From Desulfobulbaceae bacterium (GTDB lineage: Bacteria > Desulfobacterota > Desulfobulbia > Desulfobulbales > Desulfocapsaceae), in NCBI GenBank assembly GCA_024636345.1, contig JAGXHG010000008.1:1-64000 (forward strand): a stretch of 64,000 nucleotides of DNA, read 5' to 3'. Each line of letters begins with the position of its first letter. Position 1 is the stretch's first letter. This document shows positions 1 through 64,000 of the stretch, one piece after another. The position numbers and the translations under genes are program-made. The notes under the pieces are model-generated. The model did no database searches and was not told the origin of the DNA. It saw nothing but the letters and a program-made list of their open reading frames with translations.

Positions 1-903
1 ACGAGGCCGATGATTGAGGCTATCGACTGCCGATTGCACCTGAACTTCGGTAACTTTTTCAAAGCTTGAACCTTTGGGGAAATACTGCCGTAACAAGCCG
101 TTTGTATTTTCGTTCAACCCCCGTTCCCAGGAATGGTACGGATGTGCAAAGTAGACCGCCATTTTGAGGTTTTTCGCAATGCTTTCATGACCGGCGAACT
201 CTTTACCATTGTCGAACGTCATCGTATAGCGCTTCCCCTTGTGGGGGCCAAGCAAGCCAATTATTGTTGCTGTTACTCCCTCAGCATGCTTGCTGGGCAG
301 CATGCTGACAAGAGTATATCGTGATGTCCTTTCTGTCAGGGTAACCAAGGCGCCTTTTTGTCCCTTGCCGATCACGGTATCGCCTTCCCAGTCCCCAATT
401 CGTTCTTTATTTTCAACAATGTCTGGACGTTCATCTATACTGATTCGATTTTTGAGCATGCCCCTGCGCTCCTGACCGCTCCCATATCGTTTTCGACATG
501 ATTTCTGGCAACGCAAATGCCGCCACAAATCACCATGGGCGTGCTTGTCATCATAAATATGCTGGTAAATGGTTTCGTGGCTGATCCGTAAAGTGTTTTC
601 CAAAGCCATGCGGCCTGAAATTTGTGCCGGGCTTAAATCTTGGCGAACCAGCTTGTCAACTGCCAGCCAGTCCTCATGTGCAAACTTTTTGGCACTTACA
701 CACTTCAGACGACGCTCTGTGGCCTTTTCCTGCGCCTGCCGAGGCCTCCAGCCCCGTTGCCCCTTGTTTCTCTTAAGTTCTCGAGAAATCGTCGACTTAT
801 GTATTTTTAGGTCTGTAGCAATTTTCGACTGATTAAAACCTGCTTTCTTTAACCCTGAAATCTGGTATCGTTGCTCAATGGTGAGCTGGGTGTAGTGTCT
901 CAT
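1..903 (-). mobile_element. IS30-family transposase, 3' end cut by window edge
   Basis: The minus frame is open from the ATG at 903 to base 1 (301 codons, no stop), so the C-terminus lies outside the window. The N-terminus (MRHYTQLTIEQRYQ) begins an HTH domain typical of IS30 transposases. A DDE catalytic core follows: a first Asp in IGDWEGDTVIGKG, a second in TFDNGKEF, and the Glu in SWERGLNENTNG near the window edge. IS30 transposases are about 320-350 residues, so only a short tail is missing. A clear RBS (AAGGAGCACGA) precedes the start. The AT-rich stretch at about 970-1000 just upstream (TTGCACTTCAATTTTGAATC) looks like an IS30-type terminal inverted repeat, but its partner is outside the window. 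The coding frame appears intact. Confidence 0.93.
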
Positions 904-1161
904 TCGTGCTCCTTTTACTTGGTCGTTGAAGAGGCCAGGATACTACCCCAGTTCACTTCTTTAAAACCTATAAAAGTTGCACTTCAATTTTGAATCCGCG
1001 CATTCATTCCTCATGGTGTGTACTTGTATTAAATTTTAATTTGTGACTATAATTAACCTGAACCATAAAAGAGCGTACACGCTGTATTGTCCAGAGTCCA
1101 TTCCCCACAAAAAAACCTGATTCAGGGGAAGAAGGCGTGAAAAAAGAGATGGAGGGCACCT

Positions 1162-2883
1162 GTGGAATATACAATCCGCGTAGGAGGCGAGGCCGGGCAG
1201 GGATTGCAGAGCATTGGCAGCGTTTTGGCCAAGATTCTGTCACGCTACGGTTTCCACGTCTTTACTCACCAGGACTACATGTCCAGGATCAGAGGAGGGC
1301 ATAATTTTTACCAGATTCGATTCGCCGATTCTCCGGTTACCGCCTCCAGAGATCAGGTGGATGTTCTGCTTGCTCTCGATATGGATACCATTGAGTTTCA
1401 CCGCCAGGATCTCCATGCCGGCGGTAGAATAGTCTATGATGCAGTATCTCTGGGCACCAAGTTTTCAGGCCAGGAATTTCTGGATATCCCTTTGGCACGG
1501 ATCACCGAGGAAAAGGGTGCCGATCAGATTATGGTTAATTCCGTAGCAGTTGGGGCGATTTTGGGATTATTCGGTCTTGATATCGAGCAGTTTGCGGTGA
1601 TAATCAAGTCGACCATGTCTGACAAAGGCGAAGGCGTTATAGCAACCAATATTACCGTTGCCCAGGCCGGTATGGATTTTGTCGAGCAGAATTATCCTGA
1701 TCTTGATTCTTTTAAGGTTGTTAAGCCCAAGACTAAGGGTCAAATGCTGATTAACGGCAATCAGGCCATCGGTCTGGGGGCTTTGGTGAGCGGTTGCAAG
1801 TTTTTCGCGGCCTATCCGATGAGCCCCTCCACCTCCATCATGCAATATATGGCCGATAAGGCGCAGCAATATGGGATTATCGTGGAGCAGGCTGAAGACG
1901 AAATTGCGGCCATTAACATGGCATTAGGGGCCTCCTTTGGCGGGGTTCGGGCCATGACCGCCACCTCGGGCGGCGGTTTTGCGCTGATGACTGAAGGGGT
2001 TTCGCTGGCCGGTATCACTGAAACACCGGTAGTGATAGCCGAGGTGCAACGTCCCGGTCCGGCTACCGGGCTGCCGACCCGGACGGAACAAGGGGATCTC
2101 TTTTGTGTCCTCCATGGCGGCCATGGGGAGTTTCCTCGGGTGGTTCTGACCCCAGGCACCCCTGAACAGGCCTTTCAGCTTACTAATAAGGCCTTTCATC
2201 TTGCGGAAAAGTACCAGATTCCGGTCATCATCCAGTCTGATCAGTATCTGGCGGATACGGAATGGACTTTTCCAGGTTTTGATACGAAACACCTGCTGAA
2301 TGAGGATTTTCGGCTTCGTGACCAGATCCTGAAGGGGATGTCATCGTACAAACGGTATGCTCAAAGTGACGACGGCATTTCACCACTGGCTGTGCCGGGT
2401 ACCTCAAGACACTTGGTGGCCGTTGACAGTGATGAGCATGATGAATACGGTCATATTATTGAAGATGCGCCAACCAGGATCGCTATGGTGGAAAAGAGGC
2501 TGCATAAAAAGATGCCTTTCATCCGTCAGGAGATAGCATCGCCCACTTACATTGGGCATCAGCAGGCAATGGTTGTGCTGGTTGCTTATGGCTCCACCTT
2601 TGGGGTGCTGCAGGAGGTCTATGCTCTCCTTGCCAAAAAGCATCGGATAGGCATGCTCCATTTCACTGAGGTGTGGCCCTTCCCTCTGGTGGAAAAATTT
2701 GACTATGTTGCCCTGCTTAAGCAGGCTGCGCACACCATCTGTGTTGAAAATAACGCCACCGGCCAATTCGCTAAACTGATGCGCATGGAGACCGGCTTTG
2801 AATTCAGCGCTCGCATCAACAAGTATGACGGCAGGCCTTTCCTGGTTGATACCCTGTTGGGAGAAATTAATGATCACCTTTGA
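1162..2883 (+). CDS. korA: 2-oxoacid:acceptor oxidoreductase, fused gamma-alpha subunit
   Basis: Subunit of a TPP-dependent enzyme that oxidatively decarboxylates a 2-oxoacid to an acyl-CoA and reduces ferredoxin or a similar acceptor. Residues 1-190 form the gamma domain (VGGEAGQGLQSIG; RIRGGHNFYQIR) and residues 195-570 the alpha domain (GNQAIGLGALVSGCKFFAAYP, then EQAEDEIAAINMALGAS and the TRTEQGD loop), as in KorA-type fused subunits. The start is GTG at 1162 with GGAGGG upstream. The 3' end overlaps the beta subunit by 14 bases, which argues for translational coupling. No ferredoxin-like delta subunit gene is adjacent. The substrate (2-oxoglutarate, another 2-oxoacid or an aryl pyruvate) cannot be fixed from sequence, so the symbol is by family only. 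Confidence 0.9.
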   Translation: MEYTIRVGGEAGQGLQSIGSVLAKILSRYGFHVFTHQDYMSRIRGGHNFYQIRFADSPVTASRDQVDVLLALDMDTIEFHRQDLHAGGRIVYDAVSLGTKFSGQEFLDIPLARITEEKGADQIMVNSVAVGAILGLFGLDIEQFAVIIKSTMSDKGEGVIATNITVAQAGMDFVEQNYPDLDSFKVVKPKTKGQMLINGNQAIGLGALVSGCKFFAAYPMSPSTSIMQYMADKAQQYGIIVEQAEDEIAAINMALGASFGGVRAMTATSGGGFALMTEGVSLAGITETPVVIAEVQRPGPATGLPTRTEQGDLFCVLHGGHGEFPRVVLTPGTPEQAFQLTNKAFHLAEKYQIPVIIQSDQYLADTEWTFPGFDTKHLLNEDFRLRDQILKGMSSYKRYAQSDDGISPLAVPGTSRHLVAVDSDEHDEYGHIIEDAPTRIAMVEKRLHKKMPFIRQEIASPTYIGHQQAMVVLVAYGSTFGVLQEVYALLAKKHRIGMLHFTEVWPFPLVEKFDYVALLKQAAHTICVENNATGQFAKLMRMETGFEFSARINKYDGRPFLVDTLLGEINDHL

Positions 2884-3727
2884 TGATTATAAAGGACAGA
2901 AGCCGGCATGGTGCCCTGGTTGCGGGAATTTCGCCATCCTGAACACCTTGAAAAGGGCACTGGTAGAGCTGGATATGGAGCCTCACCAGTTTGCCATTGT
3001 TTCCGGCATAGGTCAAGCTGCCAAACTGCCGCATTATCTGCCTTGCAACCTGTTCAATGGCCTGCATGGCCGGTCGCTGCCGGTGGCCACTGGTCTGAAG
3101 CTGGCCAATCACGACTTGACTGTCCTGGCGGTTGCCGGGGACGGTGATTGCTACGGCGAGGGCGGAAATCATTTACTGCATGCCATTCGTCGCAACGTAA
3201 ATATTACCCTCTTTGTCCATAACAATCAGGTCTATGCCTTGACTAAAGGTCAGGCCTCGCCGACCACCAGGGCGGGGAAGGTCACCAAGACTCAGCCGTT
3301 CGGCAATCCCTCAGAACCATTAAATCCATTGGCCCTGGCCATTGCACTTGACTGCAGTTTCGTGGCCCGGGCCTTTGCCGGGGCCACGGGGTTGCCTTTC
3401 CTGCAGGAGATCATGAAGGAGGCCATCCAACATAATGGTTTCGCTCTGGTGGATATCCTGCAAAACTGCGTGTCCTTCAACAAGGAGAACACCTTCCATT
3501 GGTACAAGGACCGGGTTTACCGTCTCGAGGAGGGATATGATCCTGCTGATCGTGTCGAGGCCTTCAGGCGGTCACTGGAATGGGGACAGAAAATCCCGAC
3601 CGGCATTTTCTACAGGAACGAACGAGAGACCTGTGAACAGCAACTGCCGCCTATCCGGGAGATGCCTCTTGCCAGGCAACCGGTATTCCCGTCAGAAGCC
3701 GGACAGGAAGTGAATCATTTCTTTTAA
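2870..3727 (+). CDS. korB: 2-oxoacid:acceptor oxidoreductase, beta subunit
   Basis: TPP-binding beta subunit pairing with the upstream alpha/gamma subunit. Seen: the WCPGCGNFAI motif near residue 15, then the TPP/Mg segment GDGDCYGEGGNH followed by NNQVYALTKGQ, and the family's TRAGKVTKTQPFGNP loop. The length (285 aa) fits KorB/OorB-type subunits. The ATG at 2870 is chosen over longer in-frame options because the family N-terminus starts here, GGGAG lies 7 bases upstream, and it overlaps the stop of the upstream gene. The CPGC and later cysteines could ligate the single [4Fe-4S] cluster known in this family. Confidence 0.92.
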   Translation: MITFDDYKGQKPAWCPGCGNFAILNTLKRALVELDMEPHQFAIVSGIGQAAKLPHYLPCNLFNGLHGRSLPVATGLKLANHDLTVLAVAGDGDCYGEGGNHLLHAIRRNVNITLFVHNNQVYALTKGQASPTTRAGKVTKTQPFGNPSEPLNPLALAIALDCSFVARAFAGATGLPFLQEIMKEAIQHNGFALVDILQNCVSFNKENTFHWYKDRVYRLEEGYDPADRVEAFRRSLEWGQKIPTGIFYRNERETCEQQLPPIREMPLARQPVFPSEAGQEVNHFF

Positions 3728-3747
3728 CTTTGGTAAGGAGAATCGTC

Positions 3748-3996
3748 ATGATTGATAAAAAAGTGCTATGTGAAAAAATTACTTCCATTTATCCGGAAAT
3801 CGGGCATTGCGGTATTAATATCGATGTTGATTTTAACAAGGAGAAAGAGGCGTGGGTTGTTGATTTAAAGAAAGACAAACACCACTTGCAGACACATCTC
3901 GAAATTAATGAGGCGGATCAATGTATGGTCGGAAAGAAGTGCGTCTCTCTCGGAATTCAGATTGCGCAACTAATAGAAAATATAAAGACTGCCTGA
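3748..3996 (+). CDS. Small conserved-type hypothetical protein (82 aa)
   Basis: Not recognised as any named family. The ATG at 3748 has a strong RBS (TAAGGAG, 7 bases upstream) and starts 20 bases after korB, so it is probably co-transcribed with the oxidoreductase. The protein is acidic/lysine-rich with no membrane segment. It has four cysteines (CEK near the start, GHCGIN, DQCMV and KKCVS), which could bind metal or form disulfides. It opens the run of small redox-associated genes that extends to about 7382. Confidence 0.7.
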   Translation: MIDKKVLCEKITSIYPEIGHCGINIDVDFNKEKEAWVVDLKKDKHHLQTHLEINEADQCMVGKKCVSLGIQIAQLIENIKTA

Positions 3997-4148
3997 CGAA
4001 TTTATGACGCAGATGCTAGGGCACTTGGAATGAGACGAGGACGCCGTGAAAAATTTTTTATAATAAAACAAGAGTGTCAGCTTGATAGGGCTGCGTGGAA
4101 GCCGGCAAGTAACCCGTATGGGGAACAAAATTCAGAAAGGAGAATGTC

Positions 4149-4451
4149 ATGAAAAGTAAAGATTACTGCAAAATTATGGACATGGAACTGACTGGTTGGA
4201 AGGCAAAGCTCTATGATGTCATCAGCAAGATCGAAAGATTGCCCACCGGCGATAAACAGCGGATGTATGAGGAAGTGAATGGCCTTCATATCATCATGGC
4301 AGAACTGGATGAGAAGATTGATCAGCTAAGAACCAGTTGTCCCACTGACTGGAAGTCGGAAAAAGTGGCGATAACCTCTAAACTGGATGATCTCGGCAGT
4401 AAGTATGGTCATACAGCTAACCAACTCTTTGATTATGACATCGGCGGATAA
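4149..4451 (+). CDS. Hypothetical coiled-coil protein (100 aa)
   Basis: Not recognised. The start at 4149 is supported by GAAAGGAGAATGTC directly upstream. The sequence is almost entirely charged and helical. The heptad-like pattern in about residues 15-60 (KLYDVISKIERL, LHIIMAELDEKIDQL) predicts a short coiled coil; only two cysteines are present (DYCKI, RTSCP). There is no signal peptide or membrane segment. It may be a small scaffold or partner protein of the redox cluster, but that is inference from position only. Confidence 0.65.
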   Translation: MKSKDYCKIMDMELTGWKAKLYDVISKIERLPTGDKQRMYEEVNGLHIIMAELDEKIDQLRTSCPTDWKSEKVAITSKLDDLGSKYGHTANQLFDYDIGG

Positions 4452-4511
4452 GGCAGAGGGTGTGATAAATTTTTAAAACCGACTTTTTTTACAACCGGAA
4501 GAACGATTATG

Positions 4512-4545
4512 CTCACCTTCGGTCTGATCTCTAACCAAAGGTGAG
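4512..4545. promoter_or_regulatory. 8-bp inverted repeat in the gap before the 145-aa gene
   Basis: CTCACCTT (4512-4519) and AAGGTGAG (4538-4545) are perfect inverted copies with an 18-base spacer, in the 283-base gap 4452-4734. It has no U-tract. It may be an operator or an mRNA hairpin upstream of the next gene; I see no reading frame in the gap that I would call. Confidence 0.3.
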
Positions 4546-4734
4546 TGTAATGACTGGAAACGATAGAGTTTTGACGGTCGCATGTACTGAAGTATCTGTA
4601 ATCCATGACGAAAGAAAGGCCTGTCATTAAAAATTTCATTTCTGATGCCGTTGTGCGGAAAAAAATGTCGTTGCAAGAATGCAGTCTAGGAATCGGACCC
4701 CTAAAACCTGCATTGCCTGATAAAGGAGGCCTGG

Positions 4735-5172
4735 ATGGAAAAACTATCCCTTAATTTTCACATGAAACTCCAAGAGATGTGCGACTGTTATATGGATACT
4801 GACTTTCTGGCCGAGATTAAGCATCCTATTGATGTTCAAAGCACCAATCTTGAGGAAGAGGCTATAAGATATTTCGCCCTGTTGATCCTTTACACGCTTA
4901 CGGAAAAGGCCCAACAACTTACGGTGAAGAAGCAAAAAGGAACGTTGAAAGTAACTGTTGATGCTGTGCACGAAAAAAATGTCCTTCCGCCGCCACCTAA
5001 GGAAATAGCTGACAAGTTATTTGAGATCATCCGCGCCATTATTCATATCGATACTGACAACGGAGAGATGGCTTTGGCCTTGGGGCTCCGCAGTGGCCAG
5101 GTGGATCTGCAGGTGAAGGTAAAGAGAAAAGAGGATGAGGAATCGATGCAACTGTTGTTCCCAGAGTTCTGA
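4735..5172 (+). CDS. Hypothetical protein (145 aa)
   Basis: Not recognised. The ATG at 4735 has AAAGGAGG 6 bases upstream. The soluble protein has an N-terminal helical half (FHMKLQEMCDCYMDTDF) and a C-terminal half of likely alpha/beta character (KGTLKVTVDAV; VDLQVKVKRK), with a proline run (LPPPPKE) between. The only cysteines are the CDC pair near residue 16. It precedes the selenocysteine thioredoxin-like gene by 112 bases on the same strand. Confidence 0.65.
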   Translation: MEKLSLNFHMKLQEMCDCYMDTDFLAEIKHPIDVQSTNLEEEAIRYFALLILYTLTEKAQQLTVKKQKGTLKVTVDAVHEKNVLPPPPKEIADKLFEIIRAIIHIDTDNGEMALALGLRSGQVDLQVKVKRKEDEESMQLLFPEF

Positions 5173-5284
5173 GGATAAAATCACACTAACGAACATAACG
5201 AACAATCATTTCTGTTGTATCCACCGCGCAGTTAACCCTGGCCTGATGTAAAGGCTTGTTACATTCGTCAAAGGAGATTTAGCC

Positions 5285-5851
5285 ATGAAAATGAACTGGG
5301 AAACAGATTTTAAGCGAGCCATGAAACGTTCAACAGCGGAACACAAACCTGTACTGCTGGATTTTTTCAATCCGCAATGAATTGGTTGCCAACAGATGGA
5401 TGCAGTTACGTATCCAAATGAAAGGTTAATCGAATTTATCAATCAAAACGTTATCCCTGTGCGTGTGCTGTCGGATCAGCAGCCTTTGGCCACGGATTAC
5501 ACTATCAAGTGGACTCCGGCACTGCTTATTCTCGATCAGGATGGCAAGGAGCACTTTCGATCCGTTGGTTTTTTGAGTGCCGAAGAGTTGATCCCCTCGA
5601 TTCTACTCGGCATTGGCAATGTCCATTTTAATAAAGATGAATTCAAAGATACTCTTTGTTGTTATGAAAAGCTGCTGACAGAGTATCCCGAAAGTGATTC
5701 CGTGCCGGAGGCCATATTCCAGAAGGGGGTTACTCTGTATAAAAACACACATAACCCGAAACCGCTCAGAGATGCCTATAATCAGTTGCAGGATAAGTAC
5801 CCGGCCAGCCAGTGGACGAAGCGAGCTTACCCGTATAGGCTTATTGAATAG
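5285..5851 (+). CDS. Thioredoxin-fold/TPR protein with in-frame UGA, probable selenoprotein (Sec32-x-x-Cys35)
   Basis: A single frame runs 5285-5851 (188 codons) if the UGA at 5378-5380 is read as an amino acid. Upstream of it is a thioredoxin strand (KPVLLDFFNPQ). After it come IGCQQM and the downstream helix and strand (YPNERLIEFINQNVIPVRV), then a cis-Pro region (IKWTPALLILDQDG). The UGA sits exactly where the first Cys of a CxxC redox motif belongs, giving U-I-G-C. Residues from about 110 on look like TPR/YbgF-type repeats (GNVHFNKDEFKDTLCCYEKLL). A SECIS-like hairpin lies 18-35 bases after the UGA. The start ATG has AAAGGAG at about 5270. The alternative, a nonsense mutation with a restart at 5396, would remove both the thioredoxin strand and the catalytic motif. 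Confidence 0.82.
5398..5415 (+). promoter_or_regulatory. Bacterial SECIS-like hairpin
   Basis: GGATGC (5398-5403) pairs with GTATCC (5410-5415) in six consecutive pairs (one G-U) around the loop AGTTAC. The loop G is 25 bases after the UGA at 5378-5380. Known bacterial SECIS elements place a short stem with a G (usually GU) at the start of the apical loop about 16-37 bases downstream of the Sec codon, so spacing, stem and loop agree. The hairpin is inside the coding sequence, as expected for bacteria. Confidence 0.7.
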
Positions 5852-5888
5852 TATTGAAACTTAACACAATAACAAGGAGGTAAAAAGT

Positions 5889-6248
5889 ATGCCTACAATT
5901 GAATGTGGTGGAAAACAGATTGCCATCGATGACAAGGGATTTCTGTCTAATATTGATGACTGGACCGAGGGTGTTGCTCAGGTCCTGGCTCAACGGGAAG
6001 GCTTAGCCACTTTAACGGACGAGCAGATGGTAATAATTAAATTTCTGCGCGACTATTATAAAACATTTACCTCCTTTCCTATCTTGAATTACGTGTGCAA
6101 GCATACCCATCAGCAAAAAAAATGTGTCAACGAGCAATTCGTTAATCCTGAGAAAGCCTGGAAGATTGCCGGGCTTCCTCTCTTGGACGGTATTCATTTC
6201 GTGTCGATGGATGGAGGTAAACATTATTTAATGGAGGAGTGCTGCTGA
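5889..6248 (+). CDS. DsrC/TusE-family protein with a non-canonical C-terminus
   Basis: Sulfur-carrier family related to DsrC/TusE. It has the family N-terminus (ECGGKQIAIDDKGFL, IDDWTEGVAQVLA), the LTDEQMVIIKFLRDYY helix and the KAWKIAGLP segment. In DsrC the conserved tail reads roughly ACKIAGLPKPTGC(V), with two functional cysteines. Here the first is Trp (AWKIAGLP) and the second is absent; the protein is instead extended and ends ECC. It is therefore probably not a classical DsrAB trisulfide carrier, but a paralogue whose terminal Cys pair may do related chemistry. RBS ACAAGGAGG precedes the ATG. It lies 37 bases after the thioredoxin-like gene and is probably in the same operon. Confidence 0.85.
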   Translation: MPTIECGGKQIAIDDKGFLSNIDDWTEGVAQVLAQREGLATLTDEQMVIIKFLRDYYKTFTSFPILNYVCKHTHQQKKCVNEQFVNPEKAWKIAGLPLLDGIHFVSMDGGKHYLMEECC

Positions 6249-6473
6249 ACATCCCATCTGAACTCTGAGGGGCTCGAGATGAAATAAAAATAGAAAATCT
6301 TCGAACACCTGAATCTACGTTTGGCGGAAAAGTTGACAGTCATTAGTCATTATATGGTTCATGCTCAAATTCAGTTTAAGCAGATGGGTAGCTCCATAGT
6401 TTTTTTTATATCGAATTTGCGCGAACTGAGCATACTATCTTCACTGTCATTGTGAATAAAAAAGGAGTGCCCT

Positions 6474-6971
6474 ATGAATATCTATCAATTCGCCATGCAA
6501 ATGGAAAAAGACGGTGAAAATTACTATCGCCGGTTGGCAAAAGAGTGCACTTTGTCCGGGCTTTCCAGGATATTCCTGATGTTGGCTGATGAAGAGGTCA
6601 AGCATTACAATATGATTGAACGGTTGAGCCGTAAGGAGACAAATCCTCAACTGGTTGAAGCCAGGGTATTGGAAAATGTTAAAAATGTCTTTGTCACCAT
6701 GCAGACGGCAAAAGAGGATTTGCATATCGATACTACAAAGGCGGCCAGTGAATACAGAAAGGCTTGTACAATTGAGGAGATTAGCCAGAAATTTTATCAG
6801 GAAAAGGCTGGCTTGGTCGAAGAAGGGTATGAACGACAGATATTTTTACGATTAGCAAAAGAAGAGGAAAAGCACCTATGGATAATGGAAAATATTGTTG
6901 AATTTGTTTCGAGACCGGAGCCAGGAAACTGGCTTGAAAATGCGGAATGGCATCATCTCGACGAGTATTGA
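6474..6971 (+). CDS. Rubrerythrin-like ferritin-family protein
   Basis: Four-helix-bundle di-iron protein of the rubrerythrin/ferritin-like superfamily. Seen: a helix with EKDGENYYRRLA, the first ExxH (ADEEVKHYNM), a third helix with EKAGLVEEGYERQIF, and the second ExxH (AKEEEKHLWIM). The arrangement is like other rubrerythrin ferritin-like domains without the C-terminal rubredoxin domain (no CxxC pair). Family members reduce peroxide in anaerobes. AAAAAGGAG precedes the ATG. It follows the DsrC-like gene by 225 bases, so it may have its own promoter within the oxidative-stress-like cluster. Confidence 0.85.
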   Translation: MNIYQFAMQMEKDGENYYRRLAKECTLSGLSRIFLMLADEEVKHYNMIERLSRKETNPQLVEARVLENVKNVFVTMQTAKEDLHIDTTKAASEYRKACTIEEISQKFYQEKAGLVEEGYERQIFLRLAKEEEKHLWIMENIVEFVSRPEPGNWLENAEWHHLDEY

Positions 6972-7076
6972 TGATCTTGTCGAAGATGGCGCCGCGTAAA
7001 GATGGCGAGGGCAGGGCAGTGAGACCATGTGCCTTGGCAACGCCATTAACACTTAAAATCAGCAGGAGGAACCACC

Positions 7077-7382
7077 ATGCTCAAACAAAAAGATATGGAA
7101 GATGCAATGCGTTATGCCCACAAGAATTTCATGACTAATCTGGAAAAAAGTCTCGATATTTTGACACAGGAACTTAAAGAGGCTAAAGGGATGACCACAA
7201 TATGCACCGACGAGTGGTGTACCGCCACCGAATCGTATATCGACGATATGCATAAAAACCTCTATTCCATCAGCGAGCCTCGTTGGTTACCCAAGGAGGA
7301 CTCCCTCAAACTCAAACAATTGCGGACAAGAATCCGCGACCTTTACAGGGAGTTCGCGCATGTTGCAAAGAGTAAATCCTGA
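7077..7382 (+). CDS. Hypothetical helical protein (101 aa)
   Basis: Not recognised. The ATG at 7077 has AGGAGG about 7 bases upstream. The sequence is charged and helical, with one Cys-rich patch in the middle (TTICTDEWCTATES). There is no signal peptide or membrane span. It is the last gene of the small-protein run and could be a partner of the redox proteins, but only position supports that. Confidence 0.65.
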   Translation: MLKQKDMEDAMRYAHKNFMTNLEKSLDILTQELKEAKGMTTICTDEWCTATESYIDDMHKNLYSISEPRWLPKEDSLKLKQLRTRIRDLYREFAHVAKSKS

Positions 7383-7491
7383 CATATGTTCCAGAGAACA
7401 GGGATTGTCACGGTAACCATGCGCACAAAGGTGTCCATTGCCGTCCCGTAGACTACTTAACTGCCTATGCAAGGCGCCTGGGGAATTACAG

Positions 7492-7530
7492 AGTGTGGCA
7501 GTTGCGCGAAAGCCGGCAGTTGCCACACCC
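7492..7530 (+). promoter_or_regulatory. Inverted repeat GTGTGGCA...TGCCACAC
   Basis: An 8-bp perfect inverted repeat with further partial pairing inside (GTTGC facing GCAGT), about 110 bases after the preceding gene and 70 bases before the amidotransferase remnant. It has no strong U-tract. It may be a weak terminator of the cluster or a decayed leader of the broken gene. Confidence 0.3.
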
Positions 7531-7598
7531 TCTAAATTCTTTACCTCAGCTCAATGATCTGTGCCTCACCCGCTATGCAGTAACCTCTCGAGGATAAA

Positions 7599-7796
7599 AT
7601 GAATTCTCACTCGATCCGACACCTTCGGCTACGTGAAGAGCGAGATGCCTTTATCGATAAGCGGGGACACAGCACCCATGCCAACATCGTTCCGGCCATC
7701 GATGCCCTGCGCAGGATGGGGCACCGGTTGGGCGATATCAAGGACGAGGGAGAAGGTTGCGGCATTATTGCCGACTATAGTGGACCCCAGATTTAA
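7599..7796 (+). pseudogene. Remnant of a class II glutamine amidotransferase (glutamate synthase-like N-terminus)
   Basis: The 65-codon frame contains EERDAFIDKRGHSTHANIV, then ALRRMGHRLGDIKDEGEGCG and IIAD. This matches the start of GltB-type class II amidotransferase domains, where RDACG is followed by a 'kg.atH..i..al..l..M.HRgg......GDGcGi' pattern. It stops after IIADYSGPQI, whereas the domain should continue for about 350 residues. The catalytic Cys after RDA is replaced (RDAFID). It is most likely a truncated gene fragment. A leader-like region with a plausible RBS (TCGAGGATAAA) remains upstream. Confidence 0.55.
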
Positions 7797-7880
7797 GACA
7801 GTAGTTTTTAAGCTGTGCGCAATCATATCGAACGAGAAACCAATATGGTGCGGGCGGTAACGAATCTTGTCAGGTTCAGG

Positions 7881-8417
7881 TTATGCACCTGTAGTTAATT
7901 TCGGCGGCACAGGGTCAACCACTCTGAGCTTACTCAGCAGGAGATCAAGGTCAAAAAAATCCGGTACTTCACTACGGTTAACCTCAAAGGCTGCCACGGC
8001 CTTAGCCGCCATGGAGGTTGCGCCCTTTGTATTACCATGATCAAGCTGAATATACATGCCGGCGGCCCGGATCATGGCCTGCAAAATCAGTTTTCTTTTT
8101 CCGGTGGCATTTACCCATGCATGTTCGAGAAGTTCATGGACTTCAAAAAACAACTCCTCATCCCAGAGCACCAGAGCCCTGTGAAAGGCATCGTCAAAAT
8201 GTTGCCGTTCTATACGTTCCAGTGCCCTGCCATATCTTTGCATACGATCATCGATATACTGCCGGTATACGGGTTCCAGGTTGGTTGCAAGGTATCGGTC
8301 GGCAACCTCTTGGGCTGGGGCCAAGTCAAAGCGACGCAATGAATTCATCAGTGCCTCTGACAGGTCGTTGCGAATATCATGACATAGTCGGTCAGCAAAA
8401 GGATCAAAGCGTTTCAT
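7881..8417 (-). CDS. DUF309 domain protein
   Basis: Contains the DUF309 signature LWDEELFFEVHELLEHAWVN, followed by KRKLILQAMIRAAGMYIQL, which in this family forms a helical bundle with conserved His/Glu residues. Biochemical function is unknown. The ATG at 8417 is preferred because AGGAG overlaps the stop codon of the upstream gene; a GTG at 8444 would extend it by 9 residues. It lies 16 bases after the aldo/keto reductase on the same strand, so the two are co-transcribed. Confidence 0.8.
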   Translation of the reverse strand: MKRFDPFADRLCHDIRNDLSEALMNSLRRFDLAPAQEVADRYLATNLEPVYRQYIDDRMQRYGRALERIERQHFDDAFHRALVLWDEELFFEVHELLEHAWVNATGKRKLILQAMIRAAGMYIQLDHGNTKGATSMAAKAVAAFEVNRSEVPDFFDLDLLLSKLRVVDPVPPKLTTGA

Positions 8418-8433
8418 GGCTGTACTCTTCTCC

Positions 8434-9273
8434 TCAGCGTACACCTCGGTAAAAGGCTAATTCCCTTGCATGAGGTGCAAACAATTCCGTTATTTTTTCC
8501 TTTTCAGAATCAGATAATAGAGGCAGGTCAGCGGCGGCCGAAAGCTCACGGACCTCATGTGGTGACGAGCAGCCGACAATGGCAAGGGTGATGCCGCAGG
8601 AAAGCGCATAGCGAATAAGCAATTGGGCCGTTATACCGAGTTCGGGGACGATATAGTGGCCTGCGCCGAGCACCTTCATCCCAATGACGGCGACTCCCTT
8701 CTCCTTCGCCATCGGCAAGGTGTCGGTCAGAAAACCGCCGAGCACCTCTTCAACGGGATTGACGGGCATGAGCACCGTATCAATGGGCCATTGTTCAATG
8801 GCTTTGCTAAGAATATGAGGGTCATGGTGCCCGGTCACCCCGATGTTTTTTACGGTTCCGGTCTCTTTTGCTGAGATAAATGCCTCCAATGCACCGCCTG
8901 GTCCGGAAATTCTCGCAAAATCTTCATCAGTCCGCACATCATGAATCTGCCAAAGGTCAAGGTGATCGGTCTCCAGACGCTGCAAAGAAGCAGACAGGTC
9001 CTTCAAGGCACCATCTCTGTCCCGTGACGCTGACTTTGAGGTTTGAAAAATCGAGTTTCGTAATTCAGGATTACTTTTCCATACCTCGCCATAATAAAGT
9101 TCACTATCGGAGTATACCCGGGCGCAGTCGCAGTAAGTTATCCCCTGTTGCAGGGCCTCATGAATTACACTCTGCGCCTCTCTACCCCTGTCATGGGTAC
9201 GAAGTACACCTTCTCCGCCCAGACCGACAACGGAAATCTCACGCCCAAGTCTGCCAAGTTGTGTGGTTTTCAT
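8434..9273 (-). CDS. Aldo/keto reductase family oxidoreductase
   Basis: NAD(P)H-dependent (alpha/beta)8 reductase. Seen: TTQLGRLGREISVVGLGGEG at the N-terminus, and the catalytic tetrad as Asp and Tyr in YCDCARVYSDSE, Lys in FQTSKSASRD and His in LDLWQIHDV. The C-terminal cofactor segment includes LAIVGCSSPHEVRE. The length (279 aa) is typical. The substrate cannot be inferred. It is the first gene of a two-gene unit with the DUF309 gene; a short palindrome lies about 60 bases upstream. Confidence 0.9.
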   Translation of the reverse strand: MKTTQLGRLGREISVVGLGGEGVLRTHDRGREAQSVIHEALQQGITYCDCARVYSDSELYYGEVWKSNPELRNSIFQTSKSASRDRDGALKDLSASLQRLETDHLDLWQIHDVRTDEDFARISGPGGALEAFISAKETGTVKNIGVTGHHDPHILSKAIEQWPIDTVLMPVNPVEEVLGGFLTDTLPMAKEKGVAVIGMKVLGAGHYIVPELGITAQLLIRYALSCGITLAIVGCSSPHEVRELSAAADLPLLSDSEKEKITELFAPHARELAFYRGVR

Positions 9274-9329
9274 CTGAGGCCGATGTTTAAATTAATAATT
9301 AATTCCTCTTAGTTACACTAAATAAACAT

Positions 9330-9346
9330 TTGCCAAACATTGGCAA
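9330..9346. promoter_or_regulatory. Palindrome TTGCCAA-ACA-TTGGCAA upstream of the aldo/keto reductase
   Basis: A perfect 7-bp inverted repeat with a 3-base spacer, 57 bases upstream of the aldo/keto reductase start and inside an AT-rich intergenic region. Size and position suit a dimeric regulator's operator; the regulator is unknown. Confidence 0.4.
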
Positions 9347-9603
9347 TCTATCTACTTTCAGTGCCAACTTTAACCAATTAATCAAAAACTGACTTTTGAT
9401 TCTCCCTATTTCCCCTCACCATCATAAAAACGAACGTTGATTCATTTAATCACAGGTGAAATATTTTTAACAGGAATTCTGGAAAATATGTCCATGGGGA
9501 GTCACTGGCAAGATTACCTATTTGAGTACAACTGCAAGAAAAGCTGCGACCTGTGAAGATAATTTTATAGCGTGTGAACGGATGTAACTGTGGCAGAAAT
9601 GAC

Positions 9604-9639
9604 AAAAGCTGGAAAACTCACAGAAGTTTTCCAGCTTTT
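9604..9639 (-). terminator. Intrinsic terminator after hsp20
   Basis: AAAAGCTGGAAAACT (9604-9618) and its exact reverse complement (9625-9639) form a 15-bp stem with a 6-base loop, 22 bases beyond the hsp20 stop. The A/T ends of the stem supply the U-tract on either strand. Confidence 0.85.
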
Positions 9640-9661
9640 ATTCCTAATATACCCATTCTTT

Positions 9662-10117
9662 TTATTTTACTTCAATCTGGGCAGCCTTTTTTACGGCTTT
9701 TTTAGATTTGGGAAGAGTAAGGGTCAGCACTCCATCCTTAAAATTTGCCTCGATTTTATCATTCTCCACCTCCACCGGCAATCTTAACGCCCGATAAAAG
9801 GAGCCACTCCGACGTTCGATGGAGTGATAATGTTTATCTTTTGACTCCTTTACCTCTTTTTTTTCACCTTTGATGGTCAGCAGATCACCATCCACAGAGA
9901 CCTTAATATCTTTTTTTTCCATTCCCGGCAGATCAGCCACAACCTCCAGTGCTTTGTCGGTCTCACTGATATCGAGACGGGGGGTCCATTTCAGATCGAC
10001 ATCTCCCTCCAGATTATGGAAGGGAAAGTCGTGCCACATCTTTTGGAGTATATCGTCCATCTCTGAGAAAACACTTGGCACTTCCCTACGACGCTTAAAT
10101 GGCAATAAATCAAGCAT
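9662..10117 (-). CDS. Hsp20/alpha-crystallin small heat-shock protein
   Basis: ATP-independent holdase chaperone. The alpha-crystallin domain covers about residues 45-145: PRLDISETDKALEVVADLPG, then VSVDGDLLTIKGEKK, SFYRALRLPVEV, and the AxxxxGVLTL motif (EANFKDGVLTLTLPK). The N-terminus (MLDLLPFKRRREVPS) is typical of bacterial class A-like proteins. The ATG at 10117 has GGAGGG 8 bases upstream; a longer frame to 10186 lacks family similarity. Single gene with its own terminator. Confidence 0.93.
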   Translation of the reverse strand: MLDLLPFKRRREVPSVFSEMDDILQKMWHDFPFHNLEGDVDLKWTPRLDISETDKALEVVADLPGMEKKDIKVSVDGDLLTIKGEKKEVKESKDKHYHSIERRSGSFYRALRLPVEVENDKIEANFKDGVLTLTLPKSKKAVKKAAQIEVK

Positions 10118-10341
10118 GGTATATCCCTCCGGATAAAGATGAATAATAAGGGGATAACGCCCTGGGCAGTTATCCCACCGAACCACTTTTTATGACTTAT
10201 CTTCAACAATGTTTGAAACCTTGCACTAAACTTCCTTTATCTTCTTTGAAAGAAAGCTGGCTCCTTCACCTGTAACGATCTAATATCTTAACCTCTAAAA
10301 GGTCTGTAAGGTGTTGCAGATATGATCTGGGTCGAGACAGA

Positions 10342-10530
10342 TTAACGAGGGGTCATGCAGTCGTCTCGCCAGCAGCAGTCCATCTGGAGGCAAGAGCCAT
10401 TGCTGTCCTGCTGGAAACAAGGAGAGTTTCCTTCCTTGGATTGAATGGCCCAGATCAGTTCGGTTTTTTTCATTTTGCCAGCCTTGATCCCCATTGCCGT
10501 TGCCATCTTCTTGATTTCCTGAATCTTCAT
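10342..10530 (-). CDS. Small SAP-like protein (62 aa)
   Basis: MKIQEIKKMATAMGIK followed by AGKMKKTELIWAIQ matches the helix-extended-loop-helix of SAP/Rho-N type domains. A Cys-rich tail follows (SPCFQQ, GSCLQMDCCWRDDC) that may bind metal. Such short proteins occur in Deltaproteobacteria; the role is unknown, and nucleic acid binding is inferred from the domain. GGGGGGAAGTTCG is the RBS. Confidence 0.75.
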   Translation of the reverse strand: MKIQEIKKMATAMGIKAGKMKKTELIWAIQSKEGNSPCFQQDSNGSCLQMDCCWRDDCMTPR

Positions 10531-10742
10531 CGAACTTCCCCCCTTTATTCATAGAATGAGAACGTGATAAAGTTACAAGCAATGAACCTTGTAAACAAAT
10601 CTTGAACTGTGCTCTTTATTAATGCTATGGGGGAATAGAAGAGAAGTCAAAGAAAAATGCCCCCCCTAAAAAAAAACCATTACTTGGTGGAGCAGGGATA
10701 AACCGAGAAGAGAGCAGGAAGGTTTTTAACAGGATCAGACTG

Positions 10743-11492
10743 TCAGTTCACCTTGAGGAACTTCTTGCCTACAGAGGCCGCGTAGAGAATGGATTCTTTT
10801 TCTCCGTCAATCTGGAGAAGTTGGTTGATTTCATTATCATAAAAGGCTCCTATAGGGCAGCCTCCACAGCCCACGGCCTCGGCAGCTATCATTACATTCT
10901 GGCAGATATGGCCGGCATCAAGGAGGATGTAACGCATACCCCGGTCCCCATATTTGCTCATAGCTCTTCTGAAGACCCCGGTCCATAGAAAAACTACTGC
11001 TGCCTGGGCCATGAATTTCTGATCCAGACAGGCCCGAGCTACGTTATCTGCTTTATTTTCATTCGTTAACCTGTCGAGTGAAAAATGTTCCACATCAAAA
11101 TGATAGAGACCGGCATCAAGTCCCTGGATGGAATGGACACTGATATAGGTCTCAACAGGATAGAGGGCACCAGCCGATGGAGTGGCACGAAAAAGATATC
11201 TCCCGGCCTGGCCGGTAATTCCCTGTGAGGCCCAGAGCATATAGGCAAGGTGCTCAAGGCTGAGCGGGTCTGTCTTATATTTTCTTAAAGATCGGCGGTT
11301 TTGCAGGAGAGGGGTGAGCTGTTCCTCGTCAAGAGTCCAGGTCCGGGGCAATGGAATTTTTACGGCATGGGGATAGCGCTTGAAAGTCTCGACTTCGGCA
11401 ATGGCAGGCCTGTGCCGATTCTGAATGGAGATACGGTCAAAACGGCTGTTCTCCAGGTATTGAAAACCGTTAGTATCCTTTAAATCAGGCAT
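10743..11492 (-). CDS. SagB/ThcOx-family nitroreductase-like dehydrogenase
   Basis: FMN-dependent oxidoreductase of the nitroreductase fold. Seen: NRRSLRKYKTDPLSLEHLAYMLW near residue 68, TPSAGALYPVETYI, and a C-terminal GHICQNVMIAAEAVGCGGCPIG segment, all typical of SagB-type standalone dehydrogenases. Full length is 249 aa. The ATG at 11492 has AAAGGAG upstream. No azoline-peptide genes (cyclodehydratase, precursor) are next to it, so a role in peptide modification is not supported; it is likely a housekeeping-type SagB-like protein. Confidence 0.85.
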   Translation of the reverse strand: MPDLKDTNGFQYLENSRFDRISIQNRHRPAIAEVETFKRYPHAVKIPLPRTWTLDEEQLTPLLQNRRSLRKYKTDPLSLEHLAYMLWASQGITGQAGRYLFRATPSAGALYPVETYISVHSIQGLDAGLYHFDVEHFSLDRLTNENKADNVARACLDQKFMAQAAVVFLWTGVFRRAMSKYGDRGMRYILLDAGHICQNVMIAAEAVGCGGCPIGAFYDNEINQLLQIDGEKESILYAASVGKKFLKVN

Positions 11493-11581
11493 CCTTTTCT
11501 CCTTTCTGTCTGCGGGCCGTTACGAAAGAACAAATGTTTTTTACTGGACTGGACATTTCGTTACAGCTCTGAATGTCATCA

Positions 11582-12676
11582 TTACTCTGCCTGTGTTGAG
11601 GCAGTCTCGTTTTGCTGGCTCTCCTCTTCCTTCTTGGCCAGTTGACCGCAGGCGGCCGAGATATCTGTGCCCCGGCTGTTCCTGATAAAGACCGAGTAGT
11701 TGGCATCCATGAGGATCTTCTGGAAAGAAAGGATCCGGGGCATGGGGGTACTCTGATAAGGAATTCCCGGTGACTCGTTGTAAGGAAGAAGATTGATCTT
11801 GCAGGGGATGTCCCGTAATTTTCTGGCAAGTTCATGGGCTGCCGCGTCAGTATCATTGATACCCTTGAGCAGGATATATTCGAACATGATCCGTTTTCGT
11901 TTGGGCATGGGAAAGTCGCGGCAGGCGGCGAGCAGTTCATCGAGCGGATAGCGGTCATTAATCGGCATGAGTCTGCTACGGGTGACGTCATCAATGGCAT
12001 GGAGTGAAATGGCCAGATTGGCGTCGGAATTTTCTCCCAGGAGTCGCATCTTGGGAACGATTCCGCAAGTGGAGACCGTGATCCGACGGTTAGTGAGATC
12101 CAGTCCCCGTTGTTCTGTAAGGATGGAGAGGGCCTTGAGCAGATTCTCCAGATTGTTCAGCGGTTCACCCATGCCCATGAAGACTACATTCGTGACTTTG
12201 TCGGGGCCGATGCGTTCTGCCTCAGGCTGGGCCCGCAGGAGATCATCCACCGCGCAGACTTGATTCACGATCTCGGAGGGGGTGAGATTGCGGATAAATC
12301 CCATGGTGGCCGTGAGACAGAAAGAACAGTTCATGGCGCAGCCAACCTGGGAGGATACACAGAGGGTGTTGCGATCCGGTTCCGGAATAAGGACCGTTTC
12401 GATCATTTTCCCGTCATCGAGGGTAAAACCAAACTTGACGGAGCCATCGCTGGAACGCTCCAGGACGGGATCGTCAAAGCGGGAGATGCGGGCGTGCTCG
12501 GCCAGCAACTTCCGGAACTCCTTGGCCAGGTCGGTCATCTCGGAAAATTGGGTGATCCCAGGACGGTAGAGCCAGGACATGAGCTGACGGCCACGGAATG
12601 CCGGCTGGCCAAGGGACTCCACGTAGTGGATTATTTCATCCTGGGTCAGATTCCGCAGGTCGGTTTTGTTTGTCAT
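11582..12676 (-). CDS. rlmN: 23S rRNA (adenine(2503)-C(2))-methyltransferase RlmN
   Basis: Radical SAM methyltransferase acting on A2503 of 23S rRNA and on A37 of some tRNAs. Seen: the N-terminal LRNLTQDEIIHYVESLGQPAFRG region, the [4Fe-4S] CAMNCSFC motif, GMGEPLNN, VSTCGIVPKM, and the C-terminal GTDISAACGQL with the methyl-accepting cysteine. Length 364 aa is normal. It begins 12 bases after the upstream radical SAM gene. The SD is weak, suggesting coupling. Confidence 0.97.
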   Translation of the reverse strand: MTNKTDLRNLTQDEIIHYVESLGQPAFRGRQLMSWLYRPGITQFSEMTDLAKEFRKLLAEHARISRFDDPVLERSSDGSVKFGFTLDDGKMIETVLIPEPDRNTLCVSSQVGCAMNCSFCLTATMGFIRNLTPSEIVNQVCAVDDLLRAQPEAERIGPDKVTNVVFMGMGEPLNNLENLLKALSILTEQRGLDLTNRRITVSTCGIVPKMRLLGENSDANLAISLHAIDDVTRSRLMPINDRYPLDELLAACRDFPMPKRKRIMFEYILLKGINDTDAAAHELARKLRDIPCKINLLPYNESPGIPYQSTPMPRILSFQKILMDANYSVFIRNSRGTDISAACGQLAKKEEESQQNETASTQAE

Positions 12677-12688
12677 TTTCTTTTGGGT

Positions 12689-13558
12689 CTATAAGGCTCT
12701 GAAGAATTCAGGAGTCAGCGCTATCCTACCTTCCATGGCCTGATCAATGGTTGCCAGGATTGCATCCTTATCACGTCCCAATCTGCCGGAGATGGGTAAA
12801 TAGTTTGAGGCATGATTGGCCATGAACTGCACCTTGTCACAATGTATAAAGGTAACCATTTCTTTCAGTTCTTTCAACATGGAGAGGGCGTCAGGAAGTA
12901 AAAATGTACCGTTCTCCACCTCATCGCCCAGCATGGTCCCGGCCAAGGGCATAAGGGTCAAGGCCGCAATCTGACGCGGGGACATCTTCGACAAGACCTT
13001 TCCGGTCTGGCGCGCATGCTGCAGGCTTTGCTCCATGCCGCCAAGGCCGAGCAGTACAGTCACTGACAGAAAGAGTCCGGCCTGTGCCACCTTCTGAGCG
13101 GCGCTGATCATGGAGACCGCGGTTTCACCTTTCCCGACCCGGATCAGGACCTCATCGTCACCGCTCTCAAGTCCCATGTAGATGCGATCCAGCCCCAGAT
13201 ATTTCAACTCCTGAAGTTGTTCCAGGCTCTTGGAGCGGATGGCCTTGGCGTTTCCATAGAGAGAAATACGCCGTACTTGGGGAAGTTCTGTCCTGATCTG
13301 GCGAAAAATGGAGGTCAGCCGCTTCTGAGAGAGGATTAAAGCATCACCATCCGCCAGAAAAACCTTGCGCTGACGGGTGCAGTAACGAGCGGCAAAGGAG
13401 ATATTCTCGGCAATTTCTTCATCCGAGCGAATGCGGAACTGCTTGTCTTTGTATGCACCACAGAAGGTACAATGATTATGGGAACAACCAACCGTCACCT
13501 GGAGAATGATTGAATCAGCCTCACTGGGCGGGCGGATGATGTTCCCATCGTAGTTCAT
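12689..13558 (-). CDS. Radical SAM protein with CX4CX2C cluster motif
   Basis: Uncharacterised radical SAM family. The cluster motif reads GCSHNHCTFC, i.e. CX4CX2C rather than the usual CX3CX2C, as seen in a widespread uncharacterised family. It is followed by LADGDALILS, an IYMGLESGDDEVL segment and a C-terminal GRLGRDKDAIL. The ATG at 13558 is chosen; a TTG at 13570 would overlap the serC stop. It sits between serC and rlmN in one unit. Elp3/HemN-like folding is likely; the substrate is unknown. Confidence 0.85.
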   Translation of the reverse strand: MNYDGNIIRPPSEADSIILQVTVGCSHNHCTFCGAYKDKQFRIRSDEEIAENISFAARYCTRQRKVFLADGDALILSQKRLTSIFRQIRTELPQVRRISLYGNAKAIRSKSLEQLQELKYLGLDRIYMGLESGDDEVLIRVGKGETAVSMISAAQKVAQAGLFLSVTVLLGLGGMEQSLQHARQTGKVLSKMSPRQIAALTLMPLAGTMLGDEVENGTFLLPDALSMLKELKEMVTFIHCDKVQFMANHASNYLPISGRLGRDKDAILATIDQAMEGRIALTPEFFRAL

Positions 13559-13566
13559 CGTATGAA

Positions 13567-14652
13567 TCAAGCCGGATTGTTCTTGGCAAACTCCTGCATG
13601 AAGTCTACAAGCTTTACTACACCTTCACGAGGAAAGGCATTGTAGATGGAGGCCCGGCAGCCACCAATGGAGCGGTGTCCTTTCAGGCCGTTCAAACCAG
13701 CCGTGGTCGCCTCTGCAACAAACTTTGCTTCAAGTTCCGGGGTTGGCAGGTTAAAAGAGATATTCATCAGCGAACGGGAAGCAAGCTCGGCATGACCACG
13801 ATAGTAATCTGTAGCGTCAATGGCAGCATAAAGCAGGGCAGCTTTTTCCTTGTTGATTTTTTCCATGGCAGCGACTCCACCCTGTTTCTTCAACCATTTC
13901 AAAACCTCACTAACCACATAGACGGAAAAGCAGGGCGGGGTGTTGAACATGGAATCATTGTCGGCATGGGTCTTGTAACAAAGCATGGTCGGTGTTTTTT
14001 CAGGGGTACGGTCAAGAAGATCTTCCCGGACAATCACCACGGTAACACCGGCTGGCCCCATATTTTTCTGGGCTCCGGCAAAGATCAGGCCGAACTTGCT
14101 GACATCCAGCTGGCGTGAAAGGATGTCGGAAGACATGTCGCAGACCAGCATCTTGTCAGTGGCGGGGAAGGTGGGGAACTGGGTGCCGTAAATGGTGTTG
14201 TTGGATACCAGGTACAGATATTCAGAGTCTTCAGCCACTGAGTATTCAGTTTCGGTGGGCACCCGGTTAAATTTCAGTTCCTCGCTGGTGTAGGCAACGT
14301 CGATATCGCCAAACAGTTTGGCCTCCTTGATGGCCTTTTTGGCCCAGACCCCGGTATTGAGGTAGGTGGCTTTTTTCCCGGCACCAAGCAGATTCATGGG
14401 GATCATGAAAAATTGACTGGAGGCACCACCTTGGAGAAACAAGACCTTATAGTTATCGGGGATCTCCATGAGTTCTCGCAGCAATTGTTCAGCACCGGCG
14501 GCAACGGCCATGAACTCCTTGGAACGATGGCTCATCTCGATAAGCCCCATGCCTGTATCCTGGAAATTGACCACATCTTTTGCGGCCTGTTCAAGGACTT
14601 CATAAGGAAGAGTTCCCGGTCCGGCACTGAAGTTATAAACGCGTTTAGACAT
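13567..14652 (-). CDS. serC: Phosphoserine aminotransferase
   Basis: PLP-dependent transaminase converting 3-phosphohydroxypyruvate to phosphoserine. Seen: the N-terminus RVYNFSAGPGTLP, HRSKEF, FLQGGASSQFFMIP, the PLP-lysine region GLIFAGAQKNMGPAG, and the C-terminal GHRSIGGCRASIYNA. 361 aa, full length. The ATG at 14652 has CAAGGAG upstream. It heads a unit with the radical SAM gene and rlmN. Confidence 0.97.
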   Translation of the reverse strand: MSKRVYNFSAGPGTLPYEVLEQAAKDVVNFQDTGMGLIEMSHRSKEFMAVAAGAEQLLRELMEIPDNYKVLFLQGGASSQFFMIPMNLLGAGKKATYLNTGVWAKKAIKEAKLFGDIDVAYTSEELKFNRVPTETEYSVAEDSEYLYLVSNNTIYGTQFPTFPATDKMLVCDMSSDILSRQLDVSKFGLIFAGAQKNMGPAGVTVVIVREDLLDRTPEKTPTMLCYKTHADNDSMFNTPPCFSVYVVSEVLKWLKKQGGVAAMEKINKEKAALLYAAIDATDYYRGHAELASRSLMNISFNLPTPELEAKFVAEATTAGLNGLKGHRSIGGCRASIYNAFPREGVVKLVDFMQEFAKNNPA

Positions 14653-14857
14653 TTCTAATATCTCCTTGGAATAGTGTTGTAATAATACAATATTAATAAA
14701 AAAAATGGAGTAACTATTTTTAATTGCCGACAAGATACCTCTTTATAAAAGAACAAGGAATAGAAAAGTCGCAAGAAGCAAATGGTAAAACGACTAAGTC
14801 GGGATAAAAACAGTAGGTATGCCACCATTTATATCACGAATTCCAAGTCAATATTTT

Positions 14858-15337
14858 CTATTTACTGTTCTGTCGCAGGGCCTCGTACAGTACAATGCCA
14901 GCAGTCATGGCCAGATTAAGGCTGCGGATGTTGGGGTTGGGCATGGGGAGCGTATAGCAACGCTCATGATAGAGCTGGAGGATCTCTTCCGGTAGTCCTT
15001 TTGTCTCTTTGCCAAAGATAAGAAAGTCCCCGGGATGAAAGCTGGCCTCGGTGTATGATGCCGCGACCTTGGTGGTAAAGAAAAAAAGTTGGGTTTCTGT
15101 CTGCTCTGCCAGGAACTGATCAAGGCTATCCCAGTATCTGATATCGACAAAACGCCAGTAATCAAGGCCGGCTCGCTTCAGATGTTTATCGTCAGTGGAA
15201 AATCCAAGGGGTCTGATCAGATGAAGGACGGTTTCGGTTGCCCCGCATAAACGAGCGATTGAGCCTGTATTGGGCGGGATCTCAGGTTCAACAAGGACGA
15301 TATTAAAAGGAAGGTGCAAGGAGATCTGGTTATTCAT
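14858..15337 (-). CDS. trmL: tRNA (cytidine(34)-2'-O)-methyltransferase TrmL
   Basis: SPOUT-class methyltransferase for the wobble position of tRNA-Leu. Seen: FNIVLVEPEIPPNTGSIARLC, PLGFSTDDKHLKRAGLDYW, DFLIFGKETKGLPEE, and the C-terminal knot IRSLNLAMTAGIVLYEALRQ. The 159 aa are complete and typical. The RBS is weak. A hairpin lies just upstream that may end the preceding gene. Confidence 0.95.
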   Translation of the reverse strand: MNNQISLHLPFNIVLVEPEIPPNTGSIARLCGATETVLHLIRPLGFSTDDKHLKRAGLDYWRFVDIRYWDSLDQFLAEQTETQLFFFTTKVAASYTEASFHPGDFLIFGKETKGLPEEILQLYHERCYTLPMPNPNIRSLNLAMTAGIVLYEALRQNSK

Positions 15338-15355
15338 GAGTTACTCATTTGAGTA

Positions 15356-15402
15356 AAAGTACATCCAGCTTCCAAGTGAAAATTGGAAAACGGATGTACT
15401 TT
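15356..15402 (-). terminator. Hairpin after the PHP gene
   Basis: AAAGTACATCC (15356-15366) pairs with GGATGTACTTT (15392-15402), and within it TTCCAA (15370-15375) pairs with TTGGAA (15383-15388). It lies between the PHP gene stop (15446) and trmL; the stem's own T-rich end could serve as the U-tract. Confidence 0.5.
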
Positions 15403-15445
15403 AAGCATTCGCAGGCAGCAAGATTGAGCAAACTGCATGAAAAAT

Positions 15446-16102
15446 TTATTTAATCTCAGGCAATCCATCCACAAATGCATTCACATTCGCCTGTAATTGC
15501 TTATATTCCTGTTCGCTAAGCCCGGCACCAAGGGCCACCATTCGTGCCATGTCAGCAGTGAGAAAATCTCCCGGAGTGTGGGCATCGGCATTGACAACGA
15601 GTCTGGCACCAACCCTTAAAGCCACTTTTGCCACATGACCATTAGTCAGCGAGTGTCCTTTTCGCCCTGAAAGCTCAAGGAAAACACCATTTTTTGCCGC
15701 CAGCAGGGCTTCAGTTTCACTCAAAAAACCGGGGTGCGACAGAACATCGACCCCAGCTTCAATGGCTGCTATATTGGTACCTTCGGCAACGGGTTCAACA
15801 ATGGTCTCACCATGCACCACTACTACCTGCGCTCCTAACTCACGAGCCTTACGGGTCAACGGCCCGATAAGGGCAGGGGGAACATGGGTCAGCTCAATAC
15901 CTGGAAGAAGCCTGGTTCTGGAAAAAGGATTGAGGTCCCTGGCCACCTGAATCATACGAGGGATAATGAAATCCATATTGGAACTGTCAGCGTGATCGGT
16001 AATGGCGACTGCTTTGTACCCGAGAACCTCAACCCGGCGCAAATGTTCAGCAGGAACGAGGACACCGTCACTGAAAAAAGTATGGGTGTGGAGATCAATC
16101 AT
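15446..16102 (-). CDS. PHP-domain phosphoesterase (histidinol-phosphatase-like)
   Basis: PHP fold with metal ligands visible: DLHTHTFFSDG at the N-terminus, ITDHADSSNM, GIELTHV, VVVHGETIVEP, SHPGF, and C-terminal NADAHTPGDF. Full length at 218 aa. The family hydrolyses phosphate esters; true histidinol phosphatase activity is possible but unproven, and no his genes are near. It begins 31 bases after miaB, so it is probably in the same transcript. Confidence 0.85.
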   Translation of the reverse strand: MIDLHTHTFFSDGVLVPAEHLRRVEVLGYKAVAITDHADSSNMDFIIPRMIQVARDLNPFSRTRLLPGIELTHVPPALIGPLTRKARELGAQVVVVHGETIVEPVAEGTNIAAIEAGVDVLSHPGFLSETEALLAAKNGVFLELSGRKGHSLTNGHVAKVALRVGARLVVNADAHTPGDFLTADMARMVALGAGLSEQEYKQLQANVNAFVDGLPEIK

Positions 16103-16132
16103 GATGATTCACCTGTTGTATATTGATGGACC

Positions 16133-17497
16133 CTATTTTGACAGGGTACCGTTGAGTGAATGCTGGCCAGCGTGGTTAATGGTGACAGTCACAATGTCAC
16201 CGGGAGCGCAGACGATTTTTTCTTCAACATGGACAATATGATTGGTATCGGTGCGGCCTACCATCCCTTTCTCGGTGAGCTTTTCAATCATTATCGGCAG
16301 GCTCTTACCCACATAGAGACTATTCTGCTCCAGGCAGATTGCATCCTGCCGACCCTGAAATCTGCTCAAACGCTGCGACTTCAGTTGCTCATCCACCTTA
16401 TCATCAAAATCCGCAGACCTGGTGCCGGGACGATCCGAATACTTGAAGGAGAAGGAGCTGTGGAAGCGGACCTCCTCCAGAAGTTCAATGGTCTGCTCAA
16501 AGTCATCGTCAGACTCTCCTGGAAATCCGACAATAACGTCGGTGCTCAGGGCGATATCAGGGCGAACAGCGCGGAGTTCAGCAACCTGCTGCAGGTAGAG
16601 TTCTCTGGTGTATTTCCGGTTCATTCTGGCAAGAACCGCATTAGACCCGGACTGAACAGGGAGATGAAACTGCGGGCAGAGGATCTCTATCTCGCCAAAG
16701 CAGCGCATGAGCTCGGGTGAGAGGTCCTTGGGATTGGAGGTGGTGAAACGTAAGCGCTTCAATCCATCAATGGCGGACACCTCACGGAGGAGCTGTGAAA
16801 AAGAATAGTCTCCCCCTGCCTCTGTGACCTGATTGGTGCGTCCGTATGAGTTCACGTTCTGCCCAAGCAGGGTTATCTCCCGCACTCCGGCATCAATGAG
16901 AACATGAGCTTCATCCAGTATATCACTGACCTTTCGTGATATTTCTCTCCCCCTTGTATAAGGGACTACACAGTAGGTGCAGTAATTATTGCATCCCTGC
17001 ATAATGGTGAGAAACTTTCTAAAAAGCGGAGTAGGGGAGCCTGGTTGCAGTTCTATCTGCGGAAGCAAACGGGGCAAGGCAGGGATAAAAGCGGGGATCT
17101 CATAGGAGTCAGACATGCCAATTGCTACTCTGGGTCTCCCGTCAAGGGTGTCCAGCAGACCGGCCAGTTCGTATAAATTCTGGGGGCCGATCACCAGATC
17201 CACATGAGGCATGCGCTCACAAATCGCTTGACCTTCCTGCTGGGCAACACATCCAGCAATGCAGATTTTCATGGATGGACGCCTTTTCTTAACTTTTCTC
17301 AGCACCCCGAGAAGGCTCATAGCTTTCTGTTCGGCCTTGGCCCGGATGGAACAGGTGTTAAGAATGACCACATCGGCATTATCCATATCCATGGATTCGA
17401 CATAGCCTTTTTCAGAAAGCAACTGACCCATGATCTCAGAATCACGTTCGTTCATCTGACAACCAAAGGTCTTAATCATAAAGGAAAACTGTTTCAT
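16133..17497 (-). CDS. miaB: tRNA-2-methylthio-N6-dimethylallyladenosine synthase MiaB
   Basis: Methylthiolates i6A37 of tRNA; works after MiaA, encoded downstream on the same strand at 21632. Seen: the UPF0004 domain with cysteines in KTFGCQMNERDSE, LNTCSIRAKAEQK and GCVAQQEG, the radical SAM CNNYCTYC, GQNVNSYG, and a C-terminal TRAM domain. 454 aa, complete. MiaB rather than MtaB is favoured by the FGCQMNERDSE start and the SIRAKAEQK pattern. Confidence 0.96.
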   Translation of the reverse strand: MKQFSFMIKTFGCQMNERDSEIMGQLLSEKGYVESMDMDNADVVILNTCSIRAKAEQKAMSLLGVLRKVKKRRPSMKICIAGCVAQQEGQAICERMPHVDLVIGPQNLYELAGLLDTLDGRPRVAIGMSDSYEIPAFIPALPRLLPQIELQPGSPTPLFRKFLTIMQGCNNYCTYCVVPYTRGREISRKVSDILDEAHVLIDAGVREITLLGQNVNSYGRTNQVTEAGGDYSFSQLLREVSAIDGLKRLRFTTSNPKDLSPELMRCFGEIEILCPQFHLPVQSGSNAVLARMNRKYTRELYLQQVAELRAVRPDIALSTDVIVGFPGESDDDFEQTIELLEEVRFHSSFSFKYSDRPGTRSADFDDKVDEQLKSQRLSRFQGRQDAICLEQNSLYVGKSLPIMIEKLTEKGMVGRTDTNHIVHVEEKIVCAPGDIVTVTINHAGQHSLNGTLSK

Positions 17498-17556
17498 TGT
17501 ATTGTCATGCTTTCAAGTAATAAAAAAGCCAAATTGGTTATAATCAACATTCACAA

Positions 17557-17778
17557 TTATGCGTATCTATTTAATCCAGGGGCAATATCCGATAGAAGAT
17601 CAAAGAGCAGGTCCTCGGACTCAGGAGGGTAACGAAGACGCACCGTTCCCTTCTTGCCGTCAACGCTTGACAGGATTGCCAAGCCATCATAGCCCTCCAG
17701 GATTGACTTGAAAAAATGAAATCTGGCTGGGGCAATGGCGAGGTAGAGTTCTTTAAATTGCTGCGCGTCCATCATCAT
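17557..17778 (-). CDS. DUF4911 domain protein
   Basis: Short protein with the segment APARFHFFKSILEGYDGLAI followed by LSSVDGKKGTVRLRYPP, which I associate with DUF4911, found in Deltaproteobacteria. No function is known. It starts 8 bases after the purB stop and is followed by miaB at 60 bases, so it is part of the purB-DUF4911-miaB run. Three consecutive ATG codons make the exact start uncertain by one or two residues. Confidence 0.7.
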   Translation of the reverse strand: MMMDAQQFKELYLAIAPARFHFFKSILEGYDGLAILSSVDGKKGTVRLRYPPESEDLLFDLLSDIAPGLNRYA

Positions 17779-17786
17779 GCAGCTAA

Positions 17787-19232
17787 TTAAACCGAAAGCG
17801 AGGAGTCAACTTCTGTCATTTGATCCATGCGGGCAGCAAGCAGGGGGGCGACAACTTCTTCAATATACTCACTGGTCTGGGCTGCAGCTCGGCCTGTGAA
17901 CTTCGTATAGTCACCAACCATATTTTGGATATCATCCATGGTAAAGGGAATGCGCGGATCGTTTGCCATGCGCTCCAGCAGATCATTATCTCCGCCTTCC
18001 TCTTTCACAACCCTGCCGGCAGCGAGGGAGTGCTCCTTGATCACCTCATGCATTTCCTGACGGCTTTCACCTTTCTCCACGGCCTCCATGAGGATTTTTT
18101 CGGTGGACATGAACGGAAGTTCCATGCGCAAGTGACGATCAATCTGCTTCGGAAAAACAACCATTTGGGAGGTTATATTAATGTACAGCTTGAGGATAGC
18201 GTCAGTCAACAAAAAGGCCTGAGGGATATCCATTCTCCGGATAGCGGAATCGTCAAGTGTCCGCTCAAACCACTGATTGGCAAAGGTGGCCGCAAAATCA
18301 GCAGGCAACCCCATGAGCTTGCGGGCAAGGCCGGTCATCCGTTCCGAGCGCATAGGATTGCGCTTGTAGGCCATGGCTGAAGAGCCAGTCTGGTGCTTGG
18401 CAAAAGGTTCCTCCTGCACTTTGAGGTTGGAAAGCAACCTCAAGTCAACTGCGAACTTATGAGCAGAACTACCTATACCAGCGAGTGTTTCAGCAAGCTT
18501 CGTATCAAGCTTCCGGGGATAGGTTTGACCGGTCACTGCAAAGACCTCGGAAAATCCAAGCTTTTGGGCAACCAGCAAGTCCAGATCTCTGACTTTCTGA
18601 TTATCACCTTTAAAGAGTTCAATAAAGGTCGCTTGGGTGCCCACCGTGCCTTTGGCGCCTCTGGCCTTTACTTGCCCAAGAAATGAATCAATATATTCAA
18701 GATCCATAACAAGATCCTGAATATACAGGGTATTCCTTTTACCAACTGTGGTCGGTTGGGCGGGTTGATAATGGGTAAACCCCAGGGTTGGCAGATCCTT
18801 ATATTTGAGAGCAAAGTCGGAAAGGTTGCGTATAACCTGGAGCAGGGCCGATCGTATCAGGGTAAAGGCCTTTTTCTGAATAATCAGGTCAGTGTTACAG
18901 ACCACAAATTGAGAGGTCGCGCCAAGATGGATAATGCCTTCAGCGAGTGGGCATTTTGTCCCAAACTCATAGACATGGGCCATTACATCATGACGGATTT
19001 CTTTTTCTTTGGCCGCCGCCAGATCGTAATCAATATTGTCGACATTGGCCTTCATCTGGGCAATCATCTCAGGCTTGACAATATCGGTCAAGCCCAGTTC
19101 ATATTGGGCCTCAGCCAGGGCGACCCAGCATTTGCGCCAGGTGGTGAATTTGGTTTTCTCGGAAAACAGTTCCTGCATATCTCGACTGGTGTAACGGCTC
19201 ACCAGAGGTTCCTGATAGATATCTTTCGACAT
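17787..19232 (-). CDS. purB: Adenylosuccinate lyase
   Basis: Fumarase/aspartase-superfamily lyase for two steps of purine synthesis. Seen: PLVSRYTSRDMQELFSE at the N-terminus, HLGATSQFVVCNTD, PTLGFTHYQPAQPTTVGKR, and the signature SSAMAYKRNPMRSE. 481 aa, matching the longer type of PurB. The ATG at 19232 has GGGAG upstream. Confidence 0.96.
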   Translation of the reverse strand: MSKDIYQEPLVSRYTSRDMQELFSEKTKFTTWRKCWVALAEAQYELGLTDIVKPEMIAQMKANVDNIDYDLAAAKEKEIRHDVMAHVYEFGTKCPLAEGIIHLGATSQFVVCNTDLIIQKKAFTLIRSALLQVIRNLSDFALKYKDLPTLGFTHYQPAQPTTVGKRNTLYIQDLVMDLEYIDSFLGQVKARGAKGTVGTQATFIELFKGDNQKVRDLDLLVAQKLGFSEVFAVTGQTYPRKLDTKLAETLAGIGSSAHKFAVDLRLLSNLKVQEEPFAKHQTGSSAMAYKRNPMRSERMTGLARKLMGLPADFAATFANQWFERTLDDSAIRRMDIPQAFLLTDAILKLYINITSQMVVFPKQIDRHLRMELPFMSTEKILMEAVEKGESRQEMHEVIKEHSLAAGRVVKEEGGDNDLLERMANDPRIPFTMDDIQNMVGDYTKFTGRAAAQTSEYIEEVVAPLLAARMDQMTEVDSSLSV

Positions 19233-19591
19233 AAAATACTCCCACATAAGCAGACACGCGCATCACGGATGCCAGAAAAAAACCTCCATCCCGCAGATAA
19301 TTTATTTTAACAACAAAAGAGCGGAGAAAGATTGAGTTTCATCGAAGACAGACTTTTACCATGAATCGGGCAAAAGAGAAAGAGCAAGTGGTCCAGGGAT
19401 CAAACCGTCGTTCGCATATCGCGTCAAAGCAAAAGAAAGCATTCTCAAGGCTCAAAACTAAACCTTGAGTTCTCACCGTTAAAAATGAGATAAATAATCA
19501 ACATATAGGCAATGTCGCATAATGTATATTATGTTTAGTAATTTATTAAATCGTTAAAATAGGGTTTTAGTTAAACATTCTATAGTTGATT
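19233..19591. other. Intergenic region 359 bp (purB promoter side)
   Basis: Between the recJ stop and the purB start, both minus strand. It contains a 7-bp inverted repeat, CTCAAGG/CCTTGAG (19444-19450 and 19463-19469), and is very AT-rich at 19480-19590. No gene or RNA was recognised. Confidence 0.5.
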
Positions 19592-21430
19592 CTAGATAGT
19601 TGTTTTTTGGATATCTTGATTTTGCGGAAACTGAATCCCCACCACCTTCACTTCCCAGGTATGGATTCCACGGTAACGGTTGGCCATAGGAGCATAGGCA
19701 ATTGCTGGATTATTATCTTGACGGAGATCTGGCAGATAAGAACCAAGTCCAAAACCAACTCCCTTTTGAATTGCGTTGTTACATTGAAATGAAATTTTCA
19801 GGTGCGTGCCTTCAGCACCAATAGCCTTGGTTTCAACCAAGTGAGGACTTCGGGTATAGAAAACCGGACTTCTATTTCCTGGGCCGAACGGTTCAAGCAA
19901 TTGCATCTGTCCGCTGCATTCAGCAGAAAAGATCTCATCAATCTCCGCCTCAAGATCTATGGTCAGTATCGCAACGGGATCAACATCTCGCACCTGCCTG
20001 CTGACTTCCTCATTTATTCTTCTCACAAAAAGATCAAAAAGCTCCTCAGAAACCGACATTCCAGCGGCCATGGCATGCCCGCCGTAGCGGATCATTGTTT
20101 CCGAGCATTTTTCAAGTGCGGCATGAAGGTTTATTCCCGGCACGGAACGTCCCGACCCTTTTAACACCATCTTGCCTTGACCATCCACTTCTCGACCAAA
20201 AAGAATGGTCGGAAGATGAAATCTTTCCACCATTCTTGAAGCAACAATTCCGATTACTCCATGGTGAAAATCACCCTTTAATATCAGGCAGTTGCCATTT
20301 CCAACCTTCTGCTCCTGCAGGGTAAAGGCTCTCGCATAGACGTCCTGGCCAATCTTTTTTCTTTCGCTATTTAATGCCAGTAATTCCTGGGCAAGCACCA
20401 TTGCCTGCGCCAGGTCTCGATTCAGTAGCAGTTGAACCGCAAGGTCGGCCTCTGCAAGCCTTCCGGCTGCATTAATCATGGGTGCGAGAAGAAAGCCGAT
20501 GTCCCCTGAACTAATGGAACTGATTGGTTTTTTCTGACTGTTAAGCAAACCGCTCACTTCGAGCATCGCTCTTAGTCCAACTCTTTTTTGCTGCTCAATC
20601 CTGTGCATGCCCTCTTTTACCAGGATTCTGTTCACCTTCCCCAGAGGAACCATGTCGGCGATTGTTCCCAAAGCCACTAAATCAAGAAAGTCCCGGACAT
20701 CTGGCTCGCTCCTTTCTTCGTTGAAAAACCCCTTTTCCCGCAAGTATTGCCGGATTCCGCAGGCAAGATAAAAGGCAACCCCTACACCTGCAAGCTCCTC
20801 CGTGGGAAAGGTACAGGCGGATTGCTTTGGGTTCAGTATGGCATCGGCTGCGAAAATCCCTTCCGGAGGTTCATGGTGATCGGTCACCAGAACCTGAAAA
20901 CCCATTTTTTGGGCAGCAATGATTTCGTCGTTTGCAGATATGCCGCAGTCAACTGTTATGAGGAGCGTTTTATGATCGGGATTAGCGGGAGTCAGGGAAC
21001 GCAGGAGGTCAACGTGTAAACCGTAACCATGCGTTATCCTGTTAGGGATGATATATCTTGCCGTGGCCCCAATATCTCGAAAAAATGAGACCAGAAGTGT
21101 AGTCCCTGTGGTCCCGTCCACATCATAGTCACCCCAGATCAAAATTGGCTCTCCCGCCAGTACTGTTCGGCCTGCCAGTGCAACCGCTTCCTTCATTCCT
21201 CCCATTTCTAAAGGGCTGGGGAGCTCCGCCAGGCTTGGTTGTAAAAACTCCTCTACCCTCTTTTGCTCCTGCATCCCGCGCTGCGCCAGGAGCTTTACGA
21301 TGACAGGATGAAGCTTCAGTTCTGTTGCCATCTGCTGCAGTTCAGTACTGGGTTCCACCTGCGGCTCCACTTTCCACAGAACAGTTGCTCTTGCCTGCTC
21401 ATTATCTCGAATCGGCCTGAGCTTATCCAT
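19592..21430 (-). CDS. recJ: Single-stranded-DNA-specific exonuclease RecJ
   Basis: 5'-3' ssDNA exonuclease of recombination and mismatch repair, DHH/DHHA1 superfamily. Seen: WGDYDVDGTTG (Asp at about 101-105), LITVDCGIS, VTDHHEPP (DHH at 184-186), GTIADMVPLG, a DHHA1 region with KGDFHHGVIGIVASR, and GGHAMAAGMS. 612 aa from the ATG at 21430. That ATG lies inside a 10-bp inverted repeat and has no clear SD. The family N-terminus is compatible with this start. Confidence 0.95.
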   Translation of the reverse strand: MDKLRPIRDNEQARATVLWKVEPQVEPSTELQQMATELKLHPVIVKLLAQRGMQEQKRVEEFLQPSLAELPSPLEMGGMKEAVALAGRTVLAGEPILIWGDYDVDGTTGTTLLVSFFRDIGATARYIIPNRITHGYGLHVDLLRSLTPANPDHKTLLITVDCGISANDEIIAAQKMGFQVLVTDHHEPPEGIFAADAILNPKQSACTFPTEELAGVGVAFYLACGIRQYLREKGFFNEERSEPDVRDFLDLVALGTIADMVPLGKVNRILVKEGMHRIEQQKRVGLRAMLEVSGLLNSQKKPISSISSGDIGFLLAPMINAAGRLAEADLAVQLLLNRDLAQAMVLAQELLALNSERKKIGQDVYARAFTLQEQKVGNGNCLILKGDFHHGVIGIVASRMVERFHLPTILFGREVDGQGKMVLKGSGRSVPGINLHAALEKCSETMIRYGGHAMAAGMSVSEELFDLFVRRINEEVSRQVRDVDPVAILTIDLEAEIDEIFSAECSGQMQLLEPFGPGNRSPVFYTRSPHLVETKAIGAEGTHLKISFQCNNAIQKGVGFGLGSYLPDLRQDNNPAIAYAPMANRYRGIHTWEVKVVGIQFPQNQDIQKTTI

Positions 21431-21451
21431 ATATATCACTAGATATATATG
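21428..21451 (-). promoter_or_regulatory. Perfect 10-bp inverted repeat covering the recJ start codon
   Basis: CATATATATC (21428-21437), loop ACTA, GATATATATG (21442-21451). In recJ mRNA the ATG would be in the 3' arm of the stem and the usual SD site is absent. An A-rich tract (two runs of 8-9 A on the coding strand) lies just 5'. It could occlude initiation or act as a ribosome standby site. Confidence 0.5.
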
Positions 21452-21488
21452 TTTTTTTTCTTTTTTTTTGCATGTTCTTTCTTTCCAT

Positions 21489-21528
21489 AATGTTTTTCTT
21501 ATCCTGCATCTCAAACCACTCCAGCTTC
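21489..21528 (-). repeat. Partial direct duplication of the miaA 3' end
   Basis: These 40 bases match miaA positions 21662-21701 at 35 of 40 positions, in the same orientation. Read on the minus strand they give LEWFEMQDKKNI, matching LEWFEVQDQKKI at the C-terminus of MiaA. The copy lies between miaA and recJ and is not part of a complete gene. Confidence 0.75.
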
Positions 21529-21631
21529 TCCACTGCACAGCTGATCCGGCCTAATAATTATCTCGAATCGACATTAACATATTCGTGTACCATTCAAGAA
21601 TAACGAGATTTTCTATCTTGACTCTAGTTGC

Positions 21632-22570
21632 TCATGCAATCCATTTTCTAACTTTTTCAATAATCTTTTTCTGATCCTGCACCTCAAACCATTCCAGCTC
21701 CGGGATTGCGGCAAACCACGTATATTGACGTTTTGCATATCGTCTGGTGTCTCTGGCAAGCAGTCGCTCAGTTTCCTTCATATCCCAGATACCTTCCAGA
21801 TAATTATTCATGTGACGATAACCGATCGCCTGCATGGATTTTAATTGAGGGCTGTATCCTCTGGCAATCAACCCCCTCACCTCCTGTTCCAGCCCGCTCT
21901 TGAGCATGATGGCAGTCCGCAGGTCAATGCGCCGATACAGTTTATCGCGCTCACAGGTCAATCCCATCTGCAGGATATTGGAAAAACGGCGTGTTTTTTG
22001 TTTCTGGTGTTCAAGGATATGCTCAGACCAGGGCTTACCCGTTGCCTGGTAGATCTCCAGCGCCCGCAATAGACGATGTGTGTCATTTTTATGGATCCTT
22101 ACTGCGGAATATCTGTCACATCTCGCAAGTTCTTCATGTAATACATTAGGCCCAACCAGGGTCAGCCGCTGCTGCAACTGCTCTCGTATCTCCGGAAACT
22201 GTCCTATCCCGGAAGAGAGCCCATCAATCAGAGCTCGCAGATAAAGGCCTGTCCCTCCGGTGAGCAGGGGCACCCTGCCCCGGAGGTGAATCTGTTGAAT
22301 GGCATAGATGGCATCATGGACAAAAGAGGCCGCATCATATTCATTGTCCGGTTCGACCAAATCGATGAGATGATGCGGAATCCGCGCTCGTTCTTCAAGG
22401 CTTACCTTGGCGGTGCCGATATCCATATACTTATAGACCTGCATGGAATCAACGCTAACAATCTCACAGCCAAAACGCTCGGCCAGCAACAACGACAACT
22501 CTGTCTTGCCAATTGCAGTGGGGCCAACCAACACCAGCACCGGATCTTGAATGGATTGTGATGTATTCAA
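21632..22570 (-). CDS. miaA: tRNA dimethylallyltransferase MiaA
   Basis: Transfers dimethylallyl to A37 of tRNAs reading U-starting codons. Seen: P-loop LVGPTAIGKTELSL, VSVDSMQVYKYMDIGTAK, HHLIDLVEP, LLTGGTGLYLRAL, and C-terminal RRYAKRQYTWF. 312 aa, complete. The start overlaps the stop of the ComEA-like gene by 4 bases (ATGA type), so the two are coupled. Confidence 0.97.
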   Translation of the reverse strand: MNTSQSIQDPVLVLVGPTAIGKTELSLLLAERFGCEIVSVDSMQVYKYMDIGTAKVSLEERARIPHHLIDLVEPDNEYDAASFVHDAIYAIQQIHLRGRVPLLTGGTGLYLRALIDGLSSGIGQFPEIREQLQQRLTLVGPNVLHEELARCDRYSAVRIHKNDTHRLLRALEIYQATGKPWSEHILEHQKQKTRRFSNILQMGLTCERDKLYRRIDLRTAIMLKSGLEQEVRGLIARGYSPQLKSMQAIGYRHMNNYLEGIWDMKETERLLARDTRRYAKRQYTWFAAIPELEWFEVQDQKKIIEKVRKWIA

Positions 22571-23043
22571 TGTGTTACGCTAAAAGAAAATTGAGGAGCA
22601 AACTGTTTCATCCGGGAATGTCCGATACCATGGACTTTCAACAGGTCTTGCGGTTCTGTAAATAAGCCCTTGCTGTTTCGTGTCTTGATAATCCGGTCGG
22701 CCAGCTTAGGTCCAATTCCTGATATTGTTGCCAGAAGTTGCGGATCGGCAAAATTGACGGGCATTGGTTGGAACAGAAAAGGAGTCACTCCAGCGGGAAC
22801 AGTTTGGGGATATTCGCTCTTTCCAAAAAAAGAAATTTTCGCCGGCACAATCTGCAGTGTCCTTCCGTCCCAAAGCAAGGATGAAACTTTCTCTGGTTGC
22901 CTTAAAAATCTTCCCGTAAAAAATATTCCCAGCAACAAGCACCAAAAGACGATGCCCAGGAAGAGAATAATCTCCACCCGGGCATCATTTTGAATATGCG
23001 ATGTTACTTGCGATCCCGGGCTACTTTGCCTGTCTCTGCTCAT
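22567..23043 (-). CDS. ComEA-like helix-hairpin-helix protein, membrane anchored
   Basis: One N-terminal membrane span (about residues 24-46, IILFLGIVFWCLLLGIFF), a linker, then paired HhH motifs (LLATISGIGPKLADRIIKTR, DLLKVHGIGHSRMKQF) typical of ComEA DNA-binding proteins. It may bind incoming DNA outside the membrane. 158 aa. The ATG at 23043 overlaps the end of cimA by 23 bases; it is followed directly by miaA. Confidence 0.82.
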   Translation of the reverse strand: MSRDRQSSPGSQVTSHIQNDARVEIILFLGIVFWCLLLGIFFTGRFLRQPEKVSSLLWDGRTLQIVPAKISFFGKSEYPQTVPAGVTPFLFQPMPVNFADPQLLATISGIGPKLADRIIKTRNSKGLFTEPQDLLKVHGIGHSRMKQFAPQFSFSVTH

Positions 23044-24622
23044 CACGCATCAGTTTATAATTCATGGAATCGACAATGGCCTGCCAGGATGCCTCAATGA
23101 TATTCAATGAGACTCCAACCGTCCCCCACTGCTCATGATGATCTCTGGACTCAATAAGAACGCGCACTTTGGCCCCGGTTCCATGCTCTCCGGAGAGGAC
23201 CCGAACCTTGTAATCTATAAGTTCAACCTCTTGCAGGCTGGGATAAAAATGAATCAATGCCTTGCGAAGCGCCTTATCCAGGGCATTGACCGGACCATTA
23301 CCCATGGCGGCGGTATGCACCTCTTCTCCCCCAACTTCAAGGCGGATGGTGGCCTCGGTTTCAGGCGGCTGATCCATAGAACATTTGCTGTTGATGGCCC
23401 GGAACCCTTTGAGCTGAAAATAATTTCTCTGGGTGCCAAGGGCGCGACGCATGAGCAGCTCGAAAGAAGCCTCGGCCCCTTCATATTGAAAGCCCTGGTT
23501 CTCGAGATCTTTCAATTCCCTGACAATGGAGGCGACGATTGGACTGTCATCCTCGAGATTAATCCCGAATTTTTTGGCCTTGTGCAGGACATTACTCTTC
23601 CCGGACTGATCAGAGATGAGGATGCGCCGGATATTACCAACCTTTTCAGGCTCGATATGTTCATAGGTCAATGGGTTGCGTTTGACCGCAGAGACATGGA
23701 TACCGCCCTTGTGAGCAAAGGCGGAGCGGCCCACATAGGGTTGATATTTGTTCGATGGCAGATTGGCCAGTTCATCAACCAGCCTTGAAGTTTCGGTGAG
23801 TTTGGTAACCCTTCTGACGGCCTCACAATCACAGTCCATTTTCAGGGCAAGAGATGGAATAATGGAAGTGAGATTGGCATTTCCGCACCGTTCTCCATAG
23901 CCGTTCATGGTTCCCTGCACCTGACGCACCCCCAGACTGACTGCCAGCAGCGAATTAGCAACCGCCGTTTCGGAATCATTATGGGCGTGGATGCCAAGCT
24001 CCACCTTGGCCCCTCGCTCCCGGATAAATTGCTGGACACGCTCGACGATGGGCTGGACCTCCTGGGGAAGCATGCCGCCGTTGGTATCACAGAGGATCAG
24101 ACGTTCAGCGCCGCCGTCAATGGCCTTGCCGAGGGTGGCCAGGGCATATTCGGCATTTTTCTTGAAGCCATCAAAAAAGTGCTCGGCATCATAAAAGAGG
24201 CTTGCCACCTGAGGTCGCAGATAGCGCAGAGACTCCTCAATGATCAGCAGATTGTCTTCAAGCTTGATGCGCAGGGCGTCAAAGACATGAATATCCCATG
24301 ATTTGCCGAAGATGGTAATAACGGGAGTCCTGGCGGCAATCAAGGCCTGAAGATTGGCGTCTTTGTCAGCCGGATTGGCAAACATCCGAGTGGAACCAAA
24401 GGCCGACAGCCGGGCATGCTTCATGATGTGCCCATGCATGGTCTGAAAAAACTCTACAGCCTGAGGATTGGAGCCAGGCCAGCCGCCCTCAATGAAATCG
24501 ATGCCAAGTTCATCAAGCTGATGGCTGATTCGAATCTTGTCATTCACCGACAGATTGAAGTTTTCGGCTTGGGTACCATCTCGCAAGGTGGTATCATAGA
24601 TCTCTACTTGTTGTTTGGACAT
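23021..24622 (-). CDS. cimA: (R)-citramalate synthase
   Basis: Condenses pyruvate and acetyl-CoA to citramalate for isoleucine synthesis without threonine. Seen: the HMGL-like TIM barrel with YDTTLRDGTQAENFNLSV, GWPGSNP, LCDTNGGMLP, GIHAHNDSETAVANSL and QGTMNGYGERCGNAN, and a C-terminal LeuA dimer/allosteric domain. The N-terminus and length (533 aa) separate CimA from LeuA. LysC lies immediately upstream, so this is an amino-acid biosynthesis pair. Confidence 0.94.
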   Translation of the reverse strand: MSKQQVEIYDTTLRDGTQAENFNLSVNDKIRISHQLDELGIDFIEGGWPGSNPQAVEFFQTMHGHIMKHARLSAFGSTRMFANPADKDANLQALIAARTPVITIFGKSWDIHVFDALRIKLEDNLLIIEESLRYLRPQVASLFYDAEHFFDGFKKNAEYALATLGKAIDGGAERLILCDTNGGMLPQEVQPIVERVQQFIRERGAKVELGIHAHNDSETAVANSLLAVSLGVRQVQGTMNGYGERCGNANLTSIIPSLALKMDCDCEAVRRVTKLTETSRLVDELANLPSNKYQPYVGRSAFAHKGGIHVSAVKRNPLTYEHIEPEKVGNIRRILISDQSGKSNVLHKAKKFGINLEDDSPIVASIVRELKDLENQGFQYEGAEASFELLMRRALGTQRNYFQLKGFRAINSKCSMDQPPETEATIRLEVGGEEVHTAAMGNGPVNALDKALRKALIHFYPSLQEVELIDYKVRVLSGEHGTGAKVRVLIESRDHHEQWGTVGVSLNIIEASWQAIVDSMNYKLMRDEQRQAK

Positions 24623-24710
24623 ACCATTTTTCCCTGTCTACAGGTTAACAAACTGAATTAACTACCAAACACAAAAATCGAATATAGCGATTTTTTTTAT
24701 CTTTACGACC

Positions 24711-25952
24711 TTACTGCTCTTCAATAGAAACGTTGCTCTTGTCAAGCTCAAAGGCGTCATGCAGGGCTCTGACCGCAAGCTCGGTGTATTTCTCTTCAAT
24801 GACACACGATACCTTGATTTCCGAGGTGGAGATCATGGAGATATTAATCCCTTCCTTGGCCAGGACACTGAACATGGTGGAGGCAATGCCGGAATGATTC
24901 CGCATGCCGACACCAACGATGGAGATCTTGGTAATATCGGTATCCCCTTGCACGCTTTCGGCTCCGATCTTCTTGATCAGTTGCTGCAGCAGCTTGAGGG
25001 TGCGCTCATAATCGGAGCGGATAACCGTAAAAGTCATATCGGCCTTGCCTTTTCCTGCATCCTGATTCTGGATAATCATATCGACAATAATATTCTCATC
25101 AGAAATCGGGGTGAAGATCTTGGCAGCAATACCCGGCTGATTCGGCACACCTGAGACCGTGATTCTGGCCTCGTTTTTATTATAGGTAACACCAGAGACG
25201 ATCAATCCTTCCATTTGTTTATCCTCCTCAATAACCCAGGTGCCTTCAGTCTCAGTAAACGTGGAGCGAACGTGGATTGGAACTTTATAACGTTTTGCTA
25301 AAGTCACAGACCGGATATCAAGGACCTTGGCCCCCAGACTGGCAAGCTCCAGCATTTCATCGTAGGAGATCCGGTCAATCTTTCTGGCCTTGGCGCAGAT
25401 ATTCGGATCAGTGGTATAGACACCCTCAACATCGGTATAGATCTCGCAAGAATCAGCCTTCAAGGCCGCGGCCAATGCGACGGCGGTGGTGTCTGAGCCT
25501 CCCCGTCCCAGCGTGGTGATATCGCCCTTTTCGTTGACACCCTGGAAGCCGGCAATGACAACCACCCTGCCCTGATTCAGTTCGGCCCGAATCTTTTCCG
25601 AATCAATGGACTCGATCCTGGCCTTGGTGTGCACCGAATCGGTCTTGATCTTCACCTGATCACCCAGGAAAGAGACGGCATCATCCCCTGCCTCTTTCAC
25701 GGCCATGGCAAACAAGGAAACAGTCACCTGCTCACCAGTGGACAACAGCATGTCCATCTCCCGGGTATCAGGCAGCTCCTGCATCTGTGAGGCCAGATCG
25801 ACCAGACGATTGGTTTCACCAGACATGGCTGATAAAACCACCACCATCTGATTGCCTTGGCTCTTATTTCTGAGCACCCGCTCGGCAACTGCTTTTATCT
25901 TCGCAGGACTTCCCACTGAGGTCCCGCCAAATTTTTGAACGATTAAGGCCAT
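24711..25952 (-). CDS. lysC: Aspartate kinase
   Basis: First step of the aspartate family pathway. Seen: KFGGTSVGSP at the N-terminus, LSTGEQVTVSLFAM, GFQGVNEKGDITTLGRGGSDT, YTDVEGVYTTDP, and two C-terminal ACT domains (SGVPNQPGIAAKIF; VGVGMRNHSGIASTMF) for feedback by lysine/threonine. 413 aa. The ATG at 25952 is chosen over a longer frame to 26057 because the family starts at MALIVQKFGG. No lysine riboswitch was recognised upstream. Confidence 0.96.
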   Translation of the reverse strand: MALIVQKFGGTSVGSPAKIKAVAERVLRNKSQGNQMVVVLSAMSGETNRLVDLASQMQELPDTREMDMLLSTGEQVTVSLFAMAVKEAGDDAVSFLGDQVKIKTDSVHTKARIESIDSEKIRAELNQGRVVVIAGFQGVNEKGDITTLGRGGSDTTAVALAAALKADSCEIYTDVEGVYTTDPNICAKARKIDRISYDEMLELASLGAKVLDIRSVTLAKRYKVPIHVRSTFTETEGTWVIEEDKQMEGLIVSGVTYNKNEARITVSGVPNQPGIAAKIFTPISDENIIVDMIIQNQDAGKGKADMTFTVIRSDYERTLKLLQQLIKKIGAESVQGDTDITKISIVGVGMRNHSGIASTMFSVLAKEGINISMISTSEIKVSCVIEEKYTELAVRALHDAFELDKSNVSIEEQ

Positions 25953-26310
25953 TATCTCTTTCGACTCCCACTTAGATGTAAAACCAAAGGAACAACCGCA
26001 AGCAACTCCAAAAACAAAACGGCAGACCACATCCTTGCCTGCCGTCGGAACAAACATTTACCTGGCAGATTAACCACCAGACTTGACCCGAAAAGTCAAA
26101 ATGAAAGAAAGAAATATTTTATACGCAAAAAGGAAAAATGCAACATCTTTATAGGGAGATTCTCATTCCACTTCAAGGCAGCTGGATTTTATCCAAGCAG
26201 ATATGCACAATCATTTCGTAGCAAAAAAATTTGCTGTAAATAAATATTTTTTTATGGGATAATAATTATTATCTCTTTGTTTTACTCACCTCAACTAAAG
26301 GAGAAGAGTT
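25953..26310. other. Divergent intergenic region lysC/ferritin, 358 bp
   Basis: Between divergent lysC (-) and ferritin (+). The right part is AT-rich with the Fur-like palindrome at 26258-26273; nothing else was recognised. Confidence 0.6.
26258..26273 (+). promoter_or_regulatory. Fur-box-like perfect palindrome
   Basis: GATAATAATTATTATC is a perfect 16-bp palindrome 38 bases before the ferritin ATG. It resembles the classical Fur box (GATAATgATAATcATTATC) with a shortened centre. Iron control of a ferritin gene fits. Confidence 0.6.
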
Positions 26311-26841
26311 ATGCTTGGTAAAAAACTACAAGATGCTTTTAACGAACAAATGAAACACGAATTTTATTCCGCCTATCTCTACATGGCCATGGCTGGTTAT
26401 TTCCAGTCGGAAGACCTACCTGGATTTGCAAGCTGGATGCGTGTCCAAGCTCTTGAGGAAATGACCCATGGCGAAAAATTCTTCAATTTTACCTGCGAGA
26501 CCGCTGGCCGCACCAATCTTTTACCCATTGACGGACCGCAGAACAACTTTTCCGAACCCATCGAGGCCTTTGAAGTAGGCCTGCAACACGAAAAATTCGT
26601 TACCAGCAGCATCAATAATCTGATGAACATGGCGGGTAAGGAGAAAAACTACGCCGCCCAGATTTTTCTGCAATGGTTTGTCACCGAGCAAATCGAGGAA
26701 GAATCTAGTTTTTCCCTGATTCTAAAAAAATTACAACGGATCGCTGGGGACTCACGTGGCCTTATGATGCTCGACCAGGAACTGGGACAGCGAGTCTTTG
26801 TTCCCCCCCCTGCTGGCAACACTATTGCGGTATCAGCTTGA
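26311..26841 (+). CDS. ftnA: Non-heme ferritin
   Basis: Iron storage by ferroxidase oxidation in a 24-mer shell. Seen: LQDAFNEQMKHEFYSAYLYMAMAGYF with the first ferroxidase Glu, ALEEMTHGEKFFNF (ExxH), and FLQWFVTEQIEEESSF. 176 aa, typical of bacterial FtnA. The C-terminal VPPPAGN differs from E. coli but is not unusual. AAAGGAG precedes the ATG. Confidence 0.93.
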   Translation: MLGKKLQDAFNEQMKHEFYSAYLYMAMAGYFQSEDLPGFASWMRVQALEEMTHGEKFFNFTCETAGRTNLLPIDGPQNNFSEPIEAFEVGLQHEKFVTSSINNLMNMAGKEKNYAAQIFLQWFVTEQIEEESSFSLILKKLQRIAGDSRGLMMLDQELGQRVFVPPPAGNTIAVSA

Positions 26842-27074
26842 TACATAACAAAAAATCCGTATGGATGCTTTGAGCATTAAATGAAGTTCTGTGAAACACC
26901 CTCTACTTAACTTCATTGAAAAGCTGACAGCACCCACGATCTTCGTGGACAGTGTCATAACGGATTGTTCTGGCTTACGCTCCTTTGCTTCTCCTATTTG
27001 AGGCAATAGAAAAGTCTTTTTACTTCATCAGACCTCATCACAAGCACGACCGCAGACATAAGGACACAAAATTC

Positions 27075-28271
27075 ATGGGCGGAACACGATTTGTAGTGGC
27101 GGGACGTTTTATCGACGGCTGCGGTGCCGAGGTGCGCAAGAATGTCTTTCTGAAAGTTACTGACACTATTATTACTGCCATTGGCCCCGCAGCAGACATT
27201 CCCCGCCATGACGGGGCGGCCATCGATGATTTCTCGCATTGTGTCATCTTGCCGGCGCTGGTTGACTGCAGCGTTTCGCTTACGCACTCGCCCTCCGTGG
27301 ACTGGCAGGTCCGCTTAGCTGCAGATGAGGCCGACCCTGCGGAAAAGGCAGCCATGGTGGAGCGGCATATCAGCTACTGCCATGGATACGGGGTCCTGGG
27401 TGTGGCTGTCAGCGATGAGCTGAGCGGCCTGGGGGATCGTCAACAGGGGGTGGCGCGGGGGAGCATCATTGACATTCGCAGCTCCGGCGGTCTTATCCGG
27501 TGCAGGCAGGATTGGGAAGCCGGCAAACCGGCAGGCGGTGATTTTTTGAAGATCGATTATTCCGGTAATATCGAAGACGAGGAGGCCCCGAATCTCCGGC
27601 TTAACCAGGAAGACCTGGGCCGCATTCTCCAGCACAGAGACGGAAGAAAGGCAGTTGTGGTGGCCAATGGCCGGCAGCAGGTAGCGGAGGCGCTTGCAGC
27701 CGGGTGCGATGCCATCGAACAGGGATATGCTATGGGCGAGGACAATATCAGGAAAATGGTGGAGAAGGATGTGCTGTGGATTCCCAGCCTCCTGCGGGCC
27801 AAGAATGGTCTGGACGGTGCGGGCTCCAGCGGTGATGTGTGTTGCCGTTTCTCCCAACGCTATGTGGCCCCGGGAAAGCCGAACCCCGGCGCGGAGGCCT
27901 TTTGGAAAAAGATGCTCGCCGAACAACTGACGCAACTGCGTCTGGCCAGAGAATTGGGCGTGAAAACAGCGGTGGGAACCGGTGCCGGCAGTGTCGGCAT
28001 ACTCCATGGCGAGTCGATGGGCGAGGAAATGAAATTGTTCATCAAGGCCGGCTATTCACTGGCGGAGACCATCCGCTGCGCCTCGGAAAATGGCGCCCGA
28101 TTCTTCGGCATGGAGCAGCTGGGAGCGCTTACTGTCGGGAGGAAAGCAACATTCCTGATTACCAGGGGCACGGTGCAACAGCTGCCAAGAAAACTCTCCT
28201 ATCTGGAAGGCATCTATATTGACGGCGCACCCAGCGCCACCTATCGTAAGAATCCTGTCAAGACGGTGTGA
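27075..28271 (+). CDS. Amidohydrolase-superfamily protein lacking the metal ligands
   Basis: Overall pattern of an imidazolonepropionase-like amidohydrolase: an N-terminal beta-sandwich (RFVVAGRFIDGCGAEVRKNV), barrel, and C-terminal GARFFGMEQLGALTVGRKATFLI. Every catalytic position I can place is changed: PALVDCSVSL instead of PGLIDxHxH, VVVANGRQQ instead of VxVHAHG, DAIEQGY instead of DxIEHG, and VGTGAG instead of GTDAG. The frame is intact over 398 codons, so this may be a pseudoenzyme or binding protein. The ATG at 27075 has AAGGA upstream; 30 codons before it look non-homologous. Confidence 0.75.
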   Translation: MGGTRFVVAGRFIDGCGAEVRKNVFLKVTDTIITAIGPAADIPRHDGAAIDDFSHCVILPALVDCSVSLTHSPSVDWQVRLAADEADPAEKAAMVERHISYCHGYGVLGVAVSDELSGLGDRQQGVARGSIIDIRSSGGLIRCRQDWEAGKPAGGDFLKIDYSGNIEDEEAPNLRLNQEDLGRILQHRDGRKAVVVANGRQQVAEALAAGCDAIEQGYAMGEDNIRKMVEKDVLWIPSLLRAKNGLDGAGSSGDVCCRFSQRYVAPGKPNPGAEAFWKKMLAEQLTQLRLARELGVKTAVGTGAGSVGILHGESMGEEMKLFIKAGYSLAETIRCASENGARFFGMEQLGALTVGRKATFLITRGTVQQLPRKLSYLEGIYIDGAPSATYRKNPVKTV

Positions 28272-28349
28272 GAGGAGCGCTTTGCCATGACAACAGACTT
28301 TTGAATTGGCCCGACGACTCCCTGTTGCGGACTTTGTAACATATTCGAG

Positions 28350-29756
28350 TTAAACAATACGAACCTGCACTGTTTCTATAAATTTGCCACCTGCAAGAAT
28401 ATCTGAGAGCACTATCATGCGGTCGCCTTCTTTTAAGAGTTTTTTGTGCTGCAGCTGCGTAACAGCTCGATCTATCGAGACTTCAGGATCATTGGAAAAT
28501 TTGATGCGAAAGGCAGAAACACCCCAATGAATGCCAAGCCTACGCCGCACGTGGGTTGTGTTGGTAAACGCATAAATTGGCCCATTAGGTCGGCATTGAG
28601 AAAGCAGAACAGCCATTAAGCCGCGTCTGGTGAAAACCAGGGTGGCGGCAGCTTTCAGGTTGTTGTTGAGTATTGATGCGCTTCTGGCAATTTCATACTT
28701 GGCATTATCTGATGCCTGCACCATCACTTTCGTATCCTGCTCCATTTCTCTTTCTATTCTACGGGCAACGACATCCATCACCTCCAAGGCCTTCAGTGGG
28801 TGTCTGCCCGTTGCTGTTTCTCCGGACAGCATTATTGCATCAGTACCTTGTAGTACAGCTTGGGTAATGTCTGTAACTTCAGCTCTTGTCGGCGTTGGGT
28901 TAACGATCATAGATTCAAGCATATGAGTGGCCACGATTACCGGTTTTCCAGCAATACGGCATTGCTTGATTATCTGTTCCTGAAGGAGTGGAACCTCTTC
29001 ATAAGGCAGCTCGGCTCCGAGGTCTCCTCTTGCTATCATAATCCCATCGCTTACTGCTATTATTTCGTCAAGATGGGGAATTGCCTCAGCACTTTCTATT
29101 TTTGCAATAATATCAATGGGTACATTTTTTTCAGTGATAAATTGCTGTAACTCTTCAATGGCTGGGGCTCCCTTAACAAAAGAAAGGGCAATAAAATCAA
29201 CACAATTTTCAATGCCAAAAGCAATATCCTGCCAGTCTTTTTCTGTTATTGAAGGCAGGTCTGCGCTTTTACCTCGAATATTGACGTGACGCCGAGAACT
29301 CAGAACACCATTATCAAGACATTCGCATCTGATATCTGTTTGCGTAATATCCATGACCTTGAGGCTAAGCATCCCTCCATCAATTAAGACTATATCGCCT
29401 AGGGCAACATCGGTAACAAAACCATCATAGTTTATTTCAACACAGTATGGTTCGAGCTCTGCCTGGTGCCTGATCGTCAGAGTTAAAGTCTCCCCTTTAT
29501 GCAAGACAATATCAGTCTTCACATCACCTGTTCGTACTTCAGGCCCCTTGGTGTCTAGAAGAATGGCAACAGAAGAGCCTGTTTTCTCATTAATGGTTTT
29601 AATGTGCCTAATGACCTCTCTATGCCATTCATGTGTGCCATGGGACATGTTGAGACGGGCAACATTCATTCCATTTTCAGCAAGCTGTTTTAAGATCGTA
29701 AAAGGAGAGGTCTCAGGGCCTATGGTGCACACTATTTTAGTTTTACGTGTATTCAT
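28350..29756 (-). CDS. pyk: Pyruvate kinase
   Basis: Final glycolytic step, PEP plus ADP to pyruvate plus ATP. Seen: RKTKIVCTIGPETSP, GMNVARLNMSHG, LLDTKGPEVRTG, DWQDIAFGIENCVDFIALSF, the catalytic IDIIAKIESAEAI, GIMIARGDLGAELP, and DAIMLSGETATGRHP. 468 aa, full length. Convergent with the amidohydrolase-like gene. Confidence 0.97.
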   Translation of the reverse strand: MNTRKTKIVCTIGPETSPFTILKQLAENGMNVARLNMSHGTHEWHREVIRHIKTINEKTGSSVAILLDTKGPEVRTGDVKTDIVLHKGETLTLTIRHQAELEPYCVEINYDGFVTDVALGDIVLIDGGMLSLKVMDITQTDIRCECLDNGVLSSRRHVNIRGKSADLPSITEKDWQDIAFGIENCVDFIALSFVKGAPAIEELQQFITEKNVPIDIIAKIESAEAIPHLDEIIAVSDGIMIARGDLGAELPYEEVPLLQEQIIKQCRIAGKPVIVATHMLESMIVNPTPTRAEVTDITQAVLQGTDAIMLSGETATGRHPLKALEVMDVVARRIEREMEQDTKVMVQASDNAKYEIARSASILNNNLKAAATLVFTRRGLMAVLLSQCRPNGPIYAFTNTTHVRRRLGIHWGVSAFRIKFSNDPEVSIDRAVTQLQHKKLLKEGDRMIVLSDILAGGKFIETVQVRIV

Positions 29757-30228
29757 AGAGATGATTCATAGCTGAAGAGTGGAGAGTTTGCTGATAAAAA
29801 TAAGGCGTTTTGAGGCAAGTCTTGAAAAATCACATATCGCGCGTTCTCTCTTGGCACATGATGAGTACCAGGGACAGCTTGGTCGGATCTTGACCTTGAA
29901 TTTTCAAATCAAAGTTTCTTACAAGGGTGAAAACGGGCCATTTTATGGGTTTTCTGCAATGATGACTGGCTGTTGACTTCGTCCAACCCGGTGTTATTAA
30001 GCGTTCCTGTGTTAAGTAAAAAGCTTAGCATGAATTACCAGCCGAAGGCAAGGGCGTTACTGCGAGGTAGGGTCTGAAGGAAGCCGGAGTGCAAACTTGT
30101 GAGCTGATGGATAGAAACGTCATATAAGGCCGAATCCCTGGGTAAGGCAGCACGAGATGTCAACGCCAAGGAACAGAAACAAAATTCTGGGGACATAATA
30201 ACTAATTAAATTTTAAATAAGTATTATG
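29757..30228. other. Intergenic region 472 bp with intron and repeat remnants
   Basis: The left part (29780-29990) has a 65-codon open frame with no recognisable similarity, which I do not call. The middle part looks like a group II intron fragment, and the right part holds the 9-bp inverted repeat at the end of the NTPase gene. See separate entries. Confidence 0.6.
30010..30185 (+). mobile_element. Probable group II intron remnant (domain I region)
   Basis: The stretch with CAGCCGAAGGCAAGGGCGTT, GCGAGGTAGGGTCTGAAGGA and AGCCGGAGTGCAAACTTGTG, then GAACAGAAAC, matches the conserved 5' structural region I recall from bacterial ltrA-type group II introns. No intron-encoded reverse transcriptase, domain V/VI or 3' end follows; the sequence breaks off into AT-rich DNA at about 30190. 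It is a truncated, immobile fragment. Confidence 0.55.
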
Positions 30229-30230
30229 TC
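30192..30230. repeat. 9-bp inverted repeat GACATAATA/TATTATGTC
   Basis: GACATAATA (30192-30200) and TATTATGTC (30222-30230) are exact inverted copies around an AT-rich core, ending on the stop codon of the NTPase gene. TTCTGGGGACATAATA is reminiscent of sequences flanking REP-associated (Y1) transposases. It could also act as a terminator for the minus-strand gene. Confidence 0.45.
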
Positions 30231-33200
30231 ATTCAGAATGATCACTTGATTTAAAAGTATTGATTTTTATCGAGCCGACTTCTTCTTTTAGTGAAGAGAT
30301 GAATCCTTTTGCTTCTAAAAGTCTGGCAAATGCAAGATTAATTTTATTACTATTAAGTTTTGGGCGTTTTCCATATGAAGTAATTTCGCTAAAAGGCTCA
30401 GGAAAATCAGCAAGAACTTCCATAGTCTTTTGCTCATCCCAAATTGAAAGACACTTCGTAAGAAGCCGAATGGAATCCTCGGTTGTCTGAGCATTAATAA
30501 TTGCTGATGACAGAACAGCATCGTCAAATCTTGAACAATCTATTTCATTCGATACAAGTAAGTTTGCGATAAGACGAGACAGTTTCTCGCTTTTTATAGC
30601 ACCTGCTGGTGTAACATCAGAGCATACAATGATTTTATTTTCATTACTCATTTCACTTGAAAGCAGCAATTCACGAACATCATCACTAATCGGGTATTTC
30701 TCCTTTTCTTTTTGATACTCATTGAAATTCTTATTTATCAATATTGCCGTAAGATAATTATCACCATTAGCAAAAATAAAAGAATTTTCGTTAAGTCTTA
30801 CAGTTCTTTCTTGGGCTAGGCATTTAATCTTTTCTTCAGAGACTTCTGCCGGAAAATTGTTGTAAATATAAGGAAGGCATTTTATCAGCTTGCAATAATC
30901 AGAGTCTTTTGTCTCGTTGTTATTGAAGACAAAACTGGACAATGACTTACTATCATCTTCGCCAAGATCAGTTATCGAAATGTTTAGGTTTGAAAGAGAG
31001 TCCACAATATTCTGACGACATAAAAGCTTAGTCACTACTGCCTTATCACTATCTTCATAACCAAGATATCCTGAAATGTTTTGCCAGGAGATGACTATTT
31101 TCTCTTCCAAAAGTAAGTGTGACCAGAGGTTCCCTGGAACCCCTTCAAATGTATCAAATACGTAGCCTTGCTTTAAGATAATTTTTTCCTTCAGGTTATC
31201 CTCAATCATCTCATTATTGATGAGTATTTTAATTGCAGCTTCACTCTCCTCTGTATTATCCGGGAGAATGAGAAACACCTTTTCGATGTAATCCGGTAAA
31301 TTCTCTTCAATATATTTTTTAAGACATTCACTTCCCGCAGCTAGTATTGATGTGTAATTAGCCTTTTCAGGTTTCAGGTTATCAACACTTTGTGAATCCG
31401 CAAACGTCTGGAGGATATAACTCACATTTTTAGAAGTAATTGTATAAAGGCACTCTTCGTGGGCAAACTCAAGTACGGAATTATTTTTTTCTAACGCAAC
31501 CAAATCATGGAAGCGTACATTCAACATTTTAAGAACGTTATAGTCATCAGGCATCTGAAGATCGGAAGCAAAGACAAGATGCCCTTGTTCAGAGAGGTAC
31601 TCTGTAAGCAGGTTCTCTATATTCATACTCTCGCTTACATACTTAGCCCCAACGAATTTAAGAATATATGAAATCTGTTCTGCACCATGTTCTGAAGATA
31701 TTGCAGTCGTCGCAAACTCAGGCCATTCCCGACTCAAATAGCGGATAAACTCATCTAGATGTTTGCCAGCAATAAAATAAGCCGTAAAAAACTCTTCGGA
31801 CTGTTTGAAATTTTGAGACATGTAGTGCATGGTCGACTTAATGCGTTTCGAACTTGTTTCATTGTTTTCAAGTAGATAGTCTATGAGTGTCACATTCAAT
31901 ACATATTTATGCCCGAAATCTTCCTCGCGCATATTTGCGCAAACCTCTTTCGGAGTATCTAGCTTTTGATTTGGATCAGGCTGATTAAAATTACGGATAG
32001 TGAGAAGGTAGTCACGGTCATTTTTGGTTAAACGACCTTCATGGAAGTTTGATATGTAAAGATGGTAGTTATCATCAAGATATCCATTTTTTACTAAATA
32101 TACGAGAAGTCTATCATCGGTGATTTTGTCTCCATGGATCAATTGATCGACTTCGATATCACCACTTTGTAGCAGTTGAAAAAGCTGTAATTGCGAAAGT
32201 TCAGAAATCTCCTCTTCAACTCGCTTAATTTTTTGTTGCAACACGATTTTCCTGAGACTCAAGTTATTCTCTAGATTTTCCTTCCTGCTCAAGAACGTCT
32301 CACCGGGGTTAATCTCTTCTTCAATTTGTGAAAATGATTTATTTGTTGCTATTCTGCAGTTGGGGTGATTCTGATGAGTGGCCAATAGTATATTTTTATC
32401 AGAAAGAAGGGGTTTGAATTGGTCAAAAGTTGTTAGCTGTGAAAATAAGACATGCTTATTATTTGATATAATTCCTATTACTGGCTCGCTAGCATACATC
32501 GTTACGATATGCCCGATATATGTATCTATAAGCTCTCGAATATTTTTTGCTTTCTCAGTGTTCGCCAATTCTAGAGAAGCTCTAAGCTCTTCAAGTCTGT
32601 CCTTCAATTGGTCTTTGGATTTCTGTAGATACTCCACCCTTTTTCTGCAGATTTCAAAAAAATCTCCTTGGCCGTGATGAAGATTCTCAAAATCATCGGG
32701 GTACACATTTTTGTAAACCATCATTGCAAAAAGTTTTGTTACATCTAGACTTTCACTTTTAAGACGTTCGTAGTAGATCACAAACTCGTTAAAAATATTT
32801 TTAACAAGCCGCAAATCATTGATGTAAAGTGAAACCTCACGTAGAAATTGCGCATCTATACCTTTCGCAAAATCATGTTTTTTCAAACGCTCTTGCATCT
32901 TATCCAATGAATTTGAACTATTAATAATAGGAACCACTGGGATGATGAAATCAAAGAACTTTGTACGATTTTCATGGACAAACATGTCATCTTTAAGAGC
33001 ATACAGAAATTTTATTTGACCACTAGTCTTCTCGTTATCGTTTATGAGTTTGTTAATTTCGCGAAGTTTTACAAAGATTTCTGGGTCTCCGAACCTATCA
33101 AGATCTTCTATGACGACCACATCATAATCTGTCACCTGGAAGAAGTAGATGATTTCATCAAGATGGCGATTCAAGATTGAATTTTCAGAAAGTTCACTAG

Positions 33201-33831
33201 TCTCAACTTCTCCATTTTTAAAAGAAAATTTCTTTAACGAAAGTCCAACAGAGGATTTATAGATATCTGAGATAATGACTACAGGGAGGGAAATTACAAA
33301 AGCAAAAAGCGAAATCCCGCCAAACCAAAGCAAAGAAAAAGATTCAAGATCAAGCAACTTATTGTGACTATAATATAGTGAAATCGAGACAATAGGCCAT
33401 AAGACCAAGAGCAGTGACTTGAACAATGGTTGTTCAGCTGTGGAAATTCGCTTGAAGCGAGAATATGGCAACTTATTAGCATCTGCTCCATATAGCATCT
33501 GCTGAAGGATGCTTCTTTCAATTGATTTGATATCAACAGTATTACTCTTATCTTCTTGGAATGATGCTAACGAGATGTTTAAGAATTTGTAATCGTTATT
33601 CTTTTCATAAGTCCTGATGATACTACTTTTTCCGGATCCATATGGTCCGCTAAGTGCAAAGTTTTTTATGCGGGAATTTTCAAGTGCAAAAGAAAGTGCC
33701 TTTGAATAAGTCCCATCTTGATCTGCATTATCAACTGGGGTTAGATCGGTGAAAGGAGAATTTTCTGGAGCAACAAAGATCTTCGTTACCTTTTTAAGGA
33801 GCCTATTAGTAAATCGATACAATTTCATCAT
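30229..33831 (-). CDS. Large YobI/KAP-like membrane P-loop NTPase (1200 aa)
   Basis: The N-terminal third is a P-loop NTPase: FALSGPYGSGKSSIIRTYEK (Walker A at 62-70) and DVVVIEDLDRFGDPEIF (Walker B at 237-245). Two membrane spans (about 136-155 and 166-188) are inserted between them, an arrangement known from KAP-family NTPases. The N-terminal FTDLTPVDNAD resembles YobI-type ATPases. Residues about 400-450 are coiled coil; the remaining 700 residues are helical with no domain I recognise. The gene is AT-rich relative to its neighbours and flanked by an intron fragment, a repeat and a vapC fragment, so it was probably acquired horizontally. A defence role is possible but unproven. Confidence 0.8.
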   Translation of the reverse strand: MMKLYRFTNRLLKKVTKIFVAPENSPFTDLTPVDNADQDGTYSKALSFALENSRIKNFALSGPYGSGKSSIIRTYEKNNDYKFLNISLASFQEDKSNTVDIKSIERSILQQMLYGADANKLPYSRFKRISTAEQPLFKSLLLVLWPIVSISLYYSHNKLLDLESFSLLWFGGISLFAFVISLPVVIISDIYKSSVGLSLKKFSFKNGEVETSELSENSILNRHLDEIIYFFQVTDYDVVVIEDLDRFGDPEIFVKLREINKLINDNEKTSGQIKFLYALKDDMFVHENRTKFFDFIIPVVPIINSSNSLDKMQERLKKHDFAKGIDAQFLREVSLYINDLRLVKNIFNEFVIYYERLKSESLDVTKLFAMMVYKNVYPDDFENLHHGQGDFFEICRKRVEYLQKSKDQLKDRLEELRASLELANTEKAKNIRELIDTYIGHIVTMYASEPVIGIISNNKHVLFSQLTTFDQFKPLLSDKNILLATHQNHPNCRIATNKSFSQIEEEINPGETFLSRKENLENNLSLRKIVLQQKIKRVEEEISELSQLQLFQLLQSGDIEVDQLIHGDKITDDRLLVYLVKNGYLDDNYHLYISNFHEGRLTKNDRDYLLTIRNFNQPDPNQKLDTPKEVCANMREEDFGHKYVLNVTLIDYLLENNETSSKRIKSTMHYMSQNFKQSEEFFTAYFIAGKHLDEFIRYLSREWPEFATTAISSEHGAEQISYILKFVGAKYVSESMNIENLLTEYLSEQGHLVFASDLQMPDDYNVLKMLNVRFHDLVALEKNNSVLEFAHEECLYTITSKNVSYILQTFADSQSVDNLKPEKANYTSILAAGSECLKKYIEENLPDYIEKVFLILPDNTEESEAAIKILINNEMIEDNLKEKIILKQGYVFDTFEGVPGNLWSHLLLEEKIVISWQNISGYLGYEDSDKAVVTKLLCRQNIVDSLSNLNISITDLGEDDSKSLSSFVFNNNETKDSDYCKLIKCLPYIYNNFPAEVSEEKIKCLAQERTVRLNENSFIFANGDNYLTAILINKNFNEYQKEKEKYPISDDVRELLLSSEMSNENKIIVCSDVTPAGAIKSEKLSRLIANLLVSNEIDCSRFDDAVLSSAIINAQTTEDSIRLLTKCLSIWDEQKTMEVLADFPEPFSEITSYGKRPKLNSNKINLAFARLLEAKGFISSLKEEVGSIKINTFKSSDHSE

Positions 33832-33893
33832 TCTTCCTTAGCAAGGACAATCGGGAAAAGACCACGTTTAAAATAACTTAAATCATCTTTATG

Positions 33894-34020
33894 CTATTCT
33901 GTACACCAGTTTTCTATCAGTAGCCCTTTCACCCGCGCAAACTCTTTTTCATTATTTGTTACCAGAATCATTCCGGTTGCCCTTGCAACATGATGGGCAC
34001 GCTGTGCTTTGCCCATCAAC
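33894..34020 (-). pseudogene. vapC PIN-domain toxin, C-terminal fragment
   Basis: About 40 codons on the minus strand read GKAQRAHHVARATGMILVTN then NEKEFARVKGLLIENW and a stop, the typical C-terminus of VapC PIN toxins (pattern .A..LVTnN..EF.rv.gl..enW). The N-terminal two thirds, including the first catalytic Asp, are absent, and no VapB partner is seen. It is a decayed remnant next to the large NTPase gene. Confidence 0.7.
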
Positions 34021-34039
34021 TAAGAGCCAAAATTTGAGA

Positions 34040-34285
34040 TTATTTTTTACCTAAAACCGATTTCTTTCTCAGCCAGTGATAACGAAGACCGCGCATCCAT
34101 GCAAAAGTATAGAGGAAACTCAAAGCAAAAATGCCCCATTGTTCTGCGATCCATGTCGAGTAAAACCAGAATGGCTGTCCACACAAACCAAAAATACAGG
34201 CCCACTTCCGCCATTCTGCTCGTTCATCCTGGCTCAACCAAATAGCCGTAGCACCAGTTAAAGCAATCGCAATCTGATCCACCAT
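34040..34285 (-). CDS. Small membrane protein (81 aa)
   Basis: Function not recognised. Predicted spans are at about 2-18 (IAIALTGATAIWL), 29-43 (CIFGLCGQPFWFYST) and 50-65 (WGIFALSFLYTFAW), with a basic tail. Similar short tryptophan-rich membrane proteins occur in prophage and accessory regions, which fits this location. The ATG at 34285 is preferred over the GTG at 34291 because AAGGA lies 7 bases upstream of the ATG. Confidence 0.65.
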   Translation of the reverse strand: MVDQIAIALTGATAIWLSQDERAEWRKWACIFGLCGQPFWFYSTWIAEQWGIFALSFLYTFAWMRGLRYHWLRKKSVLGKK

Positions 34286-34354
34286 ATTCACATCCTTCTA
34301 TGCTACAAATTTGGGGTCGGGCCACAGTAACTAAGAAGGTTACCGGAACAACGC

Positions 34355-34783
34355 CTAAAGCAACTTCCCAAGTATATACCCGATGATGATGCCAACAATG
34401 AGGGCAACAGTCAACCCGCGATAAGTCAGCACATCCTTCGAGTAGCCTCGCCGAATAGCCATTAATGCCACCAAATAACCTACGGCGTTGAGCAACCAGA
34501 TGAGGCCATAAGAAAGGACTTTGACGATCAGCGGTCCCACAAAAGGTATAATCGCGATGATGCCAAGCAACCAGGCAAAAGCGTTGGATAGCAGGCCAAT
34601 CAAGAATACAATGCCGGCGATAACCTCAGTATCTATCTTAAAAAAAACACCAGCCCAGATAAAAACAACAATTAACACCCAAATCAGAAGCATAATCTTC
34701 CAATTTTTCCACCAGGGCGATTCTACTGAAGCCAAGTCTATATCTTCTTCTGATTTTGAAATAGGAGTTTTATCTTTATTCAT
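34355..34783 (-). CDS. Hypothetical multi-span membrane protein (142 aa)
   Basis: Not recognised. An acidic 25-residue cytoplasmic start (SKSEEDIDLASVESPWW) is followed by four hydrophobic segments (about 28-46, 52-80, 82-108 and 122-142). The end is glycine-rich (ALIVGIIIGYILGKLL). GGGAAAGAG precedes the ATG. It is probably a separate small accessory gene. Confidence 0.6.
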   Translation of the reverse strand: MNKDKTPISKSEEDIDLASVESPWWKNWKIMLLIWVLIVVFIWAGVFFKIDTEVIAGIVFLIGLLSNAFAWLLGIIAIIPFVGPLIVKVLSYGLIWLLNAVGYLVALMAIRRGYSKDVLTYRGLTVALIVGIIIGYILGKLL

Positions 34784-34844
34784 CTCTTTCCCAAAAAGCT
34801 TAATTTTTTATGCAAAAAAAAAAGTCTACTAAATATATCAGAGA

Positions 34845-36995
34845 TCAGGAAAGGCCCTGTACATAGTTAAAGGTGAAGGTGTCCGGCAGAGGCTGATCTG
34901 AGGCCAGGGTTGCCAGGATCTTCTGCCCTTTGGATGAACCTGTGCTGCACTGGCTCAAATCAACGATTATGTGAGCACATCCCATCTCTTTTATCTCCTG
35001 CAAATAGCCCAGCAGGGAAAAATCCCGACCATGCATGACCTCGGTAAGGCCAGTATCAGTGAAGATGCGGTATGTTTCATCATTGTCAGCATGGAGCACA
35101 TTGCCGGAACGCAACCCCTTGATCGGGATTCGGGACAGGAGTAAGGTGACAGGGCTGTACACTGTCAGGGCCAAGGGGATAGTAAGGTGACGATGGGTGA
35201 TATCTCTGATATTTGTGCGTTCATCTTCCAGGCTCAGGGTAAGCTCCGCCAGCCCCAACTCCTGCCAGGCCAGCGCCGCCTGACTGTTCAGGGTGTAACA
35301 GCGGAAGCCACCAAGCAGGACAACATCAGCAAGCCCGGCAAACAGGGGAATATGGCCCAGATTGTTAATCCTGAATTGCCGGTACCCCAGGCCGTAGAGC
35401 ATCTGCACAGCGTGCCGGTATTCGATCCAATCGGGACCAAAGAGCATGGCCGGGATCTCCCAGATCAGCCGTTCTTTTTTGGGGTTTAATAGGTGCTGGG
35501 CCCCCTGGAGGGCGGCAATATTTCTGGGGTTCAATGGCAGCTCCAGTCGGGCCACCTGCGGCGAATCATCCAGCAGGCCAATATCTTTTAACTCACGGCC
35601 CCGAACCGTGAGCTCTTGTGTCATGGTTGTTTCCGGCGTAATTTCCGGTAACAGGCTGGCTAAGGCCTTGCTGACGGAGGAGTCTGGCTGTTTTTTCTCT
35701 CGGGCATCGGTTTTTGGTGCTTCCAGCACCTTGGCCAGCCGCTCCAGACAGGCATCAGGGCTCAGGGTGAAGAGCGGCCTGCCACCCACCTTGAGCACCG
35801 CATCCCCCACCCGGAAAAATCTCTTTTCCGGGATCTTGACCTGGACAAAATCACCGGCCTTGGCCACCTTGGCCTTTTTCTTTTCGCAAAACAGTTCCCG
35901 CACCGTAAAACCAATACCGGCCTGATCATTCTGCGGCTGGATCCGGATCCGGTCGCCCACATGCAGCCGTTCTGTGGTTTTAAAACCGATCATACCACCG
36001 CGAAGCGATACCACATCACCAAGAGGACGCCCCAAACCCCCATGCTGGGCGGAATCGGCAATGCCGGTGGGCACAAAACCGGTGAGAAAACCCTTGGTGG
36101 CCTGACGGCCAAAAGACAGCTCCAGATGTTCGGCGGCCTCTTGGAGGGCGTTCTTGCGTTGGTTCTCCGGGGCATCGAGCATCAAGCGATAGGCCGCCAC
36201 CACCCGGGCCACATACTCGGCGCTCTTCATCCTTCCCTCGATCTTGAAGCTCATCACCCCGGCCTTGAGCAGTTGAGGCAGAAGCTCGATGGCGCTGAGA
36301 TCACTGGTGGAAAAATGATAGCCCGGTTGTTTGCGGTTATGCAGACGGCGGCGGCAGGGTTGGGCACAGCGGCCGCGGTTGCCGCTGGCGCCGGTCAGGG
36401 CCGAGGAGAAAAGGCACTGGCCGGAGATGGAGAAACAGAGAGCCCCATGGACAAAATGTTCCAACTCGATGGTGGTCTGGCTGCGAACCTCGGCGATCTC
36501 GGCCAGAGAGAGTTCACGGGCCAGCACCGCCCGAGTAAAGCCCATCTGCTCAAGCATCTTGACCCCGGCGGCATTATGGACGGTCATCTGGGTGGAGGCA
36601 TGGAGGGGGAGCTGGGGAAAATGGAGACGCGCCAGCCGCCAGACGCCGAGATCCTGGATAATCAGGCCATCGACAGGGATAGCGGCCAGGGAAACGAGGA
36701 TATCCACCAATTTGGGCAGCTCGGCCTCTTTGATCAGGGTATTGAGGGTGACATAGAGTCGCTTTTTCTGGCTGTGGGCATAGGTTGTCATCCGCTCGAC
36801 ATCGGCAAGGGTAAAGTTCCTGGCCCGGGCCCGGGCGGAAAATTCCTTGAGCCCGCAGTAGACGGCGTCGGCACCATGATCGAGGGCGGCAAAAAAGGCC
36901 TCAATACTGCCGGCTGGGGCCAGCAGCTCAGATTTGACTGATTTAGCAGGGGCAGAAATGTTCTTTGGTAACACTTCGCCACGTTTTGTCTTCAT
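34845..36995 (-). CDS. U32-family peptidase / RlhA-UbiU-like protein
   Basis: Peptidase U32 fold: SELLAPAGSIEAFFAALDHGADAVYCG, then the signature ELEHFVHGALCFSISGQCLFSS and GNRGRCAQPCRR with conserved cysteines, and SFKIEGRMKSAEYV. At 716 aa it is the long form, with the C-terminal DUF3656-like region as in RlhA, which with iron-sulfur chemistry hydroxylates 23S rRNA C2501 in E. coli. A protease role is not demonstrated for this subgroup. Start at the ATG at 36995 with AAGGTG upstream. Confidence 0.87.
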   Translation of the reverse strand: MKTKRGEVLPKNISAPAKSVKSELLAPAGSIEAFFAALDHGADAVYCGLKEFSARARARNFTLADVERMTTYAHSQKKRLYVTLNTLIKEAELPKLVDILVSLAAIPVDGLIIQDLGVWRLARLHFPQLPLHASTQMTVHNAAGVKMLEQMGFTRAVLARELSLAEIAEVRSQTTIELEHFVHGALCFSISGQCLFSSALTGASGNRGRCAQPCRRRLHNRKQPGYHFSTSDLSAIELLPQLLKAGVMSFKIEGRMKSAEYVARVVAAYRLMLDAPENQRKNALQEAAEHLELSFGRQATKGFLTGFVPTGIADSAQHGGLGRPLGDVVSLRGGMIGFKTTERLHVGDRIRIQPQNDQAGIGFTVRELFCEKKKAKVAKAGDFVQVKIPEKRFFRVGDAVLKVGGRPLFTLSPDACLERLAKVLEAPKTDAREKKQPDSSVSKALASLLPEITPETTMTQELTVRGRELKDIGLLDDSPQVARLELPLNPRNIAALQGAQHLLNPKKERLIWEIPAMLFGPDWIEYRHAVQMLYGLGYRQFRINNLGHIPLFAGLADVVLLGGFRCYTLNSQAALAWQELGLAELTLSLEDERTNIRDITHRHLTIPLALTVYSPVTLLLSRIPIKGLRSGNVLHADNDETYRIFTDTGLTEVMHGRDFSLLGYLQEIKEMGCAHIIVDLSQCSTGSSKGQKILATLASDQPLPDTFTFNYVQGLS

Positions 36996-37052
36996 ATGAC
37001 ACACCTTAAATGCATTCTTTGAAAGAAAAAGAGGCTTAAGGAAGTGCCATTC

Positions 37053-37641
37053 GGCTCCGTCCCCATTTTTTTCGCCATTTTTTACGACAAGTGGCGCTTC
37101 ACCGGAATGGGTTTGTTGAAACTGATAGCGTTTTTAAAAAGAACCTCGTACCTCCATTCCGATATACTGACCTTTTGAAGAGGAGTTCGTGACCACAGGT
37201 GATAAGATATAACGATCCGTCACCCAGGCACCAATCGCTGAACCAACCATGTGTGAGGTAGCATCGAGCAGTTGTCCCCACGCATTGCCACGGAGTGCGT
37301 ATTCTACACCTTGCTCAGCAAAGATGGCAACAGTGCTGACTCCAAACCCGATCATCCCTCTATTATCCCGATACTCGGGATAATAACGATCGACTGCCCA
37401 CGTAATGCCACCGGCCATTACGACCCCTCCTGCTACATGACTCATTTCACTTTGTACGCTGTTGTTGGCATAAGCATCGGCGGTATATAAAGTGACGATG
37501 GCAATCAAACTGCAGAAGAGAGTTGTTGATATTTTCATTTTTACTCCAATAAAAAGTAGATTTGTCTTATTTGAGACTGGACTTGCGAAATACGCTCACA
37601 GCGATAACGTAAAATATTTTTCAAAAAATGGGGACGGAGCC
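37053..37641. repeat. 19-bp inverted repeats bracketing a 589-bp unit
   Basis: GGCTCCGTCCCCATTTTTT (37053-37071) and its exact reverse complement (37623-37641) flank the small secreted-protein gene. The GGGGACGGAGCC core resembles repeats next to REP-associated Y1 transposases in Deltaproteobacteria. Inside each end is a second AT-rich element (TTTTTTACG / TATTTTACG). No transposase lies between them, so this looks like a non-autonomous element or a transposase replaced by cargo. Confidence 0.7.
37134..37538 (-). CDS. Exported small hypothetical protein (134 aa)
   Basis: An N-terminal signal peptide (MKISTTLFCSLIAIVTLYTADAYA, cleavage near residue 25) is followed by alternating hydrophobic/glycine-rich segments (VAGGVVMAGGITWAVD, GFGVSTVAIFAEQG, HMVGSAIGAWVTDR). 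It may be a small membrane-associated periplasmic protein, somewhat like YfiM-type proteins. No family is firmly recognised. It is bracketed by 19-bp inverted repeats, suggesting it moves or was inserted with them. Confidence 0.6.
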   Translation of the reverse strand: MKISTTLFCSLIAIVTLYTADAYANNSVQSEMSHVAGGVVMAGGITWAVDRYYPEYRDNRGMIGFGVSTVAIFAEQGVEYALRGNAWGQLLDATSHMVGSAIGAWVTDRYILSPVVTNSSSKGQYIGMEVRGSF

Positions 37642-37784
37642 AGATATTGACATTTCGCTTGACGATTCTCTTCTCTGGCGCATTACCACTCTTATTTTCT
37701 TAATATATCAAAACGATCGACAATAGTCATTAGTTACATCCATTTTCTCTTTTATCCGCACCCTTCACTGAACAGGTTGTTCTG

Positions 37785-39371
37785 TCAGCAGAATTTTTCC
37801 CGAACTTTATCGACAATCTCGGTCAGTTCTGGCAATTTAAGCCAGTGAAGCACCACGGTATAGAGACCTGCCGCCAGAGAAATCAGCAGCAGAACGGTAA
37901 GGAGCTGCTGCGCCAGATTCCCAACCAGAAAGGCCGCCAGCATCATCCTGGCAAAAAAGAGAAGCAGGCTCATACAGCTGGTAGCAATCAGGATCTTGGA
38001 CACACCCCTGAAAAGTGCGCGCAGCGGATAGCCATCCATCTTCCGGTAGAGCACCGCACTTAAAAAGAGAAAATTGAGAAACATGGTGCAGGAGGTGGAG
38101 AGAGCAATGGCCTTATGCTGAAAGGCGGTGATGGTCAGATTGATGATCACAATATTGGCAAACACGGCGAGGAAACTGGCGATCACCGGATAACGGGTAT
38201 CATCAAGGGCATAGAAGACCGGCACCAGAATCTTGTTGGCCGAATAGGCGAAAAGCCCGATTGCGTAGAGGGTCAATGTCTGGGCTGTGGCCACCGTGTC
38301 AAAAGCGGTGAAGGCCCCCCGCTCAAAGATCAGGCGGATAATCGGTTCAGCAAGCAGGACGAGTCCCGCGGTTGCCGGGATGGTCAGGCAGAAGACCATG
38401 GTGAGCGAAGAGACCAGGGTATCGCGCATGGCAGGAACATCCTTCTTGGCGGCATGTCTGGCCATAACCGGCATGACGGCAATGGAAAAGGCGACGCCGA
38501 AGATACCAATAGGCAGCTGCACCAGGCGAAAGGCGTAATTCAGCCAGGAGACGGATCCTTCGGCGCAGGAGGCGGCAAAGCTGGTATTGACAAAGATATT
38601 GATCTGGGTGGCGGAAAGACCGATGGTGGCCGGGATCATCAGGCGAAGGATGCTGTGCAGTCCGGGGTCTTTTAAATCAAGATGGGGGAAAAAGCGGAAT
38701 CCGGTCTTGAAGAGCGCAGGCAGCTGGACACCAAGCTGCAGGACCCCGCCGATCAGGGTGCCGATGGCCATACCGACAATGGCCGGATACCCGTAACGGG
38801 GCAGAAGCCAGGCCATGGACACGCCACCGACAATGGAACCAAGATTGAAAAAAGAAGATGCCATGGCAGGTACAAAAAAACGTCCCTTGGTGTTCAGCAT
38901 CCCCATAACGACTGCGGCAAGGGAGATAAAGACCAGAAAAGGCATCATGATCATGGTCAAGGTGGCAGTGAGTTCCGCCTTGCCGGCAACCTTGGAAAAA
39001 TCAGGGGCCAGCAGTGAGACCAGAGGCCCGGCCATAAAGATGCCCAGCAGAGTAAGCAGAGAGAGCAGGATGGCAAAAAAGACCAGGACATTGGAGGCCA
39101 GACGCCAGGTCTCTTCCTGGGTTTTATTGGTGTCATAGCGGGAAAAGATGGTGACAAAGGCCGCTGACAGCGCCCCTTCCCCGAAAAGATCCCGAAGCAG
39201 ATTGGGAATCCGGAAGGCAACCACAAAGGAATCATAGGCAAAGCCTGCACCAAACATCGCGGCAAAGATCTGCTCCCGCACCAGACCCAGCACCCGGCTG
39301 CACATCACTGCGACACCCACGGTTCCCGCGGATTTTGCAATTGCAGTATTCTGTTGCGCCTTTTCCTTCAC
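37785..39371 (-). CDS. murJ: Lipid II flippase MurJ
   Basis: MVF/MATE-like integral membrane protein moving lipid II across the inner membrane. Seen: SRVLGLVREQIFAAMFGAG, FRIPNLLRDLFGEGALSAAFVTIFS, and 13-14 hydrophobic helices. The GTG at 39371 is chosen because AAAGGA lies 7 bases upstream; an upstream TTG at 39407 would add a lysine run. About 528 aa, as expected. Confidence 0.95.
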   Translation of the reverse strand: MKEKAQQNTAIAKSAGTVGVAVMCSRVLGLVREQIFAAMFGAGFAYDSFVVAFRIPNLLRDLFGEGALSAAFVTIFSRYDTNKTQEETWRLASNVLVFFAILLSLLTLLGIFMAGPLVSLLAPDFSKVAGKAELTATLTMIMMPFLVFISLAAVVMGMLNTKGRFFVPAMASSFFNLGSIVGGVSMAWLLPRYGYPAIVGMAIGTLIGGVLQLGVQLPALFKTGFRFFPHLDLKDPGLHSILRLMIPATIGLSATQINIFVNTSFAASCAEGSVSWLNYAFRLVQLPIGIFGVAFSIAVMPVMARHAAKKDVPAMRDTLVSSLTMVFCLTIPATAGLVLLAEPIIRLIFERGAFTAFDTVATAQTLTLYAIGLFAYSANKILVPVFYALDDTRYPVIASFLAVFANIVIINLTITAFQHKAIALSTSCTMFLNFLFLSAVLYRKMDGYPLRALFRGVSKILIATSCMSLLLFFARMMLAAFLVGNLAQQLLTVLLLISLAAGLYTVVLHWLKLPELTEIVDKVREKFC

Positions 39372-39792
39372 CGTGATTTCCTTTTTTTTCTTTTTTGCTG
39401 CTATCAACGATACTTTACCGCTCGGACGGCATAAAGGCGTCCTTCCCTGTCGCCGTTATACATACCTTTTTCATCTTGTTATTACCAGAAATTCATGAGA
39501 ATTTCTGGTTGCAAACTAGTACGAAGTCACTATGCTGTTCTTCTCTATAGTCTGATTTTTCTATCAATCTGATATCATGTTTTTATAGAATAAGGACCGG
39601 AGATTCAGGCCATTGGCTACCAGGAAAACTAAACAGCTCTTCCTGTCAATCATCCTTGACTTAACCACAATATATTGAATATATAACTAATAGTTCCTTA
39701 ATGATTAATTGATCCGTTATAACGCAATCAGCAAAAAACTTCGTGGAAGTTATTTCCCAAACTTCCAGGGGCCTTCATAAAAGGAGATATGC
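39372..39792. other. Divergent intergenic region murJ/fusA2, 421 bp
   Basis: Contains the 10-bp inverted repeat ACCAGAAATT/AATTTCTGGT (39484-39493 and 39500-39509) and a long AT-rich tract (39650-39730) just before the plus-strand gene. No gene or RNA was recognised. Confidence 0.5.
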
Positions 39793-41853
39793 ATGCAAGA
39801 TATTAATATGATCAGAAATGTTGCCATAATCGGACACGGACATTGTGGTAAAAGCTCTTTGGCCGAGGCCATGCTCTATAGCGCTGGAAAAATCAAACGA
39901 CAGGGTAAGGTGGATGAAGGCACCTCCGCCATGGATTTTGATGAAGAAGAAATTCGACGTAATCTCTCCATCAATTCTTCTTTTCATAACTATACATGGA
40001 ATAAACATACCGTCTTTCTTATTGACACCCCGGGAGATGATAATTTCCTCAATGAGACATATCAGGCAACTCAGATCGCTGACAGCGCTGTTTTTATAGT
40101 TGGTGCGGTCCTTGGAGTCAAAGGTCAGACAATAAAATTTGCCAATTTTATTGTCGACAAAAAACTTCCCCATCTTCTTTTTATCAACAAGATGGACAGG
40201 GAACGTGCTGATTTCAAAAAAACCATAGACGAGATAAAAAGCTCACTTCCCATCAACCCGGTCATCCTCCATATGCCCATCGGCGAGGAAGAGGGATTCA
40301 GGGGAATTGTTGATATTGCCTCAAAATCTGCCTATCTCTTTGATGACGATACCGGCATAAAAAAGATTGCTATCCCCGAAGATCTTGTTGCTCAGGTTGC
40401 AGAATACCGTGAAAAGCTCATGGAAACAGTGGCGGAAACTGACGATGATCTGATTGAGAAATTTCTTGAAAATGGTGAACTAACTGAAGATGAAATCAGA
40501 TTTGGCCTGAGAAAGGGAGTGGCAAGCGGCAGTCTCGCCCCTGTCTGTCTGGGATCGGCCCTTCTGAATAAGGGAACTTTATCCCTGCTCGACACGATAA
40601 ATGATTTACTGCCCTCCCCTGCTGAACGTCCACTTCTGGTGGGAACTCATCCAGTCACCGAAGAGCTTGAAGAACGAAAGCCCTATGCCAATGAGCATTT
40701 CTCAGCCATGGTTTTCAAGACTATGGCTGATCCTTATGCCGGCAGACTCACTATTTTCCGGGTTTACTCAGGCGCCCTTACCGGTGACACCTTCTACAAT
40801 GCCAGTAAAAAAGCAAATGAACGTTTTGGGCAGCTTTACCTCATGGAAGGCAAGGAACAGCGAGCCGTTGACATGGCTGGTCCGGGAATGATTGTCGCTG
40901 TGGCAAAACTTAAAGAGACCACAACCGGTGACACCATCTGTGATGCCGCTTACCCGATTGTGTACTCTCCCCCGCAATCATTTACGCCTGTCATCTCTTT
41001 TGCCGTACATGCCAAACAAGGTGAAGAAGAAAAACTCTTTTCCGCCCTTACCAGAATTCTGGATGAAGACCTTACCCTGCGTCTGACCCGTGACCAGCAG
41101 ACCGGAGAGGTTTTGCTTTCGGGCATGGGTCAGGTCCATCTGGAGGTGCTTGGGGCCAGGATAAAAAGAAAGTTTGGCGTGGATATGGAACTGACCCTGC
41201 CTAAAATTGCTTATAAAGAGACCATCAAAGGAACGGCCAGGGTTCAGGGAAAACATAAGAAACAGAGTGGCGGCCGAGGGCAGTTTGGTGACTGTACCAT
41301 TGAGATCATGTCCTTGCCTCATGGCAGCGGATTTATCTTTGAGGATAGGATTGTGGGAGGAGTTATCCCGCAACAGTATCGTCCGGCTGTTGAAAAAGGC
41401 ATTATCGAGGCCATGGAAAAAGGTGTCCTGGCCGGATACCCGGTGGTTGATCTCAAGGTCGAGCTCGTTGATGGCTCCTATCATACAGTGGATTCCTCTG
41501 AGATGGCCTTTAAGGTGGCAGGATCACTGGCCTTTAAAAAAGGAGCACAGGAAGCAGGTCTGGTCTTACTTGAACCCTACGCCAAAATAACCATCCGGGT
41601 TGATAAAGAGCATGTGGGTGATGTTATGGGAGATCTTAACTCCAGACGGGGAAAAGTGATGGGCATGGATGCCGATGCCAAAAATGAGATCATTGTCGCC
41701 CAGGTTCCCCTGGCTGAAGTCCAGCGCTATGCCACCGATCTGACCGCTATGACCGGTGGCCTGGGAACGTTCACCATAGACGTTTCCCACTATGAAGAGG
41801 TACCGGCTCATATTGCCGAGAAGATAATTGTTTCCAGCGACCATCAACAATAA
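39793..41853 (+). CDS. fusA2: Elongation factor G-like protein (EF-G2 type)
   Basis: Translational GTPase, 686 aa, related to but distinct from canonical EF-G. P-loop GHGHCGKSS (residues 14-22) replaces the usual AHIDAGKTT. G3 is DTPGDDNF where EF-G has DTPGHVDF, and G4 is NKMDRERADF. Domains II-V are present, ending with GDVMGDLNSRRGKVMGM and a variable tail. Such FusA2 paralogues occur in Deltaproteobacteria. AAGGAG precedes the ATG. The role (recycling, stress translation) is unassigned here. Confidence 0.88.
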   Translation: MQDINMIRNVAIIGHGHCGKSSLAEAMLYSAGKIKRQGKVDEGTSAMDFDEEEIRRNLSINSSFHNYTWNKHTVFLIDTPGDDNFLNETYQATQIADSAVFIVGAVLGVKGQTIKFANFIVDKKLPHLLFINKMDRERADFKKTIDEIKSSLPINPVILHMPIGEEEGFRGIVDIASKSAYLFDDDTGIKKIAIPEDLVAQVAEYREKLMETVAETDDDLIEKFLENGELTEDEIRFGLRKGVASGSLAPVCLGSALLNKGTLSLLDTINDLLPSPAERPLLVGTHPVTEELEERKPYANEHFSAMVFKTMADPYAGRLTIFRVYSGALTGDTFYNASKKANERFGQLYLMEGKEQRAVDMAGPGMIVAVAKLKETTTGDTICDAAYPIVYSPPQSFTPVISFAVHAKQGEEEKLFSALTRILDEDLTLRLTRDQQTGEVLLSGMGQVHLEVLGARIKRKFGVDMELTLPKIAYKETIKGTARVQGKHKKQSGGRGQFGDCTIEIMSLPHGSGFIFEDRIVGGVIPQQYRPAVEKGIIEAMEKGVLAGYPVVDLKVELVDGSYHTVDSSEMAFKVAGSLAFKKGAQEAGLVLLEPYAKITIRVDKEHVGDVMGDLNSRRGKVMGMDADAKNEIIVAQVPLAEVQRYATDLTAMTGGLGTFTIDVSHYEEVPAHIAEKIIVSSDHQQ

Positions 41854-41881
41854 AACAAGCCAAGATGAGAGTTATAAAAAC

Positions 41882-42406
41882 ATGAAACACGACGCCAGTC
41901 GATTCAGTTGCGCGGTGCTTACCATGAGCGACAAAGGGTCCCGAGGTGAGCGTGAAGATGAAAGCGGAGCGATGCTCCAGGAGATGCTGCGGCAAGAAGG
42001 ATATCAGCTGCGTGGCTACAAAATGGTTCCGGATCAGATCGAGGCCATTACACAAGCCCTGATGCAATGGGTAGATCAGGACAAGATCGATCTTATCCTG
42101 ACCACTGGGGGAACCGGAGTTTCACCTACAGATGTGACCCCTGAGGCCATGCGGGAAATCATTGAAAAAGAGATCCCGGGCATGGCAGAAGCCATGCGCG
42201 CCGCCAGTTTGCTGAAGACGCCCCATGCTGTTCTTTCACGGTCCATGGCCGGAATTCGGGGAAGAAGCCTTATTATCAACCTGCCCGGCAGCCAGAAAGC
42301 AGCAAAGGAAAATATAGAGGTACTCCTCCCTGCCCTGCCCCATGCCCTAGATAAAATCCAGGGCGGAACCAGTGATTGTGCTAATTTAAGAGTTGCTAAG
42401 GAATGA
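41882..42406 (+). CDS. mogA: Molybdopterin adenylyltransferase-family protein (MogA/MoaB)
   Basis: MogA fold for activating molybdopterin with ATP before molybdenum insertion. Seen: the N-terminal SCAVLTMSDKGSRGEREDESG, LILTTGGTGVSPTDVTPEAM, and LPGSQKAAKENIEVLLPALPHALDK. 174 aa. The ATG at 41882 fits the family start; it begins 28 bases after fusA2. MoaA is encoded at 62070, so the pathway is split. Whether it acts as MogA or MoaB cannot be fixed from sequence. Confidence 0.88.
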   Translation: MKHDASRFSCAVLTMSDKGSRGEREDESGAMLQEMLRQEGYQLRGYKMVPDQIEAITQALMQWVDQDKIDLILTTGGTGVSPTDVTPEAMREIIEKEIPGMAEAMRAASLLKTPHAVLSRSMAGIRGRSLIINLPGSQKAAKENIEVLLPALPHALDKIQGGTSDCANLRVAKE

Positions 42407-42512
42407 ACAATTCTTTTTTTTTGGCTCATTCCTTCTCCGGCTCTGTCTGCAGTTGCGTAGGAGACCCTGGAAAATAATAATTATGACACCATGCATGGTG
42501 AATCTCTTAGAA

Positions 42513-42560
42513 GAAACAAGAAAGGGCGTTTATCGTAAGATAAACGCCCTTTCTTGTTTC
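42513..42560. terminator. Strong bidirectional terminator between mogA and purM
   Basis: GAAACAAGAAAGGGCGTTTATC (22 bp, 42513-42534) pairs perfectly with 42539-42560 around the tetraloop GTAA. A and T tracts at the ends serve both convergent genes. Confidence 0.9.
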
Positions 42561-42586
42561 ACTGGCAACTTTTTGTCAGATGACGA

Positions 42587-43642
42587 TTAATTGATCAGTT
42601 CAACCTGATCTTCTTCCTCATTCTCTGTAGCCACAATTTCACCTATAATACTTGCCTGCTCACCAAGTGCCCCAAAGTGATGGACAACATCTTCGGCAAC
42701 AGACTCTTCAACAATGGCCATCAAGCCAATGCCCATATTAAAAGTACGGTACATCTCTTCCATGGGGATATTCCCTTTTTCACTCAAGAAAGTAAAAACA
42801 GGGGGGATTTTCCACAAAGAACAATCAATAATAGCCTTACAGCTTCGAGGCAGGATTCGAGGAACATTATCAATGAAACCGCCACCGGTATTGTGCACCA
42901 TACCGTTAATTTTATAATGTTTTAAAACGCCCAGGACCGCTTGGACATAAATGCGGGTGGGCCTGAGCAGTTCTTCGCCAAGGGTGCAGCCAAATTCTTC
43001 CATATGCTGCTCAACCGAAAGAGCAAGATCCTTGAAACAAACCTTTCTGACCAGTGAGTATCCGTTTGAATGAAGGCCACTGGAGGTCACACCAACAATC
43101 TTATTACCGACCTTGATCTCGGAGCCGTCAATGATGGAATCGCGATTAACAATACCAACCACAAAACCGGCAAGATCATAATCATCTCCATTATACAGAC
43201 CTGGCATCTCAGCTGTTTCGCCACCAACCAGAGAACATTTTGCCTGCCTGCACCCCTCGGCAATTCCCTTGACCACTTCGGTGGCTATATGCAGATCCAG
43301 CTTGCCTACAGAAAAATAATCTAGGAAACAGAGAGGCTTGGCCCCGCCGACAATGATATCATTGACACACATGGCAACAAGATCAATGCCGATAGTATCA
43401 TGCTTATTACAAAGCCCTGCAATGGCAAGTTTAGTCCCTACCCCATCAGTGGATGAGACAATTACAGGTTTGTCGTAAGTATTTGTGTCGATGGCAAAAA
43501 GACTGGAAAAACCGCCGATATCGTTGAGTACTCCACGTTGATGTGTTGAGGCGACAATATCTTTGATTCCCTTGACAAAGGCATTTCCTTTATCAATATC
43601 AACGCCTGCCTCACTATATTTTGATTGATGTAAATCGGTCAT
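42587..43642 (-). CDS. purM: Phosphoribosylformylglycinamidine cyclo-ligase
   Basis: ATP-dependent ring closure of FGAM to AIR in purine synthesis. Seen: SKYSEAGVDIDKGNAFV, STDGVGTKLAIAG, LCFLDYFSVGKLD, SLVGGETAEMPGLY, and GLHSNGYSLVRK. 351 aa, complete. Convergent with mogA; purB lies elsewhere in the window, so purine genes are dispersed. Confidence 0.97.
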   Translation of the reverse strand: MTDLHQSKYSEAGVDIDKGNAFVKGIKDIVASTHQRGVLNDIGGFSSLFAIDTNTYDKPVIVSSTDGVGTKLAIAGLCNKHDTIGIDLVAMCVNDIIVGGAKPLCFLDYFSVGKLDLHIATEVVKGIAEGCRQAKCSLVGGETAEMPGLYNGDDYDLAGFVVGIVNRDSIIDGSEIKVGNKIVGVTSSGLHSNGYSLVRKVCFKDLALSVEQHMEEFGCTLGEELLRPTRIYVQAVLGVLKHYKINGMVHNTGGGFIDNVPRILPRSCKAIIDCSLWKIPPVFTFLSEKGNIPMEEMYRTFNMGIGLMAIVEESVAEDVVHHFGALGEQASIIGEIVATENEEEDQVELIN

Positions 43643-44283
43643 GATATGCCCTTAAATCAGGGAGATTGAGGTTGTTATTTTAATTGTAAAAAAAAGGCTT
43701 TTTCCACAACACGTCAAGAGTTCACAAGTACTGCATATTATAAGGTGTGCTTGAAAAATGCAACCTGTATTCAAATTGTAAGGACAACTCATTGCACTCT
43801 GCTTGAGCAAAAAGAAAAGTGCAAGTTTATCCTGACTCAACCTCATGAAGAAACTGAAGAGGTGTGCTTGATCCGGGTATTATCTTTAAAATCATGTGGT
43901 GCATGAACGTATCATCACGAGTTAGCTTCTCTTCCTCAGTCCCAGCATCCTATTCTTCCAAAAAATAATAAGGATTGACGCAGCACCATCGAGAAGATCA
44001 GCAATTTTCAGCAGATTGCCAAAAACGGTTTTTTTTCAACCCCGGCTGTTATTATCGACGGACAGATCAAGTGTGTGGGCAAAGTACTATCGAAAAAAGA
44101 GGCTCTTGCCTGGGTCCTGCAATAAACTTTTCTTCTGTGAGATATTAAACGGATGCGGCCAGTAATGATCCTATCAATATTTTTTCTATCATCCGCATTT
44201 TCAATCAAGGGACATCATAGAGCCACATGCCGGCGTCCTTTCTATCCCTTGATAAAACACTGAAAATATGCTACCTGAAGGCT
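43643..44283. other. Intergenic region 641 bp
   Basis: Contains the thioredoxin-like remnant at 43985-44125. The rest has no frame or RNA that I recognise. Confidence 0.5.
43985..44125 (+). pseudogene. Thioredoxin-like (thioredoxin_3 type) C-terminal remnant
   Basis: The frame reads TIEKISNFQQIAKNGFFSTP, then AVIIDGQIKCVGKVLS and KKEALAWVLQ before TAA, matching the second half of the small thioredoxin_3 family (pattern ...G..STPAvvIDG.v.svGkv...eei). The N-terminal half with the CxxC site is absent and a frameshift lies just upstream. Broken gene. Confidence 0.6.
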
Positions 44284-44469
44284 ATGAAATTATTTATTTT
44301 ACTCATTGGCATGGTGCTGATTTTTGAAGGCCTTCCCTATGTGGCTGCCCCGGAATCGATGCAGGCCTGGTTGAAGAAAGTCAGCGAAATGCCGCCGGGA
44401 CAACTCCGGATTATGGGACTTGCGGCCATGGCTAGTGGACTTCTGCTCTGCTGGACAATTCAGGGGTGA
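44284..44469 (+). CDS. DUF2065 small membrane protein (YjeT-like)
   Basis: The 61-residue protein has two hydrophobic segments: residues 2-20 (LFILLIGMVLIFEGLPYV) and about 43-58 (IMGLAAMASGLLLCW), with the PPGQLRIMGL motif between them, as in DUF2065. Function unknown. Start at the ATG at 44284; a longer frame from 44227 lacks similarity. Confidence 0.85.
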   Translation: MKLFILLIGMVLIFEGLPYVAAPESMQAWLKKVSEMPPGQLRIMGLAAMASGLLLCWTIQG

Positions 44470-44477
44470 CGGATTAC

Positions 44478-44529
44478 TTTAACCTCCCAACAGAATCTTT
44501 ATCCCAGAAAACTCTATTGGGAGGTTAAA
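44478..44529 (+). terminator. Terminator after the DUF2065 gene
   Basis: TTTAACCTCCCAA (44478-44490) is the exact reverse complement of TTGGGAGGTTAAA (44517-44529), a 13-bp stem with a 26-base loop, starting 9 bases past the stop codon. There is no strong U-tract, so it may be a weak terminator or an mRNA-stability hairpin. Confidence 0.55.
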
Positions 44530-44623
44530 GCATATCTGAATGACTTTGTTTCCGGAAATTTCCCATCCTCCACACCCTCTTTTATCCCTCAACAGCATTC
44601 TATTATAAAGTAATTGACGTATT

Positions 44624-44652
44624 CTTATCAATAAAGGTACTATATTGATAAG
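44624..44652. promoter_or_regulatory. 10-bp inverted repeat upstream of mgtE
   Basis: CTTATCAATA (44624-44633) and TATTGATAAG (44643-44652) are perfect inverted copies 93 bases before the mgtE start. A TTGACG hexamer lies just upstream (44614). This is a possible operator; no Mg2+ riboswitch (M-box) fold was recognised. Confidence 0.4.
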
Positions 44653-44744
44653 ATTACAATCAAATTATATGAATAAATTCTTTATGTAACATGATCCTAA
44701 CCAACCCCTGACACGATCTGAATATATTACTATCGGTACACGCC

Positions 44745-46127
44745 ATGGAAGATACGACAAAAAGAGAACTCATTGGCAATGAGGGGATGGTTATCCTGGA
44801 CATGGTTCAGCGCCTCAATCGACGCAAAGCCACTGCTCACCTGTTAAAACTGATCTCCAAAACCCACCCTGCTGATATGGCTTGGGTTTTCCGTCACCTT
44901 TCCAAGGAAGAGCGGAACGATGTCTTTCAGGTTCTCGCCCAGACCGACTTGGTGGGTGAATTCCTGAGTGAGCTTGACAAGTCTATCATGCTCTCCCTTG
45001 TTGAAGACTTGTCCAATGAGTTTATGGCTGGTGTTATCAGCAGGATGCCAACAGATGATGCAGCGGATCTGATTGCGGCACTGCCTGAAGAGGTAGCTGA
45101 TAATATCCGCAAGCACATGAACAAGGAAGACAGGGAAGAGGTTGATGAACTCCTCCAGTATGACCCCCAGACCGCCGGCGGGCTCATGTCCACCGATTAT
45201 ATGTATCTGGACGAAGAACTCAGTGTGGGAGAGGCCATTGCCAAGGTCCAGAAGCGCAGCGAAGAAAAGGAGATGGTCTTTTATCTCTATATCACCCACG
45301 GCGAGGGAAAACTGGCCGGAGTGGTCTCTTTGCGTGAACTGCTCATGCATCCGCCCCACCGCCTCCTGAAAAATATCATGAAATCCAACGTGATATCCGT
45401 CAGCACCGACACCGATCAGGAGGAGGTTGCCCATGTGGTTTCCCAGTATAATATCCTGGCGGTTCCGGTGGTTGATTCCAGCTATACCCTGGTGGGAATC
45501 GTCACGGTCGATGATATTATTGATGTTATCCGGGAAGAAGCCACCGAGGACTTCCTGCAGATGGCCGGTGCCGGTAAAGATCGGGAAATCCTGTTAAAAT
45601 CAACCTCTGCCAATGCCATGATTCGGGCGCCCTGGCTTCTGGCCTCCTGGCTGGGCGGGGTCATGGGTATTCTGGTCATTAACTCCTTTACCAAGGAGCT
45701 GAATCAGGTTCTGGCGCTGGCCTCTTTTATCCCCATTGTGTTGGGAATGGGCGGCAATATAGCCACCCAGTCATCAACCATTATTGTCCGCGGTATTGCC
45801 ACCGGCCGAATCCACATGGATCAATTCTTCAAGATTATCTTTAAGGAAATGCGGGTTGGCCTGATTCTCGGGGTGATTTACGGGATATTACTGGGGGTCT
45901 TTGCCTATTTTGGATACGCCGAACCCAAACTTCTGGGTGTGGTGGTCGGGATATCCATCTTTTTTTCCATGTCCATGGCGGCAATGGTTGGAGCATTTAT
46001 CCCCTTGGTCCTGAAACGTTTTGATATTGATGCCGCAGTAGCGACCGGTCCCTTTGTTACCACCTCCATTGACGTCTTGGGTGTCTTTATGTTTTTATGG
46101 ATCGCCAAATTGTTACTGCATCTGTAG
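44745..46127 (+). CDS. mgtE: Magnesium transporter MgtE
   Basis: Inner-membrane Mg2+ channel gated by cytosolic Mg2+ binding. Seen: the MgtE_N helical domain (DVFQVLAQTDLVGEFLSEL, DAADLIAALPEEV), two CBS domains (TAGGLMSTDYMYL; KNIMKSNVISVSTDTDQEEVA), then the five-helix pore with ASWLGGVMGILV and GMGGNIATQSSTIIVRG. 460 aa, complete. Confidence 0.95.
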   Translation: MEDTTKRELIGNEGMVILDMVQRLNRRKATAHLLKLISKTHPADMAWVFRHLSKEERNDVFQVLAQTDLVGEFLSELDKSIMLSLVEDLSNEFMAGVISRMPTDDAADLIAALPEEVADNIRKHMNKEDREEVDELLQYDPQTAGGLMSTDYMYLDEELSVGEAIAKVQKRSEEKEMVFYLYITHGEGKLAGVVSLRELLMHPPHRLLKNIMKSNVISVSTDTDQEEVAHVVSQYNILAVPVVDSSYTLVGIVTVDDIIDVIREEATEDFLQMAGAGKDREILLKSTSANAMIRAPWLLASWLGGVMGILVINSFTKELNQVLALASFIPIVLGMGGNIATQSSTIIVRGIATGRIHMDQFFKIIFKEMRVGLILGVIYGILLGVFAYFGYAEPKLLGVVVGISIFFSMSMAAMVGAFIPLVLKRFDIDAAVATGPFVTTSIDVLGVFMFLWIAKLLLHL

Positions 46128-46177
46128 GCCGTTCTTCCGCCAAAGGACCCTTTCAAAAACATCCAGGATAAATCATT

Positions 46178-47290
46178 ATGCGGAATCCTTCCGGAAGAAG
46201 ATCTTCACCTTTTATCCTTATTGCTCTCCTGCTCCTCGTTGGTCTATGGTTTGTCTATAAGCCACTGGAACAACGAATCCATGACCCTGCAGCCACCCCC
46301 CATGTTGTTGCAGCCAGAGGCGATCTGGCCACCGATGAACAAAACACCATTGATGTCTTCAAAAATGTCTCGCCAGCCGTGGTCTATATCACCAGCATCG
46401 CCCTGCGTCATGATCTTTTTTCGCTCAATGCCATAGAGATCCCCCAGGGAACCGGTTCGGGCTTTATCTGGGATGATCAGGGTCGAGTGGTAACCAACTA
46501 TCATGTAATCAGTGACGCCAACCGCATCCAGGTAACCATGTCTGACAACAGCGCCTGGAAGGCCGTCCTCATTGGCGCGGCTCCTGATAAAGATCTGGCT
46601 GTCCTGCAGATAGATGCTCCAAAACACCTGCTGAAACCGATCCCAATCGGGGAATCACGGAATCTGCTGGTGGGCCAGAAGGTCTTTGCCATCGGTAATC
46701 CCTTTGGCCTTGACCAGACCATGACCTCCGGCATCATCTCCGCCCTGGGCCGCGAGATCAAGGCAATCACCGGTCGTCAGATCCGCGGCATGATCCAGAC
46801 CGATGCGGCCATCAACCCGGGCAACTCCGGAGGCCCATTACTCGACAGCGCCGGACGTCTGATCGGGGTCAACACCGCCATCTACAGTCCATCCGGGGCC
46901 TATGCAGGCATTGGCTTTGCCGTATCGGTGGAAGATGTCAACCAGGTAATCCCCCAGCTCATCCGTCATGGAAAGTTGATCCGGCCCGGCATTGGCGCCA
47001 CCCTGGCCGACGTCCGTCTGGCACAGAGGCTGGGCCTTGAAGGGGCGCTGATCCTCAATATTGAAAAGGACGGACCGGCCGATAAGGCAGGGCTGCACCC
47101 CACTGGACAACTGGGAAACGAGATTCTTCTTGGTGATATTGTCAGCGAGGTAGCTGGTAAGAAGGTACAGTCCTATGACGACATCCGCACCGAGCTGGAA
47201 CGTTTTCAGGTGGGAGACGAGGTAACCCTGACCATCATCAGAGATGGTCGGCCCATGCAGGTGCCACTTCGTTTGAGTGCCTTGGAATAA
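46178..47290 (+). CDS. DegQ/HtrA-type serine protease
   Basis: Trypsin-like periplasmic protease with one N-terminal membrane anchor (about 11-26) and one PDZ domain (about 255-360). Catalytic triad visible: His109 in VVTNYHVI, Asp139 in DKDLAVLQ, Ser217 in NPGNSGGPLL. The single PDZ and length (370 aa) fit DegS/HtrA-short forms. It starts 50 bases after mgtE with AGGA upstream; a strong hairpin follows. Confidence 0.92.
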   Translation: MRNPSGRRSSPFILIALLLLVGLWFVYKPLEQRIHDPAATPHVVAARGDLATDEQNTIDVFKNVSPAVVYITSIALRHDLFSLNAIEIPQGTGSGFIWDDQGRVVTNYHVISDANRIQVTMSDNSAWKAVLIGAAPDKDLAVLQIDAPKHLLKPIPIGESRNLLVGQKVFAIGNPFGLDQTMTSGIISALGREIKAITGRQIRGMIQTDAAINPGNSGGPLLDSAGRLIGVNTAIYSPSGAYAGIGFAVSVEDVNQVIPQLIRHGKLIRPGIGATLADVRLAQRLGLEGALILNIEKDGPADKAGLHPTGQLGNEILLGDIVSEVAGKKVQSYDDIRTELERFQVGDEVTLTIIRDGRPMQVPLRLSALE

Positions 47291-47353
47291 TAGAGAAATT
47301 TGGAAATAAGTTGCCTTTGCTTGGTGGGGATTTTGTTACGTATACTCAGGAGA

Positions 47354-47393
47354 ATAGTTATGAACAGGTTCAAGCTAACCTGTTCATAACTAT
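47354..47393. terminator. Terminator hairpin between the DegQ-like gene and the tail-fibre-like gene
   Basis: ATAGTTATGAACAGGTT (47354-47370) is the exact reverse complement of 47377-47393, with a 6-base loop CAAGCT. It sits between two convergent genes and can serve both. Confidence 0.85.
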
Positions 47394-47413
47394 ATTATTA
47401 AAATTAATAAAAA

Positions 47414-48178
47414 TTATTTACAAATATCGGCGTCAGGATGGTCTTGGCAGACTAAAGACTTCAACTCGGCAATATGTTTATTTAGTTGGTCAATATAAAC
47501 ATGGGCTTTTTCAAGTTCCTCAAGCATTCCTTTGCGATGTGCACCAACTTCCAATATCTCAAGCCCATGTTCATCTCGCTGAGCTTTGGGCACAGCTTTT
47601 AAGTGATGCTCCTTCCACATGTACATCGCATGTTCTTCGATTGATTCCAACTTATACTCGGGATCAAAAACATAATCTGCATGCAGAGAAATTCCTCTCT
47701 GGTAAATAGTTCCATTTACGTCAAGTTTGCCTAATGGACTATCTGTACCAATACCAACGTTACCACTACTCTGAATATAAATTGAATTAGAAGGAGCTCC
47801 TGGTAAAATATAAAATGGTTTTTTGTTGTCATGGGTAACGTCTCGGACAAAAAAACTGATTTCATTACCAGCAACATCCCATATTTGTGGGTCATATCCG
47901 TCTGTTCCGTCCTGATCTAAACGAATAGCAGGAGTGTCACCATCAACAATATGTATTTTTTCACTTGGGCTAGAAGTACCAATGCCAATTGCACCTGTAG
48001 CTTTTTCATAATAAACTTCCGCACCAGCATCTTTTCCACCATCATTATATTGAATCTGTCCGTTGATCCCCGCTGCTTTATCTGAGCCCATAGGTATCAC
48101 AACCACCTTATCCTGAGAAATTGCAGTTGTACACATTCCCGTTAACAGTATCCCTGTAATCAAAAATATTTTTTTCAT
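47414..48178 (-). CDS. Secreted protein with tail-fibre-like repeats
   Basis: Signal peptide (MKKIFLITGILLTGMCTTAIS), then DKVVVIPMG, then repeated GIGTSSP..KIH / GIGTDSP..KLDV blocks as in phage tail-fibre and S74-type proteins. A charged helical C-terminus follows (AELKSLVCQDHPDAD), but no S74 chaperone catalytic core was recognised. 254 aa. It is divergent from the DUF1566 gene, which shares its N-terminal motif. It is probably exported and forms a beta-rich stalk. Confidence 0.7.
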   Translation of the reverse strand: MKKIFLITGILLTGMCTTAISQDKVVVIPMGSDKAAGINGQIQYNDGGKDAGAEVYYEKATGAIGIGTSSPSEKIHIVDGDTPAIRLDQDGTDGYDPQIWDVAGNEISFFVRDVTHDNKKPFYILPGAPSNSIYIQSSGNVGIGTDSPLGKLDVNGTIYQRGISLHADYVFDPEYKLESIEEHAMYMWKEHHLKAVPKAQRDEHGLEILEVGAHRKGMLEELEKAHVYIDQLNKHIAELKSLVCQDHPDADICK

Positions 48179-48515
48179 TCCTCTCCCCCTTTTTGATTTT
48201 TTAAAAGAATATTTATCATTTGACTATGTAGGATAAAAATAAAAAAGTCAAAAAACGACCGGATATTAATCCGATCCGTCAAAAACAATCTCAAGTATCC
48301 GTTGTCTCTCCGCTGTTAACCTTGCCGCTGCAACTCTTTCATTTTGAGATATCTCCAAATTGTGATATTTATATAGATTGATGATGTTATATATACAAAT
48401 GGATAACTGGTAGTATGTGTTGGCTAAAAAGTACGACCCTGTGTGACAGGATAAGATTTACAGGAAAATAATCATATTTTTTTTCAACTTGAACGAGATA
48501 AAAAAAGGAGGGTTT
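48179..48515. other. Divergent promoter region between two secreted proteins, 337 bp
   Basis: AT-rich, with TATATATAC-like segments (about 48385-48395) that could include a -10 box. No gene or RNA was recognised. Confidence 0.4.
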
Positions 48516-49232
48516 ATGAAAAGGAAACATGACATTTGCGGATTAGTTGCCAGAGTTATAACTACGCTTTTAATGTTCTGCTCACTTGCGATAGCTGCTG
48601 ACAGGGTGGTGGTTGTGCCTTTGAACGGTGCAACCGGCGATGCTACTGTTGAAGATGTACTTATGGACAAAACTTTTTCCAGCAGCGCTGCCAAGGGGCT
48701 GACAGGTACACGCTTCCCTGCCCTCTTAAAAAAAACAGGACAAACAGTTCCAGCCAATCTTAATGATGATACTTTCTATAATAAAGGAATAAGCACCTCT
48801 CCCCGCTGGACACACATGCAACCGCATACCGGTGATATCTATGTTCCCAAACCCGGTTATGGATACCGGGACAACAATACTGGTCTTATCTGGCTTGAAG
48901 ACGCAAGTCATTCTGCAACTGGCATTATAAATGCCATTAATTATTGTGAAGGTCTTGAAACTGTTCAGTCTGCTGGTTTTTATCTGGTAACAGACTGGCG
49001 ACTTCCCAATATCGTTGAGTTGCTCAGCCTGATTGATTACGGACATGCGGCCCCAGCCCTGCCAGCAGACCATCATTTTACGGGCCTCGTATTAGGTGCT
49101 ACTTACTGGTCATCAACTACGAATGCCAATGATCTCAACAAGAGCTGGGGTATCGAGTCTATATATGGAACTAGTTCTAATGATTTGGACAAAGGAACCA
49201 AAACGGCATACATCATGTGCGTGAGGGACTGA
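48516..49232 (+). CDS. Secreted DUF1566 (Lcl-type) protein
   Basis: Signal peptide (residues 1-28), then DRVVVVPLNG, then a C-terminal DUF1566 domain: YRDNNTGLIWLEDA, TDWRLPNIVELLSLID, and ATYWSSTTNANDLNKSWGIE. DUF1566 is a carbohydrate- or surface-associated domain in several bacteria. The ATG at 48516 has AAAAAGGAGGG upstream. It shares the DxVVVxPxG start after the signal peptide with the divergent neighbour, suggesting a common export or anchoring step. Confidence 0.8.
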   Translation: MKRKHDICGLVARVITTLLMFCSLAIAADRVVVVPLNGATGDATVEDVLMDKTFSSSAAKGLTGTRFPALLKKTGQTVPANLNDDTFYNKGISTSPRWTHMQPHTGDIYVPKPGYGYRDNNTGLIWLEDASHSATGIINAINYCEGLETVQSAGFYLVTDWRLPNIVELLSLIDYGHAAPALPADHHFTGLVLGATYWSSTTNANDLNKSWGIESIYGTSSNDLDKGTKTAYIMCVRD

Positions 49233-49402
49233 CCTGACTGGCCCCTTTCGACAAATAGGATAAGCAAAAACCAGATTTCAAGTCATCCGGAAAAAAGATT
49301 ACAACAACCTTTCAATGACTTGAATTCTGAGGAACCGGCGACAATTTCCTGGCCATGGTGAAAAGTAAACCCGCAGGAAGATGACAAATGTCAATACTGC
49401 AG

Positions 49403-51040
49403 CTAAACGGCAGCCATCAACAGCACATTAAGACAACCGATTAGAAAACCGAGGATGGCGCCAAAGAGATTAATATATTTGAACTGCTCCTCCATGATGG
49501 AGAGGAGCAGTCTCTCCAGACGCATCAGATCCAAGGAATCTACTTTTTCCTTTACGATCTGTTTGAGATTCAAAGATGCCACCAGACCGGGCACCTCCAC
49601 GGCCAGCATATCAGAGGCCATTTTCTGAATGGACAGATAGAGTCCATCCCGTACCCCGGCAGGAAGCAGGGCGGAAAGACGTCCGATGGGCCGACTGAGA
49701 AGATCCTGCAGCAGGGTCTGGGTCATAAAATTCAGATTTGTTCTGGTATTTCCCGAACGAAGGATGGCAAGGATCTCATCCTTGACCCACCTCTTTCCCT
49801 TCTCCGTCCCGGATTCTCCCATTAAGTCCTGTAGCGCCTCACCAAGCGACAATCCCCCGCTCTCCATATGGGTTTCAAGATTGTCTCGAATCATGGAGGC
49901 CATTGCCGTAGTCGTTTCCGGCTCACGCAGGAAGGCCGCAAGCTGCAGGCTCAACTGCGAGCAGAACCGTTCAACCTTGTCCTCCTGGCCATCAGTCGCT
50001 TCTATTCCATCCTTGGTGCTCACCATCTTAACAAGCGGGGTGGCCAGAAAGGCCTGACTCCTTTCGCGCAGAACAGATGACACCCGTTGCTGTACCTCTC
50101 CGTTCTGCAGCCAGTCGACAATCTCGTCTTCCTTGTCAATCAGATACTCACGAACCTTTTTTTCTACGGTCTCCATGCTGAGAAAAGACTTGACCATTCC
50201 GGCCATGGGACCCATGGAGGCTATGAAATTCTCCACTCCAGCCCGGACTCCTTTAACTATTTTATCCCGAATCTCAGGTTCGCTCAGGACTACGGCAAAC
50301 TTGCCCAGAAGAGCCGGGGTCTGTTCTTCAATGGTGTTAACAACAAGTTCCTGCAGAGACTCAGGGAGGATGTCGGCAAGGGACTTCTCCTGGCTAAGGG
50401 TCGCATAAACCTTCTGCTGAACAAAGGTCTCAAGCCATTGTTCCATGGCCGGATTGGCCAGCATGCGGGCCAGATTCTTCTCAATAAAAGCATACCCTCC
50501 TTCCCGCTCTTTTCCAGGAAAAATCTCTGCAAGACGGGTTTTCAGGAGGCGTTCAAACTGTTGATCAAGAGCAGTTTCTAGAATGACCGCAAAGGCGGAA
50601 GAGGCCACAAAGGAATGAATCCCCTCCTGAGCCTGATGAGTGACAGCCTTGACAGCTACGTCGAAATAAGTCTGATATCCTTTGGGTATAAGGCTTGGAA
50701 GCGGTCCAAGATCCCGGTTTAACAGGGCACTGCCCCTGCTTTCTATCAAGCCGTGAAGATGGGTCTGAAACGATTCATTGCTCAGGGCCTGGCCGATCTC
50801 CTTGCTGGTCAGGAGATGTTCCCCCACCATCTCGCCGATGTTAACGGCCAGTTCGCCCCGCTTGGAAGGAATAACTCCCGGAGTCAACGGCACACGGACG
50901 CCAAAAACCCGCCAGGGCTTCAGGGGGCGAAAGAGCATCTTGATAGCAACCTTATTCGTCAGGTAGCCGATAAAGGCACCGACCACAGGAGGGGTCGCGT
51001 AGGTCAGGACAGTAAAAAGATCAGCGTTTACTATTGACAT
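49403..51040 (-). CDS. DUF445 family membrane protein
   Basis: Seen: an N-terminal span with PPVVGAFIGYLTNKVAIKMLFRP, followed by RVPLTPGVIPSKRGELAVNIGEMVGEHLL, a long helical middle (about 100-510), and a C-terminal span (YINLFGAILGFLIGCLNVLLM). This matches DUF445, membrane-anchored proteins of unknown role. 545 aa, complete. It overlaps the 3' end of gph by 20 bases and is probably co-transcribed. Confidence 0.87.
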   Translation of the reverse strand: MSIVNADLFTVLTYATPPVVGAFIGYLTNKVAIKMLFRPLKPWRVFGVRVPLTPGVIPSKRGELAVNIGEMVGEHLLTSKEIGQALSNESFQTHLHGLIESRGSALLNRDLGPLPSLIPKGYQTYFDVAVKAVTHQAQEGIHSFVASSAFAVILETALDQQFERLLKTRLAEIFPGKEREGGYAFIEKNLARMLANPAMEQWLETFVQQKVYATLSQEKSLADILPESLQELVVNTIEEQTPALLGKFAVVLSEPEIRDKIVKGVRAGVENFIASMGPMAGMVKSFLSMETVEKKVREYLIDKEDEIVDWLQNGEVQQRVSSVLRERSQAFLATPLVKMVSTKDGIEATDGQEDKVERFCSQLSLQLAAFLREPETTTAMASMIRDNLETHMESGGLSLGEALQDLMGESGTEKGKRWVKDEILAILRSGNTRTNLNFMTQTLLQDLLSRPIGRLSALLPAGVRDGLYLSIQKMASDMLAVEVPGLVASLNLKQIVKEKVDSLDLMRLERLLLSIMEEQFKYINLFGAILGFLIGCLNVLLMAAV

Positions 51041-51683
51041 AATTCACAATCTCCAAAGGATGACTGATGATTTTCCCAGCCATATTTTTCTCAAGTTCCT
51101 GGCGTTCCCGGAATCCCCAGAGAACACCCATCGTAAACATCCCCGCCCCATTGCCGGTCTGCATGTCGGTGCCGCTATCCCCCACATAGAGGACCTGCTG
51201 AGGCTCCAGTTGCATCATGGCGGCAATTTCTCTGGCCCCGGTCGGATCAGGCTTTTTGGGTACCCCCTCACGCTGTCCATAAACAAAGTCAAAGGTGTCC
51301 GAAGCAAAAAAACGCTGAACGCAGAGCTGGGTAAAGGCATGCGGTTTATTGGAAAGAACAGCCAGTTTTAATCCTGCCTGGTGCAACTGCTGAAGCATCT
51401 CCATGATCCCTGGATAGGGCCTGCTCCGCAGATCCCAGCTCTGGCCATATAATTGCAGAAAAGTCTCCATGCAGGCAGCAATCTCCTGTTGAGAACGATT
51501 TTTCTCCGGGAGGATGCGTTCTATCAGGGTTTTGAGTCCCTCACCGACAAAGTAGCGATAGGCGGCAGTCGAATGAACGGGATACCCAAATCGAGTCAGG
51601 GCCGCATTGGCGGCATCTGCCAGATCCTCAAGGGTATCGAGCAAAGTACCGTCAAGATCAAAGATGACACCACGAATTTCCAT
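51021..51683 (-). CDS. gph: Phosphoglycolate phosphatase-like HAD hydrolase
   Basis: HAD-superfamily phosphatase: IFDLDGTLLDT (motif I, catalytic Asp), VLSNKP (motif II), PKKPDPTGAREIA (motif III Lys), and YVGDSGTDMQTGNGAGM (motif IV). The C1 cap fits Gph. 220 aa from the ATG at 51683; a longer frame to 51755 lacks family similarity. The substrate is assigned by family only. Confidence 0.85.
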   Translation of the reverse strand: MEIRGVIFDLDGTLLDTLEDLADAANAALTRFGYPVHSTAAYRYFVGEGLKTLIERILPEKNRSQQEIAACMETFLQLYGQSWDLRSRPYPGIMEMLQQLHQAGLKLAVLSNKPHAFTQLCVQRFFASDTFDFVYGQREGVPKKPDPTGAREIAAMMQLEPQQVLYVGDSGTDMQTGNGAGMFTMGVLWGFRERQELEKNMAGKIISHPLEIVNYVNSKR

Positions 51684-51929
51684 AATAAAGTTATCAGTTG
51701 AATGTTTTGAGTTGAAAAATTCATACATTACGATGAAGATACTTGCACGCTGCAAAGGAGCAGAGTGGAGCCATACCTTTTTTAGCCAGTTATTAACTCA
51801 AGATGTTAAGTCTAATCCTTATATTATCCTTATACACAGAGAGTGTGCCGAGCTCATTGCCATGGGTAATACTCACCGGACCGTTGCAGGCCTGGTGGTT
51901 GCTGCCTGACTGTATATTCTGGCACTTCT

Positions 51930-52520
51930 TCATGGGAAATGAAAAACCGGTTTGCTGAGCAGATGCTGGCCCAGCCCTTCAGTCTCAATCCCTTTCCTGC
52001 GACGCAGAGATTTCTGAAAAAAGATATTATTGGGAATCTGGGTGAAAACAGTTTCGCCCTCCCCCACCTCCTCTTCCAGGGTGGTGAACATGATGTTGAA
52101 GCTGACAACCATCCCCTTGAGCCCACTGCCGCCCACAGGCTCCACCACCTCTACCACATCGCCTATTTCAAAAACATTGAAGGCCACCAAAAACCCGGAG
52201 CAGAGAATATTACTCATAACGCTCCAGACTGCTATGAATCCTATGGCGATCATACCGGCAACTGTGAGCAGACCTGCCATGATATTGCCAACCTTAACAC
52301 CCAGACTCTGCAGACTGATGATCACAACCGTAATGATCAACAACCAGCGGATTATGTTCATGATAACCACATAGACAGGATTACTGATATACTCCAAGTC
52401 AAGAAGTACTTTCAGCCCACGCCTACTCAGAAAAAAAACCACAATTCCCAACAAAAAAACAAGGATGACCCCTGCCATGGTTGTGCCGAGACTGACTAAC
52501 TGCTCCGTACGAAACTCCAT
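51930..52520 (-). CDS. Small MscS-type mechanosensitive channel
   Basis: Three hydrophobic segments (about 12-32, 50-70 and 80-105), the last being pore-lining-like (GLLTVAGMIAIGFIAVWSVMSNIL), then the beta domain start (VFEIGDVVEVVEPVGGSGLKGMV) and a tail ending about residue 196. The conserved MscS order is kept. CAAGGAGGG precedes the ATG at 52520. The C-terminus is shorter than MscS, but the core is present. Confidence 0.88.
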   Translation of the reverse strand: MEFRTEQLVSLGTTMAGVILVFLLGIVVFFLSRRGLKVLLDLEYISNPVYVVIMNIIRWLLIITVVIISLQSLGVKVGNIMAGLLTVAGMIAIGFIAVWSVMSNILCSGFLVAFNVFEIGDVVEVVEPVGGSGLKGMVVSFNIMFTTLEEEVGEGETVFTQIPNNIFFQKSLRRRKGIETEGLGQHLLSKPVFHFP

Positions 52521-53113
52521 ATTTCCCTCCTTGAGTTCAACTTCTCTAAGCAACTCTTCCGTATCGGAAAGAGAAGTAAGCTCTCATCTATTATCATAGT
52601 CTATCTTGCCAGGCAAGGTAAGAGGAACAGCATGGATGACAATGATGTTCCTCTTACCCAATATCAACAAAATTGCAGGGGAGCTGGCCAAAGGAGTATT
52701 GACAGGTAGTCTCTTTGAGATAGATTTAACGGATGCTCAGATCGTGCCCGCCTGAGCAGTGCTTGCCAAATGAAAAAAGGCTGCGTTCTGCTGATCAAAA
52801 AACCAGCTGACTTTCCTGGCCGTTCTAAAAAAGTTGCAAGGGCAAAAGAAATCTACTTTTTTCTTTGCTTTTCATTTATCATTTGAAATGAATCTTCACT
52901 TTTTTTGACCATCTTTTATCCAGGATACGCTCCCATGGGGGGTTTTAAGTTTTTCACCTCTTTTACGGGCAAAAAGTTGAATATGGCCACCAGCGGCTGG
53001 TTACTACTCCTAAGAGAAGATGTGGCGGTGTACCCAAAAGGCTTCTCCACCCGCCACGTTGTCCACATAAATAGTAATTATTTTACAACATCTTTCCCAG
53101 GGGAGTAATATTC
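52521..53113. other. Intergenic region 593 bp
   Basis: Holds the hairpin at 52617-52658 and a short GTGGCGG/CCGCCAC stem at about 53020-53060. A 67-codon frame at 52905-53108 has no recognisable similarity and is not called. Confidence 0.5.
52617..52658. promoter_or_regulatory. 13-bp inverted repeat upstream of mscS
   Basis: GGTAAGAGGAACA (52617-52629) and TGTTCCTCTTACC (52646-52658) are exact inverted copies with inner CAT/ATG pairing. It is positioned in the 5' region of the minus-strand mscS gene. Possible operator or leader hairpin. Confidence 0.45.
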
Positions 53114-53869
53114 TTGTCCAACCCTTCCTTAGAGAATGACACCGCTGATTCACCGCTCTTGGGGCAGATACGCGCACAGGGAGTTAGCCTCCCAGTGCTG
53201 CCAAACTCCTTTCTCAGACTCTTTGTGAAGCTGAACAAATTGGATCAAATATCGCGCTTTCTGTTCCAGCCAGGCATGCTGTTCAATGATACCCTGCAAT
53301 GGTGGCGCTCAAAAAAAAGGTCCCATGCCCATGAAGGTATTGATATCTATCTGATGCAGAGCTTTGACAAGGAGACATGCACTGTCGTGCCGCAGATGAT
53401 GATCCCGGCCATGCTGTCGGGATACATGGTTCATTTTCATCGTGATTTTTTGGGAGAAACTCTCTATATTCGACATCCGAATATCCGGCAGAAAAATAGT
53501 GTTCTGCACACGCTCTATGGCCACATTTGTGCCATTCCTGATTCACGGGGCACTAGGGCCTCCCTGCCCTGCGCTCACATACGTTCCACAGGAAGTTCGA
53601 TTGGTGAGCAAGCGAGCGCCGGACTGGCCAGTTACTCCTTCATCAACAGGGGACAAATAGTGGGGACGATAAGCCCGCCTCCTGAAACAAGCTCTGTTCC
53701 CGCTCATCTTCATATCAGTTGTGCCTGGATAGACGAAGAACAACAAGTGGAAGAACTCAACTGGGAGAGTATGAACACCAGCGCCAAGGTTATTTTTATT
53801 GATCCCCTCCCCTTTTTTTCCGGTAAAATGGATATAAACCTTCAACACTTAATATCAGGAACTTCATAA
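53114..53869 (+). CDS. M23-like (LytM) peptidase-family protein, no signal peptide
   Basis: Shows the LytM pattern: AHEGIDIYLM (HxGID-like first zinc ligand), PAMLSGYMVHF, ETLYIRHP, LYGHI, INRGQIVGTIS, and VPAHLHISCAW (HLHI second ligand). The initiating TTG at 53114 has GGGGAG upstream. There is no signal peptide or membrane span, unlike most M23 endopeptidases, so localisation is unclear. It ends immediately before the UPF0178 gene. Confidence 0.7.
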   Translation: MSNPSLENDTADSPLLGQIRAQGVSLPVLPNSFLRLFVKLNKLDQISRFLFQPGMLFNDTLQWWRSKKRSHAHEGIDIYLMQSFDKETCTVVPQMMIPAMLSGYMVHFHRDFLGETLYIRHPNIRQKNSVLHTLYGHICAIPDSRGTRASLPCAHIRSTGSSIGEQASAGLASYSFINRGQIVGTISPPPETSSVPAHLHISCAWIDEEQQVEELNWESMNTSAKVIFIDPLPFFSGKMDINLQHLISGTS

Positions 53870-54328
53870 ATGCATATTCTGGTGGATGCTGATTCTTGTC
53901 CCGGAATCATCAAAGACATCCTTTACCGGGCAGCGGAACGGACTAAAACCCAGATGACCTTGGTGGCTGATCGTTCGCTGATAATTCCACCATCTTCTCA
54001 TATAAAAAAGATTCAGGTCCAATCAGGACTCAATGCAGCAGATATCCGTATCATTGCCTTGGCGCAGCCTGGTGATTTAGTTATTACCGATGATATTCCC
54101 CTGGCCTCGGCAGTGGTTGGCAAGGGGGCTCTGGCCCTCAGTCAACGGGGTGAGATGTTACAGGAGGAAAATATCGCAGAGCGACTTTCCGCCAGGGATT
54201 TTATGACCGAACTGCGGGAGAGCGGCATCAACACCGGCGGCCCAGCACCATTGAGCCAGAAGAACCGCCAAGCCTTTGCCAACCAACTGGACCGACTCCT
54301 GGTTCAGCAGGCCGTTGTGCAAAAATAA
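53870..54328 (+). CDS. UPF0178/DUF188 protein (YaiI/YqxD family)
   Basis: Starts MHILVDADSCPGIIKDILYRAA, with QSGLNAADIRIIALAQPGDLVITDDIPLA and the C-terminal GPAPLSQKNRQAFANQLDRLL, all conserved in UPF0178. This is a PIN-like fold of unknown role. 152 aa, complete. The ATG directly abuts the stop codon of the M23-like gene, so they share one mRNA. Confidence 0.92.
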   Translation: MHILVDADSCPGIIKDILYRAAERTKTQMTLVADRSLIIPPSSHIKKIQVQSGLNAADIRIIALAQPGDLVITDDIPLASAVVGKGALALSQRGEMLQEENIAERLSARDFMTELRESGINTGGPAPLSQKNRQAFANQLDRLLVQQAVVQK

Positions 54329-54407
54329 TTAGTTCATTGTTATGTCATGAACGGCATAACTGCCCCTAAAAAAGAGACATCTTAGACTCATACCAAGGAA
54401 AAACATA

Positions 54408-55169
54408 ATGGAATGGCTTACTTCCCCTGAAATCTGGATGGCCCTTGTTACCCTTACCGCACTCGAGATTGTCCTCGGGGTTGATAATATCATCTTCATT
54501 GCCATCCTGGTCGGGCATCTCCCTAAAAGCCAGCAACCCAGAGGCAGAACCATCGGCCTGGCCATGGCTATGCTCACCCGGATCGGACTTCTTTTTTCCA
54601 TTACCCTGATTATGCGTCTGACTCATCCCTTTGTCACCCTCTTTGAACACGGTATATCCGGTCGTGACCTGATCCTGATCGGCGGTGGCCTGTTCCTTCT
54701 TGCCAAAAGCACCTTGGAGATTCATGAAAGTTTGGAGGGGGAAGTACTTGAGGAACATTCCACCCATAAAAAATATGCCTCCTTCTGGCCCACCATCGTC
54801 CAGATCATGATCCTTGATATCGTTTTTTCACTGGACTCGGTGATTACCGCCGTTGGACTTTCAGATCATCTGGCAATCATGGTTACAGCCATTGTCATCG
54901 CCGTGGGGGTGATGCTCTTTCTCGCTGAAACCATTTCCAACTTTGTTGAGCTCCACCCGACCATCAAAGTCCTGGCCCTCAGTTTTCTACTGCTGGTGGG
55001 CATGGCCCTGATCGGTGAAGGATTCACCCTGCACATTCCCAAAGGTTATATCTATTTTGCCATGGCCTTCTCTGTCTTTGTGGAGATGCTCAACATGAGG
55101 TTGCGCGTCAAGAGAATTGAACCGCTGCGCCTGCGCAAGTCCGTTCCCATGGATCTGGACGTCGAATAA
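54408..55169 (+). CDS. TerC-family membrane protein
   Basis: Integral membrane protein with about seven spans. Seen: ALEIVLGVDNIIFIAIL and ILDIVFSLDSVITAVGL, the two conserved Asp-containing motifs of TerC, and the C-terminal VEMLNMRLRVK. TerC members are linked to tellurite resistance and metal (Mn2+) export. CAAGGAAAAACATA precedes the ATG. It is followed 5 bases later by the geranylgeranyl-reductase-like gene. Confidence 0.93.
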   Translation: MEWLTSPEIWMALVTLTALEIVLGVDNIIFIAILVGHLPKSQQPRGRTIGLAMAMLTRIGLLFSITLIMRLTHPFVTLFEHGISGRDLILIGGGLFLLAKSTLEIHESLEGEVLEEHSTHKKYASFWPTIVQIMILDIVFSLDSVITAVGLSDHLAIMVTAIVIAVGVMLFLAETISNFVELHPTIKVLALSFLLLVGMALIGEGFTLHIPKGYIYFAMAFSVFVEMLNMRLRVKRIEPLRLRKSVPMDLDVE

Positions 55170-55174
55170 TTGCC

Positions 55175-56206
55175 ATGCACTTCCATACGGTCATTGTCGG
55201 TGCAGGCCCTGGCGGCCTTGCCTGTGCCAGGATTCTTGCTGAACACGGCATCCAGCCCCTGGTTATTGAACGAAAAAAGACTATCGGGGCCAAGGTGTGC
55301 GCCGGAGGGATCACCTGGGGTGGCCTGATCAGCCGCGTGCCGCAGGACCTTGCTGAAAAGTCTTTTCCGGTACAGCACGTCATTACCCGCATCCAAAGGG
55401 TACGCATTGAAGAGCCAACACCCATCATCGCCACGGTCAATAGAGTAAAACTTGGCAACTATATGGCAACATGTGCTCAGGAGGCCGGGGCCGAGATCAT
55501 GACCGGCTGGCAGGTAAAAGAGATCAAAGAACAGACGCTGATCATTGAACAGAAAGGCAGCGGGTGCCAGCAGGAGATCACTTTTGACAATCTGGTGGGG
55601 GCAGACGGCTCAAGTTCACTGGTACGAAGACATCTGGGACTTATAAGTAACAGGAGGGGTGTCGGTATCAACTACCAGGTCAGCGGCGATCTGCAGCAAA
55701 TGGAGTGGCACCTGAACAGCCATTTTTTCAGAAACGGTTATGGCTGGATTTTCCCCCATAGAGATACCATCTCCATTGGCGCCTATATTCCTAAGACTAT
55801 GATTCCCGCCAAACGCTTGAAAAATGGCCTGATTGCCTGGGCCGGGACTCTGGGATTTTCCCTTGAAAAAGAACAGGCCAGGGCCGACTATATCAACTAT
55901 GATTATCAGGGCTGGAGATTCGGCAGGATTTTTCTCATTGGCGATGCCGCCGGCCTGGCCTCGGGACTGACAGGCGAGGGCATCTACCCGGCCATCATCT
56001 CAGGTGAAGAAGCGGCGTGCACCATTATTAACCCGGAGCACAACACAGTGGTAATGGAAAGCCTGATCCGCAAACAGCGTTTGCATAGCCGCATGGCAGA
56101 CTGGACTGGTTTTAGTTCCGTTTTTAATGTCATTGCCGGAGAAGTCGTGACTCTAGGGCTGCGATGTGGCATAATCAAATTCAACAAACTTGAAATGGCG
56201 ATTTAA
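55175..56206 (+). CDS. Geranylgeranyl reductase-family FAD oxidoreductase
   Basis: Seen: HFHTVIVGAGPGGLACARIL (FAD Rossmann motif), GAKVCAGGITWGGL, and FLIGDAAGLASGLTGEGIYPA near the end, typical of GGR/ChlP-like flavoproteins. 343 aa. In bacteria these reduce isoprenoid double bonds, for example in menaquinone or lipid chains. It is coupled to TerC by 5-base spacing and followed by a small diheme-type cytochrome. Confidence 0.88.
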   Translation: MHFHTVIVGAGPGGLACARILAEHGIQPLVIERKKTIGAKVCAGGITWGGLISRVPQDLAEKSFPVQHVITRIQRVRIEEPTPIIATVNRVKLGNYMATCAQEAGAEIMTGWQVKEIKEQTLIIEQKGSGCQQEITFDNLVGADGSSSLVRRHLGLISNRRGVGINYQVSGDLQQMEWHLNSHFFRNGYGWIFPHRDTISIGAYIPKTMIPAKRLKNGLIAWAGTLGFSLEKEQARADYINYDYQGWRFGRIFLIGDAAGLASGLTGEGIYPAIISGEEAACTIINPEHNTVVMESLIRKQRLHSRMADWTGFSSVFNVIAGEVVTLGLRCGIIKFNKLEMAI

Positions 56207-56257
56207 CAATAACGCTCTTTTCTTATTCATCAACTCTTCAGCAACAAAACTTGAGCC

Positions 56258-56530
56258 ATGCCTCCAACACCAACTAACAAAACAAATTCCCTGCTTCTGA
56301 ATATCACCTTCGCCCTCTCCTGTGGCGCTATTCTTTTTTTCCTGTTCAATGCCCCTGGAGAGACCACGGCCAAACTTCCCATGAATGCTGATCACAGCCG
56401 ATTCCAGGACATGAAGAAGAAAGAGGCAGAAAAATATTGCACCGAATGTCATTCCCCGGAAGGAGTGCATCCTCTTCCAGAAGGCCATCCCCCCAAATAT
56501 CGTTGTCTTTTCTGCCACAAGAGAGACTGA
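56258..56530 (+). CDS. Small membrane-anchored protein with two CxxCH motifs
   Basis: An uncleaved-looking N-terminal anchor (LLLNITFALSCGAILFFLF) is followed by a short periplasmic part with CTECH and CLFCH, each a heme c attachment site. This is a 90-residue diheme cytochrome-like protein, too short for a known multiheme family. It probably shuttles electrons at the membrane. It starts 51 bases after the geranylgeranyl-reductase-like gene, on the same strand. Confidence 0.78.
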   Translation: MPPTPTNKTNSLLLNITFALSCGAILFFLFNAPGETTAKLPMNADHSRFQDMKKKEAEKYCTECHSPEGVHPLPEGHPPKYRCLFCHKRD

Positions 56531-56596
56531 CAGCAAGATTCATCAAAATCAAGCTACTCCTGCAAAGTAAAAGCCCCATGGTGAACCAGGGAAGTA

Positions 56597-59500
56597 TCAA
56601 TCAGCATCCAGGACCTCTCTGACGACCCGGGCCAGGCCCTCTCTCATAACCGGCTTCATGACAAAGGCCTTGATGCCGAGAGAAAGCGCCTCTTCTTTGC
56701 TCAGGATTGCGCTGTAGCCCGTGTAAAGAATAATAGGTAGATCTGGACGGGCAACCAGCATCTTCCGGCTGAGATCGGCACCGGTCAGATGCGGCATAGT
56801 CATGTCGGTGATCACCAAATCAAATTTCTGCGGAGCCAGCAGAAATTCCTCCAGAGCCTCTACGCTGCAGGTAAAAGCGGTAATTGAATAGCCAAGACTT
56901 TCCAGAATCGCTTGTTCCAGCTCCAGGACCGTTTGTTCGTCATCCACCAGCAGAATATGTTCGTTCCCGCAAGGAATTACTGCTGCAGCTTTCTCCTGGC
57001 TTATCTCTGCCTCTATCTGAGGGAGGTAGAGATGGAAGGTGGTACCAACTCCGACTTCACTGTAGACCGTCATCTCGCCGCCCATATCCTTAACAATCCC
57101 GTGAACAAGCGACAGACCCAGCCCGGTTCCCTCGCCTTTGACCTTGGTGGTAAAATAGGGTTCGAAAATCCTGTTCAAGACCCTTTTTTCAATGCCTTGG
57201 CCGGTGTCGCTCACTTCAAGACGAACATAGTTACCTGGCTGCAAAGCGATCTTATTCTGCAATTCTCCGGACCCCAGATAGAGGGATGTCAAGGATACAG
57301 CAAGGACGCCGCCTGTCTCCCGCATGGCATGATAGGCGTTAGTGCAGAGATTCATAACGATCTGATGAATCTGGGTGGGATCGGCAAGAACTGGCCCGCA
57401 ATCCGGGTCAATATCCTGCCTGAATTCAATGGTGGAAGGGAGAGTGGCACGTAGGAGCTTGAGCACTTCTTTGACGACAAGCTGCATACGCAGCGGTTTC
57501 AGTTCCTGTTCGGCCTTGCGGCTAAAGGTAAGGATTTGTTTGACGAGTTCGGCGGCGCGCTTGGCAGCCTCCATCACCGCCTTCTGTTTTTTTCGGCTCG
57601 GACTTCCTTCCGGAAGCTCCAAAAGAAGCAGCTCTCCGTAGCCGAGGATGGCAGTGAGAATGTTATTAAAGTCATGAGCGATCCCTCCTGCCAGAGTGCC
57701 GACGGCCTCCAGTTTCTGGGCCTGCCGGAGCTGTTTCTCAATCTCCAGCCGCTCACTGACGTCCCTTTTGACGGCAAGGTAGTTGATAATTTTTCCGCCC
57801 CCATCAAAAATCGGCGTGATAGTGGCTTCCTCTTCAAAAATGGTACCGTTCTTCTTTTTATTGATGAGATGGCCGGACCAGACCCTGCCACTGGCAAGGA
57901 CCTTCCACATCTCCTTATAAAAAGTCCTGTCATGCTGGCCGCTCTGCAGAATGCGGGGGGTTTTACCGATCGCGTCCTGCCTGTTATATCCGGTAATTTC
58001 TTCAAAAGCAGGATTCACATACTGAATAATACCAGCTTTGTCAGTGATAAGAATGGAATCGCCGGTCTGTTCAATGGCCTTGATCAGCCGGGAATGTTCC
58101 TGCTCAAGGCGCTTGCGCTCTGTGATATCCTGGACGGTACCCACCATTTTCAGAGGCAGCCCATCGGCATCATAGGAAAATTCTCCCTCCTCATGGACAA
58201 TCCGTTCACTGCTGTCGGGAAGCAGAATACGGTGTTCAATGCTGTATCGTTTTTTTCCTGCCATTGCATCGCTGAGAACCATTTCCAGCATCTTACGATC
58301 TTCAGGAGGCACTTTTTTAAGAAAAGCCTTATACGATACGCTGAATGTTTCCGGGTCAACGCCGAAAATACGATACACCTCTTGTGACCACCAAAGGATA
58401 TTTTCCGGGATCGTCCACTCCCAGCTACCGAGTTTGGCGATGCGCTGGGCCGCGGCCAGGTTTGTCTCGCTTTTACTCAAGGATGCGGTTCTGCTCGCCA
58501 CCAGATCTACCAGATGCTGTCGGTACTTTTCAAGTTCTTCCTCGTACTTTTTGCGGACACTTATATCCTGAATAACTGCAAGAAGGCGTTCCTCCCCACC
58601 GATGGTGGCCTTTTTCAGGTTCACCTCACCCCAGAATACCTCACCATTTTTTCGTTTAGCAAGCCACTCGAAGGTTTGCGGGCCGTCATCCCACGCTTGC
58701 CTCATCAGGGCGTTGGCCTCCTGCATAGTGCAGGGAGGAACATTGGCGCTGAAGTCCGCCAGGGTGCTTGCCAGCGCATCTTCTCTGCTGCAACAGTACA
58801 TTTCACACATAGACTTGTTCACATCAAGGATGGCACCGGTTTTCAGGTCATGAACAAAAATAGCCTCATTCGAACCGTGAAAAATTTCCCGGTAGGTTCG
58901 TTCCGAAACTTCTTGGGCCCTATTCGCAGTCTGTACCTGCTCAAGCTGCATAACAATTTTGTTCCGAGCTGCACGCAGTTTTTGATTGACACGCACGGTA
59001 AAGATGACTGCCATGGTCAGAAGACAGAAAAGAATACCGATCAGCAATACCTGATGGCGATGCTGTTCAAGGATATCAATAAAGCGTATTCTCCCTTTGT
59101 GATGAGCATAGGGACCGAGGTGCAAATCCTGTAACAGAGCATGGACGGGCTGATAATCAAGAGGTACAGTCCAGCCGCCGATATTAGCCGCCTTAGCAGC
59201 CTTGCTGTCGGGTGGCATGCGCAGCAGGGCAACAGCGACTTCTTCCGCCAGTTTTTCCGGTGTCTGCCGACACTTGGCAAAAGGCCATTCCGGATAAAGC
59301 CTGGTACTGTACAGATAACTAAAATCTGCCTTGGGTGATTGGGCATTGAGAATCTTCAGGGAATCAAGACTAATTTTCCCTTCTTCGGCCATCCTCTCCA
59401 GGGTGTCCGTGCGCACAGTGCCGGCATCAGCCTGACCACTAAGAACAGCAAGGACCACTGCATCGTGGGTACCGACAAAAGAGAGCGGTCGAAAGTCCTT

Positions 59501-60034
59501 TTCCGGGACAAGGCCCTGGGCCATCAATTCCCTCAGGGCCGTAAGCCAACCTCCCAGGGAATCCGGGTCAACGGCCTTGAATGATTTGCCGCGCAGATCT
59601 TTCAAGGTATTGATATCCTGCCGGTCCTTACGGGTGAAGATCACACCGCCGAAGGTGCTCTTGGGTCTGTGGTTCAACAGATTTTTCATGGTGACGATCC
59701 GGCTGATGCCGTAATCGAGCTCTAATTCCACGTAGTAAGCGCTGTTAGTTAGCAAAAAATCAATATTGCCGTGCTCAACGGCCAAGCGAACCTGCTCAAA
59801 GCTAAGGGGTTCAATGCTAAATGTGTATTGTGGAATGGCGGCACTCAGATATTCAGCCGTGGCCGTCCATTGCTGCACAGCATGTGGACTGCCACGTTTG
59901 GCCAGCACGCCGATTTTTACAGGGATGGCATCACTACTGTAAGCAAGCGATGGAAGAAGAAAAAGGAGACAGAAGTATCCGCATAAAAGCAGACGTTTAA
60001 GGATGATACATGGACGTGAGGCACGAAGATGCAA
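56597..60034 (-). CDS. Hybrid sensor histidine kinase with PhnD-like periplasmic domain (1145 aa)
   Basis: Domain order: signal segment (1-33), PhnD/TtrS-like periplasmic binding domain (36-300: VKIGVLAKRGS, DFLLTNSAYYV, LRGKSFKAVDPDSLGGWL), membrane span (328-348), three PAS domains (about 378-495, 535-640 and 645-762), HisKA with phospho-acceptor His787 (GGIAHDFNNILTAILGYGE), HATPase (NLCTNAYHAMRE; GQGIEKRVLNRIFEPYFTTK, GTGLGLSLV), and a C-terminal receiver with Asp1077 (LVITDMTMPHLTG). The TTG start has AGGTG upstream. No separate response regulator is adjacent. The ligand is unknown; TtrS-type domains sense small anions. Confidence 0.92.
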   Translation of the reverse strand: MHLRASRPCIILKRLLLCGYFCLLFLLPSLAYSSDAIPVKIGVLAKRGSPHAVQQWTATAEYLSAAIPQYTFSIEPLSFEQVRLAVEHGNIDFLLTNSAYYVELELDYGISRIVTMKNLLNHRPKSTFGGVIFTRKDRQDINTLKDLRGKSFKAVDPDSLGGWLTALRELMAQGLVPEKDFRPLSFVGTHDAVVLAVLSGQADAGTVRTDTLERMAEEGKISLDSLKILNAQSPKADFSYLYSTRLYPEWPFAKCRQTPEKLAEEVAVALLRMPPDSKAAKAANIGGWTVPLDYQPVHALLQDLHLGPYAHHKGRIRFIDILEQHRHQVLLIGILFCLLTMAVIFTVRVNQKLRAARNKIVMQLEQVQTANRAQEVSERTYREIFHGSNEAIFVHDLKTGAILDVNKSMCEMYCCSREDALASTLADFSANVPPCTMQEANALMRQAWDDGPQTFEWLAKRKNGEVFWGEVNLKKATIGGEERLLAVIQDISVRKKYEEELEKYRQHLVDLVASRTASLSKSETNLAAAQRIAKLGSWEWTIPENILWWSQEVYRIFGVDPETFSVSYKAFLKKVPPEDRKMLEMVLSDAMAGKKRYSIEHRILLPDSSERIVHEEGEFSYDADGLPLKMVGTVQDITERKRLEQEHSRLIKAIEQTGDSILITDKAGIIQYVNPAFEEITGYNRQDAIGKTPRILQSGQHDRTFYKEMWKVLASGRVWSGHLINKKKNGTIFEEEATITPIFDGGGKIINYLAVKRDVSERLEIEKQLRQAQKLEAVGTLAGGIAHDFNNILTAILGYGELLLLELPEGSPSRKKQKAVMEAAKRAAELVKQILTFSRKAEQELKPLRMQLVVKEVLKLLRATLPSTIEFRQDIDPDCGPVLADPTQIHQIVMNLCTNAYHAMRETGGVLAVSLTSLYLGSGELQNKIALQPGNYVRLEVSDTGQGIEKRVLNRIFEPYFTTKVKGEGTGLGLSLVHGIVKDMGGEMTVYSEVGVGTTFHLYLPQIEAEISQEKAAAVIPCGNEHILLVDDEQTVLELEQAILESLGYSITAFTCSVEALEEFLLAPQKFDLVITDMTMPHLTGADLSRKMLVARPDLPIILYTGYSAILSKEEALSLGIKAFVMKPVMREGLARVVREVLDAD

Positions 60035-60319
60035 TAAAATTCACCTGTGTATGGTTATCATCAGGATTATCTTGTCTCTTTGTTCATTTTTAGTGAGGAA
60101 TTGACCAAATACCATTGATGTATATCACCGTAGCAAAGCACGTGTAAAGGAAAAAAATGAGACAACGTGAGGGAGGCAGGTTAAGGGTGAGTCCTGACAA
60201 ATAGGCGTTTCTAGTAAGCTGGACAAACAAGATAGGCTGGAGAAAAAGAACACTAAAAAAAAGTGGCGCCAGCAACAGGAAACCTGCACCATTTTCTTTT
60301 GTCTCAAACTTTTAGCGAC

Positions 60320-60820
60320 CTAATTCAGAAGATGCCTCTGACTCCGCTTCTGTCTGATTTGGACAAAAAGACGAAGAGAGAGGAAATAGCTGACAATAGC
60401 ACAGGGGAGCGCCAGAACAGTTCCTCCGACTACAAGGACAATCGCTGCCTCATAGCCAAGGCCGACAAGGGCTTCCAGCGATTTATAAAACCCAGGATGT
60501 TGAAGCAGGATGTCCAGCACTTCTTTTATCCGGGTCCAGGAGAGTTGATACGGGGTAAGAAAATTGCCAACGATGGTGGAGAGATAATACTGGGGCACAT
60601 AGGTTATTGGATTGCAGACCAGAAGACTTCCCAGCAAGGCAGCAATAGTTGAGGTTCTGGTCACAACAGTAATGAAAATAATGAGAATGGTATGCAGCGG
60701 CATGGTGGGAGTGATACCAATAAACACACCAATGGCAATGCTGAGAGCCAGGGTTTGAGGGTCACCTTTCAGTCGCATGAATTTCAAATAATAATATTTG
60801 GCGATTCGTTTCAGATTCAT
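60320..60820 (-). CDS. DUF2062 membrane protein
   Basis: Seen: RLKGDPQTLALSIAIGVFIGITPTMPLHT near the start and CNPITYVPQYYLSTIVGNFL, both DUF2062 hallmarks, with four hydrophobic segments. 166 aa. Function unknown, often near cell-envelope or isoprenoid genes. It starts 15 bases after tsaD and is probably co-transcribed. Confidence 0.88.
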   Translation of the reverse strand: MNLKRIAKYYYLKFMRLKGDPQTLALSIAIGVFIGITPTMPLHTILIIFITVVTRTSTIAALLGSLLVCNPITYVPQYYLSTIVGNFLTPYQLSWTRIKEVLDILLQHPGFYKSLEALVGLGYEAAIVLVVGGTVLALPCAIVSYFLSLRLFVQIRQKRSQRHLLN

Positions 60821-60835
60821 CTCTTTGTCTCTTTC

Positions 60836-61933
60836 CTAAATTTGAGAACGTGAATAAACATCCTGATCATAAGAGCCCGGCGCTGATTTCCGGGCGTAAT
60901 AAAAACCGGCCATAGCAATCATTGCCCCATTGTCTGTACAAAAAGAGGGGCGGGGGACAAAGAGAATTTTTTTTTCCTGCTGACAACGGTCAAGCATCGA
61001 TTCGCGAAGTCGTGGATTCGCTGAAACCCCGCCACCCAGAACAATGGTCTGGATATTATGCTGCCTGGCAGCGTGCAAGGTCTTTTCCACCAGAACATCA
61101 ACAATGGCCTCCTGGAATGAGGCGCAGATATCCGGGATTTGCAGGGGTATATCTTTCTGTCTGGACTGATTACAGTGATTGAGAACCGCAGTCTTCAAGC
61201 CGGAAAAACTGAAATCCAGTGATTCATCTGCAACCATAGTGTCGCTCGCGCTGGCCAAAGATGGCCCAGTGTCAGGCGTTCCAAGGTTGGATGAGACGTG
61301 CCCTCCATGGAAGGATAAAGAGCGGCCAAGCCAGGCTCTGGGGAATTTGATGGCGGCGCTGTTACCGGCCCTGGCCTCTGCAGAAACACGCGGGCCACCT
61401 GGATAAGGCAGGCCAAGAAGCTTTGCCACTTTATCAAAGGCCTCGCCTGCGGCATCATCACGGGTCCTGCCCAACAAAGAAAAGGAGGTATGACTCTGCG
61501 CCAGATAGATCGAGCTGGTCCCGCCGGAGACTATGAGGGCAATGTAGGGAAATTCAGGTTTATCCTCTTCCAGAAACACTGCCAGCAGGTGCCCTACCAT
61601 ATGATCAATTCCGATATAAGGAATCCTGGTAACATACGAAATAGCCTTGGCGTAGCAAAAGCCGACAAGCAGCGAGCCGATCAGACCTGGCCCCTGAGTG
61701 ACTGCGATCAGATCGATTTCCTTGAGTGTTACGCTGGCTCGATCCAGAGCTTCCTGGACAATGGGCACGATGGCTTCCAGATGTTTGCGGGATGCAAGTT
61801 CTGGTACCACTCCGCCAAAACGGGTATGGATTTGATCCTGGCTGCTGAGGACGCTGGAAAGCAGGATATCGTTGTCTTTGAGGACCGCGGCGGCCGTATC
61901 GTCGCAAGAGGTTTCTATTCCAAGAGTGAGCAT
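60836..61933 (-). CDS. tsaD: tRNA N6-adenosine threonylcarbamoyltransferase TsaD
   Basis: Transfers threonylcarbamoyl to A37 of ANN-decoding tRNAs. Seen: TLGIETSCDDTAAAVL, the HMVGHLLAVFLE zinc motif, YIALIVSGGTSSIY, LGRTRDDAAGEAFDKVAKLLGL, and VLGGGVSANPRLRE. 365 aa from the ATG at 61933. It completes a set of tRNA-A37-linked enzymes in this window with MiaA and MiaB. Confidence 0.96.
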   Translation of the reverse strand: MLTLGIETSCDDTAAAVLKDNDILLSSVLSSQDQIHTRFGGVVPELASRKHLEAIVPIVQEALDRASVTLKEIDLIAVTQGPGLIGSLLVGFCYAKAISYVTRIPYIGIDHMVGHLLAVFLEEDKPEFPYIALIVSGGTSSIYLAQSHTSFSLLGRTRDDAAGEAFDKVAKLLGLPYPGGPRVSAEARAGNSAAIKFPRAWLGRSLSFHGGHVSSNLGTPDTGPSLASASDTMVADESLDFSFSGLKTAVLNHCNQSRQKDIPLQIPDICASFQEAIVDVLVEKTLHAARQHNIQTIVLGGGVSANPRLRESMLDRCQQEKKILFVPRPSFCTDNGAMIAMAGFYYARKSAPGSYDQDVYSRSQI

Positions 61934-62069
61934 AGCATGAATTCTTTGAGGGAAAAAGTCGAATATCTCTTGGCAGAAGCAGAGCATTCAGGGTAATAAA
62001 AGTTTCTTCATCCATATGATCCTTTTTGAAAAAAAAGTCAACGTTCACCCGTATCAGGAATTTTTTGTC

Positions 62070-63098
62070 ATGGATTCATCAAAAGAAAACAGAAAAAAAG
62101 AACAGCTTGTGGATCAATATTCGAGGACGATCTCCTATCTGCGCCTTTCCATCACCGATCGCTGTAATCTGCGTTGTCTCTACTGCATGCCCTCTTCCTC
62201 TCTCGTAAAATGCGCCGACCTGCTCAGTTATGAAGAAATGCTGCGGATCGTGGGTCTTGCCGTTGATATGGGGATGAATAAACTGCGCCTGACCGGGGGG
62301 GAGCCTCTGGTCAGAAAAGGGGTCATGGATTTTATACGTAATCTTGCTAAGATAAAAGGCCTCGAAGATATCCGCCTGACCACCAACGGCGTCCTGCTCC
62401 ATGAAAAGGCCGTGGATCTCTATAGTGCGGGAATCAGAAATCTGAACATCTCACTGGATAGTATGAAACGCGAGCGTTTTGCAGAGATCACCGGGTCCGA
62501 TCTTTTCGATCAGGTTTGGCAGGGTATCCAGACGGCCTGTGAACTGGGATTCAATGTCAAGCTTAACGTCGTAGCCATGAAGGGAATTAATGATGATGAG
62601 TTTGCTGATTTCGCAAAGCTGGCGACCCAGAGATCCATTCAGGTACGCTTCATCGAATTCATGCCCATTGGCAATAAGGATAGTTGGGATAAGACACGGT
62701 TTATTGCAGCTAGCGAACTTAAAGAGATGATTTCAACCCTGGGAACCATGGAGCCATCTCCTGGCTCCCGACTAGAGGGACCGGCCAGGGTCTATCGCCT
62801 GACTACTTCAAATGGACAAACAGGGAGGATTGGTTTCATCAGCCCCATCAGTCACCACTTCTGTGACAAGTGCAATCGGTTGCGTTTGACATCAGAAGGA
62901 AGGCTGCGAGCCTGTCTGCTGCACAACCATGAAACCGATCTGAAAGCGTTGCTGCGTCAAGGTAGCACAGACAGTGAAATACAGAAGGCAATCCAGCAGA
63001 CCATCCTCAATAAACCAAAAGGACATACCCTGCAGGATGATCTGGCAGGTCTTGACCAGGTCAACTGTCAAGGCCAGATGTCACGCATCGGTGGCTAA
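62070..63098 (+). CDS. moaA: GTP 3',8-cyclase MoaA
   Basis: Radical SAM enzyme of molybdenum cofactor synthesis. Seen: TDRCNLRCLYCMP (CX3CX2C; Cys 32, 36, 39), RLTGGEPLVRKG, VKLNVVAMKGINDDE, and the C-terminal second cluster region FCDKCNRLRLTSEGRLRACLLH. 342 aa from the ATG at 62070, chosen for the AGGA upstream and the family start; an ATG at 62016 is possible. The C-terminal GG end is degenerate (RIGG). Confidence 0.96.
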   Translation: MDSSKENRKKEQLVDQYSRTISYLRLSITDRCNLRCLYCMPSSSLVKCADLLSYEEMLRIVGLAVDMGMNKLRLTGGEPLVRKGVMDFIRNLAKIKGLEDIRLTTNGVLLHEKAVDLYSAGIRNLNISLDSMKRERFAEITGSDLFDQVWQGIQTACELGFNVKLNVVAMKGINDDEFADFAKLATQRSIQVRFIEFMPIGNKDSWDKTRFIAASELKEMISTLGTMEPSPGSRLEGPARVYRLTTSNGQTGRIGFISPISHHFCDKCNRLRLTSEGRLRACLLHNHETDLKALLRQGSTDSEIQKAIQQTILNKPKGHTLQDDLAGLDQVNCQGQMSRIGG

Positions 63099-64000
63099 GC
63101 TCTCATAACTGGGATACGAGCCGAGCCATTCATAGTAAGAGCAGATCTCCTTTAAGCGATCACAGCCCCTTTGGATCTTCTTGTCTTCAATGTGCCCCAT
63201 CATATCTAGGAAGAACAAGTACTTCCACTGCTTCCCCTTGATGGGACGAGACTCGATCTTGGCCAGATTGATATCTTCCTCCGAGAGAATCGTCAGCACC
63301 TCATTCAAGGCACCGGGGCGATCCATGAGCCCCAGAAGCAGGGAGGTCCGATCGGCACCGCTGGGCGTTGGCGACTGGTTGCCGATCACCAGGAAACGGG
63401 TGGTGTTACCCCGGTAATCCTCAATACCCTTCACCACCACCTGCAGATCATAGGTCTTGATGGCAAGCGAGGAGGCAATGGCCCCGATATTAGGATTATT
63501 GGCAGCCATCTGGGCAGCAACCCCGGTGGAAAATACCGGCAGAGTTGGCGTCTGTGGCAGGTGCTTTCGCAACCAATCACGGCACTGGGCCAGGGGCTGA
63601 GCATGTGAGGCTACGGTCTGAATATCCTCAATGTTGCCTGAGCGGCAGACCAGATTATGGCTGATCTCCAGCAGCACCTCCCCACAGATCTTGACCTTGT
63701 ACTTCATGAAAGAATCAAGGGTGTTAAAGATTGAGCCCTCTATAGAATTTTCCACCGGGACAATGCCATAGTGTGTCCGTTTCTTTTCCACCTCGGAGAA
63801 GACATCATCGATTGACTCCATGGGCTCAAAATTAGCGGAATGGCCAAAATATTTCACCCCTGCCAGATGGGTAAAGGTGGCTTCGGGCCCCAGGTAGGCC
63901 ACCGCAATCTTTTTCTGCGACAGCCGGCAGCTGGTGATAATCTCGTTAAAGATGGAACGCAGCGCGGTTTCGGGGAAGACGCCGTTGTTCATCTCGATCA
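63081..64000 (-). CDS. pheA: Chorismate mutase/prephenate dehydratase (P-protein), 5' end cut by window edge
   Basis: Phenylalanine biosynthesis. The prephenate dehydratase domain is complete: VAYLGPEATFTHLA, GIVPVENSIEGSIFNTLD, HAQPLAQCRDWL, a Thr-Arg-Phe site (GNTTRFLVIG), and a C-terminal ACT domain (LMDRPGALNEVL; IESRPIKGKQWKYLFF). The frame stays open upstream to base 64000 (IEMNNGVFPETALRSIFNEI), the usual end of the chorismate mutase domain, so the first part of the gene is outside the window. Convergent with moaA, overlapping it by 18 bases. Confidence 0.95.
   Translation of the reverse strand, partial: IEMNNGVFPETALRSIFNEIITSCRLSQKKIAVAYLGPEATFTHLAGVKYFGHSANFEPMESIDDVFSEVEKKRTHYGIVPVENSIEGSIFNTLDSFMKYKVKICGEVLLEISHNLVCRSGNIEDIQTVASHAQPLAQCRDWLRKHLPQTPTLPVFSTGVAAQMAANNPNIGAIASSLAIKTYDLQVVVKGIEDYRGNTTRFLVIGNQSPTPSGADRTSLLLGLMDRPGALNEVLTILSEEDINLAKIESRPIKGKQWKYLFFLDMMGHIEDKKIQRGCDRLKEICSYYEWLGSYPSYESLATDA

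What the first reader, a model, noticed from the sequence alone, without database searches (positions are those of the whole stretch)
5285..5851. Thioredoxin-fold/TPR selenoprotein with a U-x-x-C active site, read through a UGA
One frame of 188 codons is interrupted only by UGA at 5378-5380, exactly where the first Cys of CxxC belongs (…FFNPQ-U-IGC). Both flanks carry thioredoxin-fold sequence, so a mutation is less likely than a Sec codon. The TPR-like C-terminal half suggests docking to a partner. I do not recall this exact domain pairing being characterised.
Basis: partly seen in the sequence, partly recalled or inferred. Interest (0 to 1): 0.88.

Follow-up and report, generated by a model that had tools for sequence, protein, structure and literature searches.

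The report
Thioredoxin-TPR selenoprotein decoded through UGA
A bacterial gene that looks broken by a stop codon almost certainly encodes a selenium-containing thiol-handling protein joined to a docking domain, and relatives with the same feature occur in several groups of mostly anaerobic bacteria, including ammonium-oxidising ones.

Summary
Window 5285-5851 (+) is one 188-residue frame broken only by TGA at 5378-5380, at the first residue of a thioredoxin CxxC. Of 70 homologues aligned in its order, 68 have TGA in that column and 2 have Cys; the second Cys is present in 70 of 70. The best 80 of 159 loci in a named-genome scan all have TGA there, including anammox planctomycetes, Nitrospirota and a Nitrospinota bin. 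The genome has selA, selB, selD and tRNA-Sec. A hairpin starting 19 nt after the TGA start is conserved beyond protein needs: stems of 6 bp or more in 110 of 114 sequences against 17.3 in synonymous shuffles. The model (pLDDT 97.7) is a DsbD-gamma-like thioredoxin domain plus two TPR-like repeats. For the window protein no NCBIfam model reaches cut-off. A 2026 review of 119 families never mentions TPR, but lists a UxxC "thiol:disulfide interchange protein" with the same domain. Most likely a cytoplasmic selenium-based reductase, perhaps chaperedoxin-like. Sec insertion is near certain; client and physiology are inferred.

The parts
5285..5851 (+). selenoprotein gene, 188 residues (U at residue 32), TAG stop
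5270..5276 (+). AAAGGAG ribosome-binding site, 8 nt before ATG 5285; by eye no signal peptide, so probably cytoplasmic
   Evidence: sequence; of the 11 loci printed all have a start codon close to the same place and a purine-rich stretch before it, with GGAG in 7
5378..5380 (+). TGA read as selenocysteine, first residue of U-I-G-C
   Evidence: 68 of 70 order homologues; 80 of 80 kept genome-contig loci
5397..5416 (+). SECIS-like hairpin: stem 5397-5403 with 5410-5416, 6-nt loop 5404-5409 (AGUUAC), conserved loop G at 5405
5285..5593 (+). thioredoxin-fold domain, residues 1-103, DsbD-gamma/DsbH type, with the conserved W-T-P loop at residues 76-78
5579..5842 (+). TPR-like helical domain, residues 99-186, CpoB/BamD type
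5889..6248 (+). DsrC-like gene ending ...EECC, 37 bp downstream, possibly co-transcribed
6474..6971 (+). rubrerythrin-like protein, recurrent neighbour (9 of 113 loci)

Best explanation
The UGA is decoded as selenocysteine by SelB and tRNA-Sec with the help of a SECIS hairpin 19-38 nt past the start of the codon. The product is a cytoplasmic 188-residue selenoprotein with a DsbD-gamma-like thioredoxin domain (U-I-G-C) continued by a short two-repeat TPR domain. Most likely it is a reductase: a flavoprotein of the thioredoxin-reductase kind charges the Se-S pair, and the selenolate reduces disulfides or sulfenic acids on clients held by the TPR groove, as part of how anaerobes survive oxidative stress. 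Supported by computation: Sec decoding, SECIS, two domains, spread over phyla, repeated Sec to Cys change. Inferred: direction of electron flow, flavoprotein partner, TPR docking, stress role.
Confidence: 0.6

Rival explanations
1. Selenium chaperedoxin: it works mainly like CnoX, holding unfolding or oxidised clients with its TPR domain while the Sec site reduces or shields their thiols, then hands them to refolding machines.
For: Same two-domain order as CnoX. Foldseek ranks E. coli YbbN/CnoX (3qou) third of 1535 matches, over 192 columns. Hsp20 lies adjacent on the same strand in 3 of 113 loci, and an FKBP-like protein (named by eye) is near in 3 of 113. CnoX description from PMC6282202 (passages).
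Against: rmsd to 3qou is 12.2 A and target TM-score 0.29. hhalign aligns only the Trx part (residues 7-107) at probability 3%, E 0.014. Only two repeats, so little room for a client groove. Hsp20 link in few loci.
Confidence: 0.22
2. Dedicated electron carrier to one redox partner encoded nearby, such as desulfoferrodoxin, a rubrerythrin or a DsrC-like protein with a C-terminal Cys pair.
For: Desulfoferrodoxin near 6 of 113, rubrerythrin near 9 of 113, DsrC-like near 7 of 113. In the window the DsrC-like gene is 37 bp downstream, and 7 of 7 of these DsrC-like proteins end in CC.
Against: No single partner recurs in most loci. Iron redox enzymes usually take electrons from rubredoxin rather than thiols (general knowledge).
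Confidence: 0.15
3. The TGA is a true stop: a truncated gene, with the 151-residue ORF from ATG 5396 as the real product, as standard gene calling would list it.
For: the ORF listing under table 11 gives 5396-5851. The ATG there is kept in 113 of 114 sequences.
Against: The first 31 codons are under purifying selection with no stops. That start would cut off the redox motif, and by eye no Shine-Dalgarno precedes 5396 (sequence). The TGA column is U or C in 70 of 70 order sequences. SECIS conserved.
Confidence: 0.02
4. TGA is reassigned genome-wide (for example to Trp) rather than recoded as Sec.
For: None found.
Against: 30 of 70 family genes use TGA as their final stop. tRNA-Sec, selA, selB and selD are present. 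The alternative residue in the close relatives is Cys, not Trp.
Confidence: 0.01

Closest known systems
Thiol:disulfide interchange selenoprotein, PF13098 / cd02953, UxxC
   Same: Same Trx domain family and same U-x-x-C position. Listed in PMC13188914 Table 1 (representative WP_011366075.1), in PMC1794560 for two Geobacter species and Syntrophus aciditrophicus, and in PMC2398784 as Trx-like 2, cd02953.
   Different: No TPR domain is mentioned in the passages read. I could not obtain WP_011366075.1, so whether it belongs to this family is untested. Shorter Trx-only UxxC proteins do exist separately (L245, L246, L247).
CnoX (YbbN) chaperedoxin
   Same: Thioredoxin domain followed by a TPR domain; Foldseek rank 3.
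   Different: Sec instead of Cys or Ser; DsbD-gamma-like Trx domain; 188 residues against 284; TPR part not aligned by hhalign; domain arrangement differs (rmsd 12.2 A).
DsbD C-terminal (gamma) domain and DsbH
   Same: Among the best fold and profile matches of the N-terminal half.
   Different: Those are, as I recall, periplasmic or part of a membrane protein and use Cys; here by eye there is no signal peptide or membrane part.
CpoB/YbgF and BamD TPR domains
   Different: Those act in the envelope (recalled) and carry no redox domain.
Seleno-thioredoxin (PF00085, UxxC)
   Same: A Trx fold with Sec at the nucleophile position (listed in PMC13188914).
   Different: Different best-scoring Trx subfamily (PF13098 45.3 bits, PF00085 29.3 bits); no TPR domain mentioned.

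Membership tests
bacterial selenoprotein | in-frame UGA at a redox position, with Cys homologues | tested here: met
   68 U and 2 C of 70; further Cys forms L224, L225, L227
bacterial selenoprotein | SECIS hairpin shortly after the UGA with G in the first two loop positions | tested here: met
   114 of 114 against a mean of 85.9 in synonymous control; stem of 6 or more in 110 against 17.3
bacterial selenoprotein | Sec machinery in the same genome | tested here: met
   selA, selB, selD, tRNA-Sec
bacterial selenoprotein | Sec found in the protein itself | not testable with these tools
   needs mass spectrometry or 75Se labelling
named NCBIfam selenoprotein or Trx family | score over the curated cut-off | tested here: not met
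   for the window protein the best is TsoB, 42.7 bits against 805, and no other listed family reaches its cut-off; scores of the other 59 members against cut-offs were not shown
thiol:disulfide interchange selenoprotein PF13098 UxxC | PF13098 domain with UxxC | tested here: met
   PF13098 45.3 bits against 27; 60 of 60 members match at E<=0.01; UxxC
thiol:disulfide interchange selenoprotein PF13098 UxxC | homology to its type sequence WP_011366075.1 | not tested
   sequence not available here; EMBO Rep 2004 paper not held
CnoX chaperedoxin | Trx domain followed by TPR domain | tested here: met
CnoX chaperedoxin | homology over the whole length, TPR included | tested here: inconclusive
   hhalign covers residues 7-107 only, probability 3%; Foldseek 192 columns but rmsd 12.2 A
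CnoX chaperedoxin | holdase activity and hand-over to GroEL or DnaK | not testable with these tools
   biochemical

The most novel reading that the evidence does not exclude
A widespread, unnamed family of selenium chaperedoxins: Sec-based thioredoxin-TPR proteins, mostly Sec and rarely Cys, shared by sulfate reducers and their kin, Nitrospirota, Nitrospinota and anammox planctomycetes, charged by a thioredoxin-reductase-like flavoprotein and acting on TPR-bound clients. It would also mean that anammox bacteria use selenocysteine.
Probability: 0.3. Interest if true: 0.78.

Novelty: new variant of a known kind. Interest (0 to 1): 0.6.

Why it matters
Under the standard code only the C-terminal 151 residues are listed (ORF 5396-5851), so the redox centre of this family would be missed by ordinary gene calling. 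The family spans several phyla and is mostly Sec with few changes to Cys, which makes it a natural system for asking why a thioredoxin-like protein keeps selenium. It points to selenocysteine use in anammox bacteria and gives a redox-plus-docking protein that can be tested in anaerobes.

Tried and rejected
Genome-wide code change and simple pseudogene were considered and rejected. A conserved operon was looked for: no neighbour cluster is near the gene in more than 12 of 113 loci. L102, which also has a desulfoferrodoxin next to it, was left out of that set because its copy is partial. Several recurrent clusters (minus-strand ORFs such as L087|-385) look like synteny within one genus or spurious antisense ORFs and were not used. 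Membership in TsoX (HSGNPxU motif) or the HUIPC thioredoxin-like family was considered because of their motifs; neither is among the families listed for the window protein at E<=0.1 or for the 60 members at E<=0.01. I tried to reach Syntrophus aciditrophicus, named in PMC1794560 as holding the known thiol:disulfide interchange selenoprotein, through G335, but that order held 17 genomes and, as far as I can tell, is another order. Plasmids: 2 weak matches in 72,556 records. A promoter and terminator scan gave no more sites than shuffles. Among the 50 rows I saw no chain that covers both domains well. Covariation in the SECIS is weak; the case rests on third-position conservation.

Limits: the genome-contig scan used one peptide pattern (IGC[QK]QMD[AT]) and kept the best 80 of 159 relatives, so Cys or diverged forms are under-sampled there, and many of those loci are the same genomes as. 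The script printed its counts and then stopped on a missing file. The energy test used the first 90 of 114 sequences. Statements that the family is not in print rest on searches of an open-licence library and on Table 1 of PMC13188914; the 2004 and 2007 papers of the field that I looked for were not held.

Full report
OBSERVATION. The frame 5285-5851 (+) encodes 188 residues with one internal stop, TGA 5378-5380, exactly at the first position of a thioredoxin CxxC: FFNPQ-U-IGC. A ribosome-binding site precedes ATG 5285 (sequence). Under table 11 only 5396-5851 (151 residues) is listed, so ordinary gene calling would lose the redox site.

HOMOLOGUES. In 257 genomes of the order, 89 had a match at E<=1e-6; some of these matches are other thioredoxin-like proteins of about 450 residues, which I did not fetch. 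I fetched 73 loci; with the window that made 74. L106 had no BLAST hit, and L104, L105 and L107 were dropped as a fragment, a frameshifted copy and a distant paralogue. Of the remaining 70, 68 have U and 2 have C at the site, and 70 of 70 keep the second Cys. In 395 genomes drawn from the phylum, 144 had a match. By my count of its list, 91 places score E<=4.6e-21; 80 of them hold one in-frame TGA and 11 hold no stop. From a named-genome scan, 159 relatives were found and the best 80 kept; 80 of 80 have TGA before IGC. The record titles include Desulfobulbaceae, Syntrophaceae, Desulfomonile, Nitrospirota, Nitrospinota, and the anammox genera Brocadia and Jettenia. This scan favours close relatives. 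More distant members show Cys (L225, L224, L227), and a clade (family f72) has partly or wholly lost the active-site pair. In a tree of 147 rows (135 U, 12 not U) the label needs 5 changes, 4 of them forced by well-supported branches; the bootstrap had not settled and several long branches meet, so deep nodes are unsure.

SELECTION AND MACHINERY. The 31 codons before the TGA have no stop in 113 of 113 non-redundant sequences and a median dN/dS of 0.16, against 0.11 downstream. The genome encodes SelA (634 bits), SelB (394), SelD (376.5, itself with one in-frame TGA) and tRNA-Sec with anticodon TCA. In the order, 214 of 257 genomes have SelB over cut-off, so SelB presence by itself says little. 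By my reading of that table it is 60 of the 67 genomes that hold the UGA form; the other 7 were searched again and 0 of 7 reached the cut-off. All 7 are draft bins of 160-410 contigs, so a missing contig is the likely reason, but it stands as evidence against. SelB is over cut-off in 12 of 12 further genomes checked: ten reached through loci, among them Brocadia, Jettenia, Nitrospirota and Nitrospinota, and the two Cys-form genomes G128 and G140.

SECIS. Of 148 UGA sequences, 114 were kept as non-redundant. Folding energy against within-gene synonymous shuffles gives mean z -1.07 for the first 48 nt and between -0.33 and +0.17 for six later windows (first 90 of the 114). The hairpin lies 19-38 nt after the T of TGA, with a loop holding G at index 27 in 114 of 114. 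Stems of at least 6 pairs occur in 110 of 114, against 17.3 in the control. The last base of the Thr/Ser/Ala codon in the loop-closing pair is G in 114 of 114 although the amino acid varies. A short hairpin of any kind is also common in the control (85.9 of 114), so it is the stem length and the fixed third positions that count. True covariation is slight: 1 of 6 pairs has double changes (58 sequences). In the window alone the z-score is -1.90. Taken together the RNA signal is strong at family level and modest for one sequence.

CONTEXT. In 113 non-redundant loci, within 2.5 kb: 2-oxoacid oxidoreductase alpha in 12, an unnamed 84-residue protein in 12, a TrxR-like flavoprotein in 10 (8 adjacent on the same strand; in L189 and L206 of Nitrospirota it lies on the other strand), rubrerythrin in 9, DsrC-like in 7, desulfoferrodoxin in 6, pirin in 6, Hsp20 in 3, a YpdA-like flavoprotein in 3. 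The flavoprotein holds a CVDC motif and scores 122 bits against TIGR01292, below its cut-off of 343. These neighbours point to thiol redox and oxygen defence, but each is a minority, the counts are not phylogenetically independent, and no chance expectation was computed.

WHAT IS KNOWN. The 2026 review PMC13188914 (passages; section 7 parts 1 and 2 of 3) lists 119 families or subfamilies; the term searches in it found no 'TPR', 'tetratricopeptide' or 'DsrC'. The nearest entry is 'Thiol:disulfide interchange protein, PF13098, UxxC'. PMC1794560 (passages) places that name in Syntrophus aciditrophicus, Geobacter metallireducens and G. uraniumreducens (the paper's spelling). PMC2398784 (passages) files Trx-like 2 under cd02953, which I recall as the DsbD-gamma domain. 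I could not get the type sequence, so identity with this family remains open and lowers my novelty claim. I also read passages of PMC6282202, PMC9312934, PMC12013277, PMC8318568 and PMC3655542. For anammox bacteria and selenocysteine, one search listed 4 papers; the one I opened (PMC3655542) has the word only in its reference list. G128, one of the two Cys-form genomes, has a contig as long (5,653,142 bases) as the Desulfosediminicola ganghwensis genome in PMC12013277, so it is probably that species.

CONCLUSION. Sec decoding is near certain by comparative evidence (my estimate 0.97). The biochemical role as a TPR-docked, flavoprotein-charged reductase is the best-supported reading (0.6), with a chaperedoxin role and a dedicated electron-carrier role as live rivals.

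Noticed in passing
L142-L145, L148, L150, L152, L166 (Brocadia, Jettenia and an unnamed Planctomycetota bin): Planctomycete genomes, mostly of named anammox genera, carry the UGA form of this family; the four of them that were checked (L144, L150, L152, L166) have SelB over cut-off, which suggests selenocysteine use in anammox bacteria.
   Followed up: partly
L245, L246 (GUPHC) and L247 (WUTYC): Shorter thioredoxin-only proteins with an in-frame TGA at the first CxxC position, separate from the TPR family; they may be the known PF13098 UxxC selenoproteins.
   Followed up: partly
window 5889-6248: DsrC-like paralogue ending in ...EECC; 7 of 7 of these copies near the family end in CC. Function unknown.
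   Followed up: partly
L109 (G000:C9:23604-24545): The genome's own selD gene has an in-frame TGA, consistent with a Sec-containing SelD.
   Followed up: no
window 30056-30230: Group II intron D1D4-3 match (55.8 bits) just next to the end of a 1200-residue minus-strand ORF at 30229-33831 with a GPYGSGKSS P-loop-like motif.
   Followed up: no
L228-L234 and L226 (family f72): A clade of the family has partly or wholly lost the active-site pair (for example DCAGS, ECQSS, GCEGS, EEGSQ) but keeps the profile match, perhaps a non-redox descendant.
   Followed up: no
window 3730-3996 and relatives such as L043: An 84-88 residue protein with no Pfam match recurs near the family in 12 of 113 loci.
   Followed up: no
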